Assembly: GCA_016937295.1 (NCBI GenBank)
Contig: JAFGWF010000070.1
Span: 1 to 32,524 of the forward strand
Length of the DNA: 32,524 nucleotides
DNA from: Bacteroidales bacterium
GTDB lineage: Bacteria; Bacteroidota; Bacteroidia; Bacteroidales; UBA1556
Direction: 5' to 3'
A model generated the notes under the pieces. That model worked only from the letters and a program-made list of their open reading frames with translations. It was not told the origin of the DNA and searched no databases. Positions 1 to 32,524 of the stretch are shown piece after piece (the first letter of the stretch is position 1; each line of letters opens with the position of its first letter). Position numbers and translations under genes: made by a program.

Positions 1-134
1 GAATTGATCCCGATATAGTGGTTCTAAGGCTTTGCTGCTTATTTAGTTAGAGGAATTTATTAGAATGAAACTACGGGATTTAAAAGTTTAAAGTTCTGCA
101 AAGCCCAAGAACCCACTTCATCGGGACCCAATCG
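1..134. repeat. Imperfect inverted repeat (long hairpin) at window edge
   Basis: Bases 1-35 and 98-134 are imperfectly complementary. The best-matched blocks are GGCTTTGC (28-35) with GCAAAGCC (98-105), GTTCT with AGAAC, and ATCCCGAT with ATCGGGAC. The intervening 62 bases are AT-rich and carry no open frame of note. The arms may continue left of the window. It could be a MITE or REP-like element, a decayed IS end, or the hairpin of a structured RNA. No transposase or flanking target duplication is visible, so the class is unknown. Confidence 0.45.
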
Positions 135-451
135 AACCTTACTGGAATTGCTACTAAAAGATCATGTATTCCATTTTTATTGTATTCTTTGTGTTATTTG
201 AAAAATTTGTCTCTTGTTAAACTTTTTCTACACAAAGCTTCTTACTTCTTTTTTTAATGATTCACGATATTTAAACTCCCCCTCACCTCATCAAACTATC
301 AGTTGAGTTTTGTCAATTCTGTTAAATTTTGGTCTTTTGTTTATTTGTTTGTGTATCAAATATATAATTCTTTTTTTCTATTGAAATTTTACCCTTTCAA
401 GCAATTTTGTGAAATTATCATCATTTCATTTCACCACATTTTCTTAATCTC
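135..451. other. Gene-free AT-rich spacer upstream of gcvP
   Basis: No ORF in this stretch looks coding in either direction. It is strongly AT-rich with long T runs, as expected of a Bacteroidota leader or promoter region. No tRNA-like cloverleaf, riboswitch-like conserved core or terminator could be recognised. A glycine riboswitch was specifically considered because gcvP follows, and no convincing tandem aptamer was seen. Confidence 0.4.
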
Positions 452-459
452 TATATTTG
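452..459 (+). promoter_or_regulatory. Putative -7 box (TATATTTG) for gcvP
   Basis: TATATTTG matches the Bacteroidetes -7 consensus TAnnTTTG exactly. No TTG lies at the usual distance upstream, so the -33 element is weak or absent. The box ends only 16 nt before the first ATG (476) and 34 nt before the second (494). Confidence 0.5.
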
Positions 460-475
460 CGCTTCTTTTTGTTTA

Positions 476-3376
476 ATGTTTAAACTTTACAAAATGTTAT
501 CTAACTCCTTTTTACCCCGACATATTGGCCCCAATGCTAATGAGACCAAGTTGATGCTTGACAGCATTGGCGTAAACTCCATAGATGAGCTTATCGACCA
601 AACAATTCCTAAGTCTATTCGCCTGAAAAAACCGCTTCAAATTTCGGAAGCTCTTTCAGAATCGGATTTCCTTAAAAAGATGAAATCCATTGCAGCTTTG
701 AACAAAAACTACCGTTCCTTTATTGGCTTGGGTTATTACGAAACCATCACGCCATCAGTGATTTTGCGAAATATCTTCGAGAATCCCTCATGGTACACTT
801 CCTATACTCCCTATCAGGCTGAGATTTCACAGGGTAGGTTAGAGGCATTGCTTAATTTTCAGACTGTTATCACTGAATTAACCGGTTTACCTATTGCCAA
901 TGCCTCCTTGCTCGACGAAGGCACTGCTGCTGCTGAAGCGCTGTTATTGGCTTATGGTAGTCGCAGTCGTAATGCTGTGAAAGCGGGTCATAATAAGTTT
1001 TTTGTGGACGAAAAAGTTTTTCCACAAACTCTTGAAGTTGTGAAAACCCGTGCTGATTATAAAGGTATTGAGTTGATAGTTGGTAATCCTTGCACCTTTG
1101 AATTTACTGAAGGCGTTTTCGGAGCAATAGTACAATATGCCGATAGTTTTGGAAAAACCCATGACTACACAAGCTTTATCAAAAAAGCCCATGAGCACGA
1201 GGCTGTTGTGGCAATGGCTGCCGACATTTTGAGCTTGACTTTGTTCAAGTCTCCAGGCGAAATGGATGCCGACATGGCTTTTGGCTCCACTCAGCGTTTT
1301 GGAATTCCGATGGGATATGGCGGCCCTCATGCTGCTTTCTTTGCCGTTAAAGAAAGTTTTAAAAGAAATATCCCCGGTCGTATCATTGGTGTTTCGGTAG
1401 ATAAAATGGGAAACCGCGCTTTGAGAATGGCTTTGCAAACTCGTGAACAACATATCAAACGCGAAAAAGCTACTTCAAATATTTGTACTGCTCAAGCGCT
1501 TCTTGCTACTATGGCCGGTATGTATGTGGTTTTTCATGGAAAAGATGGTCTGATTTCCCTATCCGCTCGTATTCACAAAATGGCCTCACTTCTTGCCGCT
1601 GAGCTGGAGAAATTAGGTTATACCGAACTAAACAAAAATTTCTTCGATACAATTCAAATCGAATTGCCTCAAGGTGTTTATATGAATGAGGTTAAAAAGC
1701 GGATGAATGATTTTAATATTAACCTCCGTTATATCGATGATAAGCATCTGACTATCAGCGTTGATGAGGGAAAGAATATGCAAGATTTAAACGATCTTAT
1801 AACCATTTTTGCCGGTCTTAACGGTAAAAATAGAGACTTGATTACCAAAGAAACTTGTATGAGTTTTATGGATTATCAAATTGCTGAGAACTTGAAAAGA
1901 ACAACCGATTTTCTCAATCAGGAGGTATTCCACCTATACCAGTCGGAAACCGCTATGATGCGTTATATCAAGAAGTTGGAAGTACGAGATTTAGCTTTAA
2001 ATACGGCAATGATTCCGCTTGGATCGTGCACTATGAAACTCAATGCAGCAACAGAAATGTTGCCTTTGAGTTGGCCAGAGTGGGGAAATATCCATCCATT
2101 TGTACCTGCCGATCAAGCTCTTGGATATCGGGAGCTAATAGATGAATTAGGTAAAGATTTATGTGAAATTACCGGTTTCGATGGCATCACTTTTCAACCA
2201 AATAGTGGAGCTTCGGGCGAATATGCAGGTTTGGCGGTCATAATGGCCTATCATCGTGCCACTGGAAACCCACATCGAAATATTTGTTTAATACCGGCTT
2301 CAGCTCATGGAACAAATCCCGCCTCAGCCGTCATGGCCGGTATGGAAGTGGTCGTGGTGAAAACCGATGAACATGGCGAAATTGACATTCAGGATTTAAC
2401 TGCCAAAGCTGACCAGTATAAAGAAAACCTTGGCGCTCTGATGGTTACGTATCCTTCAACCCATGGTGTTTTTGAAGAATCTATTTTGGAAGTAATCGAA
2501 ATCATCCATTCTCGTGGAGGTCAAGTTTATATGGATGGAGCCAATATGAATGCCCAGATTGGATACACTAATCCAGGAACTATTGGTGCCGATGTTTGCC
2601 ATCTCAACTTGCACAAAACTTTCGCCATACCTCATGGCGGTGGTGGCCCGGGAGTTGGCCCGATTGCTACAGCCCCTCACCTGACTCCTTTCTTACCTTC
2701 GCATATCTTCTGCGAAAAACGTAATGAAAAGTCAATACCAGCGATAGCATCAGCTCCGTTTGGAAGTGCGTTCGTATTACCTATCAGTTACGCATATATT
2801 AAAATGCTTGGTGCAGATGGATTGAAAGCCGCTACCGATTATGCAATCTTAAATGCAAATTTCATTAAAACTTCGTTAGAAGATAGCTATCCAATTTTAT
2901 ACACAGGTGCTCAAAATCGGGTGGCTCACGAATTGATTTTAGACTGTAATAAGTTCCTGAAAACTGCAGGAGTGGCTGTTATCGACATTGCCAAGCGATT
3001 GATGGACTATGGCTTCCATGCTCCAACGGTGGCTTTCCCTGTTCATGGCACTTTGATGGTTGAGCCCACAGAGTCTGAGCCATATTCCGAAATTATCCGT
3101 TTCATAGAAGCGATGAAAGCTATTCGTAGTGAAATAGCTGAAATAGAAGAGGGTAGAGCAGACCAGAAAGATAATTTGGTCGTAAATGCACCTCATACGG
3201 TTGGCATGGTAACAAATGAGGTGTGGAATCGTCCTTATACTCGTCAGCAAGCTGCATTCCCTGTGGAATCGTTGAAAACCAATAAATTTTGGCCTTTTGT
3301 TACTAAAATTGATGATGGATTTGGCGACCGCAATTTAGTTTGCACCTGCGACCCAATTGAAGATTATGTCAAATAG
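476..3376 (+). CDS. gcvP: Glycine dehydrogenase (aminomethyl-transferring), glycine cleavage P-protein
   Basis: PLP-dependent P-protein of the cytoplasmic glycine cleavage system. It decarboxylates glycine and passes the aminomethyl group to lipoyl-GcvH. At 966 aa it is the single-chain form that fuses the alpha and beta halves found as GcvPA/GcvPB in other bacteria. The N-terminal signature FLPRHIGPN is present, and the PLP-binding motif NLHKTFAIPHGGGGPG places the Schiff-base lysine at about K714. The C-terminal half also shows the conserved PLGSCTMKLN and SAHGTNPASA segments. No gcvH, gcvT or lpd lies in the window, so the partners are encoded elsewhere. The second ATG (494) is an equally good start: it gives MLSNSFLPRHIGP and a more normal leader behind the -7 box at 452. 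Family call is certain; the exact start is not. Confidence 0.98.
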   Translation: MFKLYKMLSNSFLPRHIGPNANETKLMLDSIGVNSIDELIDQTIPKSIRLKKPLQISEALSESDFLKKMKSIAALNKNYRSFIGLGYYETITPSVILRNIFENPSWYTSYTPYQAEISQGRLEALLNFQTVITELTGLPIANASLLDEGTAAAEALLLAYGSRSRNAVKAGHNKFFVDEKVFPQTLEVVKTRADYKGIELIVGNPCTFEFTEGVFGAIVQYADSFGKTHDYTSFIKKAHEHEAVVAMAADILSLTLFKSPGEMDADMAFGSTQRFGIPMGYGGPHAAFFAVKESFKRNIPGRIIGVSVDKMGNRALRMALQTREQHIKREKATSNICTAQALLATMAGMYVVFHGKDGLISLSARIHKMASLLAAELEKLGYTELNKNFFDTIQIELPQGVYMNEVKKRMNDFNINLRYIDDKHLTISVDEGKNMQDLNDLITIFAGLNGKNRDLITKETCMSFMDYQIAENLKRTTDFLNQEVFHLYQSETAMMRYIKKLEVRDLALNTAMIPLGSCTMKLNAATEMLPLSWPEWGNIHPFVPADQALGYRELIDELGKDLCEITGFDGITFQPNSGASGEYAGLAVIMAYHRATGNPHRNICLIPASAHGTNPASAVMAGMEVVVVKTDEHGEIDIQDLTAKADQYKENLGALMVTYPSTHGVFEESILEVIEIIHSRGGQVYMDGANMNAQIGYTNPGTIGADVCHLNLHKTFAIPHGGGGPGVGPIATAPHLTPFLPSHIFCEKRNEKSIPAIASAPFGSAFVLPISYAYIKMLGADGLKAATDYAILNANFIKTSLEDSYPILYTGAQNRVAHELILDCNKFLKTAGVAVIDIAKRLMDYGFHAPTVAFPVHGTLMVEPTESEPYSEIIRFIEAMKAIRSEIAEIEEGRADQKDNLVVNAPHTVGMVTNEVWNRPYTRQQAAFPVESLKTNKFWPFVTKIDDGFGDRNLVCTCDPIEDYVK

Positions 3377-3431
3377 TACAACCTTTTTTAGAAATAATTG
3401 TCTAACATCAACTTAATATTTAGAAATTGTA

Positions 3432-3439
3432 TATCTTTG
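3432..3439 (+). promoter_or_regulatory. Putative -7 box (TATCTTTG) for the T9SS cargo gene
   Basis: TATCTTTG fits TAnnTTTG and lies 51 nt before the ATG at 3491. No well-spaced TTG -33 element is present. Its position between the gcvP stop and the signal-peptide ATG supports separate transcription of the cargo gene and argues against the track's TTG start at 3398. Confidence 0.5.
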
Positions 3440-3490
3440 CAATCTACAGAATTATCTAAAACTATATTTATTAATTTAAACAAAGCAACT

Positions 3491-4789
3491 ATGAGAAAGT
3501 TTTATCTAACATTAGCACTTATGATTGGTTTTGGCTGGGCAATGGCTCAAAATCAAGGTGTTGTAATTAAAAAAGAAAGTGATCAATTCACCGCAAGTGA
3601 AATGATGAAAATTAAAAAAGACGTGCAGAAGTTCCGTTCCGACCGAGCTGATGCTAACAAAGTAATCAAGAGTAGATGGTACGGTTACGGTTTTGAGCTC
3701 GACAATATTCTTGGAAATATTGCCACAGCAACTGCTAATAATTTATGGCCTGATTCTACTATTCTTGTTAACTATTCTTCAGGCTATAGTGGTCCTTGGA
3801 TTCATGCTCTTGGTGAGGCCATCAACCCTAAATCCGGTGTGTTTACCAGCCCAACGGATTTAAACATTAACCAAAACATGCCTTACACAATTGATAGTAT
3901 TGGTTTTTACTGCATTTATTACAGAGAAGCAGCAACTGCAAGTGCTGTTGATACTTTGATGGTTCAAATTCTCGAAAATGGTGATGGTAATTACTATTGG
4001 GAGCAAGGTGGTAATCCATGGGTTTTGTCAGATTATGGTACAGATACTTTGTGGTTCAAAGGTATTAAACACGATCCTTTGATGTACTATTCATCAGATG
4101 CAAAATATACCACTTACAAATTCCCTTTAACTGCAGGTATGGAAAATGATACTCTTTCTAATGGTATCAATTATTTCAAATTCTCACTTAATAATTTTGG
4201 AATCAATGCCGGTCAAACATTTGTTGCCACAGTTCAGTTTGTCCCAGGTTTTACTTGGAATGCAAACTACGACACAATCACTTCAGTGAACCACATGCGT
4301 TTTATCTCTAACGAAGAGAATGGTGATGCAGGTGGAGCCGGTACTTTACCAACTTATACTAAATTCGATTGGAATTGCTCTTATATCCTTCCTGGTGATT
4401 GGATGTACAGCCCAACTAGCACCGTCTATGCTCCTGCTTATGCTTATGTTGCCGGTTACGGTTATGAGCACCACTGGATTGAGTTTTTACTCACTGCTGA
4501 CGAAACCGGTATTGCTGATGCAAACCGTAATAACTTAACTGTTGGTCAAAACCAACCAAACCCTTTCAGCACATCAACCACCATCAACTACACTCTTGAC
4601 CAAAGAGCTGATGTAACTTTAACCGTTTACAATGTTGCAGGTGCAAAAGTTATGGAAATGAACGAAGGTTCACAAAGCACTGGAAATCATAATATTATTG
4701 TAGATGGTAGCAAACTTAAATCAGGCGTTTACTACTACACTTTAGCCGCAGGTGCAAACAAAGTAACCAAGAAAATGATTGTTTACTAA
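3491..4789 (+). CDS. Secreted protein with T9SS type A C-terminal sorting domain
   Basis: A 432 aa exported protein of unknown function. The track starts at a TTG (3398), but the ATG at 3491 gives a clean signal peptide, MRKFYLTLALMIGFGWAMAQ, and sits behind a -7 box, so I use it. The middle is rich in Tyr, Trp, Asn and Asp, typical of beta-sandwich surface proteins, and no catalytic motif was recognised. The last ~80 residues form a textbook T9SS type A domain: QNQPNPF, then TLTVYNVAGAKV, then GVYYYTL and a basic end KKMIVY. The protein would cross the inner membrane by Sec and the outer membrane by T9SS, then be cleaved and released or attached to A-LPS. It is monocistronic and followed by a strong terminator. 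Confidence 0.88.
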   Translation: MRKFYLTLALMIGFGWAMAQNQGVVIKKESDQFTASEMMKIKKDVQKFRSDRADANKVIKSRWYGYGFELDNILGNIATATANNLWPDSTILVNYSSGYSGPWIHALGEAINPKSGVFTSPTDLNINQNMPYTIDSIGFYCIYYREAATASAVDTLMVQILENGDGNYYWEQGGNPWVLSDYGTDTLWFKGIKHDPLMYYSSDAKYTTYKFPLTAGMENDTLSNGINYFKFSLNNFGINAGQTFVATVQFVPGFTWNANYDTITSVNHMRFISNEENGDAGGAGTLPTYTKFDWNCSYILPGDWMYSPTSTVYAPAYAYVAGYGYEHHWIEFLLTADETGIADANRNNLTVGQNQPNPFSTSTTINYTLDQRADVTLTVYNVAGAKVMEMNEGSQSTGNHNIIVDGSKLKSGVYYYTLAAGANKVTKKMIVY

Positions 4790-4810
4790 TCGTTATTCAC
4801 CTCATTTTGA

Positions 4811-4842
4811 AAAAGCTGTCCTTTTAGGGCAGCTTTTTTTTT
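4811..4842 (+). terminator. Rho-independent terminator of the T9SS cargo gene
   Basis: AAGCTGTCC pairs with GGGCAGCTT (one G-T pair) around a TTTTA loop and runs into a tract of nine T. It lies 22 nt after the stop codon at 4789. Confidence 0.9.
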
Positions 4843-4867
4843 GAAGTTTTAAGCGATGAAGTAGGGC

Positions 4868-4900
4868 AAAAAAAAAGCAACCTTTGGGGAGAAGGTTGCT
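4868..4900 (-). terminator. Rho-independent terminator for the minus-strand PKD operon
   Basis: AGCAACCTT (4876-4884) and AAGGTTGCT (4892-4900) form a perfect 9 bp stem with a 7 nt loop. On the minus strand it is followed by a run of T (the A tract at 4868-4876). It lies about 180 nt beyond the stop of the PKD gene and faces the plus-strand terminator, separating the two convergent units. Confidence 0.85.
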
Positions 4901-5081
4901 CAAGCAATTAATAATAAACAAACAGAAAAGAAACAAACTTATTTAATATCTTATTCAAATTTTCTGAACTAATGCAATGACAATTGTAGTATAAAAAGGT
5001 TGCATTTAGGTTAAAATTCTGTGAATAAATCTGAAACGAATTCGGAAAATACCCTTACTATTCAAAAGAAATAATATCGTT

Positions 5082-6824
5082 CTATCGATTAATAATTATT
5101 CGTGAAACAGATTGAGAAGATGTGTTGGGGTTGAAAATTTTAACTATATAAACCCCATTTAGAAGGTGGTTTACGGCTAAATTAGTTTCTTCACCTGAAA
5201 TCCATAAATTACCTTCGTTAATCAATTGACCTTCAATAGAATATATTTGATATTCAAGTTTTGAATTTTGTGCTTCAGCAAATCTGAAATGGACAAATTG
5301 GTTAGCTGGGTTCGGAAATGCTGTAAAACTGACAGGTTTAGAGCTAATTGTTTTAAAACCTGTGATTTTGTGTTTATTTATGGTGAAACTAATATTTGAA
5401 ACGGTGTCGAAGGAATTAGCGAGATTGATGCCAATAATGTCAGATTGGAGACCTGTAATTTCACCCAGAATTACATATTGACCGGTGCTTAAATCGTTGA
5501 ACTCAAAATAGCCATTCGAGTCGGTAAAAGTATAATTTGCAACTTCTGCATTTTGGTTATATAGAAGTAATTCAACATTATCAACGGTTGAAAAAGCAGC
5601 ATTGTTTGATGAAACATATCCTGATATTTGGCAATTACCGGGAATATTAAATGTGGGGTTTAAAAACACATTCGCCAAAGAAATATCCTGAAAAAGATTT
5701 AGGGTTACGCCATTATTCCACAGTACGTTATCCCCGTAATAGGTTGGTGCATAATCTTTACTGTAAGCGGAGCTATCGGGAAGAAGAACTTTCACTTTAT
5801 GCTTTCCTTCCGGAACTTGAAAGAAATAATAAACTCCAAGAGTGTCATTCACTGAGGTCAACCTGACGGTGTCGATTGGCTTGAAATAGTTGTTCGGATA
5901 TTCTTTATAAAGGTAGGCAATACACTTATCAATGGTATAAGGACCGGCATAAACTCTGCCCCATAAGTTATAAGGTTGTGGATTGGCCACATTAATAGGA
6001 TAAGAAACGGTGCTGGTACATCCGCTTTGTGTGGTTATTTTCAATTGCACAAAATAAATTCCTGCATAAGGAAAAATATGGGTTGGGTCTTGTAGATTGC
6101 TGCTATCTCCATCATCAAAATACCATTGCCACGAAACAATATTGGTTGCATGTATGGAATTGTCGTGAAAATAAACTTTTAACGGGTTTGTAAGACTATC
6201 AGCAATTGCCGTAAATGATGCCTGACAAGCAATGCCTCCCGGGTTGATGGTAATGGTATAACTATAGGACGACTGACATCCGGTTTTTGAAGTAATATTC
6301 AACACGACTAAAAAATTGCCGGTATTATTGTATTGATGCATAGGATGTTGGGCTGTGGAGTTGGTGCCATCGCCAAAAGTCCACAACCACGTTAATATGG
6401 AATCGTTACTTCCTGCAAAAGAGTGGTCGGTGAAAGCGTAGGTATAAAGTGGCGCCGAGGGTACTTGCACGAAAGTAAAATATGCCATACATGCTGGTGG
6501 AATAATTTTTTCAACGTGAATAGTATCGACAAACAGGTCATGGCAATTGTTGGTTGTGGTCATCTTTAAGGAAACGATATAAACTCCCTCAGAGAGATAT
6601 TGGTGCTCAGGACTGTACTGTTTACTGGTGCTTCCATCGCCAAAATCCCAAATATAATTAGCCGTAAATCCGCTGTCATGTTCAGACAGATTTTTGAATT
6701 CATAAGTAAAACTCGAAATATCATCTAAAATTTGGTAATCGAATTTAGCATCGCAAATTTGACTTTTAACATTCAGATTTAGGAGAAATAAAGAAAGAAT
6801 TAATATAATGGTATATCTATTCAT
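5082..6824 (-). CDS. Secreted multi-PKD-domain protein with T9SS type A sorting domain
   Basis: A 580 aa surface or secreted protein. A signal peptide (about residues 1-21, ending VKSQ) is followed by three PKD domains at about 24-105, 112-193 and 200-279. These carry the hallmark WDFGDGS, WTFGDGT and, degenerated, WYFDDGD. Two carboxypeptidase-regulatory/SdrD-B-like beta domains follow at about 284-390 and 397-485; the second contains TDSNGYFEFNDL. The C-terminal type A sorting domain (about 500-580) contains FPNPANQF, IYSIEGQLI and NGVYIVKI. PKD domains usually mediate carbohydrate or protein binding, and no enzyme domain is visible. Only 3 nt separate it from the upstream anti-sigma-like gene, so it is the distal gene of the sigma operon and plausibly one of its output or sensor components. 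Ligand unknown. Confidence 0.88.
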   Translation of the reverse strand: MNRYTIILILSLFLLNLNVKSQICDAKFDYQILDDISSFTYEFKNLSEHDSGFTANYIWDFGDGSTSKQYSPEHQYLSEGVYIVSLKMTTTNNCHDLFVDTIHVEKIIPPACMAYFTFVQVPSAPLYTYAFTDHSFAGSNDSILTWLWTFGDGTNSTAQHPMHQYNNTGNFLVVLNITSKTGCQSSYSYTITINPGGIACQASFTAIADSLTNPLKVYFHDNSIHATNIVSWQWYFDDGDSSNLQDPTHIFPYAGIYFVQLKITTQSGCTSTVSYPINVANPQPYNLWGRVYAGPYTIDKCIAYLYKEYPNNYFKPIDTVRLTSVNDTLGVYYFFQVPEGKHKVKVLLPDSSAYSKDYAPTYYGDNVLWNNGVTLNLFQDISLANVFLNPTFNIPGNCQISGYVSSNNAAFSTVDNVELLLYNQNAEVANYTFTDSNGYFEFNDLSTGQYVILGEITGLQSDIIGINLANSFDTVSNISFTINKHKITGFKTISSKPVSFTAFPNPANQFVHFRFAEAQNSKLEYQIYSIEGQLINEGNLWISGEETNLAVNHLLNGVYIVKIFNPNTSSQSVSRIIINR

Positions 6825-6827
6825 ACG

Positions 6828-8384
6828 TTATAAAAAATAATAAGTAAAACCGGTTCTAAGCCCATGACCATAAGCACGTTGGGTGCTTTCGATATAGGCC
6901 GGATATTGATAAAATAAGGCTACGGCTTCTGTATTAAAATGAAGTCTTTCGGTTAGTTTGAATATGATTCCGGCATTTAAACTGTAGCTAATATTGGTTT
7001 TAGTTCTGTTTTGCGATGGAAAATAAAAGTTTTTCATTACAGACTGGTTGTCAAGCTCATATAGACCTTTAATCTTGGAGGACAATAAAACGGAATACTT
7101 AATTCCAAGTCCGGCTTTCAAGGAAAATCGTTTAAGATTTTTGACATAACCAACATGGAATGGAATATTCATCCAATAGTTTTGGGTTAATGCAATGGAC
7201 GAAAAACTATGATCAATATCATCATAAACTTTTTCTTGATGCCCATACGCAACGGGTGTATAGGTTTGGTTTACAGGGTCGAAGGTGAAACTGAGTGAAT
7301 CTGTAACAAACTGCATTTTCACAAATTCATAACGTGAATAGTCGATTGTGTATGGAGTTTTTTCTTCCGACATTCCAAATCCTAATCCAAGTTCTGCAAT
7401 TAGATGAATGTTTTGGTAAGTGAAGCTTACATCTAATTCATGTTGATTTACATTGTTGAATCCGGTTACTATATTGGATGGATTATAACTCAAGCTCAAT
7501 CCTTTTTTATCAATATTTCTTGGGTTAAGAGGCAGTGTTCCCGGTTTTTCTTGGTAGTCTTCTTTTTTATCCGCAGCATTTTCATTCGAAGCTACTAACG
7601 GATTATGAATTTTAGCTGTGTCTGTTTGTAATGTATCTATGTGTGGTTCAACATTCTCATTTGCAACCACATTGTCAACGGCAACTATACTTTCTTTTAT
7701 TAGAACAACTTCTTCCGGCTGATTGATTTTCGGTTGAATTTTAGCGACTTTCGAAGTTAAAACAGGAATTGCTTGATAGACAACAGACGAAATCGGATGC
7801 TGACTAACAGCAAGGGTTGGTATGTCATCAGTGCTATAAAAAGTCTTGTAACGGTTGGAGTTTTTTATCCCTGAGTTCTTTTTAACCACAGTAGCTTGTG
7901 ATTCTGTTGTGCTTGATTCGATTTTTAATTCGCGCGGTTCAATGGTGTTTTCACGGGGCGTGGCTTTTTCATCGAACGATGGATTGTCCGTTGTTGGTTT
8001 TAAAGGTTGAGCAGCTTCCTTATGCAGGGATTCAATGGGAGCAATTGGTTGAGATTCTGCAATTTTAGGCTCTATACTTTCTCCAGAAGGTTTATTAAAA
8101 TACAAGTAGGAAGCGAAACCAAGAAGGATAAATGCGGCGGCAATGCGTCTGAAAACAGGTGATTTATAGAAAGGTATCTTAGGTTTTAGAGTTGCGGCAA
8201 TTTTTTTCCAAAGATGTGGTGGTGGGGCAATTTCCGGTTTTTCTAATTTCGAGCGAATAGCTTCATCGTTTAAAGAGGGAGAAGAAGCCATATTATGCGC
8301 TATTTTGCTCCACAATCCATCCGGAGGTTCAGAAACCGCATCAGACAGTTTCGCTTTTACTATGTCGTCGAAATTTTCAATCAT
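6828..8384 (-). CDS. Dual-membrane anti-sigma-like protein (cytoplasmic motif, TM helix, linker, outer-membrane barrel)
   Basis: 518 aa from the ATG at 8384. The track start is 17 codons upstream, inside the sigma gene; this ATG overlaps the sigma stop by 8 bp, implying translational coupling. A short cytoplasmic region holds two copies of a PP-x-x-LW-x-KIA motif (about residues 14-32 and 48-66). A single TM helix follows (about 79-97), then a long charged, Pro/Thr-rich, probably disordered linker (about 98-290). The C-terminal domain (about 295-518) has alternating beta strands and ends in the aromatic GFTYYFL, as in outer-membrane barrels. This matches the Dma (dual membrane-spanning anti-sigma) proteins described in Bacteroides thetaiotaomicron. 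No FecR domain is present. Function is inferred from architecture and position beside the ECF gene. Confidence 0.75.
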   Translation of the reverse strand: MIENFDDIVKAKLSDAVSEPPDGLWSKIAHNMASSPSLNDEAIRSKLEKPEIAPPPHLWKKIAATLKPKIPFYKSPVFRRIAAAFILLGFASYLYFNKPSGESIEPKIAESQPIAPIESLHKEAAQPLKPTTDNPSFDEKATPRENTIEPRELKIESSTTESQATVVKKNSGIKNSNRYKTFYSTDDIPTLAVSQHPISSVVYQAIPVLTSKVAKIQPKINQPEEVVLIKESIVAVDNVVANENVEPHIDTLQTDTAKIHNPLVASNENAADKKEDYQEKPGTLPLNPRNIDKKGLSLSYNPSNIVTGFNNVNQHELDVSFTYQNIHLIAELGLGFGMSEEKTPYTIDYSRYEFVKMQFVTDSLSFTFDPVNQTYTPVAYGHQEKVYDDIDHSFSSIALTQNYWMNIPFHVGYVKNLKRFSLKAGLGIKYSVLLSSKIKGLYELDNQSVMKNFYFPSQNRTKTNISYSLNAGIIFKLTERLHFNTEAVALFYQYPAYIESTQRAYGHGLRTGFTYYFL

Positions 8385-8928
8385 TACCAGTTCTATATAT
8401 TTTATTAATCTTATGTTGGAGAAGAACTCGTGCACGAGAAAGTTGTGATTTTGAGGTGTTTTCAGTTATTCCTAAAGTTTCGGCAATAACTTTATGCGAA
8501 AAACCCTCAATCACAAACAGGTTAAAAATGGTACGATAACCATCAGGCAACGTTTGCACAACCGATAGAATTTCTTCCGTTGTCATTTGGGAAATTGCAT
8601 CAGCCTCTCGAATGGAAATATCGTAAACCTCATCGATATCTTTTTCCATTTTCTGCTGCAAATTCTTCTTGTAATAGTTAATTGCTGTGTTTACCATCAC
8701 TCTGCGCAACCATCCTTCAAATGAACCTTCTCCTTTATAATCGTTAATATACCTAAAAATACGAATAAAACCCTCTTGCATAATGTCTTCAGCCGACATA
8801 ACATTTTTGGCGTACCTCAGACAAATTGGCCAAAGCTTGGGAGAATACTTATCGTATAACTCCTTTTGAGCCAATGCGTCTCCGGCTCGGCATCCGTTTA
8901 AGATATCCTCGTCGTTTAGCATTAGCAC
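8377..8928 (-). CDS. ECF (group 4) RNA polymerase sigma-70 factor, Das-like
   Basis: 183 aa, typical ECF length. Region 2 spans about residues 25-95, including SAEDIMQEGFIRIF and the SFEGWLRRVMVNTA segment for -10 recognition. Region 4 spans about 125-178, with LPDGYRTIFNLFVIEGFSH and the helix-turn-helix IAETLGITENTSKSQLSRAR. No SnoaL or other extra domain is present. It is the promoter-proximal gene of a three-gene operon and overlaps its presumed anti-sigma partner by 8 bp. The start may be M1 (8928) or M3 (8922). A 19 bp Fur-box-like palindrome lies 64-82 nt upstream. Target promoters cannot be read from the sequence; autoregulation is likely for the family. Confidence 0.93.
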   Translation of the reverse strand: MLMLNDEDILNGCRAGDALAQKELYDKYSPKLWPICLRYAKNVMSAEDIMQEGFIRIFRYINDYKGEGSFEGWLRRVMVNTAINYYKKNLQQKMEKDIDEVYDISIREADAISQMTTEEILSVVQTLPDGYRTIFNLFVIEGFSHKVIAETLGITENTSKSQLSRARVLLQHKINKIYRTGND

Positions 8929-8992
8929 TTTGGTTTTTGCAATGGGTTATGGAGACAATATTTTATATGATATAGTTGCATATTTATTTACA

Positions 8993-9011
8993 AATAAGAA
9001 TGATTCTTATT
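8993..9011. promoter_or_regulatory. Fur-box-like 9-1-9 perfect palindrome upstream of the ECF sigma gene
   Basis: AATAAGAATGATTCTTATT is a perfect inverted repeat with 9 bp arms and a single central base. It has the same 9-1-9 form as Fur boxes and differs from the consensus AATGANAATNATTNTCATT only at one symmetric pair of positions. It overlaps the stop codon of the TPR gene and lies 64-82 nt before the sigma start. It lacks a G/C-rich stem or T tract, so a terminator is unlikely. An operator role is inference. Confidence 0.45.
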
Positions 9012-9441
9012 AGTCCGCCTTGTTTTCTTCTATTTCACAATGTTTTACAATGAGTTTCATAGCCTTTTTAAAACCTAAGTTATAAGCTTCGGTAAAATCC
9101 TCACAAGCTTTCTTGTTAGCATTTAACTCTAAGTGGGAAAGACCTCGATAAAAATAAACTTCGGCATATCCCGGAACGAGAATTAAGGCCAAATCGAAAT
9201 CTTGAATTGCTTCTGAAAACCTTTTTTCAAAATATTTACATACACCTCTGAACGCGTATGCTTCCTCATGTCCTGCATCTTCCAAAATAGTGGAATCGCA
9301 ATACAATATCGCTGTTTTGTAATCCTTTGAATCAAAAAATTCGTTGGCTCTCTTGAAATAAATATCTCCTTTTTCATTTTGAGCCTGGAGATTAACAGAA
9401 ATCGTTACTGTGAATACTACTATGAACACTATTTTAATCAT
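9010..9441 (-). CDS. Small exported TPR-repeat protein
   Basis: 143 aa. An N-terminal signal peptide (MIKIVFIVVFTVTISVNLQAQ) is followed by about three TPR units from residue 25. The hallmarks are ALxYCDxxI, AYAFRGVCKYFEKRFSEAI and AEVYFYRGLSHLELNANKKA. Such proteins are periplasmic or surface scaffolds, and no catalytic residues are expected or seen. A consensus -7 box lies 44 nt upstream. The downstream sigma gene starts 81 nt after its stop, so co-transcription is possible but the palindrome in between suggests separate control. The specific partner is unknown. Confidence 0.8.
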   Translation of the reverse strand: MIKIVFIVVFTVTISVNLQAQNEKGDIYFKRANEFFDSKDYKTAILYCDSTILEDAGHEEAYAFRGVCKYFEKRFSEAIQDFDLALILVPGYAEVYFYRGLSHLELNANKKACEDFTEAYNLGFKKAMKLIVKHCEIEENKAD

Positions 9442-9484
9442 TATTCCATTGTGTTGGTTTGTTAATAAACGCTTTAAATGGCGC

Positions 9485-9492
9485 CAAAATTA
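9485..9492 (-). promoter_or_regulatory. Putative -7 box (TAATTTTG) for the TPR gene
   Basis: Read on the minus strand the sequence is TAATTTTG, matching TAnnTTTG, and it lies 43 nt before the ATG at 9441. The nearest upstream TTG is about 30 nt away, too far for a standard -33 element. Confidence 0.45.
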
Positions 9493-9662
9493 CACAGAAA
9501 TTTGGTTATTTAACAGTTCTTGCAAAAAATCAATTGATTAGAAACACAAACTTTCTAAGTATTTTATATTTCCTCAAATCATTATTCAAGTCCATTCGTT
9601 CTCATACACGTCAATTTACCTAACTTCCAAATTAATATACTATTTATCCACGTTTTAATATT

Positions 9663-10529
9663 TCATCTAATATAAAAGGACGCTATCGAAAACAGCCCAA
9701 AAACCATACTTGCCAATCCATTCATCGTGAAAAAAGCCATGTTAACGTTTGACAAATCATTAATTCTGACAATCCTATGTTGGTTGATTAGAAAAACAAT
9801 AAAAATAGCACTTCCGATAAAATAGACATAATTAGCATCAAAGAGAAATCCGCTAAGGATTATTAGCAATGCTGAAATTAAATGCAAAATACGACTGATA
9901 AATAGCGACTTAGGTCTTCCAAAAGTTTGAGGGATAGAATAAAGTTTTTTGCCCTGGTCAAATTCGTCATCCTGAAGGGCATAGATGATATCGAATCCGG
10001 CAGTCCAAAAAAGGACGGCAAATGAAAGTGCAATTGGCGCCCAATGATCGAAGGCACCGGTGATCGACAGATATGCTCCAATAGGGCTTAGGCTCAATCC
10101 GAGTCCCAGTATTAGATGGCACAAAGCGGTTATTCGCTTGGTGAGACTATAACCCAAAACCACTAATAAAGCTACAGGAGCTAAAACAAAGGTCAAACTG
10201 TTGATAAACCAAGTTACTGCCCAAAACAAAAGGGAGTTGATGATAACAAAGATTAGAGCAGCTTGGGGTTTGATAATCCCTGCCGGTAGTTCTCTCATAG
10301 TGGTGCGTGGATTATCCTTGTCGATGTTGCGGTCGATGAAACGATTGAATCCCATAGCGGCATTTCGGGCAAAAACCATCGCTAAGACAATGTAAATCAA
10401 CTTAATATAGTCAAATTGAACCTCGTTGATATAAAGCGCCATAAAAAAGCCTGTCAGCGCAAATGGAAGAGCAAAAATGCTATGCGCAAACTTAATCATG
10501 GATAAATAGTTGTTTATCTTAGCCATCAC
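9663..10529 (-). CDS. UbiA-family prenyltransferase (4-hydroxybenzoate polyprenyltransferase-like)
   Basis: A 288 aa integral membrane prenyltransferase with about eight hydrophobic helices. The first Asp-rich motif is NRFIDRNIDKDNPRT (about residues 62-76), and the second is DIIYALQDDEFDQ near residue 180, followed by the GKKLYSIP loop. These bind Mg-polyprenyl diphosphate. The family attaches an isoprenoid chain to an aromatic acid. In Bacteroidota the product is expected to be menaquinone, so this could be MqnP of the futalosine route rather than a ubiquinone enzyme. No other mqn or men gene is nearby to decide. It is the last gene of the PASTA/T9SS/rluD operon, 8 nt after rluD. The start may be 10529 or the adjacent ATG at 10526. 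Confidence 0.9.
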   Translation of the reverse strand: MMAKINNYLSMIKFAHSIFALPFALTGFFMALYINEVQFDYIKLIYIVLAMVFARNAAMGFNRFIDRNIDKDNPRTTMRELPAGIIKPQAALIFVIINSLLFWAVTWFINSLTFVLAPVALLVVLGYSLTKRITALCHLILGLGLSLSPIGAYLSITGAFDHWAPIALSFAVLFWTAGFDIIYALQDDEFDQGKKLYSIPQTFGRPKSLFISRILHLISALLIILSGFLFDANYVYFIGSAIFIVFLINQHRIVRINDLSNVNMAFFTMNGLASMVFGLFSIASFYIR

Positions 10530-10537
10530 ACTTAAAT

Positions 10538-11629
10538 CTATTCGTTTAATTTTAAATCAAGCGGATTTGTTACTTCTCCATCTTCTTCAAAACTTCGATT
10601 CGAAACATAATTTCTCCATTTTCCTATCAGTTCAATCATATCGTCAGGCATTTGCGAAAAGAACTCCATTTCCTTTTCTAAAACGGGATGATAAAAGCCC
10701 AATGTTTGTGCATGTAGAGCTTGCCGTGGAAGGATTTTAAAGCAGTTTTGAACGAATTGTTTGTATTTAGTAAAGGTAGTTCCTTTCAAAATTTGATCTC
10801 CACCATACGTTGAATCGCTAAATAATGGATGGCCAATGTGTTTGAAATGAGCTCTAATCTGATGTGTGCGGCCTGTTTCGAGCCGACATTCAACCAACGA
10901 AACGTAGCCAAGTTTTTCCATCACAGAATAATGCGTTACGGCATGTTTCCCATAGCTTCCGTCAGTAAAAACAGTCATCACTCGGCGGTCTTTCAAACTG
11001 CGACCTACATGACCAGTGATAGTTCCATGATCCTCTTTCGGAATACCCCAAACTAAAGCGACATATTGCCGTTTGATGGTGTGATAAAAAAACTGCCTTG
11101 CCAACAATGCCTGAGTACGTTCATCTTTGCCTACGAGAATCAAACCGGAAGTGTCTTTGTCGATTCGGTGCGCTAAAAGTGGCGCTTTGTCGGGGTTTTT
11201 TGCCATCTCATCCTTTAAATGAAAAAGCAAACCGTTGAGCATTGTGCCGGTAAAATTGCCATATCCGGGATGCACTACCAAGCCAGCCGGTTTATCCACA
11301 ACCAAAAGATAATCATCTTCATACACAATATTTAATGGAATATCTTCCGGCAAAACCTCCGTTATTCGTGGAGGCTTACTCATCACGATGGTTATGACAT
11401 CACGCGGTTTTACTCGATAATTTTGCTTTACGGCTTTTCCTTCAACCAAAATATTTCCGGCAGAAGCCGCCATTTGTATTTTGTTCCTGGAAACGTTTTC
11501 AAGCCGTCCCATCAAAAACTTATCAATTCGGAGCATCGTTTGACCCGGATCAACTTCTATGCGGAAATGTTCAAAAAGTTCAACATCCTCTTGATCTTCT
11601 TCTGGGTCTTGATATTTCTCTTCTATCAT
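10538..11629 (-). CDS. rluD: Ribosomal large-subunit pseudouridine synthase, RluD type
   Basis: 363 aa. An S4 RNA-binding domain (about residues 32-85, LRIDKFLMGRLENVSRNKI) is followed by the RsuA/RluA-family catalytic domain. The active-site segment AHRIDKDTSGLILVGKDE places the catalytic Asp near D157, and VVHPGYGN at 118-125 and ETGRTHQIRAH are also family-typical. RluD makes the pseudouridines of helix 69 of 23S rRNA in E. coli, so this is the likely function; RluA/RluC specificity cannot be excluded by eye. The acidic ~30 residue N-terminal tail is common in Bacteroidota homologues. Its ATG overlaps the stop of the upstream T9SS gene (ATGA), showing coupling. Confidence 0.93.
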   Translation of the reverse strand: MIEEKYQDPEEDQEDVELFEHFRIEVDPGQTMLRIDKFLMGRLENVSRNKIQMAASAGNILVEGKAVKQNYRVKPRDVITIVMSKPPRITEVLPEDIPLNIVYEDDYLLVVDKPAGLVVHPGYGNFTGTMLNGLLFHLKDEMAKNPDKAPLLAHRIDKDTSGLILVGKDERTQALLARQFFYHTIKRQYVALVWGIPKEDHGTITGHVGRSLKDRRVMTVFTDGSYGKHAVTHYSVMEKLGYVSLVECRLETGRTHQIRAHFKHIGHPLFSDSTYGGDQILKGTTFTKYKQFVQNCFKILPRQALHAQTLGFYHPVLEKEMEFFSQMPDDMIELIGKWRNYVSNRSFEEDGEVTNPLDLKLNE

Positions 11630-13551
11630 TGAACAACGATTTTCGAGCGCTTAACCAATGTTCCGCTATTTTTCCACACTGAGAGAATATACATTCCTGA
11701 ATTTAAGTCATTTATTTCTAACGAATTGCTAAGTTTAGCTGTTTTGATTACTCGACCACTGATATCCGAAAGAATTATTTTATAATCTGTTGCTTGGCTT
11801 AATCCGTTTTCAATTTGCTCTAGTTGGATAAAAAGGGTGGAGCCGCTTGTGACAGGATTTGGATAAATTTTTAAAGACACCGACTCATCAATAGGTTTTA
11901 TTTCAAGATATGCCTCTTTTTCGTTTCCTAATATCGGGCGAATCATCAAAGCTCCATGAAAATTGGTATTCACCCAACTTCCGCCGGTATTGTAGAAAAT
12001 ACTTTCTGCGCGGTCGTTGTTGAAATCAAAGCCTATATTAAGATTGTCGTTGGTGGTTTGACGCCATCCGACATAAAAAGTTCCGGTGAGATAGATGGGT
12101 GTTGTGAGTTCGTAGGTGTAATACTTAAACAATTGATCTTCAAATTGTGGACGTACGCCGGATTGCTCATAGATAACATTGTTGGGCTGTCCATTATTGT
12201 CGTCCCAAATGGTAAGATAAAAATATTGTTGGTTCGCATTTCCAACGGTTTGATTAAAATAGAATTGAATAGCTTGAAGGCTATCTCCTTGATTTAGTGT
12301 AAATTGATAAGCTAATCGGGCTCCATTATTCGACAATCCATAACCGGCTTCAGGAGTTCCATCATCATAAGAATAGTAGTTATAAAAGCGCTGATAAAAG
12401 CGCATGGTATCATTAGTCCGAATCAAGTCCGGCGGAGGTGTGTTGGATAAAAGTCGGAACATAACTTCAAAATCGGCATATTGAGAAGCAGCCGACTGAA
12501 AGGTATAATTTCCATAATTTGGTGAATAGGTTACCGTTGTATTTGGGTTCATATTGAACGTTGCCGGAAAAGGATTGGCAAATGTAAAACTCTTGTCAAA
12601 CAGGTTTTGTATGGAAAAATATTGGTTAAGGTTTTTAACCGTTGGTCCTAAATCAAGATTTACAAATTTGATAGACGCGTTGACATTGGTAGATGCGGTG
12701 GGATTAGCTTTGTATTGATTCCAAGGCATTGAGGTATAGGAGTTTAACAGAGATCCTATTGGAGTAGTGAAGGCAATATCATTTACGGAGGTGTTTACGA
12801 CCGACCTGTTTCGATCCAAATAAACATAATCTAAATGCCAATGGTCATAAAGTCCTGAACGCCAAGAAGGAATAGTGTTATTCGGGATGCTGGCCTTGTT
12901 AATAAAACGAAAGCGAAAACCGGAATGAAAAAAGATGGAATCGACAACCGGAATAGAAATTTGAAGAAATTCGACACCATATTCCACAACAAAACTGTCG
13001 AGCGGCATTCCTTGGTGAGCCCAAATATTTTTCCATAAATTTAGACTTGGACTAAAAAACTGTAAAAGGAGAGAGTCTTCCTCTTCAGGAGCATTGCCAA
13101 GGCCTTGAGGTTGAATCCAGAAGCTTAAAACAACAGAATCTGAAGGCTGCAATGCCAAAGGAATCGACCCAAAAACACTATCTAAGCGAATAGGATTAGT
13201 GGTAAGCGTGTCGGCAAAATAGGCATACTGACTGATAGTGGGATAGACGCCACCGGTGTCGTTTACCGCATCAAAACTTACGACTCCGATAGTTGGTGGA
13301 TTTATACTAAAGGATTTATTGACATATACATATCTATCGGACCAAAGCTCCTTTTTGGGATACAACAAATTATAGGAGAAATCGTCTGCAAAAGGCAGCG
13401 AAAGCAAGGAGGCCGCTTTACTTTCCTTATTTACCACTTTTGTTTTATTGGCTTTTAGTTCGGGATAGGTGGTTAGATGATTCAACAATTCTTGGCCAAT
13501 CATGTTGAAGCTTAGAAACAGTAAAAAAGCAAATATTACATATTTATACAT
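11626..13551 (-). CDS. Secreted protein with T9SS type A sorting domain, unknown function
   Basis: 641 aa. The signal peptide MYKYVIFAFLLFLSFNMIGQ is followed by ~530 residues rich in aromatic and polar residues, typical of beta-sandwich folds. The SVVLSFWIQPQGLGNAP segment and the region after it resemble a jelly-roll/lectin-like fold, but no active site was recognised. The C-terminal ~90 residues are a type A sorting domain: LKIYPNPVTSGS, IILSDISGRVI, NSGMYILSVW and a basic end RSKIVVQ. It lies 11 nt after the PASTA gene and overlaps rluD by 4 nt. A surface protein inside an otherwise housekeeping operon is notable. Substrate unknown. Confidence 0.85.
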   Translation of the reverse strand: MYKYVIFAFLLFLSFNMIGQELLNHLTTYPELKANKTKVVNKESKAASLLSLPFADDFSYNLLYPKKELWSDRYVYVNKSFSINPPTIGVVSFDAVNDTGGVYPTISQYAYFADTLTTNPIRLDSVFGSIPLALQPSDSVVLSFWIQPQGLGNAPEEEDSLLLQFFSPSLNLWKNIWAHQGMPLDSFVVEYGVEFLQISIPVVDSIFFHSGFRFRFINKASIPNNTIPSWRSGLYDHWHLDYVYLDRNRSVVNTSVNDIAFTTPIGSLLNSYTSMPWNQYKANPTASTNVNASIKFVNLDLGPTVKNLNQYFSIQNLFDKSFTFANPFPATFNMNPNTTVTYSPNYGNYTFQSAASQYADFEVMFRLLSNTPPPDLIRTNDTMRFYQRFYNYYSYDDGTPEAGYGLSNNGARLAYQFTLNQGDSLQAIQFYFNQTVGNANQQYFYLTIWDDNNGQPNNVIYEQSGVRPQFEDQLFKYYTYELTTPIYLTGTFYVGWRQTTNDNLNIGFDFNNDRAESIFYNTGGSWVNTNFHGALMIRPILGNEKEAYLEIKPIDESVSLKIYPNPVTSGSTLFIQLEQIENGLSQATDYKIILSDISGRVIKTAKLSNSLEINDLNSGMYILSVWKNSGTLVKRSKIVVQ

Positions 13552-13562
13552 TGATAATCAGA

Positions 13563-14381
13563 TTACAAAGTGTCAGACATTAAAGTGTCGGGAGCAATTG
13601 TTTTCAAATAGCTCTCAAAGTCAAAGTTTTTATTCGACTTATACCAAACATCAACGGAACTACCAAATTTAGCAATACTTTTATGCGTATAATTGGGAGT
13701 TTGGCGATAAATGCGAACGGTTGAAGTATCGTCGCCGGGCTCAAAAGATTCGATACCCATGTTTAAAGAATACTCATGAAGCTTTTGAATGGCTTGCGAC
13801 CTGGTGAGGCCGATGAGCAAAGGCACCGGCAACAGTTGCTGTCGGTCGCCAAGTCCGAGAACCAAATCAATTGTGGAACCGGCTAAAATCATGGCGCCGG
13901 GGTCAATCTGTTTGCCCTTGTTATATTGTCGCAAAACGGCATTCTTGGCAATATCCGGTTCATAAGTGAGTTTTCCAACCTTCAAATCGTAAGTTTGAAG
14001 CAGGGAGGTAGCACTTCGAAGCGACAAGTCTTTCAATTCCGGCATTGCAACCATCTTAGGGTTCATGGCAACTAAAGTCAAGTAGATTTTTCGCCCTTCC
14101 TTGACGAAGGATTCCGGAGCTGGATCTTGATTAATAATCGTTCCTCTCTCCTTTGTAGGGTCATAAATAGAATCGATGATTAAAAAACTGAATTTCGAAA
14201 ATTCCGGATTATTCTCCAACTCTTCGTAGTATAATCCCGAAAAATCGGGTACCGGTGTTGCTTGCCCGTGACGGGTGAAATTGTTGACTATGGTGACAGT
14301 TAGCCAAATTAGAAAAACTACCAATAAAGCCATCAAAGCTAAATGAATGTAAAATCGCTTGTTTTTTAACAACGAAAGCAT
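13563..14381 (-). CDS. Membrane-anchored PASTA-domain protein (no kinase domain)
   Basis: 272 aa. A short cytoplasmic N-terminus is followed by one TM helix (about residues 12-33) and three extracytoplasmic PASTA domains (about 42-110, 112-180, 182-252). Hallmarks are TPVPDFSGLYYEE, INQDPAPES, GAMILAGSTIDLVLGLG and VPLLIGLTRSQAI. PASTA domains bind peptidoglycan stem peptides in Firmicutes and Actinobacteria kinases and in PBP2x; here there is neither kinase nor transpeptidase. In Bacteroidota such stand-alone proteins are common but poorly studied, and a cell-wall role is inferred. It is the first gene of the operon, with a -7 box about 31 nt upstream. Confidence 0.9.
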   Translation of the reverse strand: MLSLLKNKRFYIHLALMALLVVFLIWLTVTIVNNFTRHGQATPVPDFSGLYYEELENNPEFSKFSFLIIDSIYDPTKERGTIINQDPAPESFVKEGRKIYLTLVAMNPKMVAMPELKDLSLRSATSLLQTYDLKVGKLTYEPDIAKNAVLRQYNKGKQIDPGAMILAGSTIDLVLGLGDRQQLLPVPLLIGLTRSQAIQKLHEYSLNMGIESFEPGDDTSTVRIYRQTPNYTHKSIAKFGSSVDVWYKSNKNFDFESYLKTIAPDTLMSDTL

Positions 14382-14412
14382 GATGTTAGTTTAATTAAGT
14401 TAAATGAAACTC

Positions 14413-14420
14413 CAAAATTA
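14413..14420 (-). promoter_or_regulatory. Putative -7 box (TAATTTTG) for the PASTA operon
   Basis: On the minus strand TAATTTTG matches TAnnTTTG and ends 31 nt before the PASTA start. No good -33 TTG is visible. It is back-to-back with the plus-strand promoter at 14477-14506. Confidence 0.5.
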
Positions 14421-14476
14421 CACGATTATTGTTTTGGTTTTTGAGGAATATTTTTTTTGAAAATTTCAATAAAAAT

Positions 14477-14506
14477 TGTCCACTATTAATTTTTTATTAA
14501 TTTAGC
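14477..14506 (+). promoter_or_regulatory. Promoter TTG-N19-TAATTTAG for the glutaredoxin-like lipoprotein
   Basis: TTG (14477-14479) is followed after exactly 19 nt by TAATTTAG (14499-14506). This fits the Bacteroidetes layout TTG-N19-TAnnTTTG with one mismatch. The ATG follows 23 nt later at 14530. Confidence 0.6.
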
Positions 14507-14529
14507 AGCCCTAACCAAAACGTAAAACT

Positions 14530-14904
14530 ATGAAAAATTTACTCTCATTTGTAATGGTCTTATTGGTGGCTTTAAGCACTACAACATTCAGCTCATGCAG
14601 CAAAGATGATGATGAGGCCGAAGACCCAAAACCCACATGGACTATTTATATTTATGGCCGTCCTACATGTGGTATCTGCACAGCATTTAAACAGTCTTTG
14701 GATGAGGAAAGTATTCCTTATACCTTTTATAATGTGGACGATGAGCCGGATAAGAATCAAGAAATGTGGGATAAACTGAATGCTGCCGGTTTAGGTGGTG
14801 GATCTGTAGGTTTGCCAGTTGTTGATGTTATGGTAGATGGGGTTTCTCATGTATTCATTCGACCCGACCGAGATATTGATATTAAGCCATTAATTGGTTT
14901 ATAA
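14530..14904 (+). CDS. Glutaredoxin/thioredoxin-fold lipoprotein, probably surface exposed
   Basis: 124 aa. A lipoprotein signal peptide ends TTFSSC, with lipid-bearing C23, immediately followed by SKDDDE. That matches the acidic lipoprotein export signal reported to send Bacteroidetes lipoproteins to the cell surface. After a short linker comes a glutaredoxin-like fold. TIYIYGRPTCGIC carries the redox CxxC pair (about C47/C50), VGLPVVDVMVDG carries the cis-proline, and the end resembles the last helix of Grx. It would do thiol-disulfide exchange or bind a small thiol outside the cytoplasm. The gene is monocistronic with its own promoter and terminator. Redox partner unknown. Confidence 0.85.
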   Translation: MKNLLSFVMVLLVALSTTTFSSCSKDDDEAEDPKPTWTIYIYGRPTCGICTAFKQSLDEESIPYTFYNVDDEPDKNQEMWDKLNAAGLGGGSVGLPVVDVMVDGVSHVFIRPDRDIDIKPLIGL

Positions 14905-14923
14905 TTTACACTTCTTTAAATGA

Positions 14924-14959
14924 AAAACGGAAACTTGATGCAGGTTTCCGTTTTTTTTT
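14924..14959. terminator. Bidirectional rho-independent terminator
   Basis: AAACGGAAAC pairs with GTTTCCGTTT around a TTGATGCAG loop and is followed by nine T on the plus strand. On the minus strand the stem is followed by five T, so it can also end the ygiQ operon, whose stop is at 14984. It closes the lipoprotein gene (stop 14904). Confidence 0.9.
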
Positions 14960-14983
14960 ATCAATACTAGCTTCAAGAAATAA

Positions 14984-16822
14984 CTATTTATCTTTGAGTA
15001 GTTTATTTGCCAGTTCAATTTGTCCTGCCTCTTTGAGGGTTTTCCGTATTTTCGACTTAAACTCATTTTTATACCAAAAAAAGAAGTCGCGCTGAGCCAA
15101 TTTATCCTCTTTGCTTATTGGCGTGTAAATCTTTTTCAAAGTATAAGGGTGATAGCCTGAATAATAAATTACAGTTGCAACCGTCATTGGTGTTGGAGTA
15201 AAATCCTGAACTTGTTCCAACTTAAATCCTAACTCCTTGGTTTTTAGTGCCAAATCGGCCATGTCTTTGACTTCACTTCCGGGATGGGAAGAGATAAAAT
15301 ATGGGATGAGTTCCTGTTGCAAACCGGCTTCTTCATTGGCTTTCTCAAAAGCTTTTTTGAATTTGTAAAACATGTCGAAAGATGGTTTACGCATTATTTT
15401 GAGCACATCAGGGGAGGTGTGTTCGGGGGCAACTTTCAGGCGACCTGAAACATGGTATTTTGCTAAGTCAAGAATGTAACGATTAGCAGTGTTTTTGTCT
15501 TCTTCCGAAAGTTTATCGTCCACAAGCAAATCATAGCGAATGCCGCTTCCCACAAAAGCTTTTTTTATGCCTGGCATGGCTCTCACCGATCTGTAAACAT
15601 CTAAAAGCGCTTCGTGACTTGTATCCAAATTTGGGCATATTTTCGGGTGAATGCAGCTTGGTCGCAAGCAGCGGTCACACTCATCAAGATTTTTTCCTTT
15701 CATGCGGTACATATTTGCCGATGGCCCACCAAGGTCGCTGATATACCCTTTAAAATCAGGCATTTTTACGATATTCTCGACTTCTTTTAAGATAGAAGCT
15801 TTCGACCTGTTGGCAACAAATTTTCCCTGATGTGCCGAAATAGTACAAAAAGCACAACCGCCAAAACATCCTCGGTGCATATTCACCGAAAACTTAATCA
15901 TTTCGTAGGCCGGAATAGGATCTTTTTTGCGATATCGTGGATGAGGCATGCGAGTGTATGGCAAGTCAAAACTGGCATCCATTTCCGTTTCAGTCATGGT
16001 TGGATAGGGGGGAAAAACGATGAGAAAGTCGTTATCCGCTTTTTGAATCAGCAAATCAGCGCGGGTGCTATTTGACTGTTGTTCAATATGTTTAAAATTA
16101 GCTGCATAAAGCATTGGGTCGTTTAAGCAATCCTGATGTGAGTTTAGCAATAGGTGTTTTTGTTTGGCCATAATGCGATTTGCTTCATCAGCATCAGCTC
16201 GTATTACCGTTTGGCGAATATTTCTCAGATTTTTGAATGGGACACCTTTTTCTAAAAATTTAAGCAAATCGCGCAAAGGTTGCTCACCCATGCCATAGAT
16301 TAGCAGGTCGGCATCGGAATCCATCAATATACCTGGTTTCAAACGGTCGCTCCAGTAGTCGTAGTGGGTAAGTCGTCGCAACGAAGCTTCCACGCCACCC
16401 ATCACCACCGGAATATCGGGATAAAGTTTTTTCAGAATTTTACTATAAACAACAGAGGCATAATCAGGCCGAAATCCGGCTTTGTTGCCGGGGGTATAGG
16501 CATCGTTGGAGCGTAGGCGGCGATTGGCAGTATAATGATTTACCATGGAGTCCATGCTTCCTGCCGTTACACCAAAAAACAGACGTGGTTTGCCAAATTT
16601 TGTAAAATCTCGTAGGTCGTCACGCCAGTTGGGCTGAGGAACTATGGCCACTTTGAACCCATAATGTTGCATGATTCGGCCAACAACTGCCGGGCCGAAA
16701 GCGGGATGATCGATATACGCATCGCCACTAAAAAGAATAATATCCGGCTGCTCCCAACCTGCTCGGCGCATTTCATCGGGAGTGGTTGGCAACCAGTCGG
16801 TGATTGGACGATTATCAAGCAT
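14984..16822 (-). CDS. ygiQ: YgiQ family radical SAM protein
   Basis: 612 aa, near the usual length for YgiQ (UPF0313). The N-terminal B12-binding-like region starts LPTTPDEMRRAGWEQPDIIL and contains FSGDAYIDHPAFG. The radical SAM core has the CxxxCxxC cluster motif in HRGCFGGCAFCTISAHQG (about C319, C323, C326), followed by further cysteines near residue 385 (DECDRCLRPSC) and SGIRYDLL. The reaction is not established; radical SAM chemistry with a 4Fe-4S cluster is certain. The start overlaps the fbp stop by 8 bp (ATGCTTGA), so it is translated from the fbp transcript. It is the last gene of the kinase/barrel/fbp/ygiQ operon. Confidence 0.96.
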   Translation of the reverse strand: MLDNRPITDWLPTTPDEMRRAGWEQPDIILFSGDAYIDHPAFGPAVVGRIMQHYGFKVAIVPQPNWRDDLRDFTKFGKPRLFFGVTAGSMDSMVNHYTANRRLRSNDAYTPGNKAGFRPDYASVVYSKILKKLYPDIPVVMGGVEASLRRLTHYDYWSDRLKPGILMDSDADLLIYGMGEQPLRDLLKFLEKGVPFKNLRNIRQTVIRADADEANRIMAKQKHLLLNSHQDCLNDPMLYAANFKHIEQQSNSTRADLLIQKADNDFLIVFPPYPTMTETEMDASFDLPYTRMPHPRYRKKDPIPAYEMIKFSVNMHRGCFGGCAFCTISAHQGKFVANRSKASILKEVENIVKMPDFKGYISDLGGPSANMYRMKGKNLDECDRCLRPSCIHPKICPNLDTSHEALLDVYRSVRAMPGIKKAFVGSGIRYDLLVDDKLSEEDKNTANRYILDLAKYHVSGRLKVAPEHTSPDVLKIMRKPSFDMFYKFKKAFEKANEEAGLQQELIPYFISSHPGSEVKDMADLALKTKELGFKLEQVQDFTPTPMTVATVIYYSGYHPYTLKKIYTPISKEDKLAQRDFFFWYKNEFKSKIRKTLKEAGQIELANKLLKDK

Positions 16823-18785
16823 ATCTCTCTTTAATTAATCCTTGATTATATGACTTAACCAGCATTTTAAGCTCACTTATTTGCTCTTTAAGCTTAAGCC
16901 CGATATCGGTTTGAGCATTGGTTTTTCGACTTGCCGCCGGGTCTAAAAACTGGTATGAGGAATTGATGTCGATGCCTGTTTTGATGGCCTCCTTTCGAGT
17001 GGTGAACCCATGATGAGAAATCATTACAAGGCCATAACTATTTGATATTAAAGTGAATCCACTTATTCCTGTAACCGATTGATAGGCTTCCGACATTCCA
17101 CCATCAATAACTATAAGCTTGCCATTTGCCTTCACCGGCGATTCGCCTTTGATAACCTTTACCGGAACATGACCGTTCACCACACGACATTTTTCTTCAT
17201 CCATGCCAAATTCGCGCAAGATGTTTTTAATCACTTGCTCATCTTCACGCAATAAATAATACGCTTTTCGCTCTTCGCGATGCGTTACTTTCGAATTGAT
17301 GAAATAGCGCTCAAAAGTTGCCATTTTCTTTTTCCCAAAAAGAGGAGAATTGGGGCCGCACCACAAATACCAAAAATAATCTCTTGATGATATTGCGTTC
17401 ACATCGCTATAGGCCTGACGCGCTATTTGATCAAATTTGTCCATCAAACTCTTGCCTTGATATTTTTCGCCTTTTATTTCGATAACTTTTAAGTTGCCAC
17501 GAAACGTTAATGGAATAGCACCATGATATAAAAGTAAGTCGTTGTATTTTAAATACATGCCTCCATTGGAGTAGAGAAAACCAACATGTTTTTGCAGTTT
17601 TTCGCTATTGATAAAGGCCATTTTTAAAGAATGTATCAAACGTGATTCTGTTTCCGTTAGTTTATTAGGATCTTCAAAATCGACTGTTGGAAAATTAGTA
17701 TCCAGAATTTTATAGGTTTTACTCATCACTTTAACGGTACCTGCGACCACATCAATATTTTCTAAAAGTCTTCGGTCGTCCATCTCGAATTGGGGATTTC
17801 GTGAAATAATTTGCCCTTCAAGTTTAAATTGAATTATAGAAATAGCCTTATGCACCTTTTTAAGTAATTCGATTCTTTTCTTATTCAAACCTGAAGTGTT
17901 TTTTGGTTTGAAGAGGTCACACGGGTCGTCACGATATTCTTCGGAAGCAAATTCGTATAGAGGGAAAAGGTTTATGCCGTAAGCATCTTCCAGAACGTCT
18001 AAATTGTTGTATCGTGCAGCAATGCGCAAAACAATAGCAATATAAGCCTCAATGCCGGCGGCGGCTCCCATCCAAACAACATCGTGGTTTCCCCATTGAA
18101 TATCCACATTTGGATGTTTCATCAGTTCATCCATTACCCGGTCAGGAGCGGGGCCACGGTCGAAAATATCGCCCACAATGTGGAGGCGGTCAACAGACAT
18201 TCGTTGAATCAGGTGCGCTATTTCGAATATAAAATCCTTAGCAGTATGATTTTTAATTATGGATTTTAATATTGCCCCAAAATAATCTGATTTATTTTTT
18301 AGCTCAACATTCATGTTTATAAGCTCGTCGATAATATATCCGAAGTGCTTTGGCAAGGCTTTGCGAACTTTTGACCGCGAATATTTGGAAGTGATAAATG
18401 AAGCAACACGAACTAAACGAATTAACGTTTGTTCGAACCATTCTTTTGAGATTGTTCCTTGCTCCACTTCCAGTTTGTCGAGCATGGCATGCGGATAATA
18501 GATGAGCATGGCAAAATCATTTTTTTCCTGATCGGTGAGCTCCGACCCGAAGATGTCGTTTATGCGCCGCCGAATTACTCCGCTTCCATTGCTGAGTACA
18601 TGTTTAAAGGTTTCGTACTCCCCATGAATATCGGACAAAAAATGCTCCGTGCCTTTTGGCAAGTTTAGAATAGCTTCAAGGTTGATAATCTCGGAACGTG
18701 CAGCTTTTTTATTGGGGAATTTATCGGAAAGCAGTTCCAGAAATCGCTTGTTTTGTAGGAATTGTTTTTCGGTTAGTTTTGTCAT
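16815..18785 (-). CDS. fbp: Fructose-1,6-bisphosphatase, class III
   Basis: Gluconeogenic phosphatase converting fructose-1,6-bisphosphate to fructose-6-phosphate in the cytoplasm. Class III enzymes belong to the calcineurin-like metallophosphatase fold, and the metal motifs are clear: SDIHGEYE (about residues 51-58), GDIFDRGPAPD and WGNHDVVWMG. Length is 656 aa, as usual for the class. The track starts 10 codons earlier (18815), overlapping the upstream gene by 16 nt. The ATG at 18785 gives MTKLTEKQFLQNKRFLELL, which resembles the usual N-terminus, so I prefer it; the longer start is possible. It sits between an outer-membrane barrel gene and ygiQ. Confidence 0.96.
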   Translation of the reverse strand: MTKLTEKQFLQNKRFLELLSDKFPNKKAARSEIINLEAILNLPKGTEHFLSDIHGEYETFKHVLSNGSGVIRRRINDIFGSELTDQEKNDFAMLIYYPHAMLDKLEVEQGTISKEWFEQTLIRLVRVASFITSKYSRSKVRKALPKHFGYIIDELINMNVELKNKSDYFGAILKSIIKNHTAKDFIFEIAHLIQRMSVDRLHIVGDIFDRGPAPDRVMDELMKHPNVDIQWGNHDVVWMGAAAGIEAYIAIVLRIAARYNNLDVLEDAYGINLFPLYEFASEEYRDDPCDLFKPKNTSGLNKKRIELLKKVHKAISIIQFKLEGQIISRNPQFEMDDRRLLENIDVVAGTVKVMSKTYKILDTNFPTVDFEDPNKLTETESRLIHSLKMAFINSEKLQKHVGFLYSNGGMYLKYNDLLLYHGAIPLTFRGNLKVIEIKGEKYQGKSLMDKFDQIARQAYSDVNAISSRDYFWYLWCGPNSPLFGKKKMATFERYFINSKVTHREERKAYYLLREDEQVIKNILREFGMDEEKCRVVNGHVPVKVIKGESPVKANGKLIVIDGGMSEAYQSVTGISGFTLISNSYGLVMISHHGFTTRKEAIKTGIDINSSYQFLDPAASRKTNAQTDIGLKLKEQISELKMLVKSYNQGLIKERYA

Positions 18786-18799
18786 GTCTAAAGTAACTG

Positions 18800-19483
18800 T
18801 TATCTGATTGTACATTGAATACCGGTTATAAAAAATGAAAGATAATTCAGGTCTTGAATGGCTTCACTGCCGTTTTGGCGAAGATAGTTTATTGGAAACC
18901 AAGTGAATACCAAGGCAAAGTCATAGATAGAGGTATAGCTTTTTAAGCGCCAACCAGCCTTTGCAGTTAGGCCAATATTTGAAAATATCATTGGAAAAAC
19001 ACGCGAAGTTTTGTCGGGCTTTTTGCTAATGTCGAAAGTAGGAATTAGTCCAAAGGCAAAATATCCTTTGGATCGGGAATTCGTATCAAGAGTAGAAAAT
19101 AATAACGGGGTCATCAGCAGGGAATGATGAATAGTATCGTTATATTTTTGATTTAAATAAGTATAGTCTAAATCAATCCTGTTGATATTCAGTAAAATAG
19201 CCGTTTCAAGGGCGTTTTTTCGAACAGGAAACAAACCGGAAATACCTACGGTGCCAAAAAAAGTTGATTTTGAGTTAAAATCGGTGTATGTCAGAGCTTT
19301 AGCGTTTGGTTTAATAATAGGCATCAATAGGCCTCCACCTAAAACAAATCCGATATGATGATTTCTTTCGTCATCCAAAGTGTCTAAATAGGAGTATAAA
19401 CTGTCCGTTTTTTGAGCCTGCACGACTTGTAATGAAATAATAAGGATAAAAATCGAAACCAAAAATCGGGAGGAGATTATCAT
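18800..19483 (-). CDS. Predicted small outer-membrane beta-barrel protein
   Basis: 227 aa. The signal peptide (MIISSRFLVSIFILIISLQVVQAQ) is followed by alternating hydrophobic and polar strands with turns, e.g. HHIGFVLGGGLLMPI, KSTFFGTVGISGLFPV, GYFAFGLIPTF, SNIGLTAKAGW and LSFFITGIQCTIR. Length and pattern suit an 8-10 strand barrel. I do not recognise a named family; PorT-like proteins are of similar size but nothing specific supports that. It lies 11 nt after the sensor kinase and just before fbp, so it is co-transcribed with both. Function unknown. Confidence 0.6.
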   Translation of the reverse strand: MIISSRFLVSIFILIISLQVVQAQKTDSLYSYLDTLDDERNHHIGFVLGGGLLMPIIKPNAKALTYTDFNSKSTFFGTVGISGLFPVRKNALETAILLNINRIDLDYTYLNQKYNDTIHHSLLMTPLLFSTLDTNSRSKGYFAFGLIPTFDISKKPDKTSRVFPMIFSNIGLTAKAGWRLKSYTSIYDFALVFTWFPINYLRQNGSEAIQDLNYLSFFITGIQCTIR

Positions 19484-19494
19484 AGAGCCTTTTT

Positions 19495-21654
19495 TTATGC
19501 TTCGCTTGTTAGAGGAATCTCGAAAATAAATGTACTGCCGTTTCCTATTGAGCTGTCGAAATGATACCTGCCGTTTACTTTTGCCGTTCGTTGGAAAATA
19601 TTGGCCAGTCCCATCCCGTTTTTATTAATCTTGCTCACATCGAAACCAACTCCATCATCTTCAACAGTGATAGTTAAGAGCGATTCTTCGGCAGTAAATT
19701 GAATTACTAATTCAGATGCCTTGGCATGTTTAATAGCATTGGTCACCAACTCTTGAATGATGCGGTAAATTTCAATTTCCTTTTCATAGTTAAGGCTTCT
19801 ATCAAAATCGTTGTTAATAAAAACTACCGTGATAATTCCGGCGGTATTAATAGATTCGCATAAATCCTGAACAGCTTTGGTCAATCCAAACTCTGTGAGA
19901 ATCTCTTTTGCCAAATTGTGCGAAACGCTTCTCACTTCACTTACCGACTTGTCTAACAGAGAAATAGCATAACCAAAATTCTCGGACAATTCAGGGTCGT
20001 TATCAAAATAGGGCTCAATGGAGCTAAAATGAAGTTTTACGGTTGAAAGTAAGCTTCCTAAACGGTCGTGAAGGTCGGATGCAATGCGGTTTCGTTCTCT
20101 TTCTTGGCCGCTAATAAAAGCATTTATGGAAATCATTTCTTGTTCTTTTACCATATCCAACATCTTCTGACGGCTCATTTCAACATCTTTTTCATACATA
20201 CGTTTTTCAATTTTTCGTTTATTATTGATAAAAAACAGAATGAAAATGGAAATGAAAACTACAAATACAATTAAGCCCGCAAGAAGACGGTTGTTGAGTG
20301 CTTGTTTTTCTTGAGCAAGAATGGCTAACTGTTGCCGTTGTTTGTATTCGGTTATTAGTCGGTCTTTCTGAACAGCATTGTATTTTTCTTGTATCAGATT
20401 GATGCTTTCCTGAGATTTTATGGAATGAATGGAGTCGTCAAGAATTTTGTATTTTTTAAAATAATTTAAGGCTAAATCGAGATTTCCTGACATCTCATAA
20501 AGTTGTGATAAGCTAAGATAAATTTGTATTTGTTTTTCAATTTCCATGCTTATAACAGCATGTTGCAAAGCGCTATCTAAATAATTTTTAGCCAATTTGT
20601 AATTTTTTTTGAAGAGGTATAAATTACCTATATTGGCATATATTGACGACATGTCGCGGCTAAGGTTTTGTTTTCTTTTTATTTTCATCGACTGCATGAA
20701 ATAGTCCATGGCCTCATCGATATTACCTAATTCTCGGGCAACCAAACCCATGTTTTCAAGCAGACCACCGGCACGACTCACCGGACCATATTGCATCCGA
20801 ATTTTTAGTGCCAATTTATAAAGGGAGTCCGCTTTCAACCAGTGTTTTTTCTGATGTTCGATGGAGCCTAAATTTGTATAAGCCGATATGGTTAAGCCGG
20901 GATGATTATTAGCTAAGGCAATTGCCAAAGCTTCGTTGTATGCTTCCTCAGCTTTGGTGGTGTCGCCATAGAAAAAATGCACATTGCCAATATTTAAAAG
21001 TACGCTGCCATACGATGTGCTGCTGTCTTTTGCTATCCTTAAAGCTTCAAGGCTCGCCATATAACTGTTGATGGCCTCCTCATATCGGCTCAATCCCGTA
21101 TAAAGTCCTCCAAGGTAGTTATACGCTTTTGACAAATGCCGATAATTCGATAATTCATCAGGATTGCTTATCGTAATATTTTTATGCAATTCAACAGATT
21201 TTTGAAAATAGAATTCGGCACTATCGTAATTGTTTTCGTAATTGAATACCGATCCCAAATTGATGTAAAAAGTTCCCTCGAATAAATCAAAAGCGGATTT
21301 TTTTTCAGCAGGCTGATGTTTAATAATGCTTAAACCTTCATGCGAATACGCAATGGACTTATGGTTGTTGATATGCCTATAAGAAGCCCCAAGTTTTGTG
21401 AGGATACTTAAACTGATGCTGTCGAATTTATTGGCTGTGGCAATTTCCAAAGCATCTTCAAATAGCTGATTCGATTTATTTCTATTCGAGGAATAGTATT
21501 TTTCAGCAACTAATAAAATAGAATTCAATTTCTGTTTAGGGTTTTGAATCGAACGAGCTTTAGCTTCTAAGGAGTCTAAGTTTTGGGCTGTCAATTGGTG
21601 TCCTGTGCAGTGAAAACCAATTACAAAGAGTATTAAAATACAATGTTTTAACAT
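19495..21654 (-). CDS. TPR-sensor histidine kinase (HisKA_3/NarL-type), orphan
   Basis: 719 aa. A signal peptide (about residues 1-23) leads to a periplasmic array of about seven TPR units (about 45-420). One TM helix (about 456-477, LLAGLIVFVVFISIFILFF) and a short coiled coil follow. The HisKA_3 dimerisation domain contains ERERNRIASDLHDRLG, phospho-acceptor His about H529. The HATPase domain has the N-box QELVTNAIKHAKA, VEDDGVGFD, NGMGLANIFQR and GNGSTFIFEIPL. It autophosphorylates on an extracytoplasmic cue and should signal to a LuxR/NarL-type response regulator, but none is in the window. It leads an operon with a barrel protein, fbp and ygiQ. Ligand unknown. Confidence 0.93.
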   Translation of the reverse strand: MLKHCILILFVIGFHCTGHQLTAQNLDSLEAKARSIQNPKQKLNSILLVAEKYYSSNRNKSNQLFEDALEIATANKFDSISLSILTKLGASYRHINNHKSIAYSHEGLSIIKHQPAEKKSAFDLFEGTFYINLGSVFNYENNYDSAEFYFQKSVELHKNITISNPDELSNYRHLSKAYNYLGGLYTGLSRYEEAINSYMASLEALRIAKDSSTSYGSVLLNIGNVHFFYGDTTKAEEAYNEALAIALANNHPGLTISAYTNLGSIEHQKKHWLKADSLYKLALKIRMQYGPVSRAGGLLENMGLVARELGNIDEAMDYFMQSMKIKRKQNLSRDMSSIYANIGNLYLFKKNYKLAKNYLDSALQHAVISMEIEKQIQIYLSLSQLYEMSGNLDLALNYFKKYKILDDSIHSIKSQESINLIQEKYNAVQKDRLITEYKQRQQLAILAQEKQALNNRLLAGLIVFVVFISIFILFFINNKRKIEKRMYEKDVEMSRQKMLDMVKEQEMISINAFISGQERERNRIASDLHDRLGSLLSTVKLHFSSIEPYFDNDPELSENFGYAISLLDKSVSEVRSVSHNLAKEILTEFGLTKAVQDLCESINTAGIITVVFINNDFDRSLNYEKEIEIYRIIQELVTNAIKHAKASELVIQFTAEESLLTITVEDDGVGFDVSKINKNGMGLANIFQRTAKVNGRYHFDSSIGNGSTFIFEIPLTSEA

Positions 21655-21716
21655 ATTACTGAATGGAGATTTAGATGCGGCTAATTTATACTAAAAAATT
21701 GTACCGTGAAAAATTT

Positions 21717-21738
21717 AATCATTGTCGGTTAAATGATT
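21717..21738. promoter_or_regulatory. Inverted repeat AATCATT-N8-AATGATT in a divergent promoter region
   Basis: Perfect 7 bp arms separated by 8 nt lie between the divergent histidine kinase and Wzz-like genes, 63 nt from the kinase start and 110 nt from the wzz start. A near-consensus -7 box (CATTTTTG, 21764-21771) for the plus strand lies just downstream. Operator function is speculative; AT-rich repeats of this size also occur by chance. Confidence 0.25.
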
Positions 21739-21847
21739 CTCTTTAAACTTCAGACGATCTCTTCATTTTTGCAGACTAAATTTTCAGTTTCAACGTTAAG
21801 GCCTTTATGCCTATTTTTGAAAACTTTTTATAACACAATTCAAACCT

Positions 21848-22876
21848 ATGAATAATACTACTCCAACGGATTTTAATTCGGTCAATTTGATTCGATTTTT
21901 ATGGAAGAAGAAGATGCATATTTTGATAGTTACCGGTTTGGCGGCTTTATCGGCCATCATTTTTTCCGGTCCTGCCTTCATCCCTCCAAAATACAAATCA
22001 ACCGTTGTGTTGTTTCCCACATCAACCAACTCTATCTCAAAGGCTTTATTGACCCAGAGTCAAGCTCCAAAGCAGGACGTGTTGCAATTTGGTGAGGAGG
22101 AAAATGCGGAACAGTTGTTACAAATTCTCAACTCGAGTGTTATACGTGATAGAATTGTAAATAAATACAACTTATTTAAGCATTACGACATCGACCCGCA
22201 AACCAAATATCCTCGCACGCTTCTAAACAAAGAGTTCAATAGTAATATCAAGTTTAGACGAACGGAAAACATGGCTGTCGAAATTGCGGTCATGGACATC
22301 AATGCCGACACTGCTGCGCTGATTGCCAACAATATTGCTGCCCTATTGGATTCGGTAAAAATCCAGATGCAGCGCGAAAGAGCCATGAAAGGTTTCAAAA
22401 TTGTTGAAGCAGAGTATCTTAGCCTACTGGCTGACATGAAAATAAAAGAAGACTCGTTAACGATTCTGCGAAAAAAAGGAGTTCATGATTATGAGACGCA
22501 AGCAGAAATGATTAATATGCAGTTGGCAATCGAAATTGCAAAAAGTCCTAATTCCGTCGCTGTTAGAGCACTGCAAGCTCAGTTAGACACCTTAGCGGTT
22601 TATGCCGGACCTTATGTTTCGATTCGTGACGGCTTGGAATACGAAAAGAAACACTTAACTGAAATCAGAGCCAAATACGATGAGGCAAAAGTGGATGCTT
22701 TTGAAGAATTGCCTCAAACCTTCAAGGTGGATATGGCTTATCCGGCAGAAAAAAAATCCTATCCCGTTCGATGGCTCATCGTAGTTGTTTCAACTATGGG
22801 AGCTTTCCTTTTCGTGATATTTTTACTTATCATCATCGACAATTTTAAGTCTATTGTCGGGTTGGATAATAAATAG
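21848..22876 (+). CDS. Wzz-like polysaccharide chain-length determinant/export protein (PCP family)
   Basis: 342 aa with the polysaccharide co-polymerase layout. The N-terminal TM helix spans about residues 23-43. The periplasmic domain starts with the conserved PPKYKSTVVLFPTS and has a helical, coiled-coil centre (about 190-290). A Pro-rich segment (AYPAEKKSYPVRW) precedes the C-terminal TM helix (about 306-331). There is no cytoplasmic BY-kinase domain. Such proteins set the length of O-antigen or capsule chains with a Wzy polymerase, and the next gene, 6 nt downstream, is an O-antigen ligase/polymerase. No glycosyltransferases or flippase are adjacent. Confidence 0.88.
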   Translation: MNNTTPTDFNSVNLIRFLWKKKMHILIVTGLAALSAIIFSGPAFIPPKYKSTVVLFPTSTNSISKALLTQSQAPKQDVLQFGEEENAEQLLQILNSSVIRDRIVNKYNLFKHYDIDPQTKYPRTLLNKEFNSNIKFRRTENMAVEIAVMDINADTAALIANNIAALLDSVKIQMQRERAMKGFKIVEAEYLSLLADMKIKEDSLTILRKKGVHDYETQAEMINMQLAIEIAKSPNSVAVRALQAQLDTLAVYAGPYVSIRDGLEYEKKHLTEIRAKYDEAKVDAFEELPQTFKVDMAYPAEKKSYPVRWLIVVVSTMGAFLFVIFLLIIIDNFKSIVGLDNK

Positions 22877-22882
22877 CTATCC

Positions 22883-24331
22883 ATGGATTTTTTTGCGAAG
22901 CTTTCGGTAAAAAATTGGCTGATTCCTGTTTTAGGATTGGCTTTTATTATCGTTAATACGGTCTTTATCTTATCCGAATTTTATTGGTTTGGGTTGGTCT
23001 CCGCTGCATTATTAGTTGGCTTAGCTTATATCTATACGCCCGATAAACTATTGATTTTCATTAGTTTCTTGACTCCACTGGCAATTAATCTTTCGGATTT
23101 CGATATGCAAATCGGCCTGTCGATTCCTACCGAACCTCTATTGGCAATTTTTGTGGTTTTAATAATTGCAGACTTTCTTTATAACAACAAGTTCGATTCT
23201 CGTGTTTTACTCCATCCCTTGAGTATTGCCATTTATTTCTACTTCGTGTGGATGATAATCACAGTAATAACCAGCGAAATGCCTGTAATTTCTTTGAAAT
23301 GGTTAGCAGCTCGAATCTGGTTTTTCGTTCCAATCTATTTTTTTGGTACTCATATTTTTCGAAATCCAAAGAATATATGGTATTTTGTAAATGCTTATGT
23401 TGCTGGTTTTGTAGTGGTTATCGTTTATACCCTGATTCATCATGCCACCAATAATTTCACTTCTGAATCCGGTCATTGGGTGATGACACCGTTTTTTAAC
23501 GACCACACTTCCTACGGGGCTTTGTTGGCTCTTTTTATACCATATCTTACCGGTGCATTATTTATTAAGGAGATAAAAAGCAATCTCAAACTTCTGTTAT
23601 TTGCTCTATTAGGACTATTTCTTTTAGCTATTGTGTTGAGTATCAGCCGTGCTGCTTGGGCTTCTGTGTTGTTTGCGTTGGGATTGTGGGTCTTAATCTA
23701 TTTTAAAATAAAGTTTAAATGGATTTTGTCTGGTGTTGTAGTTCTTCTTTTCTTTTTTCTTGCTAATCAGGCTCAAATCATAATGCGCTTAGAGAAAAAC
23801 AAACAAGATGCTAAAGGGGGGTTGAAAGAACATGTGGAATCGGTGTCGAATGTGGCCACAGACGCTTCCAATCTCGAACGGATAAATCGTTGGAAATCAG
23901 CAGTAAGGATGTTTAAAGAACGGCCAATCACCGGATGGGGACCAGGCACTTATCAGTTTATCTATGCTCCTTATCAGCGGTCGTTTGAGAAAACAGTCAT
24001 TAGTGTAAATACAGGCACTCAAGGAACTGCTCATTCCGAATACTTGCTCATTCTTTCAGAACAAGGTTTGCCCGGACTAATATCCTTGGTTTTGATTTTT
24101 GGGTTTATTATTTCTGTGGCAGTTCGTAATCATCATCTCTTGAAAAACCAAAAACTACGTATGTTAAACCTAACACTCCTTTTAGGCTTGTCAACATATT
24201 TGGCTCACGCTGTGTTCAACAATTTCCTCGACACCGACAAGGCCGCCATTCCTTTTTGGGGATTTGTAGCAGCAATTACTTCACTTTCGGTATATGCTCG
24301 CGAAATACCTGAATCTAAAAAACAAAACTAA
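22883..24331 (+). CDS. O-antigen ligase/polymerase family membrane protein (Wzy_C/WaaL-like)
   Basis: A 482 aa polytopic inner-membrane protein with about eleven to twelve helices. A large periplasmic loop in the C-terminal half (about residues 315-395) carries the Wzy_C signature: ERINRWKSAVRMFKERP, then GWGPGTYQF near 351, then GTAHSEYLLILSEQGLPGL with the conserved His. Members either polymerise repeat units (Wzy) or ligate glycan to lipid A core or protein. With a Wzz-like partner directly upstream, the polymerase role is slightly favoured. It converges on the arsR gene with only 11 nt between the stops and no visible terminator. Confidence 0.9.
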   Translation: MDFFAKLSVKNWLIPVLGLAFIIVNTVFILSEFYWFGLVSAALLVGLAYIYTPDKLLIFISFLTPLAINLSDFDMQIGLSIPTEPLLAIFVVLIIADFLYNNKFDSRVLLHPLSIAIYFYFVWMIITVITSEMPVISLKWLAARIWFFVPIYFFGTHIFRNPKNIWYFVNAYVAGFVVVIVYTLIHHATNNFTSESGHWVMTPFFNDHTSYGALLALFIPYLTGALFIKEIKSNLKLLLFALLGLFLLAIVLSISRAAWASVLFALGLWVLIYFKIKFKWILSGVVVLLFFFLANQAQIIMRLEKNKQDAKGGLKEHVESVSNVATDASNLERINRWKSAVRMFKERPITGWGPGTYQFIYAPYQRSFEKTVISVNTGTQGTAHSEYLLILSEQGLPGLISLVLIFGFIISVAVRNHHLLKNQKLRMLNLTLLLGLSTYLAHAVFNNFLDTDKAAIPFWGFVAAITSLSVYAREIPESKKQN

Positions 24332-24342
24332 TTACACCAAAT

Positions 24343-24639
24343 CTATCTGTTTTCACAACGTGTAAGGCACTCGATAATCTGTAAAATAGAGTCGGGACGA
24401 ATGCTGTAGAACGTGTTTTTACCTTCCCGCCGTGAGTTCAAAACGCCTTTGTTTTTTAAAATATTCAAATGGTGCGATGCAGTAGCCTGCTCAATGTCCA
24501 GAGCTTCGTAAATATAGGTTACGTTTAATTCTTTGTTTTTATCGAGCAACTCAATAATGGCCACACGCATCGGATGGGCTAAGGCTCGCAATTTAGAGGC
24601 TGCCTCTTCTAATCTGTTAATATCTAATTTTGCTGGCAT
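24343..24639 (-). CDS. ArsR/SmtB-family winged-helix repressor
   Basis: A 98 aa homodimeric DNA-binding regulator. The winged helix is clear: LRALAHPMRVAIIELLDKN, then ALDIEQATASHHLNILKNKGVL (recognition helix) and SRREGKNTFYSI (wing). Two cysteines close to the C-terminus (CLTRC) could be ligands or redox sensors in the last helix. The classical ELCVCDL alpha-3 metal site is absent, so metal sensing by that route is unlikely. No transporter or resistance gene is attached; the neighbours are a polysaccharide gene and apt. A -7 box and an inverted repeat upstream suggest autoregulation. Confidence 0.92.
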   Translation of the reverse strand: MPAKLDINRLEEAASKLRALAHPMRVAIIELLDKNKELNVTYIYEALDIEQATASHHLNILKNKGVLNSRREGKNTFYSIRPDSILQIIECLTRCENR

Positions 24640-24660
24640 ATAAAACTATTTTGAAAAATG

Positions 24661-24668
24661 CAAATATA
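24661..24668 (-). promoter_or_regulatory. Putative -7 box (TATATTTG) for arsR
   Basis: The minus-strand TATATTTG is an exact TAnnTTTG match 21 nt before the ATG at 24639. No TTG -33 element is visible at the expected place. Confidence 0.5.
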
Positions 24669-24692
24669 ACCTTTTTACTTTTATGAATATAT

Positions 24693-24716
24693 CTAAATAT
24701 GTTAAATGCTATTTAG
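24693..24716. promoter_or_regulatory. Candidate ArsR operator, CTAAATA-N10-TATTTAG
   Basis: Perfect 7 bp inverted arms with 10 nt between them, located just upstream of the arsR -7 box near the -33 region. ArsR repressors usually bind AT-rich inverted repeats over their own promoter, so position and form fit. Binding is inferred only. Confidence 0.35.
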
Positions 24717-24854
24717 AATGAAAATGTATAATCGTTTCGAGGGTTTAGAAAATAATCGACCTAACTACGTCCTTTGCTCAAAAAGCTTATCATTATTCAT
24801 TGAACCTAACTTTAAGTGAGTTTTGAGAATTAAATTTGTCAGGCGGACAAGAGG

Positions 24855-25382
24855 CTAAAACTTCAAAAGACTTTCAACAGTGGCAAAGCGTAATCGGTCA
24901 CGACCATTTAAAAATTCTAATTCGATTAAAAAGTTAACCTCCAATGATTTAGGATTCATTTTGTTGATGAGCATAGCTGCGGCTTCCGCCGAGCCTCCTG
25001 TAGCTAAAAGGTCGTCATGAAGCAAAACAACATCGCCTTCGTTTATGGAGTCTTTATGAATTTCGAGTTTATCTGTGCCGTATTCAAGTTGATATTCAAT
25101 GCTATAGGTGTCGGCAGGAAGTTTGCCGGGCTTTCTTAAAAGAACAAAACCTGCCCCTAAATTATAGGCTAAAATGCCTCCAAGAACAAATCCGCGTGAC
25201 TCAATGCCAACGACTTTGGTTATCCCTTTACCTTGATATTTTTCGGTCAATAAATCTGCGGCAGTTTTCAAAAGGTCTTTATCCATCAAGAGGGTGGTTA
25301 TATCCTTAAAAATGATTCCTTTCTTCGGAAAGTCAGGCACATTGCGGATTGCGGCACTAAGAGTTTCAATTGCGTTATTCAT
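24855..25382 (-). CDS. apt: Adenine phosphoribosyltransferase
   Basis: A 175 aa purine-salvage enzyme making AMP from adenine and PRPP in the cytoplasm. Family signatures are IRNVPDFPKKGIIFKDIT near the N-terminus, GIESRGFVLGGILAYNLG, LLRKPGKLPADTYSIEY and the PRPP-binding loop VVLLHDDLLATGGSAEAA. Length is typical. A -7 box lies 27 nt upstream, divergent from the S41 protease gene. No clear terminator is visible in the ~215 nt before arsR. Confidence 0.97.
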   Translation of the reverse strand: MNNAIETLSAAIRNVPDFPKKGIIFKDITTLLMDKDLLKTAADLLTEKYQGKGITKVVGIESRGFVLGGILAYNLGAGFVLLRKPGKLPADTYSIEYQLEYGTDKLEIHKDSINEGDVVLLHDDLLATGGSAEAAAMLINKMNPKSLEVNFLIELEFLNGRDRLRFATVESLLKF

Positions 25383-25408
25383 ATCAGTTTGGTTTCATTT
25401 AAAGCTTG

Positions 25409-25416
25409 CAAATTTA
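25409..25416 (-). promoter_or_regulatory. Putative -7 box (TAAATTTG) for apt
   Basis: The minus-strand TAAATTTG matches TAnnTTTG, 26 nt before the apt ATG. It forms the apt side of a compact divergent promoter pair with the protease gene. Confidence 0.5.
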
Positions 25417-25429
25417 TACCTTTTTTTAT

Positions 25430-25463
25430 TTGAGCCTTTCATGTAAATATATCTGTATTTTTG
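25430..25463 (+). promoter_or_regulatory. Promoter TTG-N23-TATTTTTG for the S41 protease
   Basis: TTG (25430-25432) and TATTTTTG (25456-25463) are 23 nt apart, at the long end of the spacing reported for Bacteroidetes promoters. The box lies inside the first codons of the track ORF, which supports moving the start downstream to 25550. Confidence 0.5.
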
Positions 25464-25549
25464 TCCCCCACTTGTCAGAAAAATTTGGCAATCAATTGAC
25501 CGTTCTGAACAAATGGTATTTTTCGATTTTTATATGTAAACCTTTGATA

Positions 25550-27181
25550 ATGAAACCTAATTCTTTAAGAATTCTCCTGCCACTGTTGCTCATGTTATTT
25601 GCAGCAATCGGTGTTTTTGTGGGAAGTCGTATGAATATTGTTGATCCACAGGGGTCTCTTTTTAGTTTTGGATATTCGGATAAAGATAAACTCTTAGATG
25701 TAATTAATTATATATCAAGCGACTATGTGGACGAAGTGGATAAGAAAAGGATTACCGAGCAAACCATCGAAGAAGTGCTAACGAATCTTGACCCGCATAG
25801 CACCTATATTCCTCCGACCGATTTAGGAGAAATTGAGGAGAGCATGCAAGGGAATTTTTTTGGAATTGGTGTGCAATTTCGCCAATGGCACGATACGGTA
25901 GTGGTTATTCGGGTAATTAATGGAGGGCCATCGATGAAGGCTGGTCTTCAGTCCGGCGATCGCATTGTGCAGGCTAACGGAGTTGAACTCGTTGGTCTTC
26001 ATAACGATAGCATTATGAAAATTTTAAAAGGGCCACAAAATACGCAAGTGGAAGTTAAGATTTTCCGAAAAGGTCTGGATTCTCTCTTAAACGTAAAAAT
26101 CACTCGCGGTGTGATTCCTTTTGAGTCGTTGATAGCAGCCTACTGGATTGATGATAGCACAGCTTACTTCAAAATTGACCGGTTTGCCGCCACAACAACT
26201 CACGAATTTAGGCGCGCAGCCATGAATTTAGGTTTCGATAGAATGAAAACTATCATTCTTGATTTGCAAAATAACGGCGGCGGACTGCTTTCTACAGCGG
26301 TTTCTCTCACCGATGAGTTTTTGGACGAAGGGAAGACCATCGTTTATACGCAAGGTCGAAAGCGTGAAAAAAACGTGATGTACAGCTCAGGAGCGATGAT
26401 GTTTGCCGATAAAGATGTTGTCGTTTTAGTGAATGAATCTTCGGCCTCGGCAAGCGAAATCTTAGCTGGAGCCATTCAAGATAACGACCGTGGTTATATC
26501 GTCGGACGCCGCACTTTCGGTAAAGGTTTAGTGCAAGAGCAAATTACCTTATCCGATAATTCAGCCATAAGACTCACAGTAGCAAGATATTATACTCCTA
26601 CCGGACGATGCATTCAAAAGCCTTATGAAAAAGGAAAAATGGAGTATTATCACGAAGTTTCCGACCGATATCTTCATGGCGAAATGGTTAATTCCGATTC
26701 CGTTTCGATTAATGATAGTTTGAAATATATCACCGCCGGAGGAAGAGTGGTATATGGCGGAGGCGGCATCATGCCCGATATTTTTGTGCCAATCGACACT
26801 TCAACCAATTTCTATTTTTATAATTCCTTATTGGCTGCGGATGTACTGAATGATTTTTCGTTCGAATATTATGATTCTCAAAAAGATAAACTTCTTAAGA
26901 CCTATCCTGACGAAGATGCTTTTATTGAAAAATTTAAGGTGGATTCAAAAATGATGGCAACTTTGAAAAAAATGGCTTTAGAGAAACAAGTTGGTTGGAC
27001 TGACAAGCTTTCTGCTAATATTATAAATGAGATTCATGTTTTTATAAAAGCTCGCATTGCCTCAAATCTATATGGCAATAATGCGTTTTATAAGATTATT
27101 AATCAACAGGATAAAGTTTATACAAAAGCGGTGGAATTTGTTCAAAGCAATAAAAACAACCACGAAATCAACAAAAATTAA
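25550..27181 (+). CDS. C-terminal processing peptidase (S41 family, CtpA-like)
   Basis: 543 aa from the ATG at 25550. The track's 48 extra codons span the promoter and look non-coding. An N-terminal membrane anchor or signal (about residues 8-26) is followed by the S41 N-terminal region with LDPHSTYIPP. A PDZ domain spans about 95-175 (FFGIGVQF, GGPSMKAGLQSGDRIVQANG). The protease core has NESSASASEILAGAIQD with the nucleophile near S300, and GRRTFGKGLVQE with the general base near K325; the Ser-Lys spacing of 25 equals that of CtpB-type enzymes. A C-terminal ~150 residue extension is common in Bacteroidota homologues. It trims or degrades envelope proteins in the periplasm. Its TAA overlaps the stop of the convergent MBOAT gene. 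Confidence 0.95.
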   Translation: MKPNSLRILLPLLLMLFAAIGVFVGSRMNIVDPQGSLFSFGYSDKDKLLDVINYISSDYVDEVDKKRITEQTIEEVLTNLDPHSTYIPPTDLGEIEESMQGNFFGIGVQFRQWHDTVVVIRVINGGPSMKAGLQSGDRIVQANGVELVGLHNDSIMKILKGPQNTQVEVKIFRKGLDSLLNVKITRGVIPFESLIAAYWIDDSTAYFKIDRFAATTTHEFRRAAMNLGFDRMKTIILDLQNNGGGLLSTAVSLTDEFLDEGKTIVYTQGRKREKNVMYSSGAMMFADKDVVVLVNESSASASEILAGAIQDNDRGYIVGRRTFGKGLVQEQITLSDNSAIRLTVARYYTPTGRCIQKPYEKGKMEYYHEVSDRYLHGEMVNSDSVSINDSLKYITAGGRVVYGGGGIMPDIFVPIDTSTNFYFYNSLLAADVLNDFSFEYYDSQKDKLLKTYPDEDAFIEKFKVDSKMMATLKKMALEKQVGWTDKLSANIINEIHVFIKARIASNLYGNNAFYKIINQQDKVYTKAVEFVQSNKNNHEINKN

Positions 27182-28842
27182 AATTGAAAATAGATGAATG
27201 GCTGCATGTCGCTGGAGATGGATTGATAGACAACAAAAATCACCACGGCAAATATCACGGCTTGAATTCCTATTTTCTGTTTGGCAAACCATTGCTGATA
27301 GGCTTCCTTCAATCTATAAGGTAACCAGTGAAATACAAATCCTATAAGCATGATTATAAACACATTGCGGTAGCCTGCCAACACTTGCGGAATGACCCTT
27401 AACTCCATATTTCCTGAGATTTGGGTCATCATTTCTTCCACTATAGACATGTTTTCTGCACGGAAAAATACGCGAGTAAAGGTGATGAAGGTAAACGTAA
27501 AGGCAATTTTCCAAACGGTGACTATTGCTGCGGTTGACTTTTCGTAAGGACTAACCTTTCTCCAGAATTTGTAAACAATTAATCCCAAGCCATTTAATCC
27601 ACCCCATATAACGAAATTCCATGAGGCTCCGTGCCAAAGTCCGCCGATGAGCATGGTCAAAATCAGATTTATATTGGTGTTGATTCCTTTGCGAAATCCT
27701 GCGAAAAAACGGGAAAGCACGGCCGACACAACAGTCAGTGCTCCAAAAATGGCTAATAACCAAAGGTTTCCGGAGATTAAAATTATAAAACCTAATATTA
27801 TGGAAAGGCTGATATAACTGAATGCCGAGCCTTTTCGATTTCCACCCATCGGAATATAGAGATAATCTTTGAGCCACGAAGAAAGTGAGATATGCCATCT
27901 TTTCCAGAAGTCGCTCACATTGCGTGCTTTATAGGGCGAATCGAAGTTTTTTGGCAGCCTGAAACCTAATAATAATGCCGTTCCAATGGCGATATCGGTG
28001 TAGCCACTAAAATCGACATACACTTGAAGTGAATAGCCAAAAAGAGCCATTAGGTTTTCAAAGCCGGTATAATGCAAAGGCGCTCCAAAAACGCGGTCCA
28101 CAAAATTGACTGCAATATAGTCGCCTATGAATATTTTTTTCACTAATCCATTCATTATCCAAAAGATAGCAATGCCAAACTCTGCCTTAGTAAGTTTGAA
28201 ATCTTCATACATCTGCGGGATAAACTGTGAGGCTCTTACGATTGGTCCTGCCACCAATTGGGGGAAGAAGCTTACAAAAAATCCGAAGTCAATAAGATTC
28301 TTAACCGGCTTTAAATCACCGCGATAAATGTCGATGGAATAGCTGATTGTTTGGAAAGTATAGAAGGAAATTCCAACAGGAAGTAGAATTTGATCCACCC
28401 GAAAATGGGTTCCTGTGGCGTCGTTGGCCCATTGCGCAAGATAGTTAACTACTTGAAATTCAGTTCCAAAAAATTGATTAAAACTGTCTGCAAAAAAGTA
28501 TGCGTATTTGAAGTAAACTAAAAGCCCAAGATTGATAATCAAGCTTAAGGCAATCAGTAGTTTTTTAGAAATATCTTTTGAGGCGTTGTAAATTCCTTTT
28601 CCGATAAAATAATCCGTTAAAGTGCTGATAATTAATATAAAAAAGAAGAAACCACTGGCTTTGTAATAGAAAAACAGACTGAATATAAAAAGATAACCTG
28701 ATCGGATAGTTCTGTTTGGGTTTTTGTAAAGAAAGGAGTATCCGATTAAAACGACAGCATAGAAAATCCAAAAGGAATATCGTGTGAAAATCAATGGACT
28801 TTCGGGTGAATAGCTGAGTATGGATTTGATTATATCGTACAC
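27178..28842 (-). CDS. MBOAT-family membrane O-acyltransferase (AlgI/PatA-like)
   Basis: 554 aa from a GTG at 28842. The track start (28968) would bury 107 nt in the upstream SGNH gene, and no ATG lies between. The GTG start gives VYDIIKSILSYSPESPLIF, which looks like a usual MBOAT N-terminus. It is a polytopic membrane protein with about ten to twelve helices. Signature segments are FPQLVAGPIVRASQFIPQ, DFWKRWHISLSSWLKDYLY followed by IPMGGNRKG, and LIGGLWHGASWNF with the catalytic His about H404. AlgI/PatA proteins move acetyl groups across the membrane to a polysaccharide or peptidoglycan, handing them to an SGNH partner. Two SGNH proteins are directly upstream, which strongly supports that role. 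The acceptor glycan is unknown. Confidence 0.94.
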   Translation of the reverse strand: MYDIIKSILSYSPESPLIFTRYSFWIFYAVVLIGYSFLYKNPNRTIRSGYLFIFSLFFYYKASGFFFFILIISTLTDYFIGKGIYNASKDISKKLLIALSLIINLGLLVYFKYAYFFADSFNQFFGTEFQVVNYLAQWANDATGTHFRVDQILLPVGISFYTFQTISYSIDIYRGDLKPVKNLIDFGFFVSFFPQLVAGPIVRASQFIPQMYEDFKLTKAEFGIAIFWIMNGLVKKIFIGDYIAVNFVDRVFGAPLHYTGFENLMALFGYSLQVYVDFSGYTDIAIGTALLLGFRLPKNFDSPYKARNVSDFWKRWHISLSSWLKDYLYIPMGGNRKGSAFSYISLSIILGFIILISGNLWLLAIFGALTVVSAVLSRFFAGFRKGINTNINLILTMLIGGLWHGASWNFVIWGGLNGLGLIVYKFWRKVSPYEKSTAAIVTVWKIAFTFTFITFTRVFFRAENMSIVEEMMTQISGNMELRVIPQVLAGYRNVFIIMLIGFVFHWLPYRLKEAYQQWFAKQKIGIQAVIFAVVIFVVYQSISSDMQPFIYFQF

Positions 28843-28861
28843 TTTATTGATTGTTAATAAG

Positions 28862-30151
28862 TTACTGAATTGATTTCTGATTGGGGATTTGGTGACTATA
28901 TAAATATTCACCCCAGCTTTTGATGATTGCATCAAAAAGCAAATCTCCAAGAAGAATGTAGCCTTCACGAGTAAAATGAACCATGTCGTATTTGGCTAAT
29001 CCGGTTTTTTTCCATTTCTGAATGGAATTGAGTCCTCCCATAATCTCGAACATATCCCAAACTGCAACATTATGATTATGGGATAGTTGCTTCATGGTTT
29101 CTTGCACTATTAATCCATTTCGATTGATGTATCTTTTGTAGAGATAGCTATCATTATTTGTCGCAAGCAAAATGGCCGCTTGTGGATTTATTCGCTTAAT
29201 CATCTCAATCAAGCTGTTGTAATTTCGCTCAAATGCTCCTTCATCGAAACGCCTGCCGTATGCATCATTTATTCCAAGTCCAAAAATTACCAAATCGGGC
29301 TGAATAAGTGCAAGTTGTGGCTCCATAAGTTCACATGCGAGAAACGATGAAGTTGCAGCGCCATTTATTCCAATATTATGCAATACAACTCCATTGTTTC
29401 GATTTATTGGTAAAAAACCATATAGTTCAAAAGCGGTTTGGATACTGTCCGTCTTCACGATTTCCAATGAAAAACTATCCACAGGATGCCTAAACAGTAT
29501 TTCTGTATAACCCAAATCTTTGTTGATTTCTATGGATTTATACAGATTTAAGTCGTTTTGAATTTTGAAGGAAAAGGAATCTGTTCGATGTAAAACCTTT
29601 ATGCCTTCCATCTGATATGGAATAGGATTTTCGGGTTCGATCTTTAAAATTAATTTACTTACGCTATCTTTAGTCACTGCCATGATTCCGGCTAAGCCAA
29701 GCCTGCAGATTTTGTTTTTTTCCACATTTCTGCACGTTTCCCACTGCCCTTCATAGTCGAAATGATAGCCAAAAGGGGTGTTTGTCCTTGCCAGCCTGTA
29801 TGGAAAAAGAAGCCCCATTCCGGCATTTTGTCCGCCATAGAACGATTGAAACCGATTGCGAACTTGGCCACTGTAAATATCGGCTTGAATATGCGAACCG
29901 CCAATAATTACAATATTTATCTGCCCTTTCCCGAAATTGATTACCGAATCTAATTTGTTGTAAAATGTCGAAAAATTGCCGGTTTCTCCAAAAAACTCAA
30001 CCTGATTACTGTCGTAGTTTATAAAATCGTAAATGCTTGTTTTGTAGGGAAATTCATGGAATTGTGCTTGTAAAAGTGGGTTTCCCGCCATCAAAATTAG
30101 CAGAGATATTACAGGCCATTTTAAAAAAGATTTCGCTGAATTATTTCCCAT
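28862..30151 (-). CDS. Exported SGNH-hydrolase-like protein (MBOAT partner, second copy)
   Basis: 429 aa from the ATG at 30151, which overlaps the upstream stop by 11 nt (ATGGGAAATAA); the track start is 10 codons earlier. A signal peptide or anchor (about residues 14-30, ending LLQAQ) leads to an SGNH-type domain. Block I is IIGGSHIQAD (GGS in place of GDS), block II is GINGAATSSF, block III FGLGINDAYG and block V DMVHFTREGY, so Ser, Gly, Asn and His are all present. The C-terminal part (WDMFEIMGGLNSIQKW) is nearly the same as in the preceding gene, so the two are paralogues. Likely a periplasmic O-acetyltransferase or esterase working with the MBOAT. Confidence 0.85.
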   Translation of the reverse strand: MGNNSAKSFLKWPVISLLILMAGNPLLQAQFHEFPYKTSIYDFINYDSNQVEFFGETGNFSTFYNKLDSVINFGKGQINIVIIGGSHIQADIYSGQVRNRFQSFYGGQNAGMGLLFPYRLARTNTPFGYHFDYEGQWETCRNVEKNKICRLGLAGIMAVTKDSVSKLILKIEPENPIPYQMEGIKVLHRTDSFSFKIQNDLNLYKSIEINKDLGYTEILFRHPVDSFSLEIVKTDSIQTAFELYGFLPINRNNGVVLHNIGINGAATSSFLACELMEPQLALIQPDLVIFGLGINDAYGRRFDEGAFERNYNSLIEMIKRINPQAAILLATNNDSYLYKRYINRNGLIVQETMKQLSHNHNVAVWDMFEIMGGLNSIQKWKKTGLAKYDMVHFTREGYILLGDLLFDAIIKSWGEYLYSHQIPNQKSIQ

Positions 30152-31655
30152 CTTTCTTTGTTTGGTTTTGATTTTCAGCAAGTTCTATCATAATAGCATT
30201 ATATATCATATTTGCAATCAGACGAGCCCCTTTAGGAGTAAAATGTGTATGGTCGATTCCTGCAAGAGGCGGGTCGGCTTTCACCCATTCAGGCATCGAA
30301 TTAAGTCCACCCATTGCCTCAAACATATCCCAATAACTATATCCTGCCTTAACGGTGGCGTCTTTCAGTTTCTCTCTAACATAAGGAAGAAAAGGGTAAG
30401 TGACGAAGTTTTCTCCTTCCTTATACGACATATCCGATGGCCCAATAACAACTATAGTAGCCTGAGGCATAAGCTTTTTCAACAGATACAGTTGGCTTGC
30501 CATCCATCGACCATAGCTTTCCACCGCAGCGCTGTCTTTAATATACGGCATCACATTTCCGCCAAACTGAAGTATGAACATGTCCACATTCAACTTTTCA
30601 TACATAAATTTCATTTGGCTTGCGTTCATCGTGGTGAAAAAAGTGCCCGAACTTCCCCTCATGCCAATATTATCGAATGAAATGCCGCTACCTGCTGTTA
30701 AGTCAACGGCATAAATATCCGGGCTGTCGTAGCCTTCAAACTCAATACGCAGATTTTTCGACAGCTCAGGAAGTTTATATCTATATACATAAGTTTCCAT
30801 TCCTGCATTGAGGCTGTCTGATTGTATTAATTCATCGTTCTGATTATAAATTTTTATGGAAGTTTTACGATGAGCATATCCATAGTAAATGGCTATTTGA
30901 TTAAAACTTCGAACGGTTGAATAAGCCGGTTTTGATTCCTTGAAACTTATGGATGCAGTATGTAAGATGCTGTCTTTAAATGGAATACTGTCAGGCCATA
31001 AGGGGGCAAAGCGCGAAAATGCAGCTAAAACACCGTAACGATTATGGGGTACTCGTGCATCTTTTTTCCCAAAAGTAGTGAAACGAAGCCAATTTCCAGT
31101 GTTGGTTTGGCTTATGGAAAAATAGGATTCGTAGGGCTGAATTGCGGGTAAAAGTCCGGGACCGAAGCCACCAAAACGGCTTTGAAGTTTCTCCCTTAAA
31201 AATGAGGTGATTCGGTCGCCTTCAATTTGGGAATCGCCGTAGTGCAACACTCTCACTATGCGTTTTTGTTGTGTATTGCTTTGCAAAAGATTGAAAAACG
31301 ACATCAAATTCATTTTTCCTAATTCGTTGTAGTTCAGGCGATAAACATTTTTTCCTAACTCTTCTACCGTTGGAAACTTGACTGGTTTTGCTGTGCTGTC
31401 TGCATCAGAAGCATTGTTTTTTGTGTTTTGGTTAGCATCCAAAATATCCGGCAGGCTATCTAATTGGTTTGCAGCTTCCAAAATGCCTGAAATGTCGGCA
31501 TGATGAATTGAGTCTTGACCAAGAATTTTTTCCCACCGCAACATTTTGATATTCATTCCGGCAATCTCTATCCCTTGTTTGGGGATTAAAAAAGTTAAGG
31601 GTGCTAAAATCAAACCCGTTAGCAAAAGAAAAAATAGAATCTTGACGGGTTTCAT
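30141..31655 (-). CDS. Exported SGNH-hydrolase-like protein (MBOAT partner, first copy)
   Basis: 504 aa from the ATG at 31655. The track uses a GTG two codons earlier that overlaps the upstream stop; either is possible. An N-terminal TM anchor or signal (about residues 5-23) is followed by a ~90 residue linker and the SGNH domain. Block I is LHYGDSQIEGDR (canonical GDS), block II GMRGSSG, block III LQFGGN (GGN in place of GxND) and block V GIDHTHFTPKG. An insert of ~200 residues lies between blocks I and II, probably a beta domain. YWDMFEAMGGLNSMPEW marks it as a paralogue of the next gene. Probably transfers or removes acyl groups on an envelope glycan. Confidence 0.85.
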   Translation of the reverse strand: MKPVKILFFLLLTGLILAPLTFLIPKQGIEIAGMNIKMLRWEKILGQDSIHHADISGILEAANQLDSLPDILDANQNTKNNASDADSTAKPVKFPTVEELGKNVYRLNYNELGKMNLMSFFNLLQSNTQQKRIVRVLHYGDSQIEGDRITSFLREKLQSRFGGFGPGLLPAIQPYESYFSISQTNTGNWLRFTTFGKKDARVPHNRYGVLAAFSRFAPLWPDSIPFKDSILHTASISFKESKPAYSTVRSFNQIAIYYGYAHRKTSIKIYNQNDELIQSDSLNAGMETYVYRYKLPELSKNLRIEFEGYDSPDIYAVDLTAGSGISFDNIGMRGSSGTFFTTMNASQMKFMYEKLNVDMFILQFGGNVMPYIKDSAAVESYGRWMASQLYLLKKLMPQATIVVIGPSDMSYKEGENFVTYPFLPYVREKLKDATVKAGYSYWDMFEAMGGLNSMPEWVKADPPLAGIDHTHFTPKGARLIANMIYNAIMIELAENQNQTKKDGK

Positions 31656-31657
31656 AA

Positions 31658-32524
31658 TCACAACTTTTTGATTTTTAATTTCTGACCTGCTTGTATTTTT
31701 CTGGCATCCGAAATATTATTCCACTTTAAGATATCATCCGCGCTCACTCCGGGATATTTTTTTGCAATCATATAAGGGGATTCGCCCTGCTGAACAGTAT
31801 GCCAAAAGTAATCGTCGGTTAATTCCTGATTTTCATTGTTTTGACGTTGACTTGTTGTGGTTGATTCGGAGTTGTTGCGATTTGAGGAAGTTGGAACGTA
31901 AATTTTCAGTTTTTTTCCAATCTGAATTCTTCGAGGGTCGTAAATATTATTCCAATCCTCTAAATCACTGACTTTTACATTATATTTCTGAGCAATCATT
32001 CCCAAATTGTCGCCACTTTTTATGGTGTAATAAATCAATTTTCTATTTGCCGGTGGCGAATTAGTTTCTTGGTTCGACCAATACCTGTCGGCCTGTGGTG
32101 GTGGCAGTACCACACGTGGTTGCAGGCGGAAAAGCAGGCTATCTTTATATCTGTAAATGGAATCTTCCAATAAATTAAATTTCGATAAGGAGCCTTTTGG
32201 GAGTTTTATCGAAAAGGACTTACGTACGGCGGGCACAATGTCGTGCGGAAAAATAGGATTTAATGCGCGGATTAAATCTTTTTCGATGCCCAATATTGCA
32301 TGAATTTGTTCAAAATGAAGTCGTTTAAAAACCTCAATCGTGTCGTTTTCTTGGGGAATAAGGTATTGATAATCAACAGAATTATTTTGAATAAATCTCT
32401 CAGCAGCCATAAACGCATCAACTGCATCGCAACTGAAAAAAGGTAAATATCGTTTAATAATATTCAAATCAGAAGAAGGAGCCGCACGGCGAATTGCTTT
32501 GTTAAGGCTGGAGGGACCATTGGC
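31658..32524 (-). CDS. LysM murein transglycosylase, MltD-like (5' end outside window)
   Basis: Partial gene. The track start at 32467 is a TTG, but the frame stays open to the window edge. It adds GPSSLNKAIRRA, which looks like the end of an SLT lytic transglycosylase domain of MltD type (cf. YNxGPxNxxKAIxR), followed by YLPFFSCDAVDAFMAAERFI. So 288 residues are visible and the catalytic SLT core lies beyond the window. Two LysM domains close the protein: IYYTIKSGDNLGMIAQKYNV with WNNI, and FWHTVQQGESPYMIAKKYPG with WNNI. They bind GlcNAc-containing peptidoglycan. It is the first visible gene of the SGNH/SGNH/MBOAT operon, with only 2 nt before the next ATG, linking that operon to cell-wall glycan. 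Confidence 0.8.
   Translation of the reverse strand, partial: ANGPSSLNKAIRRAAPSSDLNIIKRYLPFFSCDAVDAFMAAERFIQNNSVDYQYLIPQENDTIEVFKRLHFEQIHAILGIEKDLIRALNPIFPHDIVPAVRKSFSIKLPKGSLSKFNLLEDSIYRYKDSLLFRLQPRVVLPPPQADRYWSNQETNSPPANRKLIYYTIKSGDNLGMIAQKYNVKVSDLEDWNNIYDPRRIQIGKKLKIYVPTSSNRNNSESTTTSQRQNNENQELTDDYFWHTVQQGESPYMIAKKYPGVSADDILKWNNISDARKIQAGQKLKIKKL

Follow-up and report, generated by a model that had tools for sequence, protein, structure and literature searches.

The gene at 14530-14904 (+) of the window, by which we mean the whole 32,524-nucleotide stretch of Bacteroidales DNA that was analysed, encodes a 124-residue lipoprotein in which a conserved acidic tag follows the lipid-anchor cysteine and precedes a glutaredoxin-type domain with a conserved CxxC. 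We propose that this is a small thiol/disulfide exchange protein held outside the outer membrane, where it would cycle with environmental thiols and disulfides or with client proteins, and we give this reading about an even chance (roughly 0.5). Its location at the cell surface is well predicted from the N-terminal sequence, and we infer its catalysis, the direction of electron flow and its partners. A sequence-only reading of the window had already suggested a surface-displayed glutaredoxin-like lipoprotein; that main suggestion is a reasonable one and has gained further, if partial, support, and is still a prediction. If it holds, a surface-anchored CxxC redoxin with no known electron source would either be a catalyst of exchange with thiols from the surroundings or assist exported proteins in folding.

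A single-gene unit in a small, patchy family

The reading frame starts with ATG and is a real, single-gene unit, as attested by its profile match, its relatives and the selection acting on it. Compared with its counterpart in a genus relative (Bacteroidales bacterium UBA6267), which served as the reference, it has 83% nucleotide and 94% protein identity, and dN/dS is 0.038 with dS at 1.26, close to saturation, indicating strong purifying selection. Its neighbours, both on the minus strand, are a PASTA-domain gene (13563-14381) on one side and a YgiQ-family radical SAM gene (14984-16822) on the other. Downstream, a terminator-like hairpin with a T-run at 14922..14959 (+) has a predicted fold of -18.8 kcal/mol (z = -5.7) and was missed by a simple terminator scan; being symmetric, it may act for the convergent YgiQ gene as well. 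Upstream, the alignment with the genus relative shows that TAATTTAG at 14498..14505 (+) is kept, and we tentatively regard it as a -7 element, for which the Bacteroidota consensus is TAnnTTTG. The nearby gene 11626-13551 (-) encodes a 641-residue protein with a type A sorting domain of the type IX secretion system (T9SS), so the host has T9SS cargo.

The gene family is rare and patchy. Of 295 genomes searched in the order, 6 have it, with 7 proteins in all, one of them a tandem paralogue; the six members other than the window protein come from five other genomes, and the family spans three genus-level lineages. Orthologues are 40-56% identical and the divergent tandem paralogue 34%; the two tandem copies in its genome (L012:1022-1408 and 1471-1845 (-), genome G253) both carry the tag and the CxxC. 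The gene was present in 3/3 genomes examined of family f51 and absent from three further genomes of the genus to which the window belongs, and a profile of the mature domain run against 393 genomes of the order gave no additional true member. Profile searches of 395 genomes of the class and 396 of the phylum returned, apart from the window protein itself, two distant matches only, both rejected: a 202-residue protein from another class (L017:1423-2031 (-), genome G731), which carries a Sec-type signal without a lipobox and ends in a glutaredoxin-like domain (CTRC) similar to those of the family, and a sequence with a stop inside the matched region (L018). Weak order-level matches (L090-L096) are ordinary cytoplasmic thioredoxin-glutaredoxin fusions. 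We also set aside a mobile or viral origin, as no relatives were found among IMG/VR contigs, plasmids or phages. Gene neighbourhood was tried as a guide to a partner and nothing was inferred from it, since the neighbours vary between lineages and none is conserved: in the window genus they encode the PASTA protein and YgiQ, two genomes of another family have rpsL close by, and a third has what we take to be an endonuclease IV-like gene.

The lipoprotein signal and the export tag

Residues 1-22 (14530..14595, +) form a type II signal peptide that ends in TTFSS before the lipobox cysteine, Cys23 (codon 14596-14598), which is invariant in 7/7 members; the earlier identification of a lipoprotein is supported. 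The cysteine is followed by SKDDDE, and together they make up a C-x-K-(D/E)3 export signal at 14596..14616 (+). A short acidic, proline-containing linker, AEDPKPTW (14617..14640, +), leads into the domain, and past the tag this linker differs freely in length and sequence among the members. All seven have C-X-K-(D/E)2-X after the lipobox cysteine, in the forms SKDDD, SKDED, EKEEE, EKDEE, QKEED, DKEED and KKDED; the seven are related, and for tag conservation they amount to about three independent lineages. Measurements in Capnocytophaga canimorsus gave C-X-K-(D/E)2-X as the optimum export signal, with X-K-(D/E)3 in MucG, and this signal is sufficient to surface-expose a periplasm-facing lipoprotein (PMC5080379). 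In Bacteroides thetaiotaomicron, CS(D/E)2 is needed for exposure of SusG (PMC6222051). The sequence-only reading had likened SKDDDE to the signals of both genera; the likeness to the Capnocytophaga optimum is borne out in every member, but the Bacteroides consensus (C-S-(D/E)2 or SDDDD) fits less well.

To gauge how common such tags are in the host, we used 542 kb of its genome, comprising the window and 60 further stretches, a few of which were picked because they surround earlier hits. A simple lipoprotein scan of this sample gave 38 candidates, some surely false, and C-x-K-(D/E)2 was present in 7/38, the window protein included. Among the seven is a LamG-domain lipoprotein encoded beside a SusD gene (CNKDDEEDD); outside the 38 candidates, the other SusD gene is followed, at the SusE position, by a gene whose product has CKKDDEDDD. 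Two host lipoproteins expected to face inward, a DUF4292 protein that we take to be LolB-like (CKSRKPEAP) and a thioredoxin lipoprotein (CSSQVENAG), are without the tag. Because of this low background and these untagged proteins expected to face inward, the presence of the tag in 7/7 members is informative.

Two other proteins from the same genome deserve mention. A rhodanese lipoprotein (L035:13369-14403 (-), contig C5; PF00581, E 1e-18) begins its mature part with CVKDDDDDD and may be a further sulfur-chemistry protein displayed at this cell's surface. The untagged thioredoxin lipoprotein (L030:7421-8080 (+), contig C178; also L021) has a gene that immediately precedes the one for a closely similar thioredoxin of cytoplasmic type; this arrangement suggests a duplication, with a lipoprotein signal on one of the two copies.

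These data bear on a different placement, in which the protein is an outer-membrane lipoprotein facing the periplasm, the acidic stretch is merely a linker, and electrons come from DsbD via the periplasmic thioredoxin lipoprotein. The host does have a DsbD-type protein and such a thioredoxin lipoprotein, and surface export by the tag is a prediction for this lineage, in which the sequence is not identical to the CS(D/E)2 motif of B. thetaiotaomicron. However, a mere linker would not readily account for K at +3 and acidic residues at +4 to +6 in 7/7 members while the sequence immediately following varies, nor for the lack of a tag on the host lipoproteins expected to face inward. We therefore consider a periplasmic orientation unlikely.

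The glutaredoxin-type domain and its possible chemistry

Profile, fold and alignment evidence place a glutaredoxin/NrdH-type domain at residues 38-122 (14641..14895, +), with a predicted element order of beta-alpha-beta-alpha-beta-beta and then a weak C-terminal helix. Pfam PF00462 (Glutaredoxin) matches residues 40-98 at E 3.8e-9 (37.1 bits against a cut-off of 22.9), and all 7 members match it at E <= 0.01. The active site is C47-G-I-C50 (14668..14679, +), and the only cysteines of the window protein beyond the lipid-bearing one are these two. In the loop L95-P96-V-V-D99 (14812..14826, +), L95, P96, V98 and D99 are invariant, and Pro96, judging by its position, is probably the cis-proline. 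The protein thus has the CxxC (or CxxS) and cis-proline that mark the glutaredoxin superfamily, as CGIC and LP; the first active-site cysteine, an arginine at -3 from it and the LP are invariant in 7/7. Structure models were built from two sequences, those of the window protein and its genus relative, and have low confidence (mean pLDDT 53 and 64.5); a fold search with them gave no match at E <= 0.001, so their agreement with what the sequence shows is weak. NrdH 1r7h is both the best fold match and the nearest solved sequence. The glutaredoxin-like fold seen by the sequence-only reading is supported, but the domain does not resemble a glutathione-type glutaredoxin. In classical glutaredoxins glutathione is bound by TVP and GG-x-D motifs; here the cis-proline site reads GLP, and there is no GG-x-D-type motif downstream.

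The sequence-only reading had looked to homologues keeping both the acidic motif and the CxxC. The tag and the first cysteine, the nucleophile, are kept in 7/7, but the second cysteine is present in 6/7 only: one member (L014:1471-1848 (+), genome G160) retains the tag and has CTFT, a change from cysteine to threonine that is impossible by a single base change. It is a natural monothiol-type variant, and on this sequence evidence two-cysteine chemistry would not be strictly required in the family.

The sequence-only reading had noted that many Bacteroidota lack glutathione, and the host data are in line with this. The genome is about 92% complete, so missing genes are not proven absent; it yielded no match at E <= 0.01 to glutathione synthetase (GSH-S_ATP), the glutathione-making enzyme that was searched for, and neither BshC, for bacillithiol, nor VKOR was found. 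What it does have is a separate cytoplasmic thioredoxin-glutaredoxin fusion besides the DsbD-type protein and the thioredoxin lipoprotein. Redox proteins normally draw their electrons from NADPH if cytoplasmic and from DsbD if periplasmic, and we know of no electron path across the outer membrane, nor of a reducing system that reaches the cell surface. DsbD is known to reduce only the periplasm, and so the redox proteins found in the host would not reduce a surface CxxC.

For the surface exchange protein that we favour, we envisage the following sequence of events. After synthesis as a lipoprotein, the protein would be transported to the outer membrane and turned to its outer face owing to the C-x-K-(D/E)3 tag. 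Cys47 would then attack disulfides, either in small molecules or in surface or secreted proteins nearby, and the mixed disulfide would be resolved by Cys50. Because no glutathione synthetase was seen and no electron path across the outer membrane is known to us, cycling would most likely proceed by equilibration with environmental thiols and disulfides, such as cysteine and sulfide, or with clients. Its role would be that of a shuffling or quality-control catalyst and not of an NADPH-fed reductase.

The protein might instead keep the glutaredoxin fold without redox cycling, as a surface sensor or a binder of metal, heme or sulfur compounds. The CTFT member is consistent with such a role, the rhodanese with the same tag suggests sulfur chemistry at the surface, and HBP35, a Bacteroidota surface protein of thioredoxin fold, binds heme, through another region (PMC2907840). 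We nevertheless think a binding role improbable: extra conserved cysteines or histidines were sought among the members and none was found, which leaves metal binding, one of the options first raised for this protein, with no specific support, and the CxxC and cis-Pro loop are retained as in catalytic redoxins. Slightly less probable again is a disulfide isomerase or oxidase that helps to fold surface proteins or T9SS cargo once these are outside the outer membrane, for although the nearby T9SS sorting domain indicates that secreted proteins exist, and the Bacteroidota BAM complex has an extracellular component with a PPI domain, BamJ (PMC12578637), there is no conserved genetic linkage to clients, a dedicated oxidant is not evident given that no VKOR was found, and the family is too rare for a general role.

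More speculatively, the surface exchange protein could be part of a dedicated extracellular thiol/disulfide system in some Bacteroidales, powered by thiols from the environment instead of a reductant made by the cell, and could act outside the outer membrane with, for example, the export-tagged rhodanese lipoprotein of this genome or on newly exported surface and T9SS proteins. We hold this wider system to be rather improbable.

Comparison with known redoxins and surface lipoproteins

The closest subfamilies are NrdH, mycoredoxin, YruB and Uxx-star (TIGR02194, TIGR02200, TIGR02196, NF041212), which share the glutaredoxin fold, the placement of the CxxC and a PVV-type cis-Pro loop; in the alignment with 1r7h the likeness to NrdH spans the PVV loop up to an RPxR segment near the C terminus. 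They are the best-scoring NCBIfam models for the window protein, at about 25-33 bits, but this falls far short of their cut-offs of 66-100, and the other members match them weakly. Unlike these proteins, the window protein is an exported lipoprotein, has a GGG insertion before the cis-proline and is without the WSGF motif. NrdH is normally served by thioredoxin reductase. With classical Grx1 and Grx3 the protein shares PF00462, a basic residue at -3 from the first cysteine and the CxxC itself, but it has CGIC where they have CPYC, and it is predicted to lie outside the cytoplasm.

A literature search for a surface glutaredoxin lipoprotein or a periplasmic glutaredoxin gave none matching the family, and a paper on lipoproteins of outer-membrane vesicles (OMVs), searched for this purpose, names no thioredoxin or glutaredoxin (PMC6222051). 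The nearest precedent is HBP35 of Porphyromonas gingivalis, a surface thioredoxin with thioredoxin activity in vitro (PMC2907840). As predicted for the window protein, it lies at the surface of a Bacteroidota cell and carries a CxxC domain, here of thioredoxin type, but it is a larger, heme-binding protein that is exported by another route, through a C-terminal domain and the T9SS, and has no lipoprotein tag. Conversely, SusG, MucG and SusD-associated surface lipoproteins have the same N-terminal anchor and tag as the window protein, but these are glycan-acquisition proteins and hydrolases, unlike the redoxin described here. The domain is known and the tag is known; the novelty is their combination.
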